A DNA stretch of 64,000 bases, from the NCBI GenBank assembly GCA_020853775.1, contig JADYYH010000010.1:38981-102980 (forward strand), read 5' to 3'. The stretch's first letter is position 1; the number at the start of each line of letters is the position of its first letter. This document shows, one piece after another, positions 1 through 64,000 of this stretch. Below the pieces are notes generated by a model that ran no database searches, had not been told where the DNA came from, and was given only the letters and a program-made list of their open reading frames with translations. The stretch comes from Nitrospira sp. GTDB lineage: Bacteria > Nitrospirota > Nitrospiria > Nitrospirales > Nitrospiraceae. The translations under genes and the position numbers were made by a program.

Positions 1-444
1 CGTTGCATGATGGCCGGTGCCGAACGCCTGCTTGGGATCGATGATCAGTTCGATCTCGCCGGGACCCAGCGGCAGCTCCTTCCAGCTCGGCCTGATGACC
101 ACCCCCCCGATCCTGATCGGTTCCACCAGACGGGACCATTGTGCATTCCAATCCTGATTCGTCAGGTGATTGATCGTTACCGCATGATCCGGGTCCGGGT
201 GCCCCAGTTGGGTCAGCGCACGTTTGAGGTCCTGCCAGGTATCGGGGCCACAACGGCCCGCAGGCCAATACAGATACACCTGGTCATCCTCTTGCCAAGC
301 TCCGGTCACGTCAGGATCGTTCAAGACCCCCAACAGCTCACCGGCATCCAGGGAGGTCCGCACATCGACTTGAATCCAGTCTCCTGTGTCCACCGCCGCG
401 GGGTCGGACGGAGAAATTTGATCTGCCTTGGAGGTTGACGCCAT
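1..444 (-). CDS. prmA: Ribosomal protein L11 methyltransferase, N-terminal part (cut by window edge)
   Basis: Reading leftward from an ATG at 444, 148 codons are open to the window edge. The protein contains a DWNAQW segment, then a VIRPSWKELP-like stretch and a GTGHHATT-type motif at the edge (FGTGHHAT visible). These are the hallmark of PrmA, which trimethylates ribosomal protein L11 using S-adenosylmethionine, just before its SAM-binding Rossmann domain. A GGGAG ribosome binding site lies 6 nt before the ATG. The catalytic domain is outside the window. The start lies head-to-head with the MutS-like gene, and the two 5' ends overlap if the TTG at 435 is used there. The long rightward frame over the same bases is a shadow. 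Confidence 0.93.
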   Translation of the reverse strand, partial: MASTSKADQISPSDPAAVDTGDWIQVDVRTSLDAGELLGVLNDPDVTGAWQEDDQVYLYWPAGRCGPDTWQDLKRALTQLGHPDPDHAVTINHLTNQDWNAQWSRLVEPIRIGGVVIRPSWKELPLGPGEIELIIDPKQAFGTGHHAT

Positions 445-2354
445 CTCAGACTCCCAGTATCGTCAGCATTGTTGTGAACCCAGCCACGTCACCAGGATCG
501 AAACCCTCCCGTGAGCAGCATCTGATCCATGCGCTCCGGCGCGCGGCTCATTTGGACACGAATGGCCGCCGCATCAGCGCGCGGTTTACCACCGCTCGTC
601 TCACGATTTTTGTTGCGAGCCTCCTCGGTGCCGTCATTCCGCATAAGTTAGGCTGGACGCTCTTCGGCAATCTCGTGCTCGCGTCCGGCTTCATCCTGTT
701 CCTCATCGTGGCCTGGTATCATAACAGGCTCGAATATCGCTTGCATCGACTCCGGCGCTGGCAAGGCATCAAACGGGTGCACCTGGCGCGCCTCAGTTTA
801 AAATGGACGGAGATTCCGCTTCGTGAGGTACCCGTTCCGGAGCGACATGGGTATGCCAGGGACCTTGACTTGGCCGGTCCGCGCTCCCTGCTCCATTTAA
901 TCGACCACACGATTTCCTCCCAGGGCCGGCAACGTCTCGCTTCGTGGCTCTTGGAGCAGCCGCCTCGTGCCGCCCAATGGTCAAGCCGGCAGACCCTCAT
1001 CCGCGAATTGACGCCTCTCTCGCTGCTTCGAGACCGATTGGTCCTGGAAGCCCAAGCGATGGAGGAAGCCGATATCGACGGGCGGCGGCTGCTTTCGGTG
1101 TTGCAGAAACGGGTGGACGATTCAGGGCTCATGCCGATGTTGCTGACGGAATCGGTCCTCGCCCTGACCACAGCCGCCCTGCTGCTCGCCGACTTGATGT
1201 CCGGCCTGGGCAATTATTGGATGCTGTCGTTCGGGCTGTATGCCTTCTTGTTCCTTTCGGTCCGCAGCCGGTCTGAAGAAATATTCGACCATGCCCAGTC
1301 GCTGCACCTGCAATTGGAACGCCTCAGTTCCGTGCTCGGCTATCTGGAACGGCGCGCCTATCGTGCCACTCCGCATTTGGCCCGGCTCTGCGGTCCGCTC
1401 CTGCAACAACACAGCAGTCCGTCGCGCTCGCTGAAACAGGCCGCCTCCCTGATGAACCGGCTCAGCGTGCGCGCCCATCCTTTGGTCCACTATCTCATCA
1501 ACGCCGTCGGCCCGTGGGATCTCTTCCATACCTATCGCCTGCAACAGCTCCAGGACCGGATTGCGTCGGCAGCGCCGCTCTGGTTCGAACTGCTCGCCGA
1601 ATTGGATGCCGCGGCGTCCCTCGCCACCTTCGCCCACCTGCACCCGGACTACTTTTGGCCGACGCTGCATCACGCCGGCGCGGAGACGCAAGAAAACGGC
1701 GATGCGCCGAGGCTCGTGACTGAAGGGCTGGCGCATCCGCTCATTCCGGCCGCCGTCCGCGTGCCCAACCACGTCACATTGCAGGGGCGAGGACGGATCT
1801 TTCTGGTCACCGGCTCTAACATGTCCGGCAAGAGCACGTTTCTGAGAACCATCGGCCTCAACACCTGCCTCGCGCAGGCGGGGGCTCCGGTGTGTGCCAC
1901 GGCCTTTCGCTGGTCGCTGGTGCGCATCGGCAGTTGCATCCGTGTGGATGACTCCCTCGACGGCGGCCTCTCGTTTTTTTATGCCGAGGTGAAACGGCTC
2001 AAAACCATTTTGGACAGCACCAGGGACCGACAAGGACCGCCGGTGCTGTGGCTGATCGACGAGGTCTTCAAAGGCACCAACAACCGGGAGCGGCTCATCG
2101 GCGGGCGCGCGCTCATTACCGCACTCGCAGGCGGTAACGGATTCGGCCTGGTGACGACCCACGATCTGGAGCTCGCTGAATTAGAAAAGCAGCTGTCCAC
2201 GGTCACCAATGTCCACTTTCAAGAAACCGTCGTGGACGGCGCCCTGCACTTCGATTACCGTCTCAAGCCAGGCCCCTGCCCGACGACCAATGCCTTGCGG
2301 ATTATGGCGCTCGAAGGGCTTCCGGTTGAGCGTGTCGATCCAACGCCGCCGTGA
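435..2354 (+). CDS. MutS-family ATPase, membrane-associated, without mismatch-recognition domains
   Basis: 639 residues from a TTG at 435; a GTG at 474 is an equally plausible start and would shrink the overlap with prmA. The C-terminal third is a MutS domain V ATPase: Walker A GSNMSGKST near residues 460-468, Walker B LWLIDEVF near 537-545, and a TTHD switch. The N-terminal part has two hydrophobic stretches (about residues 55-95) and another pair around 235-280, instead of the mismatch-binding and connector domains of true MutS. It resembles the group annotated as MutS-related or MutS domain V proteins, whose role is not settled, so a function in mismatch repair should not be assumed. It is followed after 7 nt by the acyltransferase fusion in the same direction. 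Confidence 0.88.
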   Translation: MTPSQTPSIVSIVVNPATSPGSKPSREQHLIHALRRAAHLDTNGRRISARFTTARLTIFVASLLGAVIPHKLGWTLFGNLVLASGFILFLIVAWYHNRLEYRLHRLRRWQGIKRVHLARLSLKWTEIPLREVPVPERHGYARDLDLAGPRSLLHLIDHTISSQGRQRLASWLLEQPPRAAQWSSRQTLIRELTPLSLLRDRLVLEAQAMEEADIDGRRLLSVLQKRVDDSGLMPMLLTESVLALTTAALLLADLMSGLGNYWMLSFGLYAFLFLSVRSRSEEIFDHAQSLHLQLERLSSVLGYLERRAYRATPHLARLCGPLLQQHSSPSRSLKQAASLMNRLSVRAHPLVHYLINAVGPWDLFHTYRLQQLQDRIASAAPLWFELLAELDAAASLATFAHLHPDYFWPTLHHAGAETQENGDAPRLVTEGLAHPLIPAAVRVPNHVTLQGRGRIFLVTGSNMSGKSTFLRTIGLNTCLAQAGAPVCATAFRWSLVRIGSCIRVDDSLDGGLSFFYAEVKRLKTILDSTRDRQGPPVLWLIDEVFKGTNNRERLIGGRALITALAGGNGFGLVTTHDLELAELEKQLSTVTNVHFQETVVDGALHFDYRLKPGPCPTTNALRIMALEGLPVERVDPTPP

Positions 2355-2361
2355 TACGTAA

Positions 2362-5300
2362 TTGCATCATTCCAGCAGTTTCGGCAGACTGAACCCTCAC
2401 TGTTCACAGGCGCTTGTGTTTCACCAGGCCAAGGAGGCACCTATCGATCCGCAGTCGGATTCCTCACCCCAGCCCGCGCGCCCGTTGCGGGGGTTGCTCA
2501 TCGCACAGTTTTGCGGGGCCTTCAACGACAATGCCTGGAAATTTATGGTGGCCCTCCTGGGCATCCGGGCCGCCACCTCGACCCTCGCGCCCGGCCAGGA
2601 TCTTGAAACGGCCTCGCAAACGCAGACCACGCTCGCAATGGTGGTGTTTACCCTTCCCCTGGTCCTGACCTCGTTCGTGGCGGGTTTTTTTGCCGACCGG
2701 CTGAGCAAGCGGACCGTCATCATCACCATGAAGGGGGTGGAAGTTCTGCTCATGGCCGGCGCCACACTCGCCCTGCTGTCGCATCCCACGGGAGGCCCCT
2801 GGGCCCTCGTGATGCTCGCCTGCATGGGTGTCCATAGCGCCCTGTTCAGCCCGGCCAAATACGGCATTCTTCCAGAACTGTTGCCGCATGCAGAGCTGGC
2901 CCGGGGCAACAGTATTCTAGAATTATTCACTTTCCTGGCGATTTTGACGGGCACCACCGCCGGAGGGTTTCTGCTGGCCGGCGCCGGACCCCAACCCTGG
3001 CTTGCTCCGCTTGCACTGACCATATTGGCGCTGATCGGTTTCGCCGCAGCCTGGGCCGTGCCGCCGGTTCCCCCCGCGCGTGCGACCGGGGGACTCTTCG
3101 ACACCTTGCGCGGCGCGCTCTCAGCCTTGCGCGCGGATCGTCTGTTACGACTGGCCATTACCGGCGCGGTATTTTTCTGGACGATTGCCAGCCTCGTCGT
3201 GCAGAACGTCCTGGTCTATGCCAAGGCCGTGCTCGGTCTGTCGGACGCGCTCGCCACCGTCCCCTCCGCACTCATTTCAGTGGGCATCGGACTGGGTGCT
3301 CTCGTGGTCGGCCGCCTCTCCCGGTCTCGTGTGGAATACGGGTTGGTCCCTCTGGGAGCGGCGGGCGTCGCCACGTTTCTGCTGACGCTCGGCTGGTGGA
3401 TGCCGGGGTTCACCGGCACGCTGGTCTTGATGATCGCATTGGGCATGTCGAGTGCCCTCATCTTCATTCCCATCAATGCCCTGGTGCAGTGGCGCGCGCC
3501 GCACGACCGCCGGGGATCCGTCATCGCGCTGGAAAATATCTGCGTCTTCACGGGCATTCTGCTGGGCTCCCTGAGCGGCGGCCTGCTGGCGAATGTCGGC
3601 CTTTCGACCGTCGGAATCTTCCTCGCCGCGGCCGGCGTCACCACCATCGGAACGGCCTGGGCCATGTGGTTGATGCCCGAAACGTTCCTGCGTCTCGTGT
3701 TGGTTCTCCTGACCCATACGATCTATCGGCTGCGTATTGTCGGGCAAACCCACGTACCCGTCACGGGTGGCGCCCTGCTCGTCCCCAACCATATTTCATT
3801 TATCGATGGGTTTTTGCTGATTGCGAGCCTGGATCGGCCTGTCCGGTTTGTCGTCGATGCCCACTATGTGAACCTCCCCCTGTTCAAACCGTTCATGCGG
3901 GCGCTGAACGTGATTCCGATTGCCTCCGATGGCGGCCCTCGCGTCATTCTCCGGGCCCTGCGCGATGCGGGCCAGGCCCTCGACGACGGTGATCTGGTCT
4001 GCATTTTCCCCGAAGGACAAATCACGCGCACGGGCAATCTGCTGCCGTTCCGCCGTGGATTCGAACGGATCGTGAAAGGCCGCGAGGTGCCGGTGGTCCC
4101 CGTGCATCTGGATCGGGTCTGGGGAAGCATCTTCAGTTTTGTCGGAGGGCGGTTTGTGACCAAATGGCCGGAGCGGCTGCCCTATCCGGTGACTGTGTCA
4201 TTCGGGGCCCCGGTTCCTACCGGCACCCCGGCGCATGAGCTTCGCCGGCTCGTCAGAGAACTCGGCGAAAGCGCCTGGCACTGGCGAAAGGCTTCACGGC
4301 GTCCGCTGCATGCGGCGTTTGTCCGCAGTATGCGGCGGCATCCTTTTCGCCTCGCGATGGCCGACGTGACGAAACCCCATGTGTCGTCGCTCCAGGCTTT
4401 GATCGGCGCGATCGCCCTGGCCCGCGCGCTGACGCCCCACTGGCGAGGACAAACCTCCGTGGGCCTGCTGCTACCGCCGACCGTCGCGGGGGCGCTAACC
4501 ACGGTCGCGGCCGCACTCGCCGGCCGCACCAGCGTGAACCTCAATTACACCGTCGGCAAGGCCGGGCTCGAATCGGCCGTGCGGCAGGCCCAGCTCCACA
4601 CCATCGTCACCAGCCGCAAGTTTATCGAGAAGGCGAAGCTCGAGGTCCCAGACGGGCCGACGGTCCTGTGGCTGGAAGACATCGGCGCCACCATCGGCAG
4701 CCTGCAGAAAGCGCTCGCCGCGGCCCTCGCGATACTCGCCCCACTCCGGCTCATTGAATCGGCCTGCGGACAAACCCGCCGCGTGACCATGGATGATCTG
4801 GCCACCATCATCTTCAGCAGCGGCAGCACAGGCGAACCTAAAGGGGTGATGCTGACCCACTTCAGCATCGATGCCAATGTGCAGGCCGTCTCGCAAGTAC
4901 TTCCCCTGGACCCGGAGGATCGCATCCTGGGCATTCTGCCCCTCTTCCACTCGTTCGGCTATCTCGTATTCTGGTACGTCGCGCTCAACGGCGCCGCCAC
5001 CGTATTCCATCCCTCGCCCCTTGATGTCACGGCCATCGGAGAACTGTGCGCCAAACATCGCCTGACGTTTCTCGTCTGCACACCGACGTTTTTGCAGCTC
5101 TATCAACGTCGCTGCACTCCCGAACAATTCAGCACGCTGCGGGTCGTACTGACAGGTGCGGAAAAATTACCGCTGCGTCTCTGCCAGTCGTTCGAGGACC
5201 GGTTCGGCATCGGCCCGATCGAGGGGTATGGCGTGACGGAATGCGCCCCGGTGATTGCCGTGAACTGTCCGGATTTCAGAGCCGCGGGATTCTTCCAACC

Positions 5301-5883
5301 GGCCTCGCGGCGCGGGACCGTCGGCCAACCGCTTCCCGGCGTGTCGGTTCGTATCGTCGATCCCGAGACTGACGCCATCCTCCCACCAGGCACACCCGGG
5401 ATGTTGCTGGTAAAAGGCCCGAACGTCATGAACGGCTACTTAGGGCGCGAGGATCTGACAGCTCAGGCCATGCGCGACGGATGGTACATTACAGGCGACA
5501 TCGCGACGCTTGATGATGACGGCTTCTTGACGATCACCGATCGGCTGTCACGTTTTTCCAAGATCGGCGGTGAAATGGTGCCGCATCGTCTGGTCGAAGA
5601 GGCGCTGCAACTCGCCTCCGGAGAAGAACTACAAATCTGCGCGGTCACCGGCGTGCCGGATGAACGCAAAGGAGAACAGCTGGCCGTTCTGCATACCCTC
5701 GCCGAAGAACGACTGCCGCAGATTCTGGCGAAGGCCTCGGCCGCAGGCCTTCCTAATTTGTTTCTGCCCTCCCATAGCCATTGCTTCAAGGTCGAGGCGC
5801 TTCCCATTCTGGGAACGGGCAAGCTGGATCTCCGGGCCCTCAAACGGATTGCGATGGAACGGCTCCATATTCGCCAATCGTGA
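2362..5883 (+). CDS. Three-domain lysophospholipid transporter / acyltransferase / acyl-ACP synthetase (LplT-Aas fusion)
   Basis: 1173 residues as an open frame. Residues about 40-430 form a 12-helix MFS transporter like LplT. Residues about 440-640 form a PlsC-type acyltransferase with the NHISFID catalytic block (HX4D, near 476-482) and an FPEG block near 550. Residues about 640-1170 form an AMP-forming acyl ligase with SSGSTGEPKG near 818. The combination would flip lysophospholipids inward and re-acylate them, recycling membrane phospholipid. Such fusions are known in many Gram-negative bacteria. The start is unclear: TTG at 2362 opens the frame and GTG at 2416 is in frame, but the best Shine-Dalgarno (AAGGAGG, 2431-2437) precedes an in-frame ATC at 2443. 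Confidence 0.92.
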   Translation: MHHSSSFGRLNPHCSQALVFHQAKEAPIDPQSDSSPQPARPLRGLLIAQFCGAFNDNAWKFMVALLGIRAATSTLAPGQDLETASQTQTTLAMVVFTLPLVLTSFVAGFFADRLSKRTVIITMKGVEVLLMAGATLALLSHPTGGPWALVMLACMGVHSALFSPAKYGILPELLPHAELARGNSILELFTFLAILTGTTAGGFLLAGAGPQPWLAPLALTILALIGFAAAWAVPPVPPARATGGLFDTLRGALSALRADRLLRLAITGAVFFWTIASLVVQNVLVYAKAVLGLSDALATVPSALISVGIGLGALVVGRLSRSRVEYGLVPLGAAGVATFLLTLGWWMPGFTGTLVLMIALGMSSALIFIPINALVQWRAPHDRRGSVIALENICVFTGILLGSLSGGLLANVGLSTVGIFLAAAGVTTIGTAWAMWLMPETFLRLVLVLLTHTIYRLRIVGQTHVPVTGGALLVPNHISFIDGFLLIASLDRPVRFVVDAHYVNLPLFKPFMRALNVIPIASDGGPRVILRALRDAGQALDDGDLVCIFPEGQITRTGNLLPFRRGFERIVKGREVPVVPVHLDRVWGSIFSFVGGRFVTKWPERLPYPVTVSFGAPVPTGTPAHELRRLVRELGESAWHWRKASRRPLHAAFVRSMRRHPFRLAMADVTKPHVSSLQALIGAIALARALTPHWRGQTSVGLLLPPTVAGALTTVAAALAGRTSVNLNYTVGKAGLESAVRQAQLHTIVTSRKFIEKAKLEVPDGPTVLWLEDIGATIGSLQKALAAALAILAPLRLIESACGQTRRVTMDDLATIIFSSGSTGEPKGVMLTHFSIDANVQAVSQVLPLDPEDRILGILPLFHSFGYLVFWYVALNGAATVFHPSPLDVTAIGELCAKHRLTFLVCTPTFLQLYQRRCTPEQFSTLRVVLTGAEKLPLRLCQSFEDRFGIGPIEGYGVTECAPVIAVNCPDFRAAGFFQPASRRGTVGQPLPGVSVRIVDPETDAILPPGTPGMLLVKGPNVMNGYLGREDLTAQAMRDGWYITGDIATLDDDGFLTITDRLSRFSKIGGEMVPHRLVEEALQLASGEELQICAVTGVPDERKGEQLAVLHTLAEERLPQILAKASAAGLPNLFLPSHSHCFKVEALPILGTGKLDLRALKRIAMERLHIRQS

Positions 5884-5948
5884 ATCGTTGTCGGGGGCGA
5901 AGTCGCGATCGACAGACGAACGACCGGGAACCGGTTTTTGATACACCC

Positions 5949-6941
5949 ATGACGAACCAGATCAACAAATCGCTGATCGATTGCCACGTTCATCTTGCGG
6001 CACTGCCCGACGGCGACAACGGCTGCTACATCTCTTCCAAAACCCTGCGCAGCCCCCTGTTTCGCTTCCTGCTCTGGAAACATGGCCTCTCGCCGGAAAA
6101 GCCGCGTGAGGCGAACCAGAAATATCTGGCCGATCTGCTGACCGAACTGCGGGCTTCACGCCATGTGCACAAGGCCGTGCTCCTCGGCATGGACGGGGCT
6201 TATGATCAGAACGGCCGGCTGAACCAGGCCGACACCGATTTCCTTATCGGCAACGACTATGTACTGAAGACGGCGCAGGCCTATCCGCACGAATTACTCG
6301 CCGGCGTATCCATCAACCCGCAGCGGCGCGATGCCGTCGATGAAGTGCATCGTTGCGCGGATGCCGGTGCCGTGCTGGTGAAAGTGCTGGCGAACGCGCA
6401 ACAATTCGATCCGGCAAACAAGACCTACATTCCCTTCTATCGTGCACTGGTTGAACGCAAGTTGCCGTTCCTCAGTCATGTCGGCTATGAATTCAGCTTG
6501 ATCGGCAAGGATCAGTCGGTGGGTGAGCCGGACCGGCTTCGCCTCGCATTGGATGAGGGCGCCACGGTCATTGCCGCACACGCATGCAGCTACGGCTTGA
6601 TCCTCTACGAAAAGTTCCTCCCGACTTTGCACGATCTCGTGCGGCGCTATCCGCATTTTTATGCGGACATTTCCGCCCTCACGTTGCCCAACCGGCTGCG
6701 GATGCTGCTACATCTCCGGAAATATCCGAAGGTGCATGAACGTCTCCTGTTCGGAACAGATTACCCGTTGCCAGTTTTCCACCTGGCGGCATGGGGACGA
6801 GTCGGGATGGGAACCCTGCGAACACTCCTGACGACCGGGAACCGCTTCGACCGGCAAGTGGAAGTCTGCCGTGGACTTCGGCTGGGATTTCGGTCGATCG
6901 GTGATCTCATTTCCCCTGTGTCGGTACAATCATTCCGTTGA
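5949..6941 (+). CDS. Metal-dependent amidohydrolase (TIM-barrel, COG2159-like)
   Basis: 330 residues from an ATG at 5949; the frame extends upstream into the previous gene's 3' end but that part is not protein-like. The N-terminus carries the metal-binding HxH in DCHVHL (His13, His15). Later segments include LSHVGYEF, a region around AAHACSYG, and FGTDYPLP near the C-terminus, where Asp is the usual last metal ligand. These match the amidohydrolase superfamily of hydrolases and decarboxylases. The substrate cannot be read from sequence. It lies 65 nt after the acyltransferase fusion, and its stop overlaps the start of the ECF sigma gene. Confidence 0.85.
   Translation: MTNQINKSLIDCHVHLAALPDGDNGCYISSKTLRSPLFRFLLWKHGLSPEKPREANQKYLADLLTELRASRHVHKAVLLGMDGAYDQNGRLNQADTDFLIGNDYVLKTAQAYPHELLAGVSINPQRRDAVDEVHRCADAGAVLVKVLANAQQFDPANKTYIPFYRALVERKLPFLSHVGYEFSLIGKDQSVGEPDRLRLALDEGATVIAAHACSYGLILYEKFLPTLHDLVRRYPHFYADISALTLPNRLRMLLHLRKYPKVHERLLFGTDYPLPVFHLAAWGRVGMGTLRTLLTTGNRFDRQVEVCRGLRLGFRSIGDLISPVSVQSFR
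6925..6930 (+). promoter_or_regulatory. -10-like hexamer before the ECF sigma gene
   Basis: TACAAT lies 7 nt upstream of the TTG start at 6938 and 22 nt upstream of the ATG at 6953, inside the 3' end of the amidohydrolase. It would place transcription initiation at or next to the TTG. No good -35 is visible. Confidence 0.4.
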
Positions 6942-7450
6942 GCACCACTGCCATGACGCGAGACGACATCCTCACCCATCTGCGCGAAAGGATTCTGGCC
7001 TTCGCGACATCACGCCTCCAGCAGGACGCCGCCGAGGATCTCACGCAAGAGGTGCTGGTCCTCCTCCATGAGAAATATGCCCGCGTGACTGAGCTGACCG
7101 AACTGGTGCCACTGGCCTTTCAGGTGCTCCGGTTCAAAATGCTGGATGCCCATCGCAAATCCTTGCGGCGGGGCGAGTATAATCGAGATTCCATCGATGA
7201 CCTGCCGTTGGCCAATCCCGGCGACGATCCGGCCACCCAATTGGATCAGAAGCAGCGCGTCGACCGCTTGTTGACCGCCGTGGCGCAGCTTGGAGAGCGC
7301 TGTCGTGAACTGTTCAGATGGAAGCTGGAGGGCCACAGCTTTCCCGAGATTCAAACACTCATGGGGCAGGCGTCGATCAACACCATTTACACCTGGGACC
7401 TGCGTTGCCGGAAACAGTTGTTGAGCCTGATGGGCGGCACATGGGAATAA
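6938..7450 (+). CDS. RNA polymerase sigma factor, ECF type
   Basis: 170 residues from a TTG at 6938; an in-frame ATG at 6953 is the alternative. The N-terminal half has sigma region 2 features (AAEDLTQEVL, then the RFKMLDAHRK helix). The C-terminal half has region 4 (LGERCRELFRWKLEGHSFPEIQ, split here by the motif NTIYTWDLRCRKQL), a helix-turn-helix for -35 recognition. The length is typical for ECF sigma factors. The start overlaps the amidohydrolase stop by 4 nt, and the next gene encodes a membrane protein with an anti-sigma-like layout, so the two probably form a sigma/anti-sigma pair responding to an envelope signal. That pairing is inferred from order. Confidence 0.85.
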   Translation: MSTTAMTRDDILTHLRERILAFATSRLQQDAAEDLTQEVLVLLHEKYARVTELTELVPLAFQVLRFKMLDAHRKSLRRGEYNRDSIDDLPLANPGDDPATQLDQKQRVDRLLTAVAQLGERCRELFRWKLEGHSFPEIQTLMGQASINTIYTWDLRCRKQLLSLMGGTWE

Positions 7451-7477
7451 TCCAGGATGAGGGTTGCCTGATTCGGC

Positions 7478-7512
7478 TTACGTTTTACGTTTCACGTTTT
7501 ACCTTTGACGGT
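7478..7512. repeat. Short 7-bp tandem repeat
   Basis: About four and a half copies of a 7-bp unit: TTACGTT, TTACGTT, TCACGTT, TTACCTT, TGACGGT. It lies in the 89-bp gap between the ECF sigma gene and its presumed anti-sigma partner. Confidence 0.7.
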
Positions 7513-7539
7513 TTCGTTCACGAATGACCCACGAACCGT

Positions 7540-8850
7540 ATGGCTGATCACGGGCTGGAACATCTGTTAGGCGGCTTTGCGGCTGATACCTTGACGCCGG
7601 AGGAGCGCAAGCGGCTCTATGCCGCGGCCTTGCACGATCAGCAGCTGTTCACTGCCCTGGCCGACGAACAGGCATTGAGGGAGTTGTTGGCGGATCCGGA
7701 TGTTCGTCGCCGTCTCCTCCAGGCTGTGAAGCAGCCGGGTTCCGCTGCGACAGGCGGCACCCCTGGCTGGCTGAGTTGGTTCAGGAAACCGGCAGGACTC
7801 GCCTGGGCAGGAGGCCTGACAGCAGCCGTCGTTGCCATCGCATTCGGGACCAGAATCTATCAAGAGAGCCTCGACCGCACGACCCAATCGACCGTGACCG
7901 AGGAGGCCAGACAGGCCGCGCCGGCAATGCAACGCGCGCAACCGGCCATGGACCCGACACCCTCTGCACCTGCGCCGGAAAGGACAGCCAAAGGGAATAC
8001 CCACTCGGCCAAGAACGACAGACGCGCCGATACGCTTGCCAAACGCGAGCAGCCTGTCGCAGGCAGGCCGCTGGAGCAGCCGGGGTCCAAATCTCTCGCC
8101 GACAATGCCACGTCTCGGCGCGAGCGCGATGCCTCGAACAAGCAAGGACCGATGGCGGCAGCCGACAAGGAATCCGCAGGCACGACGGCCTCAGCCGATC
8201 GGAAGCTCGCTACTCCCGCAGCTCCTCCGGCAGCCGCTCCGCAACCGTCGACAGCTCCGCCCCTCCAGCAAACGCCGGCCGGCTTATCGGCGGCGAACGC
8301 TCCAGCCCCGAAGACGAGCGCCCGCGCCCTCTTTTATGGTGAAGAAGCGAGCTCCAGCATCGGGCAGGCGAAACCATTGGGCCTTCGCTACAGTTTTGTG
8401 ACGAGGGGATCTGATGGCCGGACTCAGGAAGTCACTGCGGCAATGGCTGCGCGAAGCCGCGAACCAGTGCGCCTCACCGTTGAAGCGACGCAGGAATCGT
8501 ATGTACAGGTGCTCCAAAACCTTGGCTCTGCCGGCACCAGACTCTGGTGGCCGCCGCAGGAAACCGGCAAGATCTCCCTCAAACTCCAGCCTGGCAAACG
8601 GACCGAGATTCCCATGCCGCCTCCGGCCGAGAACGGCCTAATCACACTCATCATCCGGCTTTCGTCGAAACCCTTCGGACCGCTGACGATGCAAGAAGTC
8701 GGCATGCTGGACCGATTCTCCGCAACGCTGCTCATCGAAACCGTCTCGCCCGGCACGGGCACCGGCGTCCAGGAACAGGCGACCTATGTCGTGAGCCACG
8801 ATCCATCCACCAGCGCCCAGCTGGCCGTCGAGATACCGGTCGTTCAGTAA
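7540..8850 (+). CDS. Membrane anti-sigma-like protein with Pro/Ala-rich linker and C-terminal extracytoplasmic domain
   Basis: 436 residues. Residues 1-80 are a charged cytoplasmic helical domain rich in Leu and acidic residues (LTPEERKRLYAAAL). One transmembrane helix follows at about 87-108 (LAWAGGLTAAVVAIAFG). Then comes a long low-complexity Ala/Pro/Gln/Lys linker (about 120-265) and a folded C-terminal domain (about 270-436) with the pattern PVRLTVEATQESYVQVL, which recalls DUF4384-type domains. The layout (cytoplasmic sensor, single helix, extracytoplasmic domain) and its position 89 nt after an ECF sigma gene suggest an anti-sigma factor. No zinc-binding HxxxCxxC motif is present, so the mechanism would differ from the ZAS class. 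Confidence 0.7.
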   Translation: MADHGLEHLLGGFAADTLTPEERKRLYAAALHDQQLFTALADEQALRELLADPDVRRRLLQAVKQPGSAATGGTPGWLSWFRKPAGLAWAGGLTAAVVAIAFGTRIYQESLDRTTQSTVTEEARQAAPAMQRAQPAMDPTPSAPAPERTAKGNTHSAKNDRRADTLAKREQPVAGRPLEQPGSKSLADNATSRRERDASNKQGPMAAADKESAGTTASADRKLATPAAPPAAAPQPSTAPPLQQTPAGLSAANAPAPKTSARALFYGEEASSSIGQAKPLGLRYSFVTRGSDGRTQEVTAAMAARSREPVRLTVEATQESYVQVLQNLGSAGTRLWWPPQETGKISLKLQPGKRTEIPMPPPAENGLITLIIRLSSKPFGPLTMQEVGMLDRFSATLLIETVSPGTGTGVQEQATYVVSHDPSTSAQLAVEIPVVQ

Positions 8851-8874
8851 CCCTCCCTCGCTTCAACCGCGGCA

Positions 8875-9237
8875 TCAGGGGTAAAACCGCATCACCAGCA
8901 GGCCGACAATGGCCGCCACGCCGCCGGCAAGGCACAGCACAAATCCCAGCGCACCCGCTAGAAACCATGGTCGCACGTGCCGATATTCATCCGCCTGGAG
9001 TAACGGATGCAGCGCAACAGGTCTTTGCCACCAGCCTGGCGGCAGCGCCATGCGTAAAGACAAGGCCCGATACAGAACGACGTGATACCACCAGCCAGTT
9101 GGTATGCCGATCAACAAGCCGAGAGCCAGCGCCCAGAGGCCAAGCTCGACCATTCGAGGCGGGGTGGCAACAACGGTCAGCAGGCCTGTCAGCCCGATCA
9201 CCACCAGGCTCGCCAGCACGAGGAGCAGTTCCAGCAT
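8875..9237 (-). CDS. Small membrane protein, unknown function
   Basis: 120 residues with three hydrophobic segments: about 3-25, 30-50 (with GLLIGIPTGWWYHVVLY) and 93-118. The middle soluble part (RALSLRMALPPGWWQRP) is rich in Trp and Pro. I do not recognise the family. It runs opposite to the anti-sigma-like gene (stops converge, 24 bp apart) and lies downstream of the lipoprotein gene in the same direction. Confidence 0.6.
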   Translation of the reverse strand: MLELLLVLASLVVIGLTGLLTVVATPPRMVELGLWALALGLLIGIPTGWWYHVVLYRALSLRMALPPGWWQRPVALHPLLQADEYRHVRPWFLAGALGFVLCLAGGVAAIVGLLVMRFYP

Positions 9238-9285
9238 GGGCCGGATTATACGCGAACGACGGCAGGGAGGGCGGACACTGGCAGA

Positions 9286-9918
9286 TCACGGCGGCGCATC
9301 GATATCGGTGCGATTCCAGGTGAGAAAAAATAACATCGTGTACTGGTTGTAAAACGTTCGGCCCACAAGCGTGGCGGAAGAGCCAAGAAATTCGCCGGTA
9401 CGGTTGTCGTAAATATCCAGATGGAGCCGCGCATACCCGCTTTGGTTTTGTTGTTTGTAGAGGGTCAGTTCCGGGAGCGCGAAGGGAATCAGCAGGCTCT
9501 GCACCGGCGGCATGCCAAAGAAGGTGATTCCCTGCATCGTCCCGAATGATTCCGCCATGACACGCACGAGATAGGGCGACTCCATGTCGCGTGCCCGCAC
9601 CAGATACCCCCTGCGTCCCAATTCCGCCGCCACCGTATCGCGGATGTAGAGAATGTCGCGGTTGGGGCTGTTCAAAGAGCCCAGGTCCGAATTCGTCATG
9701 CGCAGTCGTGACCGATCGCTTTCCAGTCCCGTCGCATCGAGCTCAATGTTGACGCCGGCAGGCAACTGCACGGTGAGGTTCGTGAGCGCTTGATTCACGG
9801 CCTGCGTCAGCAGAACCTGCTCCACCGCCGTTCTGGGTGTTCGGGATAACTCTTGTTCGAGTGAGCACCCAGCCAGAACCGCCATGAGGCCCAACAGGAA
9901 GCACGAACGAATCAGCAT
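9286..9918 (-). CDS. Putative outer-membrane lipoprotein
   Basis: 210 residues starting with a lipoprotein signal (MLIRSCFLLGLMAVLAGC, lipobox LAGC with Cys18). The mature part is soluble, with a DILYIRDTVAAELGRRGY stretch and alternating beta-like segments towards the C-terminus. The protein should be exported, lipidated and anchored in the envelope. I do not assign a function. The neighbouring small membrane protein follows in the same direction after 48 nt, so they may be co-transcribed. Confidence 0.7.
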   Translation of the reverse strand: MLIRSCFLLGLMAVLAGCSLEQELSRTPRTAVEQVLLTQAVNQALTNLTVQLPAGVNIELDATGLESDRSRLRMTNSDLGSLNSPNRDILYIRDTVAAELGRRGYLVRARDMESPYLVRVMAESFGTMQGITFFGMPPVQSLLIPFALPELTLYKQQNQSGYARLHLDIYDNRTGEFLGSSATLVGRTFYNQYTMLFFLTWNRTDIDAPP

Positions 9919-10044
9919 GTCATCACCCTCGACGGGAATCCCTCTATGCGTAAAGGCTAATAGACTATGCGGTGCTATTCAATGAGGCAGATCCCTAGAG
10001 GTTGAGAGCGTCCTAAGTGAGACTTTCCCGCCACCATCTCATTT

Positions 10045-10131
10045 CAGCGAGGCAGCGGCCCTAGGCTCTCCTGCGCGCGCAGAACCAGGTCCTTCCCAGG
10101 GTGCGCGTTCTGCCAGGTGCGCGACGCGAGG
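10045..10131. repeat. Intergenic repeat family 1, copy A (degenerate)
   Basis: Begins CAGCGAGGC, continues GCTCTCCTGCGCGCG and ends near GCGCGTTC. It aligns along its length with copy B 190 bp downstream. It keeps a central inverted repeat (GCAGAAC with GTTCTGC) but has lost the long outer arms. Confidence 0.7.
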
Positions 10132-10234
10132 CATAACGAGCGTCACGGTTGCGCACGCCGGCGAGACGGTGAGCCGACACAGTGCGAATACCTCTGCTGT
10201 GACGTATGATTTCTTATTCCCCCCTATCTCTCCC

Positions 10235-10330
10235 CAGCGAGGCGGCGGGCCGATGCTCTCCTGCGCGCGTCGAACGAGGGCTTTCTGAAGCCGCGCGTTC
10301 CGCGAGCAAAGAGCATCGGCCTGCCGCCTC
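10235..10330. repeat. Intergenic repeat family 1, copy B (long palindrome)
   Basis: The outer arms 10241-10259 and 10310-10328 are inverted repeats matching at 18 of 19 positions. Inside them GAACG pairs with CGTTC and GGCTT with AAGCC, giving a nested hairpin of about 90 nt. The left half is near-identical to copy A. Confidence 0.8.
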
Positions 10331-10394
10331 ACCCCCCTTCTCTTCTGAAAGGATTTCCCGCTTCGTCCCATACCCTCCCGTGAAGGGAGGAGTT

Positions 10395-11294
10395 ATGGAG
10401 CAGCACCACACCAGTCCTGAACCGAATGCGCCAGCCTATCGGCACGATCCCCGCTCCTACCAAATCGCGAGCTTGAGCACCCTCCTTGTGTACGGTCTCT
10501 GCTGGCTGCACTTCGATCTGTCGATCTGGCAGATCGCCGTGACGGTCGGAACCGCATTGCTCACTCAATACGTCGGGACCGCACTCGCCGACCTGCCGTC
10601 CTTCGATCCCAAGAGCGCCCTGATTTCTTCACTGTCACTCTGTCTCCTGCTGCGCACGGATGATCTAGCCGTCGCCGCGTTGGCAGCCGTCATCGCCATC
10701 GGCAGTAAGTTTGTCCTTCGCTGGAATGACAAACACCTCTTCAATCCAACGAATCTGGCCTTGACCGTAATTCTTGCCTGCGGGCTAGGGTGGCTCTCGC
10801 CGGGGCAATGGGGACAGGCTGCCTGGTTCGCGTTTCTTCTCGCCTGCCTTGGAAGTCTGGTCGTGACCCGCGCCGCGCGGGCCGATGTCACGCTGGCGTT
10901 CCTCGCCTTCTATGTCGGGCTGCTGTTCGCACGGACGCTACGGCTCGGTGATCCGCTCACGATTCCGCTCCATCAGCTCGAAAGCGGCGCGCTGCTCATC
11001 TTTGCCTTCTTCATGATCTCCGACCCGAAGACAACACCCGATTCACGAATCGGGCGCATCATCTATGCGCTCCTGGTGTCCCTGGCCGCACTCTATGTGC
11101 AGTTCGGATTGTTCAAGCCGAACGGGCCACTGTGGGGCCTTATCGCCTGCGCGCCGCTGGTGCCAGTGATCGATCATATACTTCCCGGTTCGCGCTACCA
11201 CTGGGCACGCGCTTCAACCGGTGACTCTCCTCCCTCCGCTCCAAAACCAGTCCGCAATCTCGGCTCTGTGCTGTCATCAACAAAGGAGGTTCCT
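10395..11294 (+). CDS. RnfD/NqrB-like membrane protein, no stop codon before the next gene
   Basis: Starts at the ATG at 10395 behind a GGAGGAG site and encodes about 300 residues with 8-10 hydrophobic helices. HLFNPTN near residue 118 and FFMISDPKTTPDSRIGR near 210 match the RnfD/NqrB family of ion-pumping electron-transport subunits. I find no Gly-Ala-Thr flavin-attachment motif, and no other rnf or nqr genes are nearby, so it is probably a stand-alone relative rather than part of an Rnf complex. The frame runs without a stop into the DUF2330 protein, so the end given here is the base before that gene's ATG. As written, the sequence encodes a 747-residue fusion. Confidence 0.75.
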
Positions 11295-12638
11295 ATGCGA
11301 CGTGCCATCGTTCCTTCGCTATTTCTCATGCTGGCCCTCTTCGCCTGGACAGACAACGCCTCGGCTTTTTGCGGCTTTTACGTCGGCAAAGCCGATACGA
11401 AACTCTTCAATAAGGCCTCCGAAGTGGCCATCGCACGGCACGACAACAAGACCGTGATCACGATGGCCAATGATTTCAAGGGCGACGTGAAGGAGTTCGC
11501 GCTGGTGGTGCCGGTCCCGACTATCTTGGAGAAAGAACAGATCCACGTCGGCGATCCGGCTTTGCTGAAACATCTGGCCGATTATTCCGCACCTCGACTG
11601 GTGGAATACTTCGACCAGAATCCCTGCCTCCGCGACGACCTGATGGAACGCCGCAGCATGGACGCCATGAAGAGCGTGGCGCCTGCGGCCGCTCCGCGTG
11701 AACGCGACAAGGCCCTGGGCGTGACGGTGGAGGCGCAATATACGGTCGGTGAATACGACATTCTGATTCTCTCCGCCAAGGAGAGCAGCGGCCTCGAAAC
11801 TTGGCTGACTGAAAACGGGTATCGTATCCCGCCCGGAGCATCGGCGGTCCTGCAGAGTTATCTCAAACAGGGGATGAAATTCTTTGTCGCGAAAGTGAAC
11901 CTGGGCGAGCAGGACAAGCTTGGCCTGACGCACCTCCGGCCGCTGCAGATCGCGTTCGAATCGCCCAAGTTCATGCTGCCGATCCGTCTCGGCACGGTCA
12001 ATGCCGACGGCGCGCAGGAGTTATTCATCTATTTCCTCACGAAGCACGGCCGGGTCGAAACCACGAACTACCGGACGGTGCGGTTACCGGATGGGCAGGA
12101 AATTCCGCTCTACGTGAAGGACAAGTTCGGCGACTTCTACCGTGATCTGTTCAGCCGGCAGGTGAAGCGGGAATACGAACGCGGCGTCTTCATGGAATAT
12201 GCCTGGGACATGAACTGGTGTGATCCCTGCGCGGCTGATCCGCTGTCGGCTGAAGAGTTGCGCAAGCTCGGCGTGTTCTGGCAGGAGAACAACGGCCGGA
12301 TAGGCAAAGGGATGCCGATGGCGCAGCACGTCTTCCTGACCAGACTGCATGTCCGTTACGATGCCACGCACTTTCCGGAAGACCTGATGTTCCAAGAGAC
12401 ATCCGATCGCGGCAACTTTCAGGCGCGCTACATCTTGCGTCATCCGTGGACCGGGGCGGAGGAATGCGCGGCTGCCACGTCATACCGCCAACAATTACGC
12501 GAGCGATACGAGCAGGAAGCGCAGACGCTCGCCTCGCTGACCGGGTGGAATATCAGCGAGATCCGCCACGCCATGAGATTGGCATCCCTGCCGGCCGACA
12601 GGGAGAAGAAATGGTATCAGCGTTTGTGGATGAACTAG
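11295..12638 (+). CDS. DUF2330 family exported protein
   Basis: 447 residues from an ATG at 11295 with an excellent ribosome binding site (AAAGGAGG, 5 nt before). The N-terminus is a classic signal peptide (RRAIVPSLFLMLALFAW, cleavage near ASAFC). The mature part begins CGFYVGKADTKLFN, includes FALVVPVP and HVFLTRLHVRYD, and matches the DUF2330 family, which has no known activity. It lies in the same frame as the RnfD-like gene with no stop codon between. The strong internal start and signal peptide argue that it is also made as a separate exported protein. A strong hairpin follows its stop. Confidence 0.85.
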   Translation: MRRAIVPSLFLMLALFAWTDNASAFCGFYVGKADTKLFNKASEVAIARHDNKTVITMANDFKGDVKEFALVVPVPTILEKEQIHVGDPALLKHLADYSAPRLVEYFDQNPCLRDDLMERRSMDAMKSVAPAAAPRERDKALGVTVEAQYTVGEYDILILSAKESSGLETWLTENGYRIPPGASAVLQSYLKQGMKFFVAKVNLGEQDKLGLTHLRPLQIAFESPKFMLPIRLGTVNADGAQELFIYFLTKHGRVETTNYRTVRLPDGQEIPLYVKDKFGDFYRDLFSRQVKREYERGVFMEYAWDMNWCDPCAADPLSAEELRKLGVFWQENNGRIGKGMPMAQHVFLTRLHVRYDATHFPEDLMFQETSDRGNFQARYILRHPWTGAEECAAATSYRQQLRERYEQEAQTLASLTGWNISEIRHAMRLASLPADREKKWYQRLWMN

Positions 12639-12652
12639 CAGCGTACAAACCC

Positions 12653-12677
12653 CGGAGGCCGGAACAGCCGGCCTCCG
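12653..12677. terminator. Bidirectional hairpin terminator
   Basis: A perfect 10-bp stem (CGGAGGCCGG / CCGGCCTCCG) with a 5-nt loop lies between the convergent DUF2330 and DUF3617 genes. There is no clear T-tract, so its efficiency as an intrinsic terminator is uncertain. Confidence 0.65.
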
Positions 12678-12722
12678 TCACGCCGCTATCTGGTGTATTC
12701 GGAATCGGATTCAGGCAGGGAT

Positions 12723-13163
12723 CTACTTCGTGGCGCAATCGCCCATGCGTTTGCCATCCACCTTCATCGTCACCGACAAGGCTTTGTCACCCTTGGGCGT
12801 CGCTTTACGGACGACAGAAAAGCCGGTGTTCGAGACCGTGCCTTCCACGCGGGTGATCGCATAGAGGCCCTCAATCTCGTAACTGACCGTTCCGCCATGC
12901 ATCGACACGTTCATGACCTTGTTCGCCGGATTAGGTTTGAATCCGTTCAAAGCATAATAATTAAACACCGCATCCGGATTGACCAGGTGTTCTTCCTTCA
13001 CACAGCGGGTATGGGTATCCGGCTTGCCTGCCTCGCCGCTACTGCTTTCCGTCACCGCCGTCACCTGGTACTCACCCGGCGTCAGGGGAACCGCCTCTGC
13101 CCATGCCCAGGGCGCTGCACAGAGAACTCCCGCGATCACACCCAACCCCACGACTCCCTTCAT
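12723..13163 (-). CDS. DUF3617-like exported protein
   Basis: 146 residues from the ATG at 13163, chosen because AAGGAGG sits 7 nt upstream; the frame extends 7 codons further without support. The N-terminus is a signal peptide (MKGVVGLGVIAGVLCAAPWAWA). The mature sequence begins with PLTPGEYQVTAVTE, has a conserved Cys in THTRCVKEEHL and another near the C-terminus in GDCATK, matching DUF3617, a small periplasmic family of unknown function. It converges on the DUF2330 gene. Confidence 0.75.
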   Translation of the reverse strand: MKGVVGLGVIAGVLCAAPWAWAEAVPLTPGEYQVTAVTESSSGEAGKPDTHTRCVKEEHLVNPDAVFNYYALNGFKPNPANKVMNVSMHGGTVSYEIEGLYAITRVEGTVSNTGFSVVRKATPKGDKALSVTMKVDGKRMGDCATK

Positions 13164-13356
13164 CGTCGATCCTCCTTGTAACACCGGGGTGCGTCTGCTC
13201 CTGGCTCATCACAGCGACCAGGCCGCCTCGCCCGAATTCATGCCCCATCAAGGACCCGGCGATTGTGCTCATGCCTTGGGATATTGTCAACCGTTACCTC
13301 CGGCGCACGGCCCCCCTGTCTCTCGAGAACGGGCACCGTCCTAGGCTCATTTCCGT

Positions 13357-13377
13357 GCCGACTGTGTTATAGTCGGC
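13357..13377 (+). promoter_or_regulatory. Extended -10 promoter inside a perfect inverted repeat
   Basis: TGTTATAGT (13365-13373) fits an extended -10 element, 46 nt before the lipoprotein start at 13420. It lies within the inverted repeat GCCGACT-7 nt-AGTCGGC (13357-13377), which could be an operator or a chance hairpin. Confidence 0.5.
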
Positions 13378-13419
13378 CACCGTTACCTCATATCGCCGCA
13401 TGAGAAAGGAGCACTACGT

Positions 13420-13815
13420 ATGACAGAACCTCGTCGTTCGCTCATGGCCGCAGTCAGCGGACTTGCACTCCTGACGTTGCTGTCAGCCTGTTCCTTCAAA
13501 GCTACGTTTAAAGAGACCACCGACACCACCTCCAATATCACCGGTACGACCTCCGGGCGCATCTGGTGGAATGAAGACGGACTGTTGAAAGCTGAGCATA
13601 CGATAGCGGCTTTCACCGCCTACAATGCGGAGAATCTGGAAGCCGATGCGGCCAGGGGGCAGGGCGAATATCTCGCCTCGTTGAATACGCTCACGAATCT
13701 CCCGGATGCACCGGCATTTCAGCCCTCCGCGCAGGATGCGTTCAGCCGCTGGGGCCAAGCCGGCTCCCTGTCGACTACCGACCTCGTCAAGGCCTTACAA
13801 ACCGCGCACCGCTGA
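13420..13815 (+). CDS. Putative lipoprotein, unknown function
   Basis: 131 residues from an ATG with an AAAGGAG site upstream. The signal peptide ends in a lipobox, LLSACS (Cys at 24), followed by SFKATFKETTDTTSN. The mature domain is about 105 residues, mainly helical, with IWWNEDGLLKAEH and several Ala-rich helices. Lipidation and envelope location are clear, but the family is not recognised. The UspA gene follows 63 nt downstream in the same direction. Confidence 0.72.
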   Translation: MTEPRRSLMAAVSGLALLTLLSACSFKATFKETTDTTSNITGTTSGRIWWNEDGLLKAEHTIAAFTAYNAENLEADAARGQGEYLASLNTLTNLPDAPAFQPSAQDAFSRWGQAGSLSTTDLVKALQTAHR

Positions 13816-13878
13816 CGACACAGACCGATCACCGGACAGTCACCCAGACACCGCAGTTCACCGGAGTACGAGACGGAC

Positions 13879-14733
13879 ATGAATGCGCCGCGCAATCCCC
13901 TCGCGATCCATCGCATCTTTCACCCAACGGATTTTTCGCAGGACAGCCAGGTGGCATTCGTCCATGCCCTCAAGCTGGCATTGGTCTTTCGCGCCGAACT
14001 GACCATCATGCACGTGGACCCTGACGTGTCCCCCGAAGGGTTCGAGGATTTTCCCCGCATCCGGCCGACGCTCGCGCAATGGGGACTGCTTCCGGAATCC
14101 AGCTCGAAAAGCGATGTAACCACACTGGGCATCCGGATCCGGAAGGTTCGCGCCCTGGCTGCCGATGCTAAGCAGGCGATCATTCATCATTTGAGCGCCG
14201 CACCGACCGATCTCATGGTCCTGGCCACACATAAACATGAGGGGTTCGCCCGGTGGATCCATCATGCCGTCGCGGAGCCCGTTTCACGCGCCATGCATGT
14301 CACCACGCTCTTCGTCCCCGCCAACGTGGCGGGATTTGTCTCGCGCACCACCGGCGACACCTCGCTACAGCGTGTGTTGCTGCCGATCTCGAGCCAGCCG
14401 TCATCTCAACCGGCCATCGATGCCGCGACCGTGCTGGTTTCTCAGCTGAGCGCGCCGCCTGTCACGATGACGCTCGTTCATGCAGGCGTGGAAGGCGATG
14501 TTGATGCGCTGGCGCTTCCTCAGAAGGCAGACTGGTCGTGGAACCAGTTGTTTGGAAAGGGCGACCCCGTCGAATGGATTCTCGCGGCAGGTGCCGAATT
14601 CGATGTGGATGTGATTGTGATGGCAACCAAGGGGCAGGACAGCTTACTCGACATGTTGCGCGGCAGCACCACCGAACGGGTCTTGCGAGGTGCACGGTGC
14701 CCGCTGCTTGCCATTCCCGCGCCGCTGATCTGA
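13879..14733 (+). CDS. Universal stress protein with two UspA domains
   Basis: 284 residues. The first Usp domain begins IHRIFHPTDFSQDSQVAF, typical of the UspA N-terminus; the second starts near residue 155 (LQRVLLPIS) and ends with VIVMATKGQDSLLDMLRGSTTERVLRGARCPLL, which contains the G-2x-G-9x-G-(S/T)-like ATP-binding tail. UspA proteins bind ATP or act as signalling dimers under stress; a tandem copy forms the dimer within one chain. Its stop abuts the Lhr stop, the two forming the palindrome TGATCA across 14731-14736. Confidence 0.9.
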   Translation: MNAPRNPLAIHRIFHPTDFSQDSQVAFVHALKLALVFRAELTIMHVDPDVSPEGFEDFPRIRPTLAQWGLLPESSSKSDVTTLGIRIRKVRALAADAKQAIIHHLSAAPTDLMVLATHKHEGFARWIHHAVAEPVSRAMHVTTLFVPANVAGFVSRTTGDTSLQRVLLPISSQPSSQPAIDAATVLVSQLSAPPVTMTLVHAGVEGDVDALALPQKADWSWNQLFGKGDPVEWILAAGAEFDVDVIVMATKGQDSLLDMLRGSTTERVLRGARCPLLAIPAPLI

Positions 14734-17700
14734 TCAGGATCGGACGTCCCGTTGCGTCACTTCGAGGACCGAGGGCTCCTGCCGGTCGTTGGCGCTTCGT
14801 CCGGTCACCGTGCGAATGACGACGCCCTCGCGAAACACCACAAAGTTCGACGGGATCGCCGCGATACGCGGCCCCGGGAGAATAATTCCCGCCAGGTTCA
14901 AGGGATCAGCCGCAGAAATGTTGATCTCCTGCTGAGTGGCGGTGCCTGGGCGCTTCTTCAATGCCCGCAGTGCCTCCAGCGCTTCCGGCAAGGCAAATTG
15001 TTCGCCGGTGAATCCGCCGACAAACCGTCCCCCGCGTAACTCACCCGACGATTCGAGACGCCGATAACAGATCAACAGATCCCGCCAGGACGAGACGATC
15101 GACTCGCGTGCCAGCAAGTCCCGGAAGACCACTCCATACCGCTGCAGCAATTGCCGCGCAATGCGCTCTGTCACCTGCGCGGCTTGCGAGGAATCAGGAA
15201 CCTGAGCGAACGCGGATGGTGAGCGCGGATCCGCCGAGGCCTGCCGGCTGATCTGAAACTGCCCGACTGCCGGCCTCAGGAGCGACCAACGACCTCCGAC
15301 ATGGCGGGGCCGGCGATTCCGATCGGACGCCTCCGCGCGACGTCGCCGGGGATCGATCAGCGCCCGTAAATTATCGAACCCGTCGGCTGTCACCAACCCG
15401 GCCGCGACCAATTCCCAGAGCCCGTCTTCCACTTCCGACGCCAACAAACGGGTCCCGTGCAACAGCTCGCTGAAAAAGCTCGCGCCACGCTCCTGGAGGC
15501 AACGGCGAATGGCCTGCGCCGAGGGGCTGAGTTTGGACGAACAATCCACCCGGGCGACATCCGCTCCGGTCGCCTCCAGCAACACCGGGGCATCTTCTCG
15601 CGCAAACAGACTGACCGGCGCGACACGCGTGGGCACCACGCGTCGTCCCGGCAACACGGTAAGTTCCTGCATGAGCCGCGGATGCGGCGTCACACGTCCC
15701 CACATCAGCGCGCCGCCCAAACAGAGCCGGTCCAGCCATTCAGGCTGATATTTCGCCAGACGAACCCGAAGAATCTGCGCTTCCCAGGCGGATGCGGCGG
15801 CCTCGAATCCTCCGAGCTGCTTCGCGACCTCCAGCAGTCCGGCCTCTCCATGGAGACGAGCCCCCGGTGACGCATGCTGCCACTGGAACAGAAACCGCAT
15901 AAACTCGGCGGCGGTGACCGGCTCTATCTCCTTCCGTAACCGACCGACCGTGAGACGGTGAATTCTAGCCAGCAGGCGACGATGACACCACTCGACTACC
16001 TCATCCGTGGTTCGTGACGCCTCCAAGGAAAACCGTCCACGCAGCACGTGGCCTTGCGCTTCGAGTCGCAACATCGCGCCGTCGACATCATGCACGGCCA
16101 AGTCCAGACGCGCAGCCAGGCCGGCCGTTGTCACGGGCCCGATACTTTCCATCCATCCTAAGACGACGCGCTGAATTACCTCTTCCCGCTCCAGCGAGGT
16201 TTCGGGAGGCGTCGGAGCCGCCTCCGGATCGATCCGAACTTCCGGAAACAGCAGGCTGCCATATTGATGATGTTCCGCGGCCAACCATCCTCGCTTACTC
16301 TCTCCCTGCCACAGCGTGGCGATCCGGCCGGCGGGCTCGAGCCTCGGCGCGAGCAGGTCCCACCCCGGCATGCAGGCACAGGGCACCCAGCCGAGCGTCA
16401 ACAACGCATCGTGCAATTCCTCTGCATCCCGCACGTCGGGCCAGGATTCTTCTCGGACCTGATCGATGGCCGACTGGTCCAACGCGCCCATTTCGCCCGC
16501 CAGCGCGGCCGGAAGCGTGCGCCGCATATCCACCGCCCGTGCCCGGCGTTCTTCGAGCGGCGCATCGTCGAGATAGGCATAGGGATTGGCATTTAAAATT
16601 TCATGGCAGAAGGCGGAGGGCATCGGCGTATCGACGGCGACGCAGGTGATCGAGCCGGATTCAATCTTGTTCAACACCGTCGCCAGCCCGTCGATGTCCA
16701 TCGCGTCCGTCAGGCAATCCCGGATCGTTTCCTGCGCCAACGGATGGTCGGGGATCTGACGTACCGTCCGTTCCCCTTGAAAATTGTCCTGGCAGGCAAT
16801 CGCATCCGGGAACACGGCAGACAGCAGATCCTCGGCGCGCATGCGCTGAATTTGAGGAGGCACCCGCTTTCCGCCGGCAAACCGGAGCAACGCCAAAGCC
16901 CGCGACGCGTTCCACCGCCACCGGGTCATGAACATCGGCGCCTGCAACACGGCCTGCGTCAGCACGTCGCGCAGTGTCGTGACGTTCAAAAACGCGAACA
17001 CCGTATCGAGCGGAAAACTGTGCTTTTCGCCCAACGACAACACGATGCCTTCATCCGTCGCGGCGGCTTGCAGTTCAAAATCGAAGGCCACGCAAAAGCG
17101 TTTCCGCAGCGCCAATCCCCAGGCGCGATTCACCCGGCCGCCGAACGGGGCATGGATGACGAGCTGCATGCCTCCGCTCTCATCGAAAAATCGTTCCGCC
17201 ACGATCGTCTGCTGCGTGGGTACCGTCCCCAGAACGGACTTCCCGGTTAAAATATATTGGACCGCCTGTTCCGCCCCACGCTGATCGAGACCGCATTCCT
17301 GCTTGAGCCATTGCACCGGCGGCGCGGAAGGAGGAGGCGCCGGCACATGTGGATCCAGACGCTGGTCGAGATCGGCCCTGAGGCGCGCCACTTCTGCGGA
17401 CAAATCCGCCGTGCGCGCCGGCGCTTCACCCCGCCAGAACGGGATGGTCGGAGGAGCACCCTGCGCATCTTCGACACGCATCTTGCCGGTTTCGACGCCT
17501 TTGATGCGCCAGGATGTATTGCCCAGCAGGATAATGTCTCCCGTCAGACTCTCGACTGCGAAATCCTCATCGACGGATCCCACCACCGTGCCGTCCGGTT
17601 CAGCAATCACGGCGTAGTTGGCGGTGTCGGGAATGGCGCCGCCGGACGTGATGGCGGCCAATCTGGCGCCCCGGCGGCCGCGGATCTGATGGTTGATACG

Positions 17701-19185
17701 GTCGTGGTGCAGATAGGCTCGCCCCCTGCCTCGACTGGTCGCATATCCGTCGGCCAACATGGCGACCACCGCATCGAACGTCTCACGGCTCAGGTCGCGA
17801 AAAGGCATGGCCTTGCGGCACAACTCATACAGCGCCGTCTCGTCCCAGGCTTGGGTGGCAGCCGCCGCGACGATCTGTTGCGCCAGGACATCAAGGGGCG
17901 CGGGCGGCACCTCGATGTGGTCTAACACACCGGCGCTGATCGATCGGATCAGCGCGGCACATTCGATCAACTCGTCACGCGTGGTGGCAAAAAGGCGGCC
18001 TTTCGGGATGGCATGAACCCAATGGCCGGCCCGGCCGACACGCTGTAAGCAGGTGGCAATAGACCGGGGTGATCCGATCTGGCAGACGAGATCGACCGTT
18101 CCGACATCGATGCCGAGTTCCAGAGAGGCCGTCGCGACGACCACTCGCACGGCTCCGGTCTTTAATCGGTCCTCGGCAGCCAGGCGGATTTCCCGCGACA
18201 AGCTCCCGTGGTGGGCCGCCACGACGCCATCCCCCAAATGGCGCAACCGATCTTCTAAGTAGTGCGAGACCCGCTCGGCCAAGCGCCGCGTATTGACGAA
18301 GACCAGCGTGGAGCGATGCGCCTCGACCAGCGCGGCAACCCGATCGTAGATATCGCTCCAGATCGCATTGGTCGCCACGGGACCGAGTTCATCTTTCGGG
18401 ACTTCGACCGCCAGATCCATGTCGCGACGATGGCCGACATTGATGATCGCCACATCGTTCGCCAGCCGCAGGTCGTTCGGAGGTCCGTCTACGGAATCCG
18501 CGTCCTGCATGAGCGGAGAAGACCGACGGCTCCCGACCAGAAATTGCGCCATGCGTTCGATCGGACGCTGGGTGGCGGACAGGCCGATCCGCTGGACAAC
18601 ACCGCCAGCCAGCGCCTCCACGCGTTCCAACGACAAGGCTAAATGCGCCCCTCGCTTGTTCGGGGCGACGGCATGGACCTCGTCGACAATGACCGTACGG
18701 ACCGTCTTCAACATCGCCCGGCTCTTTTCCGCGGTGAGCAGAATAAACAGCGATTCGGGCGTGGTAATCAGGATATGCGGAGGGCGCCGGAGCATCTGCT
18801 GCCGTTCAGTCATCGGGGTGTCGCCGGTCCGTACGATCACCCGGAGGTCGGGCAACAACAGTCCCGCCGAGAGGGCCGCCTGACCGATCTCGAGCAGCGG
18901 TTGTTGCAGGTTTTTTTGCACATCATTGCTGAGCGCTTTGAGGGGGGAGATATAGAGGATTTGTGTTTCGTCCCGCAGGTCGCAACGCAGTGCCTGCTGA
19001 AACAGCCGATCGACACAGGACAGAAACGCGGCCAGGGTCTTGCCCGATCCGGTCGGGGCGGAAATCAGCAGGTCGCGGCCGGACTGAATCTCAGGCCAGG
19101 CCTGCTGCTGCACCTCCGTCGCAACCGTAAATTTTGCGGTGAACCATTCAGCGATGATGGGATGAAAGGGCGGAGCCGGAGTCAT
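14734..19185 (-). CDS. lhr: Lhr-type large ATP-dependent helicase
   Basis: 1483 residues from the ATG at 19185. This start is preferred over the upstream TTG/ATG-like codons because an extended -10 element ends 6 nt before it. Motifs run in order: Walker A APTGSGKT (residues 43-50), DEVH in VIVDEVHAV, LSATQ, and QRVGRAGH, an SF2 DEAD/DEAH core followed by a winged-helix and a large C-terminal region. The length is close to that of full-length E. coli Lhr, not the roughly 900-residue core-only form. Lhr is a 3'-5' DNA helicase linked to DNA repair. The gene stands alone and converges on the UspA gene. Confidence 0.93.
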   Translation of the reverse strand: MTPAPPFHPIIAEWFTAKFTVATEVQQQAWPEIQSGRDLLISAPTGSGKTLAAFLSCVDRLFQQALRCDLRDETQILYISPLKALSNDVQKNLQQPLLEIGQAALSAGLLLPDLRVIVRTGDTPMTERQQMLRRPPHILITTPESLFILLTAEKSRAMLKTVRTVIVDEVHAVAPNKRGAHLALSLERVEALAGGVVQRIGLSATQRPIERMAQFLVGSRRSSPLMQDADSVDGPPNDLRLANDVAIINVGHRRDMDLAVEVPKDELGPVATNAIWSDIYDRVAALVEAHRSTLVFVNTRRLAERVSHYLEDRLRHLGDGVVAAHHGSLSREIRLAAEDRLKTGAVRVVVATASLELGIDVGTVDLVCQIGSPRSIATCLQRVGRAGHWVHAIPKGRLFATTRDELIECAALIRSISAGVLDHIEVPPAPLDVLAQQIVAAAATQAWDETALYELCRKAMPFRDLSRETFDAVVAMLADGYATSRGRGRAYLHHDRINHQIRGRRGARLAAITSGGAIPDTANYAVIAEPDGTVVGSVDEDFAVESLTGDIILLGNTSWRIKGVETGKMRVEDAQGAPPTIPFWRGEAPARTADLSAEVARLRADLDQRLDPHVPAPPPSAPPVQWLKQECGLDQRGAEQAVQYILTGKSVLGTVPTQQTIVAERFFDESGGMQLVIHAPFGGRVNRAWGLALRKRFCVAFDFELQAAATDEGIVLSLGEKHSFPLDTVFAFLNVTTLRDVLTQAVLQAPMFMTRWRWNASRALALLRFAGGKRVPPQIQRMRAEDLLSAVFPDAIACQDNFQGERTVRQIPDHPLAQETIRDCLTDAMDIDGLATVLNKIESGSITCVAVDTPMPSAFCHEILNANPYAYLDDAPLEERRARAVDMRRTLPAALAGEMGALDQSAIDQVREESWPDVRDAEELHDALLTLGWVPCACMPGWDLLAPRLEPAGRIATLWQGESKRGWLAAEHHQYGSLLFPEVRIDPEAAPTPPETSLEREEVIQRVVLGWMESIGPVTTAGLAARLDLAVHDVDGAMLRLEAQGHVLRGRFSLEASRTTDEVVEWCHRRLLARIHRLTVGRLRKEIEPVTAAEFMRFLFQWQHASPGARLHGEAGLLEVAKQLGGFEAAASAWEAQILRVRLAKYQPEWLDRLCLGGALMWGRVTPHPRLMQELTVLPGRRVVPTRVAPVSLFAREDAPVLLEATGADVARVDCSSKLSPSAQAIRRCLQERGASFFSELLHGTRLLASEVEDGLWELVAAGLVTADGFDNLRALIDPRRRRAEASDRNRRPRHVGGRWSLLRPAVGQFQISRQASADPRSPSAFAQVPDSSQAAQVTERIARQLLQRYGVVFRDLLARESIVSSWRDLLICYRRLESSGELRGGRFVGGFTGEQFALPEALEALRALKKRPGTATQQEINISAADPLNLAGIILPGPRIAAIPSNFVVFREGVVIRTVTGRSANDRQEPSVLEVTQRDVRS

Positions 19186-19191
19186 CGGGTG

Positions 19192-19200
19192 ATCGTAACA
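19192..19200 (-). promoter_or_regulatory. Extended -10 promoter of lhr, leaderless arrangement
   Basis: On the minus strand TGTTACGAT ends 6 nt before the ATG at 19185, which places the transcription start at or beside the A of the start codon. No Shine-Dalgarno is present. Confidence 0.55.
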
Positions 19201-19384
19201 CAACCACCACTGGCAGAACATGCGGGTCGGACCGTTGAATCGTGCGGGAGCTGGAGGGGAAGTCTCGGGCGGGGGGAACTTTTATGGAACGGCAGGCCGT
19301 GCGGAGAGCATCCAGACCATGCCGGTTCAGGAGGCGGGATGTGGTCGTCTTCCTCTTAGCGAACACCCAGCAAGCCAGGCTGCC

Positions 19385-19588
19385 TCATGGTTCACCATAG
19401 GTGTTGAAGATGTCATACGACAACCGGCATTCGCTGCAGTAGTTTCTCGAAAATCGCACCTGGGACGGCGACACCACGTGTCGCGCCAGGTAACTCGGAA
19501 AATCGACCCAACAGTTCGTCCCCCTGCCGGAGAATCCATCGTCGCGCACCCGACGGCACAACTCACACATCGGTACGACTCGAACCAT
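19385..19588 (-). CDS. Stand-alone Cys-pair (zinc-ribbon-like) mini-protein
   Basis: 67 residues from an ATG at 19588 with AGGAGAT 5 nt upstream. The pattern is VVPMCELCRRVRDD, a Trp/Tyr-containing middle (WVDFPSYL), then RFSRNYCSECRLSYD: two CxxC pairs about 40 residues apart. The same pattern is familiar as the C-terminal tail of many response regulators and PAS kinases (ICASCKKIRDD ... FSHGICPDC). Here it is a separate small gene directly downstream of a stand-alone receiver gene, so a role in that signalling cluster is likely. Metal binding is inferred from the cysteines. Confidence 0.7.
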   Translation of the reverse strand: MVRVVPMCELCRRVRDDGFSGRGTNCWVDFPSYLARHVVSPSQVRFSRNYCSECRLSYDIFNTYGEP

Positions 19589-19632
19589 CGTCGATCTCCT
19601 GTTGCAGAATTCACGCTCATGGATCACCGCAA

Positions 19633-20064
19633 TCAGGTGTCCTGTTTTCTGATCGCCCGCACATGAAGATCATCCGGACAACAAACTCGCTCTCCTCGGA
19701 GCACTCGGCCAAGGTAGTGCCCGAGATCGACCGTGAGGTGTTTCACCAAATATCCGCTCGCCCCGGCCTCGAATGCGGCCATCACGTAGACTGGATCTTC
19801 ATGGAGCGCAAAAAAGACCACCTTGCTGTCCGGCAGTGTCTCGTATAACTGACGAGCCGTCCCGAGCCCTTCCAGAAAGGAGAGGGAGAAATCCAGAATA
19901 ATCAACTCCGGTTCGAGTTTTTTTGCCGTCATGACCACGGCTTCGCCCTCGGTTTCGGATGCCACCACTTCGTAGTGAGATTCCAGCAAAATCTCCAGAT
20001 AGGCGAGCATGGCCCGAGAGGAATCGCCGATCAGCACACGAGGACGCGACATCTTTTTTCTCAT
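19633..20064 (-). CDS. Stand-alone response-regulator receiver domain, atypical active site
   Basis: 143 residues from ATG 20064 (ATG 20052 is an alternative). A single receiver domain with no output domain. The phospho-acceptor Asp is present (LIILDFSLSF) and so is the Lys (YLVKHL). The N-terminal acidic pair is reduced to one residue (VLIGDSS), and the conserved Thr/Ser after beta-4 is Ala (VVFFALHEDP). Close similarity to the neighbouring NarL-type receiver (MHADPAYVRAAFEAGAS versus LHEDPVYVMAAFEAGAS) suggests origin by duplication and loss of the HTH domain. It may act as a phosphate sink or protein-protein switch. Confidence 0.85.
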   Translation of the reverse strand: MRKKMSRPRVLIGDSSRAMLAYLEILLESHYEVVASETEGEAVVMTAKKLEPELIILDFSLSFLEGLGTARQLYETLPDSKVVFFALHEDPVYVMAAFEAGASGYLVKHLTVDLGHYLGRVLRGERVCCPDDLHVRAIRKQDT

Positions 20065-20220
20065 AGTCCTACGAGGCACTGCGTAATTAAAGGAAGCGTA
20101 TAGTAGGACAAGTGAAGGGAAAACCACACGCGTAAGAGAACGGGTTTTAAGGCCAAAAATATACTGGTCTACTTACTAGTATCGACAGGATCGATGGGAT
20201 AGGAAACGGGTGGATTCCCG

Positions 20221-20865
20221 CTAGGTTTGGCTGGTTAAGCCCTGCGCCAAGGCATACTTCACGAGTTCGACGGTGGTGTGCAGGTTGAGCTGTTCCATGA
20301 TTTGCCCCTTGTGAAACTCAACCGTGCGAGGAGAAATCTTGAGGGTGCCGGCAATGTCCTTCACCGTATGGCCTTCGGCCAGGAGCTGCAACACTTCGCG
20401 TTGACGGGTGGTGAGTTCCGGGCCGGATGGGGCGCCGCCATCCACCCCGCGCAGCATGCTCTCCACGACCTCCTTCGTGACGAGCGGTGTCACATAGAAA
20501 TTGCCGCCACGGACGGCCCGGATCGCCTGGGCCAATTCCTCGCCCACACAACGCTTGAGCAGATAGGCGGAGGCGCCGGCCTCGAAGGCTGCGCGCACAT
20601 AGGCCGGATCGGCATGCATGGTGATAAACACCACTTTGACCTGAGGAAACTTGACCTTCATGACCCGGGCGGCATCGATACCGTTCAGCACCGGCATAGA
20701 GATGTCCAAAATGACGATATCCGGCTTCAGCTGCGGCACCGCCTCCAGCAGCGCCCGCCCATCGCCTACGGTGCCGACCAGTTCGCACTGATCATCCAAC
20801 AACCGTCGAAATCCCTCCAGGACGAGGGTATGGTCGTCTGCCAACAACACGCGCGGAAGCGTCAT
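20221..20865 (-). CDS. NarL/FixJ-family response regulator
   Basis: 214 residues from the ATG at 20865, which overlaps the kinase stop codon by 4 nt (ATGA). The receiver domain has LLADDH, phospho-acceptor Asp in IVILDISMP, Thr in VVFITMHADP, and Lys in YLLKRC. The C-terminal LuxR-type helix-turn-helix reads LTTRQREVLQLLAEGHTVKDIAGTLKIS with FHKGQIMEQL. With the upstream kinase it forms a complete NarX/NarL-like pair, in which phosphorylation allows dimeric DNA binding. Its target genes are not visible here. Confidence 0.93.
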   Translation of the reverse strand: MTLPRVLLADDHTLVLEGFRRLLDDQCELVGTVGDGRALLEAVPQLKPDIVILDISMPVLNGIDAARVMKVKFPQVKVVFITMHADPAYVRAAFEAGASAYLLKRCVGEELAQAIRAVRGGNFYVTPLVTKEVVESMLRGVDGGAPSGPELTTRQREVLQLLAEGHTVKDIAGTLKISPRTVEFHKGQIMEQLNLHTTVELVKYALAQGLTSQT

Positions 20866-22004
20866 ATCGCCACCCGGACAAGCGGTACGTACATAGATAC
20901 GGTTGTTCCTTTGCCCGGGCTGGACTCCACTTCGCACGTGCCCTGCACAGACAGGAGGCGTTCGCGCATATTCAACAGCCCCAACCCGCCCTCACATCGA
21001 TCCACCGTCAGTTGATCGAACCCCTTGCCGTCATCACGTACCACCACGACCACCCCCTCTTCTTCAACCGTGACCTCCACTTCGACTCTGGTTGCTTTCG
21101 CATGACGGGCGATATTGGACAGGCTCTCTTGAACGACGCGATACAGCGCCGTCGAGGCAGTTTTGTCGAGCGGCTGGTCAAGGGGTTGATGGACGAACAA
21201 GGCTTTGACGCCCGTTCGAGCGGAGAAGTCATCCAAGAGGCGCTGCAAGGCCGCCTTCAGCCCCAGGTCATCGAGAATGGAGGGATGAAAGCGATAGGCC
21301 ATGTACCGTACGTCGTCGGAGAGCGCCTCCAACCCCTTCAACACATTGTGCACACCGTCTTGAGCCGTCGCAGGCGAGCTCCCGATCTGCCGGTCCACGC
21401 TCTGAAGCTCCAACATGAGCAACGCCAGTCGTTGATTGACATCATCGTGCAGATCCTGGGCGATCCGCCGGCGTTCCTCTTCCTGGGCCGTGAGAATCCG
21501 CCCGGTCAGTGTATGCAACTGTTCTTCACTGCGCTCCAACGCCAGGCGGCTGGCGGCCAAATCTGCCGTCCGCGCTTCCACCCCCCGCTCCAGCCGCTCA
21601 TTCACTTCTTCGAGAAGCCGTTCCGTACGGCGACGCTGATAGATAAACACCACAGGCGCCCATAAGCCGAAGAGACTGAACAGGTGATTGCCCCATTCAA
21701 ACCACGGGGGAAGATTGGGAACTCGCGGGCTGAACGGAGCCGCAATGATCGTGAGCAATGAGCAAGCCGTGGCGGTGGCAATCGGCAACCATCGGTATTG
21801 ACTGGCCGACGACAGGAGCACGACCGCGCTGTAGAGCACCGCGTTCGCCACGCCCAGCGGCAATTGCAGATCCAGCACAAAAAAGAGACAGGCCAGCAGG
21901 CCGGCAAGTCCGACCAGAATCCGCTGCCGCCGCTGCGCCTGGGCATCGGTCGGTCGGCCGATCATCTCACCCGTCTCGTCCTGACGTAGGTTGAAAGACG
22001 CCAT
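20862..22004 (-). CDS. HisKA_3-type sensor histidine kinase, membrane-bound
   Basis: 380 residues. Four hydrophobic segments lie between about 28 and 122, followed by a coiled coil (about 123-170). The HisKA_3 dimerisation domain has EEERRRIAQDLHDDVNQRL with His186 as the phosphorylated residue, and the HATPase domain ends with VVRDDGKGFD and GLGLLNMRER. This is the NarX/DegS type, paired with the NarL-like regulator encoded by the overlapping downstream gene. There is no recognisable extracytoplasmic sensor domain, so the signal is probably sensed in or at the membrane. Confidence 0.92.
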   Translation of the reverse strand: MASFNLRQDETGEMIGRPTDAQAQRRQRILVGLAGLLACLFFVLDLQLPLGVANAVLYSAVVLLSSASQYRWLPIATATACSLLTIIAAPFSPRVPNLPPWFEWGNHLFSLFGLWAPVVFIYQRRRTERLLEEVNERLERGVEARTADLAASRLALERSEEQLHTLTGRILTAQEEERRRIAQDLHDDVNQRLALLMLELQSVDRQIGSSPATAQDGVHNVLKGLEALSDDVRYMAYRFHPSILDDLGLKAALQRLLDDFSARTGVKALFVHQPLDQPLDKTASTALYRVVQESLSNIARHAKATRVEVEVTVEEEGVVVVVRDDGKGFDQLTVDRCEGGLGLLNMRERLLSVQGTCEVESSPGKGTTVSMYVPLVRVAI

Positions 22005-22013
22005 CGAGGCCGG

Positions 22014-22022
22014 ATTTTAGCA
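22014..22022 (-). promoter_or_regulatory. Extended -10 promoter of the kinase/regulator operon
   Basis: TGCTAAAAT on the minus strand ends 9 nt before the kinase ATG at 22004, implying an untranslated leader of only 2-4 nt. Confidence 0.5.
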
Positions 22023-22093
22023 CGCGCCTCTGTCCGGAGACTAGAACCAGAATGGGCTCAAACCGGCAGCAGCAAACGACCCAGCGGTTCGGG

Positions 22094-22099
22094 TATGAT
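22094..22099 (+). promoter_or_regulatory. -10 element of the epimerase gene
   Basis: TATGAT ends 6 nt before the ATG at 22106, again a leaderless spacing. There is no Shine-Dalgarno and no clear -35. Confidence 0.4.
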
Positions 22100-22105
22100 G
22101 GCCGG

Positions 22106-22924
22106 ATGTCCGCCCTCCGCCCCATTGTCATCCTCGGAACCGGCTATACCGGCCGCTGGATTCAGAAGCTGGCCCGGGAACAGTCGCTGCCCATTCTGGC
22201 CAGCAGCCGCCAGCCGCAGCACCACCTCCGCGACGTGGCCCAGACCGCCCGTCTCCAGTTCGATCTGGATCAGCCGTCCACGTGGGCTGCGTTGCCGCTG
22301 GACGCCGACCTGATCTGGACGTTCCCGGCGGTTCCTCTTGAGCAAGTCCAGGCCTTCGCCGCATATTCCTGTAGCCATTCCCGCCGATTGGTCGTGTTAG
22401 GCAGTACGTCGGCCTACGATCGAGGCGAAGAGCCTCTGATAGACCTGCCCCGGTGGATCGACGAGACCAGCCCCGTCAATGTCGATCTTCCGCGCGTTCA
22501 GGGGGAGGAATACCTCCGTACCCAGCACGATGGCATCATCCTGCGCGTGGCCGGGATTTACGGGCCGAATCGCAATCCGGCGGAGTGGATTCGTCAAGGA
22601 CGTGTCGGCCCGACGAATAAGTTCGTGAACTTGATTCATGTCGAAGATCTGGCCGCGCTCTGCCTTCTGGCCCTGCGGACTGGACGCGCGGGGGACATTT
22701 ACAACATCAGTGACGGGCATCCGCGCCGATGGGCCGACATTTGCGCGGAAGTCTCGAGCAGATGGGGCGTTGTGAGCCCGCGGGAGGCATCCTCCAGCCA
22801 ACCGGGCAAGCGGATCTGCAACCGCAAAGCGCTCGAAACACTCCACTACACACTCCGGCACCCGGACCTCTATCACACGCTGGCCGCATTGCAACGGGAA
22901 GCAGGCGAACGGATCTCGCCCTAG
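22106..22924 (+). CDS. NAD-dependent epimerase/dehydratase-like protein (SDR, YeeZ type)
   Basis: 272 residues from the ATG at 22106, chosen because the glycine-rich nucleotide-binding loop starts soon after it (IVILGTGYTGRW, residues 7-18). LVVLGSTSAYD and ILRVAGIYGPNR follow, the Ser and Tyr region of extended SDR enzymes, although the classical YxxxK is not obvious. The substrate is not recognisable; YeeZ-like relatives act on nucleoside-sugar-like molecules or are uncharacterised. It converges on the SGNH gene with only 8 bp between stops. Confidence 0.8.
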   Translation: MSALRPIVILGTGYTGRWIQKLAREQSLPILASSRQPQHHLRDVAQTARLQFDLDQPSTWAALPLDADLIWTFPAVPLEQVQAFAAYSCSHSRRLVVLGSTSAYDRGEEPLIDLPRWIDETSPVNVDLPRVQGEEYLRTQHDGIILRVAGIYGPNRNPAEWIRQGRVGPTNKFVNLIHVEDLAALCLLALRTGRAGDIYNISDGHPRRWADICAEVSSRWGVVSPREASSSQPGKRICNRKALETLHYTLRHPDLYHTLAALQREAGERISP

Positions 22925-22932
22925 CGAAGGCC

Positions 22933-24249
22933 TCACTCTGTGGCCAGACGAGTCGGGCTCCCGGCAAGCAGTTGATGGATGGCCTCCCCGGCCACGCGCT
23001 GCCCCTCCCCCGTCCAATGCGTGTCATCGGGAAGATAGGTCAATACGCCCTGTGCGGCGGCTTCGCGAAGCGGCGGAGTCAGATCGAGAAATTCGATCTC
23101 CGGCGCGAGTTGCTTCAGGATCGCCGCCACCTCTTCGGGCAGCTCGTTCAGCGGCCATTCCCTCATTTCCACTGTGAGGGGCTCGAAGTTTTCCAACCCC
23201 TGATGCACCCGATGTTTCACCGGGGCAAACGCCACCACGAAGCGAATGCCTTGTTGGCGACTCGTCTGATAGGCCTCGGCTAAAATTGATCGCAGCCGCT
23301 CCAGGCGCAGTCTGTCCGTGGCCTTCAATGCCCCGAGCTTCTCCCCGAAGTACAACAAGGTTTCCTTTCCCTCCATGTCCTGAAACCGTCCACGCAGACG
23401 CAAATAATCGGAGTGTGGCACACATCCTTGCGCGGCTTTGCGTGAGACGAGCAGAAGATTTCTCGTCAACGAGCGCATCCAATAGTCATCGTGCGCGGCC
23501 CTCATATCGGGTACGACACTCACCTCCTGATCTTCCGGGTCCAATTGATAGAGATCGTTTCCCTCAAAAAATACCCACACAATCGTCTTCGGCTGCAGGG
23601 CCAGCGCATATCGCTTCAACACAACGAGTTCCTGCTCCGGCCCATAGCCGCTGATGCCTAAATTCGCGACGGACGTGCGTAACCGATGGCTTAATTGCGT
23701 GGTCAGGAGAGTGGCGCCGGGCAGCATGGGCGATTCGACATAGGAATCACCGATGACTACGACGTCCGCCCGGTCCATATCCGTATCGTTTCGAAATCCC
23801 CGATGGTCATACCGGAGGTCAAAGCGTTCCGGAGTATTCGCCGGGAGGCAGAGCGCTTCACCGATATTCCCCCGCATATAGAACCCTTGCTCGCGGTAAT
23901 GCGCCTCACGCCGGTATCCGAGTTCCGGATCACGGACATACCCGGACCGATCGAACCATTCACGCCCATGGGTACCGAACAAGGTTTGGTAATTGAGGAG
24001 TCCCACCACGCCCAACAATTCGGCCGTCCCCAGCACCATGATCCCGCACAGGGTCATCAGGACGAACCGACCCTGAATCTCCTTGCGCGGCAGATCGGAG
24101 AGAAGGGCGTACAGGCCCCAACACAACAGATAGCCGGCAATGAGGTTGTCCACTAGATGTCTCGTGCTGGTGACCCCCGTCAGCCATGACACCACGCATG
24201 CCCCAAGAAATATCACCAACGTCAACCATGCCGCCTTATGTTCCACCAC
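22933..24249 (-). CDS. Membrane-anchored SGNH-hydrolase-like protein (AlgX/DltD-like)
   Basis: About 438 residues from a GTG at 24249, picked because GGAGG lies 7 nt upstream; the frame is open 25 codons further. Three N-terminal hydrophobic segments are followed by a soluble domain with the SGNH block I motif VVIGDSYVE, a GYGPEQE segment, and the C-terminal catalytic block DDTHWTGEGQRV with an Asp-x-x-His pair. Such proteins often acetylate or de-acetylate surface polysaccharides, but none of those genes is nearby, so the substrate is unknown. Confidence 0.78.
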   Translation of the reverse strand: MVEHKAAWLTLVIFLGACVVSWLTGVTSTRHLVDNLIAGYLLCWGLYALLSDLPRKEIQGRFVLMTLCGIMVLGTAELLGVVGLLNYQTLFGTHGREWFDRSGYVRDPELGYRREAHYREQGFYMRGNIGEALCLPANTPERFDLRYDHRGFRNDTDMDRADVVVIGDSYVESPMLPGATLLTTQLSHRLRTSVANLGISGYGPEQELVVLKRYALALQPKTIVWVFFEGNDLYQLDPEDQEVSVVPDMRAAHDDYWMRSLTRNLLLVSRKAAQGCVPHSDYLRLRGRFQDMEGKETLLYFGEKLGALKATDRLRLERLRSILAEAYQTSRQQGIRFVVAFAPVKHRVHQGLENFEPLTVEMREWPLNELPEEVAAILKQLAPEIEFLDLTPPLREAAAQGVLTYLPDDTHWTGEGQRVAGEAIHQLLAGSPTRLATE

Positions 24250-24577
24250 GCACGGTCCTCCCTGCTCACAACGGCTGCAGCAACGGCCGGCTTCAGCGCA
24301 GGCCACAGCGCGCGACGAATCCACGCTTCACATCCTGAACGGGTGTCCAGTAATACTAAACAGGTTTTAGCCTGATCCGGAAGGTCTGAGAAGCTGGGGA
24401 TATCCCTAGCGGGCGGCGGCCAGAAAAAGATGACGGCCAGCCACAGCCCGGAGGACAACAGATCGCAGAAGGACAGAAACGTCACGCATTCTTGAGACTC
24501 ACCACAAAAACGTGTTACACAGGTAAAAAGGCGGATTTGCGCGTTCCACTTTAGGCAGGCGTTGGCACGAGCCCCTG

Positions 24578-25189
24578 ATGACCGACATCGCAAAGAAAAA
24601 GAAGCCGGCCAGACGTCCCCTATCCTCCCCGACCAAAGCCGAAGTGCACGTGGGCGACATTGTCCGGCGGCTCCGCAAATCTCTTCACCTTTCAGTACGA
24701 ACACTCGCCGACAAGTGCGGCTTCTCGCCCAGCTTCATCTCTCAGGTCGAACTACGCCAGGCCTCGCCGTCTATTGCCTCCACGGAAAAGATTGCGTCCG
24801 CGTTAGGCGTCACCCTGGGAGAATTTTTTCGCGCCATCGACCCTACGCCTCCTGCCATCATCCGGTCGGATGCCAGACCGGTCGTGCAAAGCGAATGGTC
24901 TCGCGCAAAAATCGAAGCGCTCGGGCCGTTCAACAAGGACAGTCAGTTTGAGCCCATGGTCATTACAATCCAGCCGGGCGGAGCCAGCGGGCACAAACCC
25001 TACGTACGCCAGGCTGAACAGTTAGCGGTGGTACTGCTGGGGACGCTCGAATTGACCTTGGAAGAGGAAGTGCACCATCTCAAGCGGGGGGATGCCGCCG
25101 GGATTCCCGCAGGCAATCGGCATTGCTGGCGAAACATCAGCAAGCGGCCGGCACAAATGCTGATCGTGACCGCACACCGGCGACTGTAA
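24578..25189 (+). CDS. XRE-family regulator with C-terminal cupin domain
   Basis: 203 residues. The N-terminal basic tail precedes a helix-turn-helix (residues 22-80; VGDIVRRLRKSLHLSVRTLADKCGFSPSFISQVE), followed by a cupin fold (about 110-200) with GHKPYVRQAEQLAVVLLGTLEL and NRHCWRN. This XRE-cupin layout (PuuR, SutR) usually senses a small ligand and regulates nearby metabolism. The next gene converges, so the regulon is not visible from position. The 330-bp upstream region is the likely site of its promoter, but I see none clearly. Confidence 0.9.
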   Translation: MTDIAKKKKPARRPLSSPTKAEVHVGDIVRRLRKSLHLSVRTLADKCGFSPSFISQVELRQASPSIASTEKIASALGVTLGEFFRAIDPTPPAIIRSDARPVVQSEWSRAKIEALGPFNKDSQFEPMVITIQPGGASGHKPYVRQAEQLAVVLLGTLELTLEEEVHHLKRGDAAGIPAGNRHCWRNISKRPAQMLIVTAHRRL

Positions 25190-25276
25190 TCGCCGCGCCT
25201 TCCTCCCATCACCTGCAGGTTCTCGCCCATCCAAACGGCAGGCGAACATCAAGAGCCTCCGTCTCGATCTCATGTC

Positions 25277-26770
25277 TCAGGGCCGCAGGAGCGCCATCAC
25301 ACTGAGACAGACCAGCAGATTATTCACGGCATGCCCGATCATTCCCGGCCACAAGCTGCCGGTGCGCTCATAGGCCCAGGCCCATAACACGCCGCTCCAA
25401 AAGACACTCAAAAATCCGATCACTCCGTAGCCGTGAGCAATCGCAAACAACGCCGCGCTCAACATCGCTGCGGTTCCCCATTGAAAACGCCGCCGGAATA
25501 CGCCGAACAACAGTCCACGGAAAGCCAACTCTTCAAAGACCGGCGCAAAGACCACATATTCCATCAAGCTGACGATCAGGGTCGGAGGCGTGCCCCATAC
25601 GAGATCGGCGTCGAACCATTCGGTCCAGTGACTGATCAAATTGAGCGGTTCGGCAATGCGTCCCAACACCCACTCCCCTACGAGTCCGGCCGCGACGACC
25701 GCCAGCACCGCTAAGCTCAGTTGTCCCACATGACGCGGCTCAAGGCTCAATCCCAATCCTCGCCAAAACGTCTGCCGCTGGGGACGCAGCAAGTGATAAT
25801 AGGCCAGCGCCAGCAACGGCAGGTTCGACAACGGCACCGCGACGACCCGCAATGAGGGCAGGTCGCCGGCGGCAAAGAGGAACGCCACCGTCAACAATGC
25901 GCCAACGGCGCCCCCTCGGAGCAACACCCCGGCCCCCAGACGTCCGGCCCACAAGGGCGGCAACTCGGCGGATCCCACTCGAAACATGGCCGCGCCTTTG
26001 CCTCGCCGCAGCCACGCAATCAAGATGACCCCTCCCACAACCATAAGGCTCAACTCAAGCAGGGCGAATGCCCGTGAGCGCCGAACCAATGCGTCGATGC
26101 GTTGCTGATCGGCTGTCTCAATCGTGACCAGCAGCGGACGATCTCCCGCCCGTTCGGCGATACGAGCCGCCAGCCGGCTGTAGAACCAGCCCGAGACTGG
26201 TTGCTCCGCCAGGGACGCTTGCAGATCGAACCCGACACCGGGAGCCACATGCGTCTCGACGTAGCCGGCCTGCAGCAATCGGGCGAACAAGGGATAGGGT
26301 GCGGCTTGACGTGCCCATCGCGAAATCCATTGTCGCACCTCCGGAAGATGTCCCGCCTCACCTTCCAAGATGGCCATGTGGAAATCGACGAACGGATCGG
26401 ACGATTCTTCGGCCAGTTCGCGATACCATTCGATGGCCTGCTCCCGATCGTTCGCATCGCTTCCCATCGTGAGGTCATAGAGCAGCTGTTCCCGCACCGG
26501 CAGCATCTTCACACCGTCCGCTTGATCCATCAGTCGACCGACCATGTGACTAAGCGCGCGCCCGGGATCCGCGACTCGCTCCACCCTCGGGATATCGAAC
26601 GATAACCAGGCCACGACGGCAATCGAAGCCGACAGAACCACGGCGGACAAGAACGTGACCGCGCGTGAAAAGCCCGGATTGTACGCATGTGGCGGAGGCG
26701 GCGCCCCGACACAGGGCGCGGGAGAGTGAGATGAAGGCGAGACCGGACCGGTCGATGCGTCAGCGTCCAC
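25277..26770 (-). CDS. CPBP-family intramembrane metalloprotease with large N-terminal extracytoplasmic region
   Basis: 497 residues from a GTG at 26770 with GGAGG 4 nt upstream. A first membrane helix lies near residues 38-60, followed by about 180 residues of soluble helical sequence (rich in EQAIEWYRELAEES-like TPR-like helices), then seven or more membrane helices. The CPBP motifs are near the C-terminus: FEELAFRGLLFG (EExxxR), HGYGVIGF, and GHAVNNLL (HxxxN). CPBP enzymes are Abi/Rce1-like intramembrane proteases or bacteriocin-immunity proteins. The extra N-terminal domain is unusual for the family and could bind a partner. Confidence 0.85.
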   Translation of the reverse strand: MDADASTGPVSPSSHSPAPCVGAPPPPHAYNPGFSRAVTFLSAVVLSASIAVVAWLSFDIPRVERVADPGRALSHMVGRLMDQADGVKMLPVREQLLYDLTMGSDANDREQAIEWYRELAEESSDPFVDFHMAILEGEAGHLPEVRQWISRWARQAAPYPLFARLLQAGYVETHVAPGVGFDLQASLAEQPVSGWFYSRLAARIAERAGDRPLLVTIETADQQRIDALVRRSRAFALLELSLMVVGGVILIAWLRRGKGAAMFRVGSAELPPLWAGRLGAGVLLRGGAVGALLTVAFLFAAGDLPSLRVVAVPLSNLPLLALAYYHLLRPQRQTFWRGLGLSLEPRHVGQLSLAVLAVVAAGLVGEWVLGRIAEPLNLISHWTEWFDADLVWGTPPTLIVSLMEYVVFAPVFEELAFRGLLFGVFRRRFQWGTAAMLSAALFAIAHGYGVIGFLSVFWSGVLWAWAYERTGSLWPGMIGHAVNNLLVCLSVMALLRP

Positions 26771-26798
26771 GAGACCTCCAAAGGGTACAGCGCGCCGG

Positions 26799-26807
26799 AG
26801 TATACCA
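26799..26807 (-). promoter_or_regulatory. Extended -10 promoter of the CPBP gene
   Basis: TGGTATACT on the minus strand lies 28 nt before the GTG at 26770, giving a leader of about 20 nt that includes GGAGG. This supports the GTG start. Confidence 0.55.
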
Positions 26808-26984
26808 CCGGCTTCAGGACGGTGGAACCGGAGCGCATCCCGCAGGACCCGGCCGGGTGGATCTTGCGACAATCCCATGGCTGAATCCCCTTCGGTTTCG
26901 CTATACTACGTCACTCGTTGCGCCAAACATGTTTCCATAGACGATGCGACCTTGCCTGGCGAGCGGACACGATCAATTTCAACC

Positions 26985-28202
26985 ATGAGCCTTTCCTCTC
27001 ACGATCACGAATTTGTCCCTCCGTACCGGTTACTGATGGGCCCCGGCCCGAGCATGGTGCATGCGCGCGTGTTGCATGCCCTGTCGCAGCCACTTGTCGG
27101 CCATCTGGACCCACTCTTCCTCAGCCTGATGAACAGGATCCAAACGTCGCTGCGCACGCTTTTCCGGACGGAAAACGAGTTCACCATCGCCCTCCCCGGC
27201 ACGGGATCGGCAGGTATGGAAGCCGTGATCGCCAATCTCATCGAGCCCGGTGACCGCGTGATCGTCGGCGTCAACGGTGTCTTCGGTTCACGACTGGCCA
27301 CGATGATCGAACGAAGCGGCGGTATCCCGCTACGTATCGAGGCGCCCTGGGGAGAGATCATTCCTGTGGAGGCGGTGCACGACGCATTGTCCCGAAGCGG
27401 CCCGGTCAAGGCGGTGGTGCTGGTGCATGCGGAAACGTCGACCGGCGCCCGGCAGCCCCTCGAAGAAGTCGGCGCCCTCTGCCGCGCACACGGCGCCTTA
27501 CTCATCATCGATGCCGTCACCTCGCTCGGAGGCATCCCCGTCGAGGTCGACGCATGGGGCATTGATGCCTGCTACAGCGGCACGCAAAAATGCTTGAGCT
27601 GTCCGCCCGGCCTGGCCCCGTTGACGATGAGCCCGCGCGCCATGGAGGCCGTTCGACAGCGACGCACTCCCTGTCACAGCTGGTATCTTGACCTCTCACT
27701 GATTGCCGAATATTGGAATGACCGCAGCCGCGCCTATCACCACACGGCTCCCATCTCCATGCTCTACGCACTCTACGAAGCCCTGCGGCTGGTACACGAG
27801 GAAGGACTGCCGGCGCGGTTCATCCGCCATCAACTCCACAGCGACGCCTTACTCGCCGGCCTTGAGCCCCTGGGCCTCCGGCCGCTCCCTCCGACGGCGC
27901 GTCGACTCCCCATGCTCAACTGTGTCACCCTGCCCGAGGGAGTTGACGATATGCTGGTGCGGTCGCAGTTGTTGCGGGATCACGGAATTGAAATCGGGGG
28001 CGGCCTGGGGCCGCTGCGCGGACGGGTCTGGCGGATCGGGCTGATGGGCGAGTCCTGCCAGCAGGCTCACGTGCTGACATTGCTCAACGCCTTGGAAGAC
28101 ATCTTCGCCCAGCACGACTGGCTGGATCATCCCGGTCGCGCGGTACAGGCGGCAGTCGAAACCTATACCCAATCACAGTTGTCGGCGAGGAGGGGTGCAT
28201 GA
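26985..28202 (+). CDS. Class V aminotransferase (alanine-glyoxylate/serine-pyruvate type)
   Basis: 405 residues from an ATG at 26985; the frame extends upstream but GPGPSMVHARVL at residues 19-30 matches the usual N-terminus. The PLP lysine is in YSGTQKCLSCPPGLAP (Lys about 202), and LPGTGSAGMEA near 66 is the cofactor-phosphate region. The family converts glyoxylate or a keto-acid to an amino acid, or serine to hydroxypyruvate, but the exact substrate cannot be read. A TATACT -10-like element lies at 26902. The stop overlaps the start of the haem-protein gene by 4 nt. Confidence 0.9.
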   Translation: MSLSSHDHEFVPPYRLLMGPGPSMVHARVLHALSQPLVGHLDPLFLSLMNRIQTSLRTLFRTENEFTIALPGTGSAGMEAVIANLIEPGDRVIVGVNGVFGSRLATMIERSGGIPLRIEAPWGEIIPVEAVHDALSRSGPVKAVVLVHAETSTGARQPLEEVGALCRAHGALLIIDAVTSLGGIPVEVDAWGIDACYSGTQKCLSCPPGLAPLTMSPRAMEAVRQRRTPCHSWYLDLSLIAEYWNDRSRAYHHTAPISMLYALYEALRLVHEEGLPARFIRHQLHSDALLAGLEPLGLRPLPPTARRLPMLNCVTLPEGVDDMLVRSQLLRDHGIEIGGGLGPLRGRVWRIGLMGESCQQAHVLTLLNALEDIFAQHDWLDHPGRAVQAAVETYTQSQLSARRGA

Positions 28203-28801
28203 GTCGAAACGGGTTCTGGATCGTCATGGCAGGAGTCGCCGGCTTCGTGGCGGCGATCACCTATTGGGTCATCGCCCTCGCCGTGGCAGAGTCACGCAAG
28301 GCCGACATGGTCGCGCCCGAACGGGTCACCAGTTTCATCCATGCCGTGATCGATGCCAATCGCGCCAACTACACGCAGAACGTCGTCGACAAGTTGCACA
28401 CTCAAGGCGTGGTTGAGGCCCTCGAACATTGGAAAGAAGAAAAGGGACTTCCCCTGCCCGCCCAATTCCTACTCGAATCCGGCCGTCTGGTGGCGCAGAA
28501 AGACATGAAACTGAGTTTCCGGCTCGCTAGCCTCACCCCGATCTATGTGTGGAACGGACCGAACAGCGAATTTGAACGGCGGGGCCTGGAAGTCGTCATG
28601 AAGGCGCCGGAGAAACCCTTTACCGGATTTTATCAGCAGGGAGGGGTCCGCTACTTCCAAGGCATCTATGCCGACCGGGCGGTGTCGGAAAGCTGCGTGT
28701 CCTGCCACAACGGACATGTGAACAGCCCGCGACGAGACTATAAACTCAACGACATTATGGGCGGAGTGATCGTCACCATCCCGATCAGCGAGGCATCATG
28801 A
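28199..28801 (+). CDS. DUF3365 (Tll0287-like) haem-domain protein
   Basis: 200 residues. One N-terminal membrane helix (8-30) precedes an exported domain with a c-type haem motif CVSCH at about 165-169 and the GVIVTIPI tail. This is the DUF3365/Tll0287-like fold, a haem domain related to PAS/GAF-like sensors and found alone or fused to kinases. The start overlaps the aminotransferase stop and its own stop overlaps the amidohydrolase start (ATGA in both cases), so the three are translationally coupled. A redox or sensing role is inferred from the haem motif only. Confidence 0.85.
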   Translation: MSRNGFWIVMAGVAGFVAAITYWVIALAVAESRKADMVAPERVTSFIHAVIDANRANYTQNVVDKLHTQGVVEALEHWKEEKGLPLPAQFLLESGRLVAQKDMKLSFRLASLTPIYVWNGPNSEFERRGLEVVMKAPEKPFTGFYQQGGVRYFQGIYADRAVSESCVSCHNGHVNSPRRDYKLNDIMGGVIVTIPISEAS

Positions 28802-30006
28802 CACTTGCCATCCGCCAGATTCGCATCCTCGACGGCCAAGGCCGCAAGATTGAACGAGGGACCCTTATCATCGAGGGCGAACGCATTGTCGCCGTTGGAC
28901 CGGATCAGACGATCCGTCTTCCTCGCGGCGCGCGACGCCTCGACGGCCGAGGCCTGACGGTTCTTCCGGGTCTCATCGATTGCCATGTCCACTTTTGCCT
29001 CGGCGCAGAAGCCGATGTGGTGGCGGCCGTGGAGCAGGAATCCTCGGCTGTGACGTTGCTCAAGGCCGCTGAATTGGCACGCCGCACCGTGCAGGCCGGA
29101 TTCACGACCGTCAGAGATGTCGGGTTCCGCGACCACGCCGTGTTTGCCCTGAAGCAAGCTATCGAGTCGGGATTGACACCGGGGCCACGCATTCTGGCCG
29201 CCGGTCTTGCCATCTGCATGCCGGGAGGGCATGCCCGCTTCATCGGGCGTGAAGCACAAGGAATCGAAGCCGTGCGGGCCGCCGTGCAGGATCAACTCAC
29301 GGCCGGAGCCGAGGTCATCAAGGTGATCGCGTCAGGCGGGGTCCTCACTCCGGGAACGTCCCCCGACGAAGCCCAAATGACTGTGGAAGAACTCAAAGCC
29401 GCCGTTGAGGTCGCCGCCGCCCATGGCCGCCACGTCGCCGCCCATGCCCATGGCGCGACCGGAATGAAGAACGCCCTGCGCGCCGGAGTCCATTCGATCG
29501 AACATGCCACCCTCATGGATGACGAAGCCGCCGGCCTGATGAGCCAGCGTGGCGTCTACATGGTGCCGACACTCTCTGCCCTCGCTACCACAGCCGCCTG
29601 TCCGACCGGCTGCGGCATCCCCGACAGCGCCCGCTCAAAAGCGAAACGCATGGTCAGGCAACACGAGAAGAGCTTCCGCGCCGCCGTTCGGCGTGGCATC
29701 CCGATCGCCCTCGGGACCGATGCCGGCACACCCTTTAATTATCACGGCCACAATGCGCAGGAATTGGAGCGGATGGTCACCTTGGGCATGGCACCCATGG
29801 ATGCGATCCTGACCAGCACCTCCGCCGCCGCGCGGTTGCTGCGCCTCTCGGCAGAAATCGGCACCATTGAAGCCGGCAAACAGGCGGACCTGTTGGTCGT
29901 GGACGGCAACCCGCTCAGAAATATCGGCCTGTTGTTGAAGCAAGAACGGATCGCAGGAGTCATGCAGCGCGGACGATTTGTGTCGGGACCGCTCTCACAG
30001 ACGTGA
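28798..30006 (+). CDS. Amidohydrolase (imidazolonepropionase-like / Xaa-Pro dipeptidase-like)
   Basis: 402 residues. The metal-binding HxH is in IDCHVHF (about residues 62-68). VIKVIASGGVLTPG near 175 carries the candidate bridging Lys, followed by AHAHGATGMKNALRAGVHSIEH (His ligands) and LGTDAGTPFNYHGHNAQEL with the final Asp. These are all hallmark elements of the COG1228 group, which includes imidazolonepropionase, prolidase-like and carnosine-cleaving enzymes. It is the last gene of a tightly coupled operon with an aminotransferase and a haem protein, which points to a small-molecule catabolic route of unknown substrate. Confidence 0.88.
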   Translation: MTLAIRQIRILDGQGRKIERGTLIIEGERIVAVGPDQTIRLPRGARRLDGRGLTVLPGLIDCHVHFCLGAEADVVAAVEQESSAVTLLKAAELARRTVQAGFTTVRDVGFRDHAVFALKQAIESGLTPGPRILAAGLAICMPGGHARFIGREAQGIEAVRAAVQDQLTAGAEVIKVIASGGVLTPGTSPDEAQMTVEELKAAVEVAAAHGRHVAAHAHGATGMKNALRAGVHSIEHATLMDDEAAGLMSQRGVYMVPTLSALATTAACPTGCGIPDSARSKAKRMVRQHEKSFRAAVRRGIPIALGTDAGTPFNYHGHNAQELERMVTLGMAPMDAILTSTSAAARLLRLSAEIGTIEAGKQADLLVVDGNPLRNIGLLLKQERIAGVMQRGRFVSGPLSQT

Positions 30007-30102
30007 GGCGAGAAAAGTCGAACGCGAAACGTAATACGGATGACTTAGGGCGTTATCACGGCTCATTTCATTCGCTTCGCGTGATGGTGCACCACTCAAA
30101 AT

Positions 30103-30741
30103 TCATCGACGTTCGTACAGAAGCTCCAGTGCCGTGGCAAACCCGTTGATTCGACCCTTCCGGAACATGTCGTCCAGGCGGCCTCGCAACGCGCGAATTC
30201 CCCCGTCATCGCCGCGGGCGACCACGGCCTGGGACACCATCATCTGCACGGCCACTTCGAGCAGGCGATGTTTGCGTTGTTCCATTTCCGGCGTGACGAA
30301 TTCGTCCAGCACCTCCGCTCCCCGCGCCTCAACGATCGGTTCCTTGAACGTATCATACCCCTGCTGCGCAACCGTGCGTTCGCGAATGATGGCCAATTCG
30401 GACTTGATCCGCGGCACCATTTTCATCATCACGGCGAACACTTCCTTTCGTCCCTCGTCGAACAGCTTCTTCTCCATTTCCTCGAGAATCAGCGCCGGAT
30501 CGACGGTCTCAGGCCGCAGTTCCTCGCCCCAGTGCAGGCGATCGTAGGTGCGCCGGCTCTCGGGATCCCCGAGGACTTCATAGGCCGAGTTGATCTCACG
30601 GATCTTCTCTTCCGCCTTGCTGTTATTCGGATTGCGATCGGGATGATGCTCGAAGACGAGCTTGCGGTAGGCTTTCTTGATCTCGTCATCGGAAATGTCC
30701 CGCGACACTCCGAGAACGCGATAATAATCGATACGCGGCAT
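30103..30741 (-). CDS. DnaJ-domain protein
   Basis: 212 residues. A complete J-domain covers residues 4-68, with HPD at 33-35 ([10 protein letters not shown]) and [18 protein letters not shown]. The remaining 140 residues are helical with no zinc fingers or CbpA-type C-terminal domains, so it is not DnaJ itself. J-domain proteins stimulate Hsp70 (DnaK) ATPase, and this type probably recruits it to a specific client. It lies alone between the amidohydrolase operon and pxpBAC, divergent from the latter. Confidence 0.9.
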
Positions 30742-30751
30742 AGTGCGGGGG

Positions 30752-30760
30752 ACTATACCA
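30752..30760 (-). promoter_or_regulatory. Extended -10 promoter of the DnaJ-domain gene
   Basis: TGGTATAGT on the minus strand ends 10 nt before the ATG at 30741, giving a predicted leader of 3-4 nt with no ribosome binding site. Confidence 0.55.
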
Positions 30761-30941
30761 TGTCCGCTTCGCGCGCTTCACCTTTGCCCGCCCCGCTCCC
30801 ACCCCCCAGCGTGTACCAGTGCATTGATCTCCCTGCTCGGCTTCGCCATACTCCCAGTCGCCACCGAACCTACAGTCAAACTGTGACCGAAGGAACTGTT
30901 CCTCATTCCTTGTTAGCCGCATCACCCGGCAGGGCGCGCAA

Positions 30942-31628
30942 ATGATTGCTCGCATGATCCAACTGAGCGAGTCAGCGGTCACCGTGGAGTTTGGGGACAC
31001 GATTGACCTGCGCACGAACGAACTCGTGTTGGCCTTTACCACGGCGGTGGACCAGGCGGGAATTCCAGGTTTCATGGAGGTCGTTCCCACCTACCGCTGT
31101 GCCACAATCTATTTTGACGCGCTGCTCACTGATGCCGCTACGATCATGAAAAACCTTCAAACGTTGACGGTGAACGCAGCGGGAGCGCCCTCACGCCCGC
31201 CCCTCACACACACTATTCCTGTCTGGTATGGAGGGGCCGCCGGGCCAGATCTTCCCAATATCGCCAGGCAAGCCGGGCTCACTCCGGAGGAAGCCGGCGA
31301 ACTCCACGCCTCCATCACATATCGGGTGTTTATGCTGGGCTTTAGTCCCGGGTTTCCCTACCTGAGCAGCGTGCCTGCGCCTCTTGCCACACCGCGCCTT
31401 CCGACGCCGCGCAAACTGGTGGCCGCCGGCTCAGTGGGCATCGCAGGAACACAAACCGGTATCTATCCCCAAGCCAGTCCAGGCGGGTGGCGCATCATCG
31501 GACGCACGCCGGTCGTTCTGTTCGATCTCCACAGACCCAAGCCGTTTCTGCTCGCTCCGGGCGACCAGGTGCGATTCGTGGCGATCGAGGAAGAAGAATT
31601 CAAGCAACTGGCAGGAGACCAGGCATGA
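30942..31628 (+). CDS. pxpB: 5-oxoprolinase subunit B (KipI/PxpB)
   Basis: 228 residues. Features typical of PxpB/KipI: ALTVEFGD near the N-terminus, a middle PVWYGGAAGPDLP, and FMLGFSPGFPYLSSVP plus SVGIAGTQTGIYPQASPGGWRIIGRTP near the C-terminus. With PxpA and PxpC it hydrolyses 5-oxoproline (pyroglutamate) to glutamate with ATP, removing a damage product formed from glutamate and glutamine. The stop overlaps the pxpA start (ATGA), and the order B-A-C matches known operons. Confidence 0.95.
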   Translation: MIARMIQLSESAVTVEFGDTIDLRTNELVLAFTTAVDQAGIPGFMEVVPTYRCATIYFDALLTDAATIMKNLQTLTVNAAGAPSRPPLTHTIPVWYGGAAGPDLPNIARQAGLTPEEAGELHASITYRVFMLGFSPGFPYLSSVPAPLATPRLPTPRKLVAAGSVGIAGTQTGIYPQASPGGWRIIGRTPVVLFDLHRPKPFLLAPGDQVRFVAIEEEEFKQLAGDQA

Positions 31629-32401
31629 CCCGGTTGCGCAGCATCGACCTGAACTGCGACGTCGGCGAAGCGCCAACACCCGAGCAACGGGATGTGGAGG
31701 CTCGCCTCATGCCGTATGTGACCTCGGTCAATATCGCTTGCGGAGTGCACGCAGGCGATGCGGCATTGATGCGCAGTACCATTCAACTGGCAAGACAGTA
31801 CGACCTGGCGATCGGTGCGCATCCCGGGTTACCTGACCGGGAATCACGCGGACGCCGGGAACTGCCGTTGTCCCAAGGGTTCGTGCTCGACGTCATTCTC
31901 TCGCAGGTGAGTGAGCTGTTGGCGATCGGTCAAACGGAAGGCGTCCGGCTCTCGCACGTGAAACCGCATGGAGCCCTCTACAACATGGCGGCAGGCGATC
32001 CGGAACTCGCAGACGCGGTGGCGGCCGGTATCGCCCAGCTCAATCGGGGATTGATCCTGATCGGATTAGCCGGCTCCGAACTGCTCACCGCCGGCACAGC
32101 GCATGGGCTGGCGGTCGCCTCAGAAGCATTCGTCGATCGAGCCTACCAGGCCGATGGTCGGCTAGTACCCAGGACCGAGGCGCATGCGGTGATCCACGAT
32201 GAGCCAACCCTGGTAGCGCGGGCGCACTCACTGCTGCATGAAGGCACCATTACGGCGGTCGATGGGACTTGCCTTCATTTCGACGTCGATACGCTGTGTC
32301 TTCACGGCGATACCCCCGATGCCGTCCGACTCGCCCATGCGTTGCGCACGATGTGTGCCGATGGCGGAATTTCCGTAAGACGACTCGATCATGCCGACTA
32401 A
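31625..32401 (+). CDS. pxpA: 5-oxoprolinase subunit A (LamB/YcsF family)
   Basis: 258 residues from the ATG at 31625, which overlaps the pxpB stop by 4 nt. Diagnostic segments are IDLNCDVGEA at the N-terminus, SVNIACGVHAGD, IGAHPGLPD, and HVKPHGALYN, the conserved His/Asp-rich motifs of the YcsF family. PxpA opens the phosphorylated or activated 5-oxoproline ring together with PxpBC. The 3' end overlaps pxpC by 11 nt. Confidence 0.95.
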   Translation: MTRLRSIDLNCDVGEAPTPEQRDVEARLMPYVTSVNIACGVHAGDAALMRSTIQLARQYDLAIGAHPGLPDRESRGRRELPLSQGFVLDVILSQVSELLAIGQTEGVRLSHVKPHGALYNMAAGDPELADAVAAGIAQLNRGLILIGLAGSELLTAGTAHGLAVASEAFVDRAYQADGRLVPRTEAHAVIHDEPTLVARAHSLLHEGTITAVDGTCLHFDVDTLCLHGDTPDAVRLAHALRTMCADGGISVRRLDHAD

Positions 32402-33356
32402 ACACCCGCTGATTCATGTGTTACATCCCGGCCTCTTCACAACCATGCAGGATCTCGGTCGTTCCGGATATCAGCGGTTCGGCGTGTCACAAAGTGGTGC
32501 GATGGACCCGTGGGCACTTCGGGTCGGCAATCGCCTGCTCGGGAATCCCGACGGGGCGGCCGGTCTGGAGATCACTATCCAAGGCCCTGAACTCTTGTTC
32601 GAGCAGGCGCTCACCATTGCCATCACCGGTGCCGACCTTTCGCCGACCAGCAATGGTCTCGCCTTTCCCATGTGGACCGTGGTGGCCATGCAGGCCGGCA
32701 GCCGGATACAGTTCGGGATGCGACGGCAGGGCGCCCGCGCCTATCTCACAGTCTCGGGGGGCATCAGCGGCCCGATGACACTGGGAAGCCTTGCGACGCA
32801 TGTCCGGAGTGGAGTGGGAGGACTGGCGGGTCGAGCGGTGAAAAAATGGGATCAATTAAGCGTGGGAACTTCCGCACCAATGGCGGCACAGTCCATCGGC
32901 CGCTTCCTGCCGGAACAGTTTCGGCCGCGCTATGTGGCGTCACCCACTGTGCGAGTCATGCCGGGTCCGCAATTCGACTATTTTACGGACGACGCTGTTC
33001 GACTATTCACCAGCAGTCCGTACCGCGTCACGACCGAATCAGACCGGATGGGCTATCGCTTAGAGGGTGCGGAACTCGCGCATCGTGCTTCAGCGGAAAT
33101 CGTCTCTGAAGCGGTGTGCGTCGGCAGTCTTCAAGTCCCGTCGAATCGACAACCAATTCTCCTGATGGCAGATTGTCAGCCGACGGGTGGATATGCCAAG
33201 CTCGCCACGATGATCGGCGCAGATCGTTCGCGAGCGGCTCAATTGGCCCCCGGCGACAGCCTGTTATTTCGAGTCATCAGCGCGCAGAAAGCATTTGAAC
33301 TGTTTCGGTCAAACCATGCCGAACTTGACCGAATCCTTCCTCCCTGCCGTTCGTGA
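32391..33356 (+). CDS. pxpC: 5-oxoprolinase subunit C (biotin-dependent carboxyltransferase-like)
   Basis: 321 residues. Contains IHVLHPGLFTTMQDLGRSGYQRFGVSQSGAMDPWALRVGN, split into the typical PxpC N-terminus, and later ESDRMGYRLEG and LMADCQPTGGY. This is the KipA/PxpC fold, related to but distinct from urea-carboxylase-type biotin enzymes; no biotin site is present. It forms the last cistron of pxpBAC, overlapping pxpA by 11 nt, so the three subunits should be made in fixed ratio. Confidence 0.95.
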   Translation: MPTKHPLIHVLHPGLFTTMQDLGRSGYQRFGVSQSGAMDPWALRVGNRLLGNPDGAAGLEITIQGPELLFEQALTIAITGADLSPTSNGLAFPMWTVVAMQAGSRIQFGMRRQGARAYLTVSGGISGPMTLGSLATHVRSGVGGLAGRAVKKWDQLSVGTSAPMAAQSIGRFLPEQFRPRYVASPTVRVMPGPQFDYFTDDAVRLFTSSPYRVTTESDRMGYRLEGAELAHRASAEIVSEAVCVGSLQVPSNRQPILLMADCQPTGGYAKLATMIGADRSRAAQLAPGDSLLFRVISAQKAFELFRSNHAELDRILPPCRS

Positions 33357-33453
33357 GACAAGCCCCTCCGCGAAGGAATCTCTGTGCGGACTTTTGCCGA
33401 TGATTCGTGCGCTGCCCCATCGAACGAGAGGGTCCCTTCAAGGCGCGGAGTCC

Positions 33454-33481
33454 TTGACATTGCCCTGAAGCGATCTATTAT
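33454..33481 (+). promoter_or_regulatory. Near-consensus sigma-70 promoter with leaderless start
   Basis: TTGACA (33454-33459), a 16-bp spacer and TATTAT (33476-33481). Initiation 7 nt downstream would fall at the ATG at 33489. It is the best -35/-10 pair in the window. Confidence 0.65.
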
Positions 33482-33488
33482 TATTCGT

Positions 33489-33689
33489 ATGGACACCATA
33501 CTGACTCCTCGACAAATTACCCACGATGAGAAAAAGGCGGCTGAGGCCGCTTTCGCCGGTCGCCCATTCAATCCCAAATGGTCTGACGCGGCTCGCATCG
33601 TCTACGACGGCCTTCTCGCCGCGATGGGGAAAGAAGCTCGTGCCGTCGACACGCACGACGAACTCGAGCCGGTTGAGCCGCTGGCTTAA
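33489..33689 (+). CDS. Small conserved-looking protein, unknown function
   Basis: 66 residues from an ATG at 33489, beginning MDTILTPRQITHDEKKAAEAAF and containing PFNPKWSDAARIVYDGLLAAMG, then an acidic tail. A near-consensus promoter ends 7 nt before the ATG, which supports this start over the upstream one and suggests a leaderless message. No domain is recognised. It lies between pxpC and the convergent DHH-CCA gene. Confidence 0.65.
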   Translation: MDTILTPRQITHDEKKAAEAAFAGRPFNPKWSDAARIVYDGLLAAMGKEARAVDTHDELEPVEPLA

Positions 33690-33785
33690 TCCCCTCGCTG
33701 CAGTTCGGTTGCCAAGGGGTGCGCAGATGCCGCCCCTCCCCTGTGGCCATCGCGTTCGCATGGCATGAGCACGACGCGCATGAGG

Positions 33786-36446
33786 CTACACGGGTGAGCG
33801 CCGTCGCGCGATAAATTCCTTTACCAGTGCCTGCTCCTCCGCTTCACTCTGTACCTCCCCATTCAACCGTGCCTCGGTCAATCGCTCCAGGATGGTGCGA
33901 TACTCAGGACCAGGCTTCAACCCCAAGGCCTGAAGCGCCTTTCCCGTGAGTGCCGGCTTGACGTCACGATAGGTGGTGAGATACTGCGACAGATACCGTT
34001 TGGCGGTGTTGGAAGCGTTCTTCGCCAGAAGGAACACCAGGCACTCCTCTGACAAACCGGCCAGAATCGCGACCGTATCCGATGGCCGCAGAGGCGCGCG
34101 CCTCGTCAACGTCCGGCACACCGGCTGCGTGAGGAATCGAGCCTGGGTGATGGCCGTCCGCTCCGCCTCGGTAAAGGGAAACCGTGCAAGCATCTCACGG
34201 ACGGCTTGATCCGGCATGATCTCCACGAGAGCCATGGCATAGACCACCCATCTATTGAGGGTCCGATCCAGACAGGACAGCCGATACCAATCCAACGCCG
34301 CTTCCAGGTCGCTAAGTCGTCGATCCAGCCGAACAGACCACGTCAGCGTGGGGTGAAGAAACCGCAACAGATCAAGATCGGCCAACCGGCGGACCGCCTG
34401 TCGGGGGGTGCGCTCGGAAAATAGCAACCGCAGTTCATCCAGGAGACGCTGGCCGGAGAGACGATGGAACAACTCCATCTTCACTGCGCCCTTAATCAAG
34501 GCCAGTGTTTCTTTACTCAATTGAAAGTCGAACCGCAGTTCGAACCGGATGGCGCGAAAGACCCGCGTGGGATCTTCGACAAAACTCAAACTATGGAGCA
34601 CTCGGATCAGACGCTCTTTCAGATCGCGTTGGCCTCCATAGAAGTCAATGAGCTGGCCGAAATTCCGAGGCCTGAGCGCCACCGCCAGCGTATTGATCGT
34701 GAAGTCGCGCCGGTAGAGGTCCCTCTTGATGGAACTTTGTTCGACGGTCGGCAGGGCCGTCGGATACTCGTAGTACTCGGTACGGGCCGTCGCTACATCC
34801 ACTTTAAACCCGTCCGGCAGCAATACTACGGCCGTCCCAAACCGCTCGTGTACCTTGACGCGGCCTGCACGCTTCTTCGCGAGCGCGCGCGCAAACGCGA
34901 TGCCGTCCCCCTCGACGACCAAATCCACATCGAGATTCTCGAGGCCGAGCAACAGATCGCGGACAAATCCGCCGACCACGTAGAGGGACAAGCCCAGCCG
35001 TTCCCCCAATTCACCGGACGCCTGCAACAAGTCGTACACGCGAGCAGGCAGCCGATCGCGCAGGAGCCCTTTTAGCTCCCGCTTCCGCACTCCGCCAGGC
35101 GCGTCCAACCCCATCAACGACTTCGATTGACCGCGCGCAGACGCCAGCACATCGTCATGCAAACTGCGGAGCAGGTCGGTCCTCGTGATGACGCCGACCG
35201 TCCTGCCGTCGGACAACACCGGCACGAAACGTTGATTCAATTCAATCATCCGAGTCTCGATGTCATGGAACGGCGTGTCGGGCAACGCGCTGTAGGGTCC
35301 GCTGCTGGCCAGATCCCCCACTCGCTGAGCTCCGAGCTGATGAAACAGCGCTTTCTGAACCGTCTCCCGTGAAATCATGCCGATGTATCGATCGTTTACA
35401 TCCACCACCGGCAACACGTTGACACCGTAGGTGGTCATGGACCGTTCCGCCTCCGTCACCGTCGCATCCGCGAGAATCGATTTCACGGGCGTGGTCATCA
35501 CATCCCGGGCCAACAATGTGGGACGGTACCGTTCGGTCAGCAGACGAGTCAGTTGTTCCTGCACTTCCACCAGCGTACGCCCCTTGACGCTGGCGGCGGC
35601 CGCGACGGCATGCCCACCACCACCAAACTCGCGCGCGATCCAGGCCACGTCGATCTCCGGCCTGCGACTCCGTCCGATAATCTGAACCTTCTCCTCCATT
35701 GCAATGGCCACGATCACCGCATCAAAGCCTTGCAATTCCGCGAGCCGCTGCACCGCTTCAGCAAGGTCGCCTGTATACCGATCATAGGCACTTGCGGCAA
35801 CAAGGATTTTGCGGCCTTCTAAGTAGTAGATCGCCCCCGATTGAAGCAGATCGTTCAGCAGGGCAATGAGATCCGGATCGAGCGGGTGCTGCAGCGTCTC
35901 TGCAACCCGGTTCAAATCGGCGCCCGCGCGCAAGACAAACGCCGCGGCTTCCAAATCGCGCGGGGTCGTCGAAGGATAGGCCAGCGAGCCTGTTTCCTCA
36001 TACAGGCCCATTGCCAGCACCGTGGCCTCGTCGGCCGTCAGTACCACCTGCTGCGCTTTCAGTCGCTCGATCAGCAACGTCACCGTGGCTCCCACCGATT
36101 CGATATGCCGTTCCGTGACCGACGACCAGGCCGACTTTTCTGATCCTTCGCCTTGTCCATGATGGTCGAATATATGGACATCCACGTCCTTACGCTCACT
36201 GAGCACCTTCAAGGGACCGATCCGCTCGGGCTCTTGCACATCGACCAGGATCAACCGATGCACCTGCTCCAACGCCACATCCTTGAGACGACAGATGCCC
36301 ACGTCATGCTCGGCCAGAAAATTTCTGACGGACTCCTGCGCGCCCCCGGGAAATACCAGCACGGCACCGGGATACAGTTTCCGGGCCGCCACCATGGACG
36401 CCAATCCATCGAAGTCCGCATTGAGGTGAGTCGTGATGAGATCCAT
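33786..36446 (-). CDS. DHH phosphoesterase / CBS / tRNA nucleotidyltransferase fusion
   Basis: 886 residues. Residues 1-310 form a DHH/DHHA1 phosphoesterase (DLITTHLNADFDGLASM, FDHHGQG, GGGGHAVAAA). Residues about 320-445 hold two CBS domains (ARDVMTTPVKSI). Residues about 460-880 are a class II tRNA nucleotidyltransferase with LYVVGGFVRDLLLG, the DVDLVVEG Asp pair, and RRDFTINTLAVAL. This architecture is known (Aquifex, Geobacter) for enzymes adding A, or CC, to the tRNA 3' end. No second nucleotidyltransferase is visible here, so which bases it adds is open. An extended -10 lies 6 nt before the ATG. Confidence 0.93.
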   Translation of the reverse strand: MDLITTHLNADFDGLASMVAARKLYPGAVLVFPGGAQESVRNFLAEHDVGICRLKDVALEQVHRLILVDVQEPERIGPLKVLSERKDVDVHIFDHHGQGEGSEKSAWSSVTERHIESVGATVTLLIERLKAQQVVLTADEATVLAMGLYEETGSLAYPSTTPRDLEAAAFVLRAGADLNRVAETLQHPLDPDLIALLNDLLQSGAIYYLEGRKILVAASAYDRYTGDLAEAVQRLAELQGFDAVIVAIAMEEKVQIIGRSRRPEIDVAWIAREFGGGGHAVAAAASVKGRTLVEVQEQLTRLLTERYRPTLLARDVMTTPVKSILADATVTEAERSMTTYGVNVLPVVDVNDRYIGMISRETVQKALFHQLGAQRVGDLASSGPYSALPDTPFHDIETRMIELNQRFVPVLSDGRTVGVITRTDLLRSLHDDVLASARGQSKSLMGLDAPGGVRKRELKGLLRDRLPARVYDLLQASGELGERLGLSLYVVGGFVRDLLLGLENLDVDLVVEGDGIAFARALAKKRAGRVKVHERFGTAVVLLPDGFKVDVATARTEYYEYPTALPTVEQSSIKRDLYRRDFTINTLAVALRPRNFGQLIDFYGGQRDLKERLIRVLHSLSFVEDPTRVFRAIRFELRFDFQLSKETLALIKGAVKMELFHRLSGQRLLDELRLLFSERTPRQAVRRLADLDLLRFLHPTLTWSVRLDRRLSDLEAALDWYRLSCLDRTLNRWVVYAMALVEIMPDQAVREMLARFPFTEAERTAITQARFLTQPVCRTLTRRAPLRPSDTVAILAGLSEECLVFLLAKNASNTAKRYLSQYLTTYRDVKPALTGKALQALGLKPGPEYRTILERLTEARLNGEVQSEAEEQALVKEFIARRRSPV

Positions 36447-36452
36447 GCCGGC

Positions 36453-36461
36453 ATTCTAGCA
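36453..36461 (-). promoter_or_regulatory. Extended -10 promoter of the DHH-CBS-nucleotidyltransferase gene
   Basis: TGCTAGAAT on the minus strand ends 6 nt before the ATG at 36446, a leaderless spacing with no Shine-Dalgarno. Confidence 0.55.
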
Positions 36462-36549
36462 GGATCACGTGAATCGATTCAGGCGTGATCTCAGAAATTC
36501 ACGCCACAGGTGCCACGATGCGTAGGGTGCGGAGGGGATCAGAAATAAC

Positions 36550-36583
36550 CATGCCGTCCACAGTGTGACCTGTGGACGGCATG
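36550..36583 (-). terminator. Strong hairpin terminator
   Basis: A perfect 14-bp stem (CATGCCGTCCACAG / CTGTGGACGGCATG) with a 6-nt loop lies downstream of the 36678-36995 gene on the minus strand, followed there by GTTATTTCT. It would end that small gene's transcript before the DHH-CCA promoter. Confidence 0.75.
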
Positions 36584-36677
36584 GAGACACTCGACAGCAA
36601 GCATGAGCGCAGAGACCGACCAAGTGACCCGGACCGGCATACTCACATATCTGCCGAGCCCCGTCCGGATGGGGACA

Positions 36678-36995
36678 CTATCGCTGCTGGCGGTCGTGCT
36701 TCTGGCGAGCAATGTGGCGCGACGTGCGATCCTGAGCATGGTTGATGCGGGCGCGCTCCTTCTTCGTCACCACTCCGTCGGACTTGGCCTTGTCCTCCAT
36801 GTTGTTGATATGCTGCTGCTGATTGTTCACGCGATTGGCCTCGCGTTCATTCAGTTGTCCGCTGGATATTCCTTGATCAATCCGTCGCTCCTGATTCGCC
36901 TGCCGCTGATCCATTCTGGGCGTCTCCGCCTGGGCCAACACGAATGACGGGACACACATCGACAGCAGAGCCGCACTCCAAATCATTTGCTTCAT
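36678..36995 (-). CDS. Small exported charged protein, unknown function
   Basis: 105 residues from the ATG at 36995 with GGGAGG 5 nt upstream; the 17 upstream codons lack support. A signal peptide (MKQMIWSAALLSMCVPSFVLAQA) is followed by a highly charged, Gln/Arg/Asn-rich helical mature part with two related stretches: RRIDQGISSGQLNEREANR and a later GVVTKKERARINHAQ, each of a GxLTxxExxRI-like form. Proteins with this form are common in Gram-negative bacteria, but their function is unknown to me. Confidence 0.72.
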   Translation of the reverse strand: MKQMIWSAALLSMCVPSFVLAQAETPRMDQRQANQERRIDQGISSGQLNEREANRVNNQQQHINNMEDKAKSDGVVTKKERARINHAQDRTSRHIARQKHDRQQR

Positions 36996-37322
36996 ACATC
37001 CTCCCTTGGTTATCACGAGAGCCCTGTCGTTCAAATCAACGTACAAGGCGTCTACCTCGTTGACAACGGGTTTTTAATTCTGAGCGCGTCTACGGAGAAC
37101 TGCGTGTCGCCACGACAGCCGAGGCATGTGTCAGGAAGCATCCTGCACAAGCTGGGCAAAATTGAACAGGTGTTGGCGTTTTCCTCCCCTGCCGGTCCAA
37201 CTTCGTCACGCCAACCGGATACAACCGGCACAAATCCGAGTGATTCTCCATTGATCAGGGAGGCATGGGGATTGCTGAGTCAGTCGACGACCTGCAGTCG
37301 TCATCACTGAAGGAGGATTGTT
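36996..37322. other. Divergent intergenic region
   Basis: 327 bp between two divergent exported-protein genes. I see no gene. The open frame through it has no ribosome binding site and no protein-like composition. Apart from GGGAGG and AAGGAGG sites before the flanking starts, and a short hairpin (ACGAC/GTCGT near 37290), nothing stands out. Confidence 0.55.
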
Positions 37323-37736
37323 ATGAGGATGAACGCTGACTCTTCATTGCTGGCCATCGCGGTGGCGACCCTAGCCGCCATCAGCTTCACGGTTGAACCG
37401 GCATTTGCAAAAGAGAAAGAACAGAAAGGCACACATCACCCGCACGCCGCAACCACCTCGGCAGCTGCGGCAGCGTCCTTGTCAGGATCTGTGCCTGAGC
37501 AATCCGCTGCCCCCAAACCGGGACAGTATGATTCCAAACCCGGCGTCGCATGGAAGACCGTGGGCGGCACCGTCAAGGACATTCAGGGAGAAACCTATAC
37601 GGTCGAAGATTACGACGGCAGTCACATACAGATGCGCGTCGGGCAAGGCACCAAGCAGCTTCGAGGTCACAAAAAGGTGGGCGACACCATTCGGGCTGAG
37701 ATTACTCACGGCGGCTTCGCCAATTCCATTCAGTAA
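37323..37736 (+). CDS. Small exported protein, unknown function
   Basis: 137 residues with AAGGAGG upstream and a signal peptide (cleavage near AFAKE). The mature part has a His/Ala/Ser-rich linker (HHPHAATTSAAAAAS) and a compact C-terminal domain of about 75 residues, GVAWKTVGGTVKDIQGETYTVED, typical of small beta-barrel or OB-like periplasmic domains. The family is not identified. A 13-bp hairpin follows the stop. Confidence 0.7.
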   Translation: MRMNADSSLLAIAVATLAAISFTVEPAFAKEKEQKGTHHPHAATTSAAAAASLSGSVPEQSAAPKPGQYDSKPGVAWKTVGGTVKDIQGETYTVEDYDGSHIQMRVGQGTKQLRGHKKVGDTIRAEITHGGFANSIQ

Positions 37737-37776
37737 CCCGCTGACCTTACGAACCCGCCTCAGCTCGCCGGTGTCC

Positions 37777-37809
37777 GAAGCGGCCGACCCTGCACAGGTC
37801 GGCCGCTTC
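37777..37809. terminator. Bidirectional hairpin terminator
   Basis: A perfect 13-bp stem (GAAGCGGCCGACC / GGTCGGCCGCTTC) with a 7-nt loop sits between the convergent 37323-37736 and DUF3047 genes. Confidence 0.75.
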
Positions 37810-37838
37810 CTCGTCCCTCACACCTGTGTTGATGACTG

Positions 37839-38576
37839 TTATTTCGGTGCGCCAACAAACTCGATATCACCATAATACGCCACGGCGCGCTCTTTGGTGT
37901 TATCCGTATCGGTCATGATCGCAATGCCGTTGATCGCCGGCGGTTCCTCGCCGAACGCCGAGAGATAATCCTGATAGACGTCCCGCTCCTCCTCGATCCA
38001 GGAACCGATCCGCCCAGCTCCGCTTTCCACAACAATCATCTTGGCAAAACTCGTGAAGGCGTTGTCCACCACCGTACCCACCGGGCTCTTGCTGTCCCAG
38101 ATGTAGCTAAGCGCACCGATGGGAATGTCGCCGAATAGCGCCTGGCCGGCTTTGTATTTGAGTTTTTTCCCGAAGCTCACCTTATCCGGTTCATAGGCAA
38201 AGGTAATGTACAACCGCGCCGGATAGTCGTCGCCGTCCTTCCGGTTCACGTCGCTCTTGTCCAAAATATTCTCGATCTTCCAACGCCAGCGGACAATCGG
38301 ATATTCCCGCGGGTCGATCGTCACGGCTTTGGTCAGCCCCGAAGCGCTGGCTTCACTCACCGCTTTGATTACGGTTACAGCATGGTCGTTGACGACTTCG
38401 TACTGCGTATGTCGCTCAATTTTCTTAAACGTGAGCCTTTGCCAGCCGTCAGGCAGTGCGGGCCCTTCTGCTGCGGTAGAAAACGTTCCCACCATCAGGA
38501 GTGCCGGCTGTTCGGCAAGCCCCATCACCGCTGCGCCCAACAATGCGAGACACAGGATGGGAGCAGTGAGCCTCAT
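37839..38576 (-). CDS. DUF3047 exported protein
   Basis: 245 residues with a signal peptide (MRLTAPILCLALLGAAVMG). The mature region contains YPIVRWRWKIENIL, DDYPARLYITF, and EERDVYQDYLSAFGEEPPAINGIAIMTDTDNT, split into the conserved DUF3047 blocks. The family is periplasmic and uncharacterised. It starts 6 nt after the flavoprotein stop, making it the third gene of a probable TVP38, flavoprotein, DUF3047 operon. Confidence 0.85.
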   Translation of the reverse strand: MRLTAPILCLALLGAAVMGLAEQPALLMVGTFSTAAEGPALPDGWQRLTFKKIERHTQYEVVNDHAVTVIKAVSEASASGLTKAVTIDPREYPIVRWRWKIENILDKSDVNRKDGDDYPARLYITFAYEPDKVSFGKKLKYKAGQALFGDIPIGALSYIWDSKSPVGTVVDNAFTSFAKMIVVESGAGRIGSWIEEERDVYQDYLSAFGEEPPAINGIAIMTDTDNTKERAVAYYGDIEFVGAPK

Positions 38577-38582
38577 GTGTAC

Positions 38583-40145
38583 TTATCGCCTCATCCAGGC
38601 GAACAACCTGGTCAGGAGTGACTTCGTGCGCGGGGTAAAGTGCGCCTTGCGCCAGAGATTGACCGCCTTCTTGATGACTTCCGCACGTGTCGGATAGGGA
38701 TGGATGGTCGCGGCAATCGTCTTGGCACCTGCCCCGGCCTTCATCGCCACAGAAACTTCGCTGATTACATCTCCGGCGTGCGACCCGACAATGGTCGCGC
38801 CAAGAATCGTATCGGTACCGGCTTTGATATGAAGACGGGCAAACCCTTTTTCATCGCCATCCAGGATGGCTCGATCGACCTCGTCAAACCTATAGGTATA
38901 GGTTTCGACCTTCAGTCCCTGTTTCACGGCCTCCGCTTCGTACAAACCGACATGGGCGATTTCCGGAGTGGTGAAGGTACACCAGGGCATCTTGAGCGAA
39001 TTCACACTCGCATATCCCAATCCCAAGGGGTGGGGAAACAGCGCATTCTGAATGACGATCTGCGCCATCGCATCGGCGGCATGGGTAAACTTGTAGCGCG
39101 AACAGACATCGCCGGCGGCGTAGATACGCGGGTTCGTCGTCTGCAGGCGATCGTTTACCGTGATACCCTTGTCATCATAGTTGACGCCGACCCTCTCCAA
39201 TCCCAAGCCTTGCACATTCGGCGCGCGGCCCACGCCCACCAGGATCTCATCGACCGTCAGATCATGGTGTTGACCGTGTGAATCGACGACGAGCCGCTTG
39301 CCGTCGAAAACTTTTTCAACCTTGAGATCCTTCCCGCAACAGAGCAGAGTCACGCCGTCACAACCCATCGACTGTTGCACAAGTTCCGCCGCATCGCGAT
39401 CCTCATTCGGGAGGATGCCGTGCAGTGCCTCAATGAGCGACACGCGACTGCCGAACCGCGCGAAGGCCTGTGCCAATTCACAGCCGATCGGGCCTGCCCC
39501 GATCACGCCGACGCGCGCGGGGAGCGTCGTGAGCGAAAAGACGGTTTCATTGGTCAGATAGCCCGCCTCTTCCAATCCAGCGATGGCAGGCGCGGCCGCC
39601 CTTGCACCGGTACACACAGCCGCTTTGACGAAGGCTAAGGTCCGGTTGCCTGCCGAGCCTTCCACGACCACCGTGTCTTCGCCGTCAAACCGGGCCTGGC
39701 CGATATAGACGTCCACGCCGAGCCCCTTGTACCGGTGTGCGGAATCCACATGGCTGATTCTGGCCCGCAGCTGCCGCATTCTCGCCATGGCCGCGCCGAA
39801 ATCGTGACTCACCCCGTCCGGAATGCGGACGCCGAATTCCGAAGCGGCGCGCACTTGCGCCCAGGCGTTGGCAGCGCGGATCATTCCCTTGGAGGGCACA
39901 CATCCGACATTGAGACAGTCTCCACCCATCAAATGCCGCTCAACGAGCGCCACCTTTGCGCCCACTCCCGCAGCGATGACGGCCGTGACTAATCCGGCAG
40001 TTCCGGCCCCGACGACGACGATGTTGTATCGGCCCTCCGGCTCAGGATTCACCCAATTGGATGGATGCACATTGCCGACCAGTTTCCGGTTGTGCTCGTC
40101 ATCGGGCAGAACGAGATGGTGACTATCGGCGGCCATCAAAGACAT
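38583..40145 (-). CDS. FAD-dependent pyridine nucleotide-disulfide oxidoreductase (MerA/Lpd-like)
   Basis: About 520 residues from the ATG at 40145, supported by AAAGG 8 nt upstream (a GTG two codons earlier is the alternative). IVVVGAGTAGLVTAVIAAG is the FAD loop, GGDCLNVGCVPSK the redox-active Cys pair, GVIGAGPIGCELAQ the NAD(P) loop, and HPYPTRAEV the C-terminal His region. It has no N-terminal metal-binding domain and no C-terminal Cys pair, both needed in mercuric reductase, so mercury reduction is unlikely. The neighbouring TVP38 gene is a frequent partner of this flavoprotein type. Confidence 0.9.
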   Translation of the reverse strand: MSLMAADSHHLVLPDDEHNRKLVGNVHPSNWVNPEPEGRYNIVVVGAGTAGLVTAVIAAGVGAKVALVERHLMGGDCLNVGCVPSKGMIRAANAWAQVRAASEFGVRIPDGVSHDFGAAMARMRQLRARISHVDSAHRYKGLGVDVYIGQARFDGEDTVVVEGSAGNRTLAFVKAAVCTGARAAAPAIAGLEEAGYLTNETVFSLTTLPARVGVIGAGPIGCELAQAFARFGSRVSLIEALHGILPNEDRDAAELVQQSMGCDGVTLLCCGKDLKVEKVFDGKRLVVDSHGQHHDLTVDEILVGVGRAPNVQGLGLERVGVNYDDKGITVNDRLQTTNPRIYAAGDVCSRYKFTHAADAMAQIVIQNALFPHPLGLGYASVNSLKMPWCTFTTPEIAHVGLYEAEAVKQGLKVETYTYRFDEVDRAILDGDEKGFARLHIKAGTDTILGATIVGSHAGDVISEVSVAMKAGAGAKTIAATIHPYPTRAEVIKKAVNLWRKAHFTPRTKSLLTRLFAWMRR

Positions 40146-40200
40146 CCACACGACCTTTCTCTCTGTGCGCGAGACCCGGCGCTCAGGCGCCGCGTTCGGT

Positions 40201-40917
40201 TCAGTCTGATTTACCAGTGAGCCGCTTGTAGAGGATCGGCACGAGCGCCAGGAGGCCCAGGAGGGTACATGCCATCAACACATTGGGCGACACGATTTCC
40301 TTGAGCGAATTGATCGTGCCCAACTGGCGTCCCGCATAGGCAAACACAAAACTTCCGGGAATAATCCCGAGGGACGTCGCCGCCACATAGGTTCCGACGT
40401 TGACCCGGGTTAATCCCGACACCATATTGACCAGAAAAAACGGAAAGAGCGGGATCAATCGCAGAGTCAGCAGGTAGCTGAACGCATTCCGAGCGAAGCC
40501 TTCCTGGATGGCACCGAGTCTGCTTCCGAATTGCTGTTCAACCCAATCTCGCAGCAGATACCGCGCAACCAGAAACGCCAGCGTTGCCCCGACAGTGGCA
40601 CCAACATTCACATACAGCGTTCCCAGCAGGCTGCCGAAGAGAAATCCTCCGGCCAGGGTCATGATCGCGCCACCCGGCAATGACAGCCCCACCACCGTGC
40701 AATAGACCAACACATACACCGCAACGGCCGTCGAATAGTTGGCGTCCGCGAAGGCAAGCAACTGATCGCGATTGGCCTTCAGCGCATCGAGTGAAAGGTA
40801 GCGACCGAGATCGAAATAGAGAAATCCCGCCACAGCAACACCCACGAGCAGGGCTAACACTAGCTTGCCGCTCCCGGCGCGTGTCTTGGAGAGAGAAGAA
40901 TCGGCAGAAATGGCCAT
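40201..40917 (-). CDS. TVP38/TMEM64 (DedA/SNARE-associated) membrane protein
   Basis: 238 residues from the ATG at 40917. Six hydrophobic segments, with GLSLPGGAIMTLAGGFLFG and FLVARYLLRDWVEQQFG plus RLIPLFPFFLVNMVSGLTRV, the signature of the VTT domain. These proteins are implicated in lipid scrambling or polyprenyl-phosphate transport. In many bacteria it is fused or adjacent to a MerA-like flavoprotein, as here (56 nt apart, same strand). Confidence 0.92.
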   Translation of the reverse strand: MAISADSSLSKTRAGSGKLVLALLVGVAVAGFLYFDLGRYLSLDALKANRDQLLAFADANYSTAVAVYVLVYCTVVGLSLPGGAIMTLAGGFLFGSLLGTLYVNVGATVGATLAFLVARYLLRDWVEQQFGSRLGAIQEGFARNAFSYLLTLRLIPLFPFFLVNMVSGLTRVNVGTYVAATSLGIIPGSFVFAYAGRQLGTINSLKEIVSPNVLMACTLLGLLALVPILYKRLTGKSD

Positions 40918-41114
40918 GATGTGCAGTACTCCCGGCGGTATCATCGTGTCTGCCCGCGCCTGTGTCAATCGCATCGCGCCTTGGCCAGCCTTGTCATCGC
41001 CTTTTTCCTCACCACCTGTTCCACCTTTTTCCTCTCCTTGCGTTGGCTGGTGCCCTCAAGTGCAGGGCTGCAACCTCCGAAAGAACTCTTGAAGCCGGGG
41101 GGCGAGTGGAGGTA

Positions 41115-41321
41115 ATGTCGAGGGTGTACGCGATCATTGATGTTCTGGACGCTGCCATGCCGACAACACACCCGGTTCCACAGCAGACTCGTACCTCGCA
41201 CCCCGCTTATGAAACCGCTTTACACGTGTGGATGCGCCCCTGCCCCCAGTGCCAGTGCCGCCTGAGAAAACATTCACCTGAAGAATCATGGCGTTGCGGC
41301 TGCGGCTGGCGCACGGAGTGA
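41115..41321 (+). CDS. Small zinc-ribbon-like protein (tentative)
   Basis: 68 residues from an ATG at 41115 with GGAGG only 2 nt upstream; the ATG at 41157 is an alternative. The C-terminus has PCPQCQCRLRKHSPEESWRCGCGW, split by the rules of a small zinc ribbon with CxxCxC and CxC. The N-terminal half is not recognisable. The gene lies between two leftward and rightward operons and could be a chance frame. Confidence 0.4.
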   Translation: MSRVYAIIDVLDAAMPTTHPVPQQTRTSHPAYETALHVWMRPCPQCQCRLRKHSPEESWRCGCGWRTE

Positions 41322-41323
41322 AG

Positions 41324-41332
41324 TGGTACAAT
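41324..41332 (+). promoter_or_regulatory. Extended -10 promoter upstream of a small membrane-protein gene
   Basis: TGGTACAAT ends 25 nt before the ATG at 41358, giving a leader of about 18 nt with AAGGGGG as ribosome binding site. Confidence 0.5.
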
Positions 41333-41357
41333 TAGCTCATATGAAGGGGGTGACGTC

Positions 41358-41507
41358 ATGGGACCGCTCTCGGTGCACGACATGAAAGGTGGATTCTTCC
41401 TCATCGCCAGCTTCGTGTTGCTGGCCACGATTTGCGCCATTGCGGCACTGGGCACGTTGATGCGCCCGCAACGCTGGTGTGAACGCGAGACCCGACTGCA
41501 CGTCTGA
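41358..41507 (+). CDS. Single-pass small membrane protein (49 residues)
   Basis: Starts MGPLSVHDMKGGFF and contains one hydrophobic helix (FLIASFVLLATICAIAALGTL), ending with a charged tail (RPQRWCERETRLHV). The upstream AAGGGGG, 6-7 nt from the ATG, and the extended -10 element support it. The next real gene is 195 nt downstream. The function is unknown. Confidence 0.5.
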   Translation: MGPLSVHDMKGGFFLIASFVLLATICAIAALGTLMRPQRWCERETRLHV

Positions 41508-41701
41508 TGTCCCTGGCCACGCTCGTTTAGAGGCTGTCTGAGCTTTCAGTCTCCACGGCGGCCTCGCCCCTCCCTCTGTGCCATCTTTCTCCTGCTCCGT
41601 CATAGAGATCCCGTTCAGCCAATTTGCCTCCTGCTTTTCCCATAGCTTCGCCCTTGTCAGAACAGGGCATCTTGTCCTACTCTGTGACCAGGGAGGCCGG
41701 G

Positions 41702-42346
41702 ATGAATGAGAATGACCGTTTGACCAAGACCAAGGAGAACTGGGCGAAGGCCCGGCGCGGCGGAGAAGAGCGCGAGGTGTTTTATGAAGGGGACGATCGG
41801 CTGCCTCCAGGCCAGCACCTGGTAGAAACGTGGCCGGTACTCGACTTGGGGCAGAAACCCGATATTCCGCTTGCCGAATGGACGCTTATAGTCGGAGGCG
41901 CAGTCGCGGCTCCGCTCACCTGGACCTGGACAGACTTTCTGGCGCAACCGCAGTTCACCGATATCTCGGACTTTCATTGTGTCACCTCGTGGAGCCGGTA
42001 TGACAATCAATGGGAAGGCGTGAGCTTCCAGCACGTGACCTCCGTTGTCCAGCCGCATCCTTCCGCCCGCTTTGTGCTGTTCAAATCCTATGACGACTAC
42101 ACCACCAATTTACCCCTCAGTGCCTGCCTGGACGATGACGTGCTGCTCACATATAAATGGAACGGCCGCCCCCTCACGAAGGAACACGGTGGTCCCGTGC
42201 GCATGATTATCCCCAAGCGATACGCCTGGAAGGGCGCGAAATGGATCAAGGAAATCACCTTCTCGGATCACGACGAGAAGGGGTTCTGGGAGGTGCGTGG
42301 CTACTCCAATACCGCCCTTCCCTGGAAAAATGATCGCTACGGATGA
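41702..42346 (+). CDS. Sulfite-oxidase-like molybdopterin-binding protein
   Basis: 214 residues from the ATG at 41702, with GGGAGG 5 nt upstream. The molybdenum-ligand Cys is in SDFHCVTSWSRYDNQWEGV (Cys93), followed by GGPVRMIIPKRYAWKGAKWIKEI, the sulfite-oxidase-fold Moco pocket. At about 200 residues it is the short, single-domain type without haem or dimerisation domain and without a signal peptide, so it is probably cytoplasmic. Substrate unknown. The stop overlaps the epimerase start by 4 nt. Confidence 0.9.
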   Translation: MNENDRLTKTKENWAKARRGGEEREVFYEGDDRLPPGQHLVETWPVLDLGQKPDIPLAEWTLIVGGAVAAPLTWTWTDFLAQPQFTDISDFHCVTSWSRYDNQWEGVSFQHVTSVVQPHPSARFVLFKSYDDYTTNLPLSACLDDDVLLTYKWNGRPLTKEHGGPVRMIIPKRYAWKGAKWIKEITFSDHDEKGFWEVRGYSNTALPWKNDRYG

Positions 42347-43476
42347 GCGTCCACCTGCAGCCACGACACCCCGCAGTGAGCTCCCACGTCATACAGCGCA
42401 TCGAGACCTGGCCGGTCGATATCCCGATCACCGACCCCTTCGTCGTGGCCACTGGTGCACGCGTGACGGCGCAAAACCTCTTCATGCGCGTCATCTTGCA
42501 GGATGGGACGCAGGGGATCGGAGAGGCCGCGCCCTTTCCCGAAGTGGGAGGCGAAGATCGATCCTCCTGCCTCGCTGCCGCGAAGCGACTGGCCTCCGCC
42601 CTGATCGGACAATCCGCCGGAGACTATGAAGACCTTGCAGACCGCCTGACTGAGCAAGCTCCGCTTTTTCCCGCCGCTCGATGCGGCCTGGAAACGGCCA
42701 TCCTCGATGCCTATTGCCGGAGTCAGGGCATCCCGCTCTGGCAACTCTTGGGGCAAGCCGATGTCCGGGAGCGGGAAACTGACATCACCATCCCGATCTG
42801 CGACCTGGAAAAGACAGTCGCCCTCTCCCGCGGCTGGTACGCCCAAGGCTTCCGCCTCTTCAAGATGAAGGTCGGAACCGACGTGGAAGAAGACATTCGC
42901 CGCTTACAGGGCGTGCACGACGCGCTTCCCGGTATCAGCTTCATCGGTGACGGCAATCAGGGGTTTTCCCGCGAGGACTGCATCCGTTTCGCCGGCGGAG
43001 TGAAACAGTTCGGGGGGCGACTGGTGCTTCTGGAACAACCGGTGGTGCGAGACGATCTCGAGGGACTGCAGGCCATTCGGCATCTGACGGGCATTCCGGT
43101 GGCAGCTGACGAATCCGTCCGATCGCTGGGTGATGCACGCCGGGTGGTCGAAATGCAGGCCGCCGACTATATCAACATCAAGATCATGAAAACCGACGTG
43201 ATCGAAGCACAGCGCATCGCGGCCTTCACCCGAACGGCCGGCCTTCGACTCATGGTCGGCGGCATGCTCGAAACCCGCATCGCGATGGGATGCTCGTTCA
43301 GCCTGGTGTTAGGGCTAGGCGACTTTGACGTGCTGGACCTGGACACACCACTTCTCCTCTCGACAGATCCCATCAGTGGCGGGTATCGCTACCAAGGCCC
43401 CCGACTTCAGCCGTGGCAGGATCCGGGACTCGACATGCAGATCGCCGGACCTGCCGACTGTCTCATCATTCAATAA
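42343..43476 (+). CDS. Dipeptide epimerase, enolase superfamily
   Basis: 377 residues, the ATG overlapping the previous stop (ATGA). The enolase-superfamily catalytic motifs are all present: FKMKVG with the KxK lysine, GDGNQGF (Asp), LEQPVV (Glu), AADESVRS (Asp), and NIKIMKTD with the second Lys. This best fits the L-Ala-D/L-Glu dipeptide epimerase group that recycles cell-wall peptides, although related members epimerise other dipeptides. The coupling with a sulfite-oxidase-like gene is not obviously explained by that role. Confidence 0.9.
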   Translation: MSVHLQPRHPAVSSHVIQRIETWPVDIPITDPFVVATGARVTAQNLFMRVILQDGTQGIGEAAPFPEVGGEDRSSCLAAAKRLASALIGQSAGDYEDLADRLTEQAPLFPAARCGLETAILDAYCRSQGIPLWQLLGQADVRERETDITIPICDLEKTVALSRGWYAQGFRLFKMKVGTDVEEDIRRLQGVHDALPGISFIGDGNQGFSREDCIRFAGGVKQFGGRLVLLEQPVVRDDLEGLQAIRHLTGIPVAADESVRSLGDARRVVEMQAADYINIKIMKTDVIEAQRIAAFTRTAGLRLMVGGMLETRIAMGCSFSLVLGLGDFDVLDLDTPLLLSTDPISGGYRYQGPRLQPWQDPGLDMQIAGPADCLIIQ

Positions 43477-43652
43477 CGAGCAGCCCGCCCCTCCGTCATC
43501 GACACAGTCTCTCCCAACCGCTTCTGCAGGTTTCCCGAAATATTTTGCCGTTTTTACACTTTTCTGAAAAATTAACCTCAGGCCCGGTGGCTCCGCCGAG
43601 CGGACCACCTTTCGCACCTATCGCCACTGTACGTATCCGGGAGGAAGGTCCC

Positions 43653-44435
43653 ATGCAAGCAATCACCCCGTACCCGCGACTCGCATCAGTCTTCACGCTC
43701 TGCTGGATGGTCGGAGGCGCGGCATTGACGCTGGGAGGCTGCGTCTCGCAGCAGACCTATGACAGCGCGCGGCATGAAGTCAAAGAACGGGCCGGCGAGC
43801 TGGCGCAGACGCAGACCGATATTCATAGCCTGGAACAAGAGCGAGATGCGGCACACCTCGCCAATCAGCGCGATGAACGCGCCCTTGCCACCTTGAAGAG
43901 CGAGCTGAAACAGATTCAAGGGTCCTACGATCAACTTCACAAGGCCAACCAAGCCAAGCTGGCACTGCTGGAGCACAACATTGCCGCCTTACGTGCCAGG
44001 CATCAGGCCATGATGAAGGAGATCAGCGAAACGAAGCGGATTGAAAAACGGCTGGAAACCCTCACCACGCTGCGCGAACGGACGATGGCCACGCAGCAGT
44101 CTGGACCGGAAGCACAGGTAAGGCCGGTCGATACGATTCCACAGGAGTCGCACACGATTGCGGTGATTACACCGCACCCCTCTCAGGCCGAGACGCCCTC
44201 AGCACCGCCTACGCCGGCAGCAGCTCCGTCACCAACGACTCCTGCACCATCGACTCCTCCGTCCGCACCGGCGGTTGCCACCCCCGCACCCTCGAATGCC
44301 CCCGCAAACGTGAGCCAGGCTGCCGCTGCCCCGCCGGCTGCTCGTCCAGTCCCTACAGCCGCACCCCAGGATGAATCCTGGTTCTCCAGCGTGACCGGGT
44401 GGTTTTCCTCTTTGATTGATTGGCTATGGGCCTAA
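43653..44435 (+). CDS. Lipoprotein with coiled coil and Pro/Ala-rich C-terminal region
   Basis: 260 residues from an ATG with GGAGGAAGG upstream. The lipobox is LTLGGC. The mature part has a long coiled coil (about 45-145, heptads rich in Gln/Leu/Arg) and a Pro/Ala/Thr-rich stretch (about 165-235), then the C-terminal SWFSSVTGWFSSLIDWLW, which looks amphipathic and membrane-seeking. No family is recognised. It probably spans the periplasm from the outer membrane. Confidence 0.8.
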   Translation: MQAITPYPRLASVFTLCWMVGGAALTLGGCVSQQTYDSARHEVKERAGELAQTQTDIHSLEQERDAAHLANQRDERALATLKSELKQIQGSYDQLHKANQAKLALLEHNIAALRARHQAMMKEISETKRIEKRLETLTTLRERTMATQQSGPEAQVRPVDTIPQESHTIAVITPHPSQAETPSAPPTPAAAPSPTTPAPSTPPSAPAVATPAPSNAPANVSQAAAAPPAARPVPTAAPQDESWFSSVTGWFSSLIDWLWA

Positions 44436-44444
44436 GCTAAGAAT

Positions 44445-44481
44445 CGGCCTGGACCAGCATATCTTTTCATGGTCCGGGCCG
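44445..44481. terminator. Bidirectional hairpin
   Basis: CGGCCTGGACCA pairs with TGGTCCGGGCCG over 12 bp with one wobble and a 13-nt loop, between the lipoprotein gene and the convergent DUF3565 gene. Confidence 0.6.
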
Positions 44482-44505
44482 CATCTCATTTTCCCTCGGA
44501 GAAGT

Positions 44506-44727
44506 CTACGGAACCGCCTCGGTCGGGACGAACCCATCTCCCCCCTCTTCACACTTCTTGCAATTTAATTCAGTACCGATAAACCCCTGCCGCCCCTCTT
44601 CCGTCAGTACCCACAGACGACTCGTCATCGGCGGCTGATGGCGCACGTGCTGGCCGTGCCCGCAGCGAAGGTCGGCCACCCAATGGCCCTCCTCATCCTG
44701 GTGGTATCCGATAATCGACTGTTGCAT
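44506..44727 (-). CDS. DUF3565 small protein
   Basis: 73 residues with GGGAG 8 nt upstream. MQQSIIGYHQDEEGHWVADLRCGHGQHVRHQPP and the later ELNCKKCEEG are the DUF3565 pattern, with Cys and His positions that could bind metal. Function unknown. It lies divergent from the 44854 gene and convergent with the coiled-coil lipoprotein. Confidence 0.85.
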   Translation of the reverse strand: MQQSIIGYHQDEEGHWVADLRCGHGQHVRHQPPMTSRLWVLTEEGRQGFIGTELNCKKCEEGGDGFVPTEAVP

Positions 44728-44803
44728 GACTCACTCCCTCGTCGTGATCCGAGCGGCCCCTGGCATCCCAGCTGATGTCGTGATACCGAGGCCGGAATAG
44801 ACT

Positions 44804-44834
44804 GTGGTACACTCCACGCCAATCAGAGTACCAC
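44804..44834 (+). promoter_or_regulatory. Extended -10 promoter with overlapping inverted repeat
   Basis: TGGTACACT (44805-44813) lies 40 nt before the dehydrogenase start. GTGGTAC (44804-44810) and GTACCAC (44828-44834) form a 7-bp inverted repeat spanning the predicted transcription start, a possible operator. Confidence 0.45.
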
Positions 44835-44853
44835 GTTTCTCGGGAGGTTGCGG

Positions 44854-45753
44854 ATGGGACAGGCAGAGTTTCGTATCGGCATCGTCGGAGTCGGACGCAT
44901 GGGCGCCAACATGGCCCGCCGGCTCCACGACCTCAAGTATCAGGTTGTCGCCCTCTACGATACTGAGGCATCACGCGCGGAGACACTGGCCAACGAACTC
45001 GGCTGCAAGGCCGTGCCGACTCCAGCGCAGGTCGCTGAACCAGCAAACACGATATTGACCGTGGTCCCTGATGACGCAGCCATGCGCCACATCTATGCAC
45101 CGGGCAAACCAGAGAGCTTATTGCGGCATGCCACCAACCGGCTTTTTATCAATTGCGCGACCCTGTCGCCTGCGCTCCAGACAGAAGTCCACGCGCTGGT
45201 CGAAGGACAGGGGGGCCAGAGCCTCGAAGCCTGTATGGCGAGCAGCATTACTCAGGCCCGCCAAGGCACCCTCTATCTCATGTGTGGTGGACGACGAGAC
45301 GTGTTCGAGCGCGCGACCCCGTTACTGAAGGATTTGAGCGCGCACCTGCGCTACATCGGACCAGCGGGCGATGCCGCCAAGGTGAAGGCGCTGGTGAATA
45401 TGGTCATGAACGCCAATACCGCCGCCCTGGCGGAAGGCCTTGGATTGGCATCCGCCTTGGGATTGGATCTGACCATGTTGCGCGAGGTGTTTTCCCAGAC
45501 CGGCGCGAACTCCCGCGTCCTGGAGACCGATGGAGAAGACATGCAGCAACGCGCGCACGACTGCTACTTTTCCGCCGCTCATGCTGCGAAAGATTCAGGG
45601 ATCGCCTGCAGCCTGGCTGAACAGGTGGGACTGGAGTTCCCGCTCGCGAAAGCCACTTATGCTCAGTACCGCCGGCTGGTGACTCTCGGAAAGGGTGAAT
45701 TGGATAAGTCGGCAGTAGCAGAACTGACCTTCAGAGAGCGGCTGACTTCCTGA
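44854..45753 (+). CDS. 3-hydroxyisobutyrate dehydrogenase-like enzyme
   Basis: 299 residues from the ATG at 44854, chosen because GGGAGG lies 6 nt upstream. The Rossmann motif is GIVGVGRMGANMARRL, followed by a substrate-binding CMASSITQARQGTLYLMCGG and the catalytic-Lys segment GDAAKVKALVNMVMNAN, with Lys in the usual place of the beta-hydroxyacid dehydrogenase family. Such enzymes oxidise hydroxyacids or reduce semialdehydes (glyoxylate or succinic semialdehyde) with NAD(P). Which one applies here cannot be decided from the sequence. It converges on the lipoprotein gene, 9 bp apart. Confidence 0.88.
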   Translation: MGQAEFRIGIVGVGRMGANMARRLHDLKYQVVALYDTEASRAETLANELGCKAVPTPAQVAEPANTILTVVPDDAAMRHIYAPGKPESLLRHATNRLFINCATLSPALQTEVHALVEGQGGQSLEACMASSITQARQGTLYLMCGGRRDVFERATPLLKDLSAHLRYIGPAGDAAKVKALVNMVMNANTAALAEGLGLASALGLDLTMLREVFSQTGANSRVLETDGEDMQQRAHDCYFSAAHAAKDSGIACSLAEQVGLEFPLAKATYAQYRRLVTLGKGELDKSAVAELTFRERLTS

Positions 45754-45762
45754 CAGGTGGGA

Positions 45763-46227
45763 CTAGTGCTTTTCAAACGGCCGCTCGGGCCTGACCGAAG
45801 CAGAGATGAACTGCCACCGTTTCTGGGCGTCCACATCAAACGTCCCTAAAAACTTCGATTGTCCCACCAGCGACTGAAACTCTACCAGCCGAATCGTGCA
45901 GTGCGTTTGGTCGATCACGCGGGCATCGTACTGCCCTACCAGTGTAATCGCACCCGACGCCTGCTCATACAGGTTGCGCCTCCCGGCATATCCCGTATCC
46001 GGAAATAACTCTACCGTATCGGTACAGCCCTCAGGACCGTCCACCTGCAGCGTTAAGCGATAACGGGACAAAAACGGATGTGTGGCGACACGGGTCACCC
46101 GCAAGCGAAGTCCCGCTGAAGGCACATCAGCCTCAGCAGGCTCCGGACGATCACTGTTACAGGCCGTCAGGAGGAGGACCAGCCCCATCCCTATCCAGAC
46201 AGGTCCTCGGCTCCGCACCGGGCTCAT
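45763..46227 (-). CDS. Putative lipoprotein, unknown function
   Basis: 154 residues; the ATG overlaps the previous gene's stop (ATGA). The signal peptide ends in a lipobox (VLLLTACNS). The mature 130 residues are beta-rich, with LRLRVTRVATHPFLSRYRL and two Cys residues (GCTDTVELF, HCTIRLVEF) that may form a disulfide. Family not recognised. It is co-transcribed with the GlcG-like gene. Confidence 0.75.
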   Translation of the reverse strand: MSPVRSRGPVWIGMGLVLLLTACNSDRPEPAEADVPSAGLRLRVTRVATHPFLSRYRLTLQVDGPEGCTDTVELFPDTGYAGRRNLYEQASGAITLVGQYDARVIDQTHCTIRLVEFQSLVGQSKFLGTFDVDAQKRWQFISASVRPERPFEKH

Positions 46228-46775
46228 TTCGCGGCAGGCATCTTCGAGGCCGCCCCGATGGCATCGAGACCGGCTTCCGCACAGGCATCATCCAGGTGCG
46301 TTCCCGGCGCGCCGCCGACCCCGATCGCTCCCACCACTTCACCGGCAATTTCGATAGGCAAGCCACCACCAACCATCAAAATACTCTCGTTCATTTCGCG
46401 CAGCGCCTGCAGCGCCGGTTGCTTGGCAATCATGTCCGCCAACTCACTCGTCGCGCGCCGTAAACTGGCTGCCGTATAAGCTTTCTTTCTGCTGCTGTCG
46501 ACGGTGTGGGGACCGGCGCCGTCAGCCCGCAACATGGCCCGCAGTACACCAGCCCGATCCACAACCGATGCGCTGACCCGATAGCCATCCTTCTTACAGG
46601 CATCAAGGGCCGCCTGCGCGGCCTTCCCCGCGAGCGCTGCCGGCAAGACCGACTCTTTCGGCAACTCATCCGCTGCCTGCACCGCCCCCAGCCATCCGGA
46701 AGCCATGAGCGCCGCGGCAAGAAGGCCGGCACAACCTACCACCCGTTCAGACACCTGTATGCGCGCCCTCATCAT
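46224..46775 (-). CDS. Exported GlcG/HbpS-family (DUF336) protein
   Basis: 183 residues with AAAGGAGG upstream and a signal peptide (cleavage near VQAAD). The mature domain matches GlcG/HbpS: AQAALDACKKDGYRVSASVVDRAGVLRAMLRADGAGPHT, KAYTAASL, and GGGLPIEIAGEVVGAIGVGGAPG, shown here in parts. The family binds haem or small ligands (HbpS senses haem-related stress; GlcG is linked to glycolate use). The periplasmic form here resembles HbpS. Its translation is coupled to the lipoprotein gene downstream. Confidence 0.9.
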   Translation of the reverse strand: MMRARIQVSERVVGCAGLLAAALMASGWLGAVQAADELPKESVLPAALAGKAAQAALDACKKDGYRVSASVVDRAGVLRAMLRADGAGPHTVDSSRKKAYTAASLRRATSELADMIAKQPALQALREMNESILMVGGGLPIEIAGEVVGAIGVGGAPGTHLDDACAEAGLDAIGAASKMPAAK

Positions 46776-47101
46776 GAAGCCTCCTTTACTCCCGTTTCGT
46801 CAGTCGTGAGTCATTCACGCTACCCCGCGCGAGCCTACGGCCATCACACCGCTCTGTCAATACTCGGACTCCCTCAATAGGCTTGGTACGGGAGCGTGAT
46901 GAGCTAGGAATAGCGCGCGAACCTTGCTGACGCAGACCACTGATCGTGACGGACAGAGCGAGGAAGGGAATAACGGGCAGCATCGATCCCAGCATGGGAA
47001 AGCGCAAGTGACGCCCTGATATCCGGGCGCAACGTTTCTCTACAAGGGAAAACACCCTACCGATATATCAAGAAGGGATACGGGACAAAAACGATGGCCG
47101 C
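46776..47101. other. Intergenic region without a convincing gene
   Basis: 326 bp between two leftward genes. The 89-codon minus-strand frame at 46786-47055 has a hydrophobic stretch but no ribosome binding site and an Arg/Ser-rich tail, so I do not accept it. The AAAGGAGG site at the left end serves the GlcG-like gene. Confidence 0.5.
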
Positions 47102-47611
47102 TTAGTGTGTGGAGATGGGATGGATCACTGCATCTGAAGAGCCGGGACGATGCAACTCTTCAATCCACACCTTCGCCTGCGCGACATAGAAGGTGTAGTC
47201 GCTTTCCGGATAACTGAACACGACGGCATGGAGAAGCTGTTCGGCTTCCTGCTCACGCCCGGCGCTCAGGCTGGTGCGTGCCGCCTGCAGCGTGCATGAG
47301 GCAGCCAGGGCTTTAGGATCGACGGTGGTGCGAACCGGTTGCTTGGTGACGAATCGATCCAGGCTCTTGGGCACGTCGGGAGCGGGAACGACAGGTGTAT
47401 CGGCAGCGGATTGCCGCAATTGCTTCGCCGCAGACAACACCGTTTCAACATCACCACTCGATTGGCAATGCCGGTACAATTCCCACATCGACATCACGGA
47501 TGGCGATCGTGGTGCGGCCTCGCGGGTGGAGGAGTCGAACAATTGGCAACCGGCCAATAACATCCCGACCGTCAACAATAGAAATGACTGTGGCCCAGAG
47601 GAAGAGACCAT
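47102..47611 (-). CDS. Putative lipoprotein, unknown function
   Basis: 169 residues with a lipobox (GMLLAGCQLF, Cys22). The mature part has a helical repeat-like composition (LYRHCQSSGDVETVLSAAKQLRQ, ALAASCTLQAARTSLSAGREQEAEQLLHAVV), resembling a short TPR-like solenoid. It ends near YVAQAKVWIEELHR. Family not identified. It stands alone with an AAGGAT site before the ATG. Confidence 0.75.
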   Translation of the reverse strand: MVSSSGPQSFLLLTVGMLLAGCQLFDSSTREAAPRSPSVMSMWELYRHCQSSGDVETVLSAAKQLRQSAADTPVVPAPDVPKSLDRFVTKQPVRTTVDPKALAASCTLQAARTSLSAGREQEAEQLLHAVVFSYPESDYTFYVAQAKVWIEELHRPGSSDAVIHPISTH

Positions 47612-47752
47612 AATGCTATCCTTACCGGATCGGTTCCGACGCTGTCAAGAATTTCGGGGAGGAATTGACAGAAACGAGCGAGGATCTGTGACAGCGGCGT
47701 CGCGATGAGGACGACAGAGCGTCGTCTGCTGTGAGGCGACACGACGAATGAA

Positions 47753-49738
47753 TCACGTCGAGCGCGGCGGCGGTTCGCGGAGCACTCCGATATCTTCAAT
47801 GAGCGCACGCAATGGCTCAGCCACGGACCAGGCCTGCGCAAAACAACCGCGTGGACGGTGTGGAAGTTGCCCATCAAAAATTTCCGACACGTGCCCCATA
47901 CAACCCTCGTCCACGTGTTCGGACACCCCCTCCAGAAACTGTCGCGCTTCACGCCGCACGGCCTCGTGGTCGCCATAGGTCTTCACCCAGGCCGTCACGA
48001 ACGGGCCGAGGAGAAACGGCCACACCGTTCCTTGATGGTAGGCCCCGTCCCGCTCGGACACGCCGCCTTCATAGGACGCACAGAATCGAATATCTTCCGG
48101 AGCGAGCGTGCGTAGCCCCACCGGTGTGAGCAGCCGTTCCTTCATGAGCTGCAGGATCTGTTTCGCCTGCGCCTCGGTCACCAGCTGATCATCCAACGCC
48201 AGGGCAAAAATCTGATTGGGGCGAAGAGAGGCGTCGTCTCCCGTCGGGCCGTCCACGACATCCAGCAGATACCCTCCCGTCCGATACCAGAACCGCTCAC
48301 GAAACGAGACCGTCGCGCGGGCGCGATCCTGCCGGCATTGCGCCGCATAGGCGGTTTCGTCGAACTGGTCTGCCAGCGACGCCGCCACGGCCAGCGCCCG
48401 CACCCAGAGGGCCTGCACCTCCACCGGCTTGCCATGCCTCGGCGTGACGACCCAATCGCCGATTTTGACGTCCATCCAGGTCAGCTGCACACCGTCCACC
48501 CCGCCGGTGATCAATCCGTCCTGGTCCATGCGAATGCCAAACCGCGTGCCCTGGCGATACCCGTCAAGAATCTGTTTGATGGCGGGCCAGGCGACCGCGC
48601 GGACTCCGGCCAGATCGCGACTGTAATGCAGATATCGATCCACGGCATGAATGAACCACAAGGAAGCATCGATGGTGTTGTATTCGGGCTGTTCCCCGAT
48701 GTCGGGAAATCGGTTCGGCAACATCCCCTGAGAGACGTAGGACGCAACCGCCTCGATCACCTGCCGTGCCACCTGGTAACGCCCGGTCACCAGGCAGAGA
48801 CCCGGCAATGCCACAAATGTGTCCCGCCCCCAATCGGCGAACCAGGGATACCCGGCGACCACGGTCTGCCGGGCCCCTCGCTGCACGAGATACGCGCCTG
48901 TTGCGGCCCACAACCGGCGCGTCAGGACATCATCGGTCTGGATGGAGTGCCGCGCCTCTCTGCGACGGAGACGTTCAGACTCGATCGCTTGCGTCACGTC
49001 GTAGGACGGCAGCGTCTCGCTGGTGAAGACCAGTTCCGCCGCGGTCCCGGGCGTGAGGGCGAACACACATTCTCCCGGCGACCACCAGTCCTCGACATGA
49101 TCGAGTCCGCGTTCCCGCTCCACACGATAGTTGACATGACGATACCAATCCGGTCCGTGATGGTACTGCCCGTTGTGAAACGCTCGCACGCCCGGCATCC
49201 CTTCATAGGGAGACCACATGACCTGATGGTCTTGCGTCGTCGCCTCGCTCCGAACGGCGGCGTTTTCTCTCTGTGTCGCATGAAAATCCCGCGCCGACAG
49301 CATCGGACGGACCCGCAACACCACCGGCGATGAGGCCTCATCCACCAGACGCCAGCGCAGGATCACCAGGTCGCGTCCCTGAGGACACAGCAGTTCTCGG
49401 ACCAGGCTGATGCCATGCCCGGCGTAATGCCACGTCGGCCAGGGATCGGCGGAAAATTCTTCGCAATACTGGTAACCTTCCGGATGCACGGCGTCGTGAT
49501 AGAGATTGGTCGACAACGGGAAGGTCCGTCCGCCGCTTTCCACGAATTCCTCAACGTGGTTCACGAGCACGACGCGGTCGACCGGCGGGTGCCTCGCGAC
49601 CAAGAGCAAGGCATGGTAGCGGCGCGTGTTGGCGCCCGCGACCGTGCCCGACGCATAGCCTCCGCGGCCATTCGTCTCCAGCCACTCCAGACTCAATGCC
49701 TGCTCCAGATCCTGACAACGTCGCGAATCGATGCGCAT
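47753..49738 (-). CDS. Amylo-alpha-1,6-glucosidase / glycogen-debranching-type enzyme
   Basis: 661 residues from the ATG at 49738, preferred because GGAG lies 7 nt upstream. The N-terminal beta-rich domain begins LEWLETNGRGGYASGTVAGANTRRYH, and the C-terminal (alpha/alpha)6 catalytic barrel has FADWGRDTFVALPGL and LYHQGTVWPFLLGPFV. These are hallmarks of archaeal-type debranching enzymes that remove alpha-1,6 branches from glycogen-like glucans. The gene follows the large glucosidase gene after 14 nt, so the two should act on the same storage or trehalose-like glucan. Confidence 0.93.
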   Translation of the reverse strand: MRIDSRRCQDLEQALSLEWLETNGRGGYASGTVAGANTRRYHALLLVARHPPVDRVVLVNHVEEFVESGGRTFPLSTNLYHDAVHPEGYQYCEEFSADPWPTWHYAGHGISLVRELLCPQGRDLVILRWRLVDEASSPVVLRVRPMLSARDFHATQRENAAVRSEATTQDHQVMWSPYEGMPGVRAFHNGQYHHGPDWYRHVNYRVERERGLDHVEDWWSPGECVFALTPGTAAELVFTSETLPSYDVTQAIESERLRRREARHSIQTDDVLTRRLWAATGAYLVQRGARQTVVAGYPWFADWGRDTFVALPGLCLVTGRYQVARQVIEAVASYVSQGMLPNRFPDIGEQPEYNTIDASLWFIHAVDRYLHYSRDLAGVRAVAWPAIKQILDGYRQGTRFGIRMDQDGLITGGVDGVQLTWMDVKIGDWVVTPRHGKPVEVQALWVRALAVAASLADQFDETAYAAQCRQDRARATVSFRERFWYRTGGYLLDVVDGPTGDDASLRPNQIFALALDDQLVTEAQAKQILQLMKERLLTPVGLRTLAPEDIRFCASYEGGVSERDGAYHQGTVWPFLLGPFVTAWVKTYGDHEAVRREARQFLEGVSEHVDEGCMGHVSEIFDGQLPHRPRGCFAQAWSVAEPLRALIEDIGVLREPPPRST

Positions 49739-49752
49739 CACAGGTCTCCGGC

Positions 49753-52428
<2,676 letters not shown>

Positions 52429-52686
52429 ATGCACAGACTCCTTCTTTTGCCGGCCGCCCCTTGACCACAAAACGGCGCCAGCATGCACCGGGCATCGAAA
52501 AGATTCAACAGGGATTCGTGCAACGCCGAAGGGGGTCACTGCCTGAGGATGGTACTGCGGGAACAGAGCGGCTGATTAAACCCGAGCCTCAGCAGCGGTC
52601 GTCAGAGAGGCGCCGCGAGAAACCTGAGACAGACCCTGCAATGGTTTGAAGGACGGAGGGGAGGGGAATGCGTGAGGGCAGAGCAA

Positions 52687-52872
52687 CTAGCTCCAGACGA
52701 CGGTTTCCTGGTTCATGAGATAGTCGATGACCTCGATGCTATCCCGCAACTGGAGTTGTGCCTGCTCCGACATCGGCAAAATTGCCCCGAGGAGCTTGCC
52801 GGACTCCACCTCTGCCAGGTTGGGAATCCCGTCGGTACTGCGTTTTTCGAGATCGAATCGAAAGCTGGCCAC
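52687..52872 (-). CDS. Small protein, unknown function
   Basis: 61 residues from a GTG at 52872 with an excellent GGAGG site 6 nt upstream. Sequence MASFRFDLEKRSTDGIPNLAEVESGKLLG and a LNQETVVWS-like end (YLMNQETVVW). It is 258 bp upstream of the glucosidase gene in the same direction. No family recognised. Confidence 0.65.
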   Translation of the reverse strand: MASFRFDLEKRSTDGIPNLAEVESGKLLGAILPMSEQAQLQLRDSIEVIDYLMNQETVVWS

Positions 52873-53028
52873 GTCTTACCTCCAATCCTTTGTCGGTCGT
52901 AGTGCAGCAATTCTTGAGCCACGGAGGAGCCCGATGCATGCATGGCTCACCATGAAGCATACCACAGGGTTTCCGTCGCGGAGACGAGCCAGATAACCTC
53001 TTAATTTGTTGTACGTTCCGACTGAAAT

Positions 53029-54072
53029 TCAGTGGGAGGCGCTCAAGGGCGGGAGCGCGCCGAGATACGGAAAGGTGCCGATTTTGACGAGCGAGGTATC
53101 CGCTCGAAGCCTAAAATCATCTTTCGCAGTGTCAACGAACCTGGGGTCCACCGTCAAATCAGAATCGGGCTTCAGTTCCGGCGCCGGCTGGTTCGGAGTT
53201 CCCGACCGGAGATAGTTGGAACCTGAATTCTGCATATCATTGTAGGAGAAGAGCACCCGGCTTGAGGCTCCCACGACAAAGCCGTAGGCATTGAGGCTCA
53301 CAATATTGCCGGAGGCTTCATTTTGGGATGTGCCGAGAAAGGCGGCCCCTCCGCCGTTTTTCACGAACGTGTTCCCCACCAACACCGCCTGCGCCTGATC
53401 ATTGACGATCACGGCCTCGAAGAGGCTTCGGGTAATGACATTCCGTTCCAGCCGCACGGTGGATTTCCCTGCAACACTGACGCCGTGATCGTTGTCGTGG
53501 ATGAAATTGCCACGCATGACGGCCTGAGAATTGGCAAATTGCACACCGGTGGTTTCACTGCCGCCGATATCGCAATCCTCAATGCGCACATCCTCCACCT
53601 GCTGGGTAAACAGCATGCCCTTCACCCGCGCATGATGAAAGTGAATGCCGCGGCCATTAAACATTCCCATCGCATGCCCGCCATGTTCATTGACGGTGAT
53701 CCCGGAGATTTCGATATTGGTCGCGCCATAGGGCCATTTGCCGATGTGAAACACGCCCACCCGCTCGCGACCGAGGATCGTCACCTGATCCATGCCGGCC
53801 CCGATCAAGCGGACGTTTTCTTTGCTGTGGATGGTCACGTCTTCGGGATAGGCGCCGGGACGGATCAGAATGGTGTCGCCTGTTTTCGCGGCATCCACCG
53901 CTTCCTGAATGGAACGATACTGGCCCGAGCCGTCCAGCGCCACGACCAACGGCGGCCGTTCCCCTGGAGCCTCTTCCGCTCTCACCGGGGCCATACTCAC
54001 CGCTCCGACCGAGACACACAATAATGCGGCCTGCAGGAACCAATGTTTCATCATCTTCATAGGGATGGTCAT
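53029..54072 (-). CDS. Exported parallel beta-helix (NosD-like) protein
   Basis: 347 residues from the ATG at 54072 (start chosen for the signal peptide KMMKHWFLQAALLCVSVGAVSMA). The mature part begins LVVALDGSGQYRSIQEAVDAAKTGDTILIRPGAY, the classic start of NosD/pectate-lyase-like right-handed beta-helices, and contains repeating ESGNxI-like turns (VRLERNVITRSLFEA; AVLVGNTFVKNGGGAAF; EASGNIVSLNAYGFVV). No lyase catalytic residues are clear. Such proteins bind or process polysaccharide, or assist copper/metalloenzyme maturation when next to nos genes, which are absent here. Confidence 0.85.
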   Translation of the reverse strand: MTIPMKMMKHWFLQAALLCVSVGAVSMAPVRAEEAPGERPPLVVALDGSGQYRSIQEAVDAAKTGDTILIRPGAYPEDVTIHSKENVRLIGAGMDQVTILGRERVGVFHIGKWPYGATNIEISGITVNEHGGHAMGMFNGRGIHFHHARVKGMLFTQQVEDVRIEDCDIGGSETTGVQFANSQAVMRGNFIHDNDHGVSVAGKSTVRLERNVITRSLFEAVIVNDQAQAVLVGNTFVKNGGGAAFLGTSQNEASGNIVSLNAYGFVVGASSRVLFSYNDMQNSGSNYLRSGTPNQPAPELKPDSDLTVDPRFVDTAKDDFRLRADTSLVKIGTFPYLGALPPLSASH

Positions 54073-54127
54073 ACCGCTGGCCATAGCGAGAAGTCAACCG
54101 ACCATCGTTGCGGGGACAGGACCCCCA

Positions 54128-54136
54128 TGGTATCTT
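54128..54136 (+). promoter_or_regulatory. Extended -10 promoter of coaE
   Basis: TGGTATCTT ends 8 nt before the ATG at 54145, predicting a leader of 1-2 nt. Confidence 0.5.
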
Positions 54137-54144
54137 CCCGCCCT

Positions 54145-54747
54145 ATGATCTTTGTCGGCCTCACCGGCGGCGTCGCCACGGGCAAAAGCACGGTCGCCAA
54201 GATGTTGGAACGATGCGGGGCTTTCGTCATCGACGCGGACGCACTGGCCCATCAGGTGATGGAGCCGGGCAAACCGGCCTGGCGTGCGATCGTCAAGACG
54301 TTCGGGAAAGCCGTCGTACATCCCGATCGGACCATCAATCGCCCGGCGCTGGGTGCCCTGGTGTTCCGGAACCGCGCCAAGCTGCGCCGCCTGGAACAGA
54401 TCATTCACCCCCGCGTCGCGCGTGAGCAGGCCAGGCTTACCAGGCTCGCCTGCCGTAAAGATCCGAGGGCCGTCGTCATTTATGACGTGCCTCTCCTCTA
54501 TGAAGCCGGCATTGATGCACGCGTGGATAAGGTCATCGTCGTCACCGCCGACCGGGAGACGCAAATCAGCCGATTGAAGAAACGGAATGGATTGACCCGC
54601 ACCGAAGCGATTCGACGGATTCGCAATCAATGGCCCCTGCGGAACAAGGTTGCGGCCGCCGACTATGTCCTCGACGGAACCACCGCCCGCCCGCGCCTGT
54701 TCACGCTGGTCACATCGCTCCACCGAGAATTGGCCGGACTCGCCTAG
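54145..54747 (+). CDS. coaE: Dephospho-CoA kinase
   Basis: 200 residues from the ATG at 54145; the frame is open upstream but the P-loop GLTGGVATGKSTVAKML then lies at residues 5-21, as in all CoaE proteins. FVIDADALAHQVMEPG and VIYDVPLLYEAG follow. The enzyme phosphorylates the 3'-OH of dephospho-CoA with ATP, the last step of coenzyme A synthesis. It is a single gene here, followed 110 nt later by trxB in the same direction. Confidence 0.95.
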   Translation: MIFVGLTGGVATGKSTVAKMLERCGAFVIDADALAHQVMEPGKPAWRAIVKTFGKAVVHPDRTINRPALGALVFRNRAKLRRLEQIIHPRVAREQARLTRLACRKDPRAVVIYDVPLLYEAGIDARVDKVIVVTADRETQISRLKKRNGLTRTEAIRRIRNQWPLRNKVAAADYVLDGTTARPRLFTLVTSLHRELAGLA

Positions 54748-54841
54748 CGACTCGACAGCCAGGGTCCAACAGCCCCTCGATGATCTGTGCGAATCGTCCT
54801 CACCATGCGACCCCGCTGGCTTTTCCCTCACAGCGCCGGTG

Positions 54842-54850
54842 TGTTAGCAT
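54842..54850 (+). promoter_or_regulatory. Extended -10 promoter of trxB
   Basis: TGTTAGCAT ends 6 nt before the ATG at 54857, with no Shine-Dalgarno, so the trxB mRNA is probably leaderless. Confidence 0.5.
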
Positions 54851-54856
54851 CCGCCC

Positions 54857-55783
54857 ATGCCTCGTCTTGTGATCATCGGCTCCGGCCCCGCCGGCCTGAC
54901 TGCAGCCATCTATGCCGCGCGAGCGAACCTCTCGCCGCTTCTGATCGAAGGCTGGCAATCCGGCGGACAACTCACGACCACGACAGAAGTCGAAAACTAT
55001 CCGGGCTTTTCCAAAGGGATCATGGGGCCCGAGTTGATGAAGGAGATGCGCGGCCAGGCAGCACGGTTCGGGACGGAGTTTTTGACCGGGGATGTCTCAG
55101 CCGTCGATCTATCGACGCGACCGTTTCGCCTGACCATCGACGGAGAACGGGCCATCGAGGCAGAAGCCCTCATTCTGGCGACGGGCGCCTCGCCTATTCG
55201 GCTCGGATTGCCGAACGAACAGCGCCTGACCGGGTATGGCGTCTCGACCTGCGCGACTTGCGACGGGTACTTTTTCCGAGGACAGGATGTGGTGATCGTC
55301 GGCGGCGGCGACAGCGCCGTGGAAGAAGCCACCTTTCTGACGAAGTTCGCGCGCACCGTCACCGTTGTGCACCGCCGCGACAAACTGCGGGCCTCCAAAA
55401 TCATGCAAGACCGCGCCATGCGTAATGAAAAGATTTCGTTCGCGTGGAATTCCGTCGTGGAAGACATCCTCGGGAAAGATCTGGTCACCGGGGTTCGACT
55501 CAAGAACATCGTCACCGGCACCTCCACCGATCTCCCCTGTGCCGGCGTCTTCATCGCCATCGGCCATCGGCCCAACACCGATCTCGTCAAGGGCCAATTG
55601 GATATGGACGAGCACGGCTACATCCTCACCTCGCGCGGGGCCCACACCACTGTGCCCGGCGTGTTTGCCGCAGGCGACGTCCAGGATGCGAAATACCGGC
55701 AAGCCATTACCGCAGCCGGCTCCGGCTGCATGGCCGCCATCGACGCCGAGCGGTTCCTGGAATCAGCGCTTCATCCTCTCTAA
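54857..55783 (+). CDS. trxB: Thioredoxin reductase
   Basis: 308 residues, the usual length. The FAD loop [16 protein letters not shown] is near the N-terminus, [16 protein letters not shown] follows, the redox-active CATC is at residues 132-135, the NADPH loop [10 protein letters not shown] near 152, and [10 protein letters not shown] near the C-terminus. The enzyme reduces thioredoxin with NADPH for ribonucleotide reduction and protein thiol maintenance. The gene is followed by a palindromic repeat element and then thiI. Confidence 0.96.
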
Positions 55784-55792
55784 ACCTCCCAC

Positions 55793-55916
55793 AGGATGCT
55801 CAAAATGGTTGTCCAACAAAGCCGCAGGCGAGACAGATGCCGGAGGCGTACCCCCAGGGGTACGTTGAGGATATCGTCGAGCCGAGAACGAAGTTGGCGA
55901 CCATTTTCAGCATCCT
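55793..55916. repeat. Intergenic palindromic repeat family 2 (complete copy)
   Basis: Outer arms 55793-55817 (begin AGGATGCT) and 55893-55916 (end AGCATCCT) are inverted repeats matching almost throughout. In the middle, CGTACCCC pairs with GGGGTACG (55847-55864). The whole folds as a long stem with a nested hairpin. It fills the trxB-thiI gap and stops 9 nt before the thiI ATG. Confidence 0.85.
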
Positions 55917-55925
55917 GGTAATATT

Positions 55926-57104
55926 ATGCATTGCGCGATCATCCACTACCACGAACTCGCCCTCAAAGGCCGCAACCGCGATTTCTTTGAACAGCGGCTC
56001 GTTCGCAATATCCGCTTGGCCCTCAAAGATCTGAACATCCGGCGGATCGAATCGCTGCAGGGACGTATCCGGGTGACGATCCCCGAGGGCGTCGCCCCGG
56101 ACGTGATCACGGAACGGCTCCGGCGCATCTGCGGCGTCTCCAACTTCCTGCTGAGCGAATCCGTGCCGTTAGATCTGAAGGAGCCGGATCTCTCGATGAT
56201 CAAGCAGGTCGCGCAGCGCCAGCTTGCTGCGCTGTCGTTCACCTCGTTTCGCGTCACGGCCAAACGCGCGGATAAACGTCTGCCGTTGACGTCCATGGAT
56301 GTGGAGCGTGAAGTCGGCGCCTATCTCCATGAAGTCACGGGCAAGGCCGTAAAGCTGAAACAGCCGGACCTGACGCTCTACATCGAGCTACTGACCAAAG
56401 AAGCCCATGTCGCGGCGAGGAAAATCGAAGGACCCGGGGGCATGCCGGTGGGCACCAGCGGTAAGGTGGCCTGTTTGATTTCCGGAGGGATTGATTCACC
56501 GGTTGCCGCTTACCGCATGATCAAACGCGGGTGTAAGGCGGTCTTCGTCCACTTTTCAGGCCGCCCGCTGGTCAGCCGCGCTTCCGAGGAGAAGGTTCAG
56601 GAACTGGTTCAGCTCCTCACCGCTTACCAATATCACTCCAAGCTCTACATTGTCCCGTTCGGCGAAATCCAACAGGAAATCGTCGCCAATGCCCCGTCGC
56701 CCTTTCGGGTGGTGTTGTACCGGCGGATCATGGTGCGGATTGCGCAGGAACTGGCGCGGCGGGAAGGCTGTTGGGCGTTGGTGACCGGCGATAGTCTCGG
56801 CCAGGTGGCCTCGCAGACAGCGGAGAATCTGGTGGTGGTCGAGAGCGCGGCGGACATCCCCATGCTTCGGCCACTCATCGGCATGGATAAAATCGAGATC
56901 ACGGAACAGGCCCAACAGATCGGAAGCTTCACCACATCCATCGAACCGGATCAGGATTGCTGCAAACTCTTCGTCCCCCTCCATCCAAGCACCAGAACCA
57001 AATTGGATGATATCAATCGGATTGAGCGAGGACTGGAGATCAGCGCCTTCGTCAAACGAGGCGTCGAGAAGGCGGAACTGACGATCTTCACTTTCCCTTC
57101 GTAA
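55926..57104 (+). CDS. thiI: tRNA 4-thiouridine synthetase ThiI, short form without rhodanese domain
   Basis: 392 residues. N-terminal ferredoxin-like and THUMP domains (HYHELALKGRNRDFFE; then TAKRADKRLPLTS) precede a PP-loop ATPase, CLISGGIDSPVAAYRM (SGGxDS at 186-191), with DQDCCKLFVP near the C-terminus. It adenylates U8 of tRNA for sulfur insertion. The rhodanese domain with its catalytic Cys, present in E. coli, is absent, as in Bacillus and archaea, so a separate sulfurtransferase must supply sulfur. Its 3' end overlaps the convergent START-like gene by 17 bp. Confidence 0.93.
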   Translation: MHCAIIHYHELALKGRNRDFFEQRLVRNIRLALKDLNIRRIESLQGRIRVTIPEGVAPDVITERLRRICGVSNFLLSESVPLDLKEPDLSMIKQVAQRQLAALSFTSFRVTAKRADKRLPLTSMDVEREVGAYLHEVTGKAVKLKQPDLTLYIELLTKEAHVAARKIEGPGGMPVGTSGKVACLISGGIDSPVAAYRMIKRGCKAVFVHFSGRPLVSRASEEKVQELVQLLTAYQYHSKLYIVPFGEIQQEIVANAPSPFRVVLYRRIMVRIAQELARREGCWALVTGDSLGQVASQTAENLVVVESAADIPMLRPLIGMDKIEITEQAQQIGSFTTSIEPDQDCCKLFVPLHPSTRTKLDDINRIERGLEISAFVKRGVEKAELTIFTFPS

Positions 57105-57690
57105 CCAGATCCAGCGCCCGTTGCCGCACAAGCCGAAAGTGCACGTTGAGCTCCCGCTCCATGGCGACGGCGATCAACCAATCGGGAATCATCGTCCTCG
57201 GCTCGACGAGCAATTCAAACTCGGCTCGCGTTTGACTGCCGTCGCCCGCCGCTTGCAGCCTCCACTCCCGATGGTACTGCTTGAAATCGCCCCCCTTCAG
57301 ATCAGTGACCAACCCGCCGCCGGGCAATACCTGCGATTCGCAGAGCAGTCTCTGCTCACCAGGCAAGAGCGCATGGGAAATATAAACGTCCGTCAGGACA
57401 TGGCCTTCGTGCTCCTCGACCTGCGCCATGCGCATACGGGTTTCGAATAACTCGGGCCACTTGCGGTATTCGGTCAGAATGGAATGAAGCACCGACGGAC
57501 TACCCGGGAACAGCAGCGTGGCGGTCGCCTTGACTCCGCCACCCGGATCGGGTTCCACCAGCAGGGGCCGAAGGAGCTGGATCGATCCCACCTCTCCCGA
57601 CCAGCATGGGGCGAGGGGCGCCAGCACGAACACCGTCACACAGCCGAGCAGCATTCCAAGAAAAGACATGAGGCGTGGCATCGCGCGCAT
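57088..57690 (-). CDS. Exported SRPBCC/START-like protein
   Basis: 200 residues with an N-terminal signal or membrane segment (LMSFLGMLLGCVTVFVLAPLAPCW). The mature part is a typical START/SRPBCC lipid-binding fold: ATATLLFPGSPSVLHSILTEYRKWPELF and DVYISHALLPGEQRLLCESQ, with AEFELLVEPRTMIPDWLIAVAMERELN at the end. A periplasmic ligand-binding or lipid-transfer role is inferred. It converges on thiI with a 17-bp overlap. Confidence 0.8.
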   Translation of the reverse strand: MRAMPRLMSFLGMLLGCVTVFVLAPLAPCWSGEVGSIQLLRPLLVEPDPGGGVKATATLLFPGSPSVLHSILTEYRKWPELFETRMRMAQVEEHEGHVLTDVYISHALLPGEQRLLCESQVLPGGGLVTDLKGGDFKQYHREWRLQAAGDGSQTRAEFELLVEPRTMIPDWLIAVAMERELNVHFRLVRQRALDLVTKGK

Positions 57691-57954
57691 CAGGCTCTAC
57701 CGAAAGATCCGGCAAGTCGGAGGATGCAGGTGTTTACCAAGGAGATCGGGATCCATTCAACGATGACACCAGCGATCATTCGTACTCCAAGCATGACAAC
57801 GGACTGGCCGGCGGGATCACTCACCGCGGAAGGGATCATACGAGAAGTATACTGATTGACCACAGGGAGTGCGAGTGCAGAGAGCAGAGAGCAGGCGCAG
57901 TATCGTTCGCAGGCTGTTCAGAAAGGCCGTCCAGCAGCCTGTATCAACCGCCTG

Positions 57955-58716
57955 CTACTCGGTGGCGAGACGGAAAACCAACACAGCTCCGGTGGGTGCG
58001 CCATGTTCATCGTGGATCACCGCGGCGCTCTCATGGATCACATGCTCGACGCCGTGACGACTCATGAGCAGGAAGGGGCGCCGGCCCTGATCCACTGGCT
58101 TGATCTGCTGCAGCGCTGAAAGGGCGGGATTCACCAGAGAGGTACGTCGCTGCGCATCCACCACGACCATGACATCTTGAATGGCTTTTCCGAGCGCGTC
58201 TGGCTGCGACCAGCCGGTCAGCCCCTCCGCGGCCGGATTGAGCAACGTCACCTTTCCCTGCGGATCGATCGTCACGACGGCATCACTCATCGATTGCAGC
58301 ACCGAATCGAGCCAGCGGCCGCGCTGTTCGGCAATACGCAGGACACGCTGACGAAAGAGCGCCAGTTCGAGCGCGGCGCGTAAATCGCTGCTCACGAAGG
58401 GCTTGATCAGATAGGCCAATGGGAGTGTATATCTCGCCCGCTCCAGCGTGTCCTCATCGGAGAAGGCCGTCAGATAGATCACCGGAATGCTGTAACGCGA
58501 TTGAATGGTCCTGGCGGCATCGATGCCATCGAGCGGCCCTTTGAGCTTGATATCCATGAGAATCAGGTCCGGCCGATGTTGTCCGGCCACATCCACGGCC
58601 TCGCTTCCCGAGGCCACCACCCCGACCACGACATACCCGAGCGACCGCAGTTGTCGCCGAATATCTTCAGCCACCACGACTTCATCGTCGACGATCAGAA
58701 TTTTTTCTTGTGCCAT
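57955..58716 (-). CDS. Response regulator with PAS domain, no output domain
   Basis: 253 residues. Receiver domain (1-120): ILIVDDEVVVAEDIR, phospho-acceptor Asp in LILMDIKLKG, Thr in VIYLTAFSD and Lys in YLIKPFVSS, all canonical. A PAS domain follows (about 135-250): DSVLQSMSDAVVTIDPQGKVTLLNPAAEGLTGWSQPD. The protein stops after PAS, with no kinase, GGDEF or HTH domain, so it is a receiver-PAS adaptor or a sensor that signals through a partner. It stands alone and divergent from the next gene. Confidence 0.88.
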   Translation of the reverse strand: MAQEKILIVDDEVVVAEDIRRQLRSLGYVVVGVVASGSEAVDVAGQHRPDLILMDIKLKGPLDGIDAARTIQSRYSIPVIYLTAFSDEDTLERARYTLPLAYLIKPFVSSDLRAALELALFRQRVLRIAEQRGRWLDSVLQSMSDAVVTIDPQGKVTLLNPAAEGLTGWSQPDALGKAIQDVMVVVDAQRRTSLVNPALSALQQIKPVDQGRRPFLLMSRHGVEHVIHESAAVIHDEHGAPTGAVLVFRLATE

Positions 58717-59024
58717 CGTGCAACCAGAGAACGGCCTGAAACGATCATTGCGCCGTCATGCCGGGATCCCGTCGTCCCGTGACACACGTATCCACCCAGT
58801 TGTCCCGCAGTTCACGCAACTAGCATGCCACTCGGCCGTCCCTGTTCTTGCACCATGTTACGCCACAGCCTTCCTGCTCTCGCCTACGCTGACGGTGGTT
58901 TTTGAACAATGGTCGGACAGATTCGGAAGGGAGAGGGGCAAGATATCGCGGCCTGCCGATGGTGAGGGTTCGCTGCGGAAAGAAGGCTGTGGTACGATGC
59001 CATTTTTCACTGGAGCGCCGCACC
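58717..59024. other. Divergent intergenic region
   Basis: 308 bp between the receiver-PAS gene and the exported Cys-rich protein gene. No gene recognised. It contains the extended -10 element at 58990-58998 for the rightward gene. Other frames here lack ribosome binding sites. Confidence 0.55.
58990..58998 (+). promoter_or_regulatory. Extended -10 promoter of the exported Cys-rich protein gene
   Basis: TGGTACGAT ends 26 nt before the ATG at 59025, giving a leader of about 20 nt. Confidence 0.5.
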
Positions 59025-59399
59025 ATGGCTTCGCTCGTTCGTGTGATTTCCCTGATTCTCTTCTGTCTGCCGGTCCCGCTCAGCGTCATGCCGTTTGCGG
59101 CGCAGGCACAAACGCCTCCTGACTCTGCGGCAACCACCGAGCACTCGTGCAGTTTCGGCATGGCCAAGGGTGACCCCGCCCATCAGTGCCAGGTACCGAT
59201 TCCTGCCGGCTGCGTCATTGCCAAATTTCCCGGGACCGACAAACCCTGGACCACCGTCTCCAAAGCCGGTCGCACCTTCTGCACCTTCGACACAAAAGGC
59301 ACGGACTGGAAAACCAAGATCACCGGGCAATGCACCCGCTGCGACTCCAGCCATTGTACCGGCCAATTCATGGTGCGGTTCGAGTGCACAAAACCGTAA
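59025..59399 (+). CDS. Small exported Cys-rich protein, unknown function
   Basis: 124 residues from the ATG at 59025. A signal peptide (LVRVISLILFCLPVPLSVMPFAAQA) precedes a mature domain with eight Cys: HSCSFGMAKGDPAHQCQVPIPAGCVI, TFCTFDTKG, GQCTRCDSSHCTGQ and FECTKP, probably held by disulfides. The family is not named to me. Its stop codon overlaps the queG start (TAATG), so the two are coupled. Confidence 0.78.
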   Translation: MASLVRVISLILFCLPVPLSVMPFAAQAQTPPDSAATTEHSCSFGMAKGDPAHQCQVPIPAGCVIAKFPGTDKPWTTVSKAGRTFCTFDTKGTDWKTKITGQCTRCDSSHCTGQFMVRFECTKP

Positions 59400-60430
59400 T
59401 GCCCGAAGCCCTTACAGCGCTGATCAAACAGGCCGCGCACGAGTTGGGGTTCGATGTCGTCGGCATCAGTCGACTGCCGCAGCCCTCAGAACCGACGTCC
59501 GGCCAGACTGCCGGCCCTTCCTCACATCGGCTCCGCGATCGGCTGCAGGAATGGTTGCAGCGAGGATTCCAGGCCTCCATGAACTGGATGACGCGTGACC
59601 CGGAGCGACGGGCCGATCCGGCTCTGGTCTTGCCCGGATGCCGTTCCATCATTTCCGTCGGAATGAATTATTACACCGATCAGCGGGCCGACGAGCGACC
59701 GGGGAACGGCCGGATCGCCCGGTATGCCTGGGGGCTCGACTATCACAAGATCCTGGGTGATCGATTAACCCGGCTGTCTGAACGCATCACCACCCTGACG
59801 CCAGAGAGTCGCCATCGCGCCTATGTCGATACGGGCCCGGTTATGGAAAAGGCCTGGGCTCAGCAGGCCGGGCTGGGATGGATCGGCAAACATTCTAACC
59901 TGGTCTCGCCTGAATTCGGTTCCTGGCTTTTGTTGGGAGAAATTCTGACGACCCTGGAGCTTGATCCGGACGAGGCTGGAACCGACCTCTGCGGCAGCTG
60001 CACACTGTGCATCCAGGCCTGTCCCACAGGAGCGATTACCGAGCCCTATGTCGTGGATGCCGGGCGTTGTATTTCTTATCTCACGATTGAACTTCGAGGC
60101 AGCACCCCCCCTGTTCCTGAGGAACTGCGACGGGGAATAGGCAATCGGATTTTTGGCTGCGACGATTGTCTGGATATCTGTCCCTATAACCACCAGGCCA
60201 CACCGACCAGCGAGCCCGGCTTCCAAGCCACCACGCTCTCCACATCACCTTCGTTACGCGGCTTGATGGACATGAACGAAGCGGCCTTCGCCGCAACGTT
60301 TAAACAGAGCCCCATTCGACGCGCCAAACACGCCGGACTTCAACGCAACGTCGCCTGGGCGCTGGCGAATGACGCCAAGGCCGTCGGACATCGCATGCCG
60401 ACACCAGCATCGGCCGCCGATTCTCTATAA
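59399..60430 (+). CDS. queG: Epoxyqueuosine reductase
   Basis: 343 residues from the ATG at 59399, which shares a base with the previous stop codon. HELGFDVVGIS is at the N-terminus, and RIARYAWGLDYHKIL and AYVDTGPVMEKAWAQQAGLGWIGKH bind cobalamin. Two [4Fe-4S] clusters are bound by CGSCTLCIQACPTGAI and CDDCLDICPYN. QueG reduces epoxyqueuosine to queuosine in tRNA, the last step of queuosine synthesis. It lies directly after an unrelated exported protein gene, in contrast to the usual lone or que-linked position. Confidence 0.95.
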   Translation: MPEALTALIKQAAHELGFDVVGISRLPQPSEPTSGQTAGPSSHRLRDRLQEWLQRGFQASMNWMTRDPERRADPALVLPGCRSIISVGMNYYTDQRADERPGNGRIARYAWGLDYHKILGDRLTRLSERITTLTPESRHRAYVDTGPVMEKAWAQQAGLGWIGKHSNLVSPEFGSWLLLGEILTTLELDPDEAGTDLCGSCTLCIQACPTGAITEPYVVDAGRCISYLTIELRGSTPPVPEELRRGIGNRIFGCDDCLDICPYNHQATPTSEPGFQATTLSTSPSLRGLMDMNEAAFAATFKQSPIRRAKHAGLQRNVAWALANDAKAVGHRMPTPASAADSL

Positions 60431-60459
60431 GCTCCCCTCTGTTTCTCCTCGGCCGATAG

Positions 60460-60468
60460 TGGTAGGCT
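60460..60468 (+). promoter_or_regulatory. Possible extended -10 promoter of the sigma-54 two-component operon
   Basis: TGGTAGGCT (TGn with TAnnnT) lies 49 nt before the ATG at 60518. It fits the same loose pattern as other promoters in the window but is the weakest. Confidence 0.35.
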
Positions 60469-60517
60469 ACGGCTCACGTCCTCGCACAAGAGGACCCACC
60501 TCAGCGGTTGCGAGACC

Positions 60518-61903
60518 ATGCACGCACCCACCCTCCTGATCGTCGACGATGAAGACCGCATGCGGCGCCTCTTCGAGTTGGTGCTGAAACCCGCCGGGTA
60601 TCAGCTCCTGCTGGCGTCTTCCGGCGACGAAGCCATTCGCATGCTGCAGGAGCAGGACTCCATCGACATGATCATCACGGATCTTCAATTGGGAACCCTG
60701 TCGGGCATGGACGTGCTGGAGGCTGCGCATCAACAGGCGCCCGACGTGCCGGTCCTGATCGTGACCGGGTATGGAACGGTGAAGTCGGCCGTCGAAGCGA
60801 TGCAGAAGGGCGCCTACGATTACATCTCCAAGCCGGTGGATAATGAAGAGCTGAAAATCGTCATCGCCCGGGCGCTGCAAGTCCGTCAACTCGCACGGGA
60901 TAATCGCACGTTACGCGCAGGGCTGCAGGAACAGTTCGGATTCGACCGGATCGTCAGCGTCTCCAAAGAAATGGAGCTCGTGAAACGGCTGGCCAAAGAG
61001 GTGGCCCAGACGGATTCCACCGTCTTGATCACGGGCGAGAGCGGCACGGGCAAAGATCTCCTCGCACGTGCGATTCATCTGGTCAGCCCGCGCGCCCAAG
61101 GCCCCATGGTGGCACTGAACTGCGCCGGGATTCCCGAGCATCTGCTTGAATCCGAACTGTTCGGGTATGAAAAAGGCGCATTCACGGATGCCAAAAAATC
61201 CAAACCCGGCCGCTTTCAAATGGCTGATCGGGGCACCCTATTTCTCGATGAAATCGGTGAACTCAGCCTCACGGCGCAGGCCAAACTGCTGCGGGTGCTC
61301 GAGCACCATGTGGTCGAGCCGCTGGGCGGTGTGCGGAGCATTCCGGTGGATCTGCGCGTCATTGCCGCGACCAATCAAGAGTTGCCCGATCTCATCAAGG
61401 CCGGTCGCTTCCGACTGGATTTGTATTATCGCTTGAACGTCTACCAGCTTCGCATGCCGCCCTTGCGCGAACGGCCGGGTGACATTGAACCGATCCTGAC
61501 TCAGTTTCTCGACCGGGCCCGGCGCGAGCGTGGCAGCCGGATCAAAAGCATCACACAGGATGCGCTGGCGCTTTTGAAACAGTATCCCTGGCCCGGCAAC
61601 GTGCGGGAATTGCACAATGTCGTGGAATGGCTCACCATCACTTGCAAGCAGGATGCGATCCAGCCGGAGCATCTGCCAGCCTCATTGACCGCCGCCGCCC
61701 CTCAACCGCCCGCGTCGCCGGCCGGCGCTCCCTCGCTCCTCTCGTTAGGGTTGTCGGTCGAAGAGGTCGAAAAGGCGATGCTGCAAGAGGCGCTGACTAA
61801 GAGCGGCGGCAATGTGTCCGAAGCCAGCCGACTGCTCAAAATCACACGCAATACGCTTCGGTATCGCATGGCCAAACATAACTTGTCGCAGCCTCAAGGG
61901 TGA
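60518..61903 (+). CDS. Sigma-54-dependent response regulator (NtrC/AtoC type)
   Basis: 461 residues. Receiver (1-120) with [15 protein letters not shown], phospho-acceptor Asp55 (MIITDLQLG), and [10 protein letters not shown]. The AAA+ domain (about 140-375) has Walker [16 protein letters not shown], the sigma-54-contact loop as GAFTDA (residues 220-225) instead of the usual GAFTGA, and [14 protein letters not shown]-type helix-turn-helix ends the protein ([23 protein letters not shown]). Its stop overlaps the kinase start (TGATG), so it forms a pair with it. Confidence 0.94.
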
Positions 61904-63816
61904 TGCGCGCTGCACGACGGACGGGCGGACTCCAGAGAAAGTTTTTTGTCGCGTTGTTGATCGTCGGCATCGTGCCCGGCATGGTCGCGCTCTGGGCGAC
62001 GTACCGCTCCGGCACCGCCAGCCTCAAACAGGCGATCGGTGAAGGGTTTCAGGAAATTGCCCGTTCCACCTCGATTCGATTGGCCGGCGCCGTCGACGAG
62101 GAAATCGATCGCGCCGGGCGCCTGGCCATCAGCGTGGCCAATCAACAAGCAAGACATCGATCCAGCCAGACCACCCGCAATCCAACAGAAGCATCCCGTT
62201 CCCACATCGATCCCCGGCCTGTGACCAATCCCGTGACCGCGGGATACCTCGAAGAATGGGCGCGTGACTCGCGGCACTATCTGCGCGTCACCATTGCCGA
62301 TCAGCAGGGCCTCGTCGTGGCCTCCACCGATCCGGAACTCCCACCACAGCAGGCTAATCAAACCTGGTGGCGCGAAGCCATCATTGCCCCGGCCGGCGCG
62401 GCCTATGTCAGCAATGTCGCACTCGATCCGGTCACCAAGGACGCGATCTTCCACGTCGCGGTTCCGATTGTCGAAAAGTCTGGAGGCACGGTGACCGGCG
62501 CCGTCGACCTCGCGATTCGCCACCATCTCCTCACCCAACTGATCCTTCCCATTCAGATCGGCAATACGGGCCATGCGATGCTCCTGGATACACAAGGAAC
62601 ACCGCTCATCTGTCCGGTGCTACCGCCCACCGCCCACCTGATTCCAGCAACCCTCATGAACCGGCTGGCCCTAGACCATCCCTTGTGGCTGGTGGCCGAT
62701 GACGATGCGCACGGCGGCCGCGACGCAATCGTCGGAGCCTCGCCGGTCCGCTTCAGCCATCCGTTGACGCCGTCCAGCCTGGAAGGCAACCGGTGGTACG
62801 CCTTTGTCCGGCAGGCTCCCGAAGAGACCTATGCGCCGATCTATTCGCTCCTGCTGTCGGTAGGCGTAATCGGCTTCGGGTTGGTGATCGCGCTGTCTAT
62901 GTTTGGATTTGTGGTCGGCTACCGCATCGTCAAGCCGCTCACGGCGCTTCAGCGGGAAGCTGAAGGACTACGCCTTACTCTGGCGACGCCTCACACCGAC
63001 GGCACGGCCCCATCTGTGACGCCGCCCCTCTCTCAGGAGTACCGTACCGGCGATGAAATTGAAGACCTCGCCACCACGTTCAGCGCGATGCGGGCAGTGC
63101 TGGAAGAAAATCTGCGCACCATCAGGTCGCAGCAACATGAACTGATCCGGCAGGAAAAATTGGCCTCGGTTGGACAACTCCTGGCCGCCCTTGCCCATGA
63201 CCTCCGTAACCCCCTCGGCGTGATCCGAAGTTCCGCACAAGTGGTGCTGGAAGGCTCGCAAGGAGAAGCCATCCGTCATGAAATGGCCCGCTATATCATC
63301 GACGAAGTCGACAAACTGTCGCAGCGCCTCCACGACTTTCTGCGCTATGCGAGGCAGAAACCGCCGGACTTGGCCGACTGCGCTGCGGAAGACGTCATTC
63401 GTGCCGCCTTAAAGCAGTGGGCGGCGCAAGGGGGGCATGAACGCATCCGGGTCGAGCAGCGGTTCGAACGCAACCTGCCTCTGATTCGTATTGATCCTGA
63501 ACAGATCAAAGACGCGCTGATGAACGTGCTGATCAATGCGCGAGAAGCGATGGCCGAGGGGGGAGCCCTGATAGTGGCAACCCGTGGTGGGGATGGAAGC
63601 GCGGTAGAAATCGACGTGAGCGATACGGGAAGCGGCATTGCCCCCGACCATCTTGCGAGGATTTTCGAGCCGTTTTTCACGACCAAGAACTACGGCACGG
63701 GACTCGGCCTCACCAACGTCAAACGGCTCGTGGAAGACAACGGCGGAACCCTGGCCGTGATCAGCAACCAGGGAACCGGAACCACGTTCACGCTGCGATT
63801 TCGCCCCGTCAGCTAG
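61903..63816 (+). CDS. Sensor histidine kinase partner of the sigma-54 regulator
   Basis: 637 residues from the ATG at 61903 (GTG at 61900 is an alternative). A membrane helix near residues 18-36 and another near 310-335 flank a large extracytoplasmic Cache-like domain (SVANQQARHR; VVASTDPELPPQQANQTWWREAIIAPAGAAYVS). A HAMP domain follows, then HisKA with LAALAHDLRNPLGVIRSSAQVV (His432), and HATPase with EIDVSDTGSGIAPDHL and FTTKNYGTGLGLTNVKRL. It should phosphorylate the regulator encoded immediately upstream in response to a small ligand. Confidence 0.94.
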   Translation: MRAARRTGGLQRKFFVALLIVGIVPGMVALWATYRSGTASLKQAIGEGFQEIARSTSIRLAGAVDEEIDRAGRLAISVANQQARHRSSQTTRNPTEASRSHIDPRPVTNPVTAGYLEEWARDSRHYLRVTIADQQGLVVASTDPELPPQQANQTWWREAIIAPAGAAYVSNVALDPVTKDAIFHVAVPIVEKSGGTVTGAVDLAIRHHLLTQLILPIQIGNTGHAMLLDTQGTPLICPVLPPTAHLIPATLMNRLALDHPLWLVADDDAHGGRDAIVGASPVRFSHPLTPSSLEGNRWYAFVRQAPEETYAPIYSLLLSVGVIGFGLVIALSMFGFVVGYRIVKPLTALQREAEGLRLTLATPHTDGTAPSVTPPLSQEYRTGDEIEDLATTFSAMRAVLEENLRTIRSQQHELIRQEKLASVGQLLAALAHDLRNPLGVIRSSAQVVLEGSQGEAIRHEMARYIIDEVDKLSQRLHDFLRYARQKPPDLADCAAEDVIRAALKQWAAQGGHERIRVEQRFERNLPLIRIDPEQIKDALMNVLINAREAMAEGGALIVATRGGDGSAVEIDVSDTGSGIAPDHLARIFEPFFTTKNYGTGLGLTNVKRLVEDNGGTLAVISNQGTGTTFTLRFRPVS

Positions 63817-63834
63817 GCACGGCTCATCCGGGAA

Positions 63835-63870
63835 GCGAGAACGCCGCTGGCGGCCTGTTTCAGCCTCCTG
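63835..63870. repeat. Right-arm fragment of palindromic repeat family 2
   Basis: GCGAGAACGCC followed by GCTGGCGGCCTGTTTCAGCCTCCTG matches the right half of the 55793-55916 element (GCCGAGAACGAAG, then TTTTCAGCATCCTG). The left half is not recognisable upstream, so this is a truncated copy just after the kinase stop. Confidence 0.65.
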
Positions 63871-63948
63871 CCCCTAGCCCGCATTATTCACGAGAGTTCG
63901 TGACGAAACCGCCAAGACGCCACGCGAGACGGGCGCGCGGAGCTCCGA

Positions 63949-64000
63949 GAGGTCGAGGCATACTTGAAACAGTATGTTGAGGCCGCGAGGAGCGAGCCCG
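63949..64000. repeat. Second partial copy of repeat family 2, running off the window
   Basis: GAGGTCGAGGCATACT, a six-base loop, and AGTATGTTGAGG reproduce the central hairpin of the complete element (GAGGCGTAC and GTACGTTGAGG). The sequence continues with GCCGCGAGGAGCGAGCCCG to the window edge, so the right arm is missing. Confidence 0.6.

Follow-up and report, generated by a model that had tools for sequence, protein, structure and literature searches.

A reading frame in Nitrospira that joins an RnfD-like membrane protein to an exported DUF2330 protein, and its possible origin from a translationally coupled gene pair

A stretch of 64,000 nucleotides of Nitrospira DNA, here termed the window, raises the question of which proteins are made, and by which route, from a single open reading frame that passes from a membrane protein into an exported protein. 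The frame comprises 747 codons without an internal stop at 10395-12638 of the forward strand (stop codon at 12636-12638), on which all features of the locus given below also lie. The first-pass annotation of this DNA had described an RnfD-like part running directly into a DUF2330 protein with its own Shine-Dalgarno (SD) sequence, ATG and signal peptide, and both descriptions are upheld by the reading of the open frame and by a Pfam scan. An alternative upstream ATG is present at 10206 in the same open frame; the start at 10395 is preferred over it because it follows a good SD, GGAGGAG (10386-10392, read from the sequence), and agrees with the start in close relatives. From this point, an RnfD/NqrB-like membrane domain with ten transmembrane helices spans residues 1-270 (10395-11204), within which the NQR2_RnfD_RnfE family (PF03116) matches residues 134-263 with 48 bits against a gathering cut-off of 27.7. 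It is followed by a disordered, stop-free, in-frame linker of 30 codons (11205-11294; AlphaFold2 model confidence mostly below 55), which contains the SD of the second protein, AAAGGAGG (11282-11289), translated as Lys-Glu-Val in the window's frame. The internal ATG at 11295 opens a DUF2330 signal peptide of 24 residues (11295-11366) with a predicted cut ASA/FCG at 11366/11367, and the mature DUF2330 part occupies 11367-12635. The DUF2330 family (PF10092) matches residues 322-666 (E 4e-85, 285.7 bits against a gathering cut-off of 24.7), and nothing besides it and PF03116 scored above cut-off in the Pfam scan. Just past the stop codon lies an inverted repeat, CGGAGGCCGG-aacag-CCGGCCTCCG (12653-12677, read from the sequence), without a T run, which is a possible candidate for a 3' end hairpin.

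Foldseek assigns the membrane part to the RnfD/NqrB fold (A. woodii RnfD, E 5.6e-9; NqrB, E 1.1e-5; urea transporters come next), RnfD profiles align with both of its halves, and its ten helices were counted by eye on the AlphaFold2 model. Beyond fold and helix number, it shares with RnfD and NqrB the FNP and SDPxTxP motifs and the Asn/Asp pair flanking riboflavin and a possible Na+ site. In the C. tetanomorphum RnfD the latter residues are Asn124 and Asp248, and FMN is covalently bound to Thr153 in a linker comprising residues 140-190 (PMC9588780). Asn124 and Asp248 align with N117 and D210 of the present protein (alignment read by eye), and both positions are invariant in 36 aligned relatives. 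Unlike in RnfD and NqrB, the linker between the five-helix halves that bears the FMN-carrying Thr is missing, residues 136-210 of the A. vinelandii RnfD having no counterpart in the profile alignment. Thus the core residues of the flavin/cation pocket have been kept and the covalent-FMN site is missing, in agreement with the first-pass view that the flavin-attachment motif is absent. The absence of rnf partners, claimed at the same time, likewise holds: no match to an RnfA/RnfE-type gene (PF02508) was found in the window's own genome, which is rated 100% complete and contains one PF03116 gene, one DUF2330 gene and, elsewhere, one ApbE gene. The lack of an RnfA/E-type gene, the missing FMN loop and a score of 37 bits against TIGR01946 (RnfD), below its curated cut-off of 207, together rule out a genuine Rnf complex. 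Two-subunit systems related to Nqr and Rnf are known in which a membrane subunit of the RnfD/NqrB type that lacks the flavinylation Thr is combined with an extracytosolic subunit (PMC11334425). The present pair resembles these complexes in being a two-gene module that lacks the covalent-FMN site, but differs from them in having neither a C-terminal cytosolic NAD-binding domain nor an FMN_bind subunit, with DUF2330 in the extracytosolic place.

As for DUF2330, a fold search returned no PDB match at E≤0.001, a sequence search found no relative in the PDB, and a literature search recovered no paper mentioning the family. An alignment of 39 relatives reveals invariant cysteines, including those of a C-D-P-C motif, mostly in the form W-C-D-P-C. 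This motif (window 11295-12635) is reminiscent of redox CxxC motifs.

The association of the two proteins extends to contigs labelled as Acidobacteria, Rokubacteria, Delta-, Gamma- and Alphaproteobacteria, and others. At the 38 non-Nitrospira loci that allowed spacing to be measured, with start codons picked by a simple rule, the genes overlap in 24 cases, lie within 30 nt of each other in 7, are in frame in 2 and stand further apart in 5, so that at 33 of the 38 the genes overlap, are fused or are no more than 30 nt apart. Subunits of heteromeric complexes are over-represented among genes with short overlaps (PMC10666635). A larger conserved operon is ruled out, as no third neighbor is constant. 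The dedicated partnership proposed by the first-pass annotation is thus recovered, in that the two genes stand alone and close together in many phyla, and the RnfD-like and DUF2330 proteins are dedicated partners that probably form a two-subunit inner-membrane module. As to whether they are always neighbors, a question raised in the same place, three loci (L050 and L053 from Ca. Parabeggiatoa, and L073 from Acaryochloris) contain a DUF2330 member of this subfamily but no RnfD-like gene upstream in the examined DNA. At another locus (L071, 6001-8132) the order is reversed, with DUF2330 first and the RnfD-like gene second, the two overlapping. In five loci from Acidobacteria and Deltaproteobacteria (L042, L048, L054, L059 and L061), the genes share an out-of-frame overlap of about 50-98 nt, and the tail of the RnfD-like protein crosses the signal-peptide region of DUF2330 in another frame. 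Elsewhere in the window, a weak sigma-70-like factor (below Pfam cut-offs) adjoins a protein rich in Pro and Ala that has one likely membrane segment, at 6938-8850 of the forward strand, and these genes are possibly a sigma/anti-sigma pair; a 1495-residue frame on the reverse strand (14734-19221) resembles a large Lhr-type helicase, as judged by eye.

Within the Nitrospira family, both halves are usable in 68 genomes: they share one stop-free frame in 27 and are split in 41. The in-frame state also occurs in Nitrospira moscoviensis and Ca. N. defluvii (L011, L012), in a relative from another family of the same class (G271, locus L183) and in two contigs that carry the labels Acidobacteriota and Bacteroidetes (L015, L041). 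The split genomes mostly show a 4-nt ATGA stop/start overlap, their upstream frame typically reading the SD as Gln-Arg-Arg-Phe and ending on the TGA that overlaps the ATG; the in-frame genomes differ from them in frame and, with few exceptions, read the SD as Lys-Glu-Val. Pairs with ATGA overlaps that use termination-reinitiation often encode subunits of one complex (PMC6728339, PMC10666635), and the split relatives are of this type, whereas in the window the stop is gone and the frames are joined. In several split genomes the upstream stop precedes the start of DUF2330 by tens to hundreds of bases, and reading up to the start is therefore not indispensable. On a quick tree of the two conserved domains, from which the direction of change was not inferred, the fused and split states change 10 times, at least 7 of these changes being forced by well-supported branches. 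The first-pass annotation had considered that a stop in all relatives would reduce the locus to an ordinary two-gene operon. Comparison of the junction finds no such uniform stop; the fused state is not universal either, and the two states interchange.

Two isolated in-frame rows (L100 and L102) have one extra base relative to their split neighbors and could be assembly or sequencing errors. For the window itself, it is scarcely credible that such an error joined two separate genes: error is excluded for its clade because 27 in-frame genomes agree, 7 of which are single-contig assemblies, and among them are separate species with 75-89% identical proteins. This agreement rules out a sequencing artefact or a missed base in the window. 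In two further loci (L141 from genome G068 and L145 from G057), stops or a change of frame interrupt the RnfD-like part beside an intact-looking DUF2330, which points to a pseudogene or an assembly error.

What selection maintains in the in-frame state can be seen from the window's own in-frame clade of 16 genomes. In its linker, differences at codon positions 1, 2 and 3 amount to 0.465, 0.396 and 0.478, compared with 0.077, 0.043 and 0.37 in the DUF2330 domain, and the near-equal values at the three linker positions imply that the linker amino acids are almost unconstrained. The linker nevertheless contains no stop codon in any row of the clade, and its lengths of 87, 90, 120 and 123 nt are each a multiple of three. 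Under simulated neutral substitution, all rows remained free of stops in 0.2%, 0.4% or 4.6% of the runs, depending on the choice of branch lengths, the last figure being obtained with the most lenient ones. Chance is hence a poor explanation for the stop-free linker, the result being significant though not overwhelming. At the same time, AAGGAGG and the ATG are invariant in the clade despite a fourfold-site tree length of about 5. Elsewhere in these genes AAG accounts for 60% of the Lys codons and GAG for 49% of the Glu codons, so that this invariance would be unexpected if the SD were conserved as codons alone. In the full set of 27 in-frame genomes the SD is close to invariant, a few variants being present (L105, L106). 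Two features are thus kept side by side: a linker that stays open in frame, and a start site conserved at the nucleotide level.

The conservation of the start site bears on the possibility that all functional DUF2330 comes from internal initiation, with the open frame merely exposing its start, as in coupling without termination, and the fusion being a tolerated by-product. The retained SD could indeed reflect the needs of internal initiation alone, given that SD and ATG are under nucleotide-level selection; the almost unconstrained linker and the ATGA overlap of the split relatives, which is a coupling arrangement (PMC10666635), also fit this account. However, every ribosome that starts at 10395 yields the fusion, so that the membrane part is produced entirely in fused form and the fusion cannot be rare relative to it; we consider the account unlikely as a whole.

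The signal peptide bears on a different possibility, namely that the fusion works as an uncut covalent protein, in which the signal peptide is an eleventh helix tethering DUF2330 to the RnfD-like core. The in-frame state is recurrent and has been held throughout the 16-genome clade, and a tether would be tolerable in partners that probably form a complex. Yet Ala stands at position -1 in every genome of both kinds (27 of 27 in-frame, 41 of 41 split), and residue -3 is Ala in 24 and Val in 3 of the in-frame genomes, the same as in the split ones. The cleavage motif is thus equally well kept in both states, whereas a pure anchor would need neither this motif nor the internal SD, and we regard an uncut working fusion as quite improbable.

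The A after the ATG, which creates the TGA stop of the split genomes, never varies in those split rows that are aligned at this start, and it is present in 67% of the in-frame genomes. A separate RnfD-like protein could in principle still arise if ribosomes shifted frame near the internal SD and terminated on this old overlapping stop, and a +1-frame TGA does remain at the start codon in 17 of the 27 in-frame genomes. In the window, however, the first +1-frame stop lies 163 nt past the ATG, the old stop having been lost in its subclade. A programmed frameshift to the old stop is accordingly unlikely for the window, and we give this explanation very little credence.

The explanation that we favor, with moderate confidence, is that a coupled gene pair has become a gene for a polyprotein that retains an internal start, giving rise to both a precursor and a separate partner. 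The ancestor would have been a translationally coupled pair with an ATGA stop/start overlap, and a slight shift of frame, either in the linker or in the SD spacer, would have merged the two frames into one. Ribosomes starting at 10395 would then make a precursor of 747 residues; the read-through fusion is unavoidable in that no stop follows this start. Both the N- and C-terminal ends of RnfD are cytoplasmic in the solved C. tetanomorphum Rnf complex (PMC9588780), and together with the ten helices this would place the signal peptide in its normal orientation. The precursor would therefore have ten membrane helices with a cytoplasmic C-terminus. The old signal peptide would come next, inserted N-in as the eleventh segment, and would export DUF2330. 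Cleavage of the fusion by signal peptidase I probably takes place at ASA/FCG, as the conserved motif suggests, and the mature proteins would then equal those of the split species. Other ribosomes probably initiate at the conserved internal SD and ATG (11282-11297), and would produce DUF2330 alone with its own signal peptide. Read-through and internal initiation had been posed by the first-pass annotation as alternatives; each is retained here, but not the choice between them, as the comparative data favor both together, the SD and ATG being conserved at the nucleotide level inside a fused frame that is itself held open. In functional terms, an RnfD-type, flavin/cation-binding membrane subunit would work together with a periplasmic, Cys-containing subunit, although a redox or ion function of the module is the weakest step of the proposal and must be considered doubtful.

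To our knowledge, the nearest precedent is FbcH of Bradyrhizobium japonicum, in which cytochrome b and cytochrome c1 arise from one precursor, while in other bacteria they are encoded by separate genes. As in FbcH, a multi-helix membrane subunit is followed by a signal peptide and then by an exported partner in one frame. The proteins are unrelated, however, and the present locus differs further in having a second start and SD under selection and in the interchange of fused and split states among close relatives; moreover, the FbcH precursor is cut, whereas cleavage here is a prediction. Literature searches found no open paper on FbcH and nothing usable on internal starts mapped with retapamulin.

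Tentatively, we propose that the pair repeatedly toggles through tiny frame changes between a coupled arrangement and a polyprotein processed by signal peptidase with a selected internal start, and that it would constitute a hitherto undescribed two-subunit, flavin-type transmembrane module composed of an RnfD core without covalent FMN and DUF2330. The tie to an RnfD-type membrane partner provides DUF2330 with a first testable function. On the whole, the locus offers a natural experiment in how bacteria coordinate the production of both subunits of a membrane module: among related species the same two genes overlap, are fused or stand apart, with their start and export signals kept, and read-through, internal initiation and processing by signal peptidase thereby become directly comparable.
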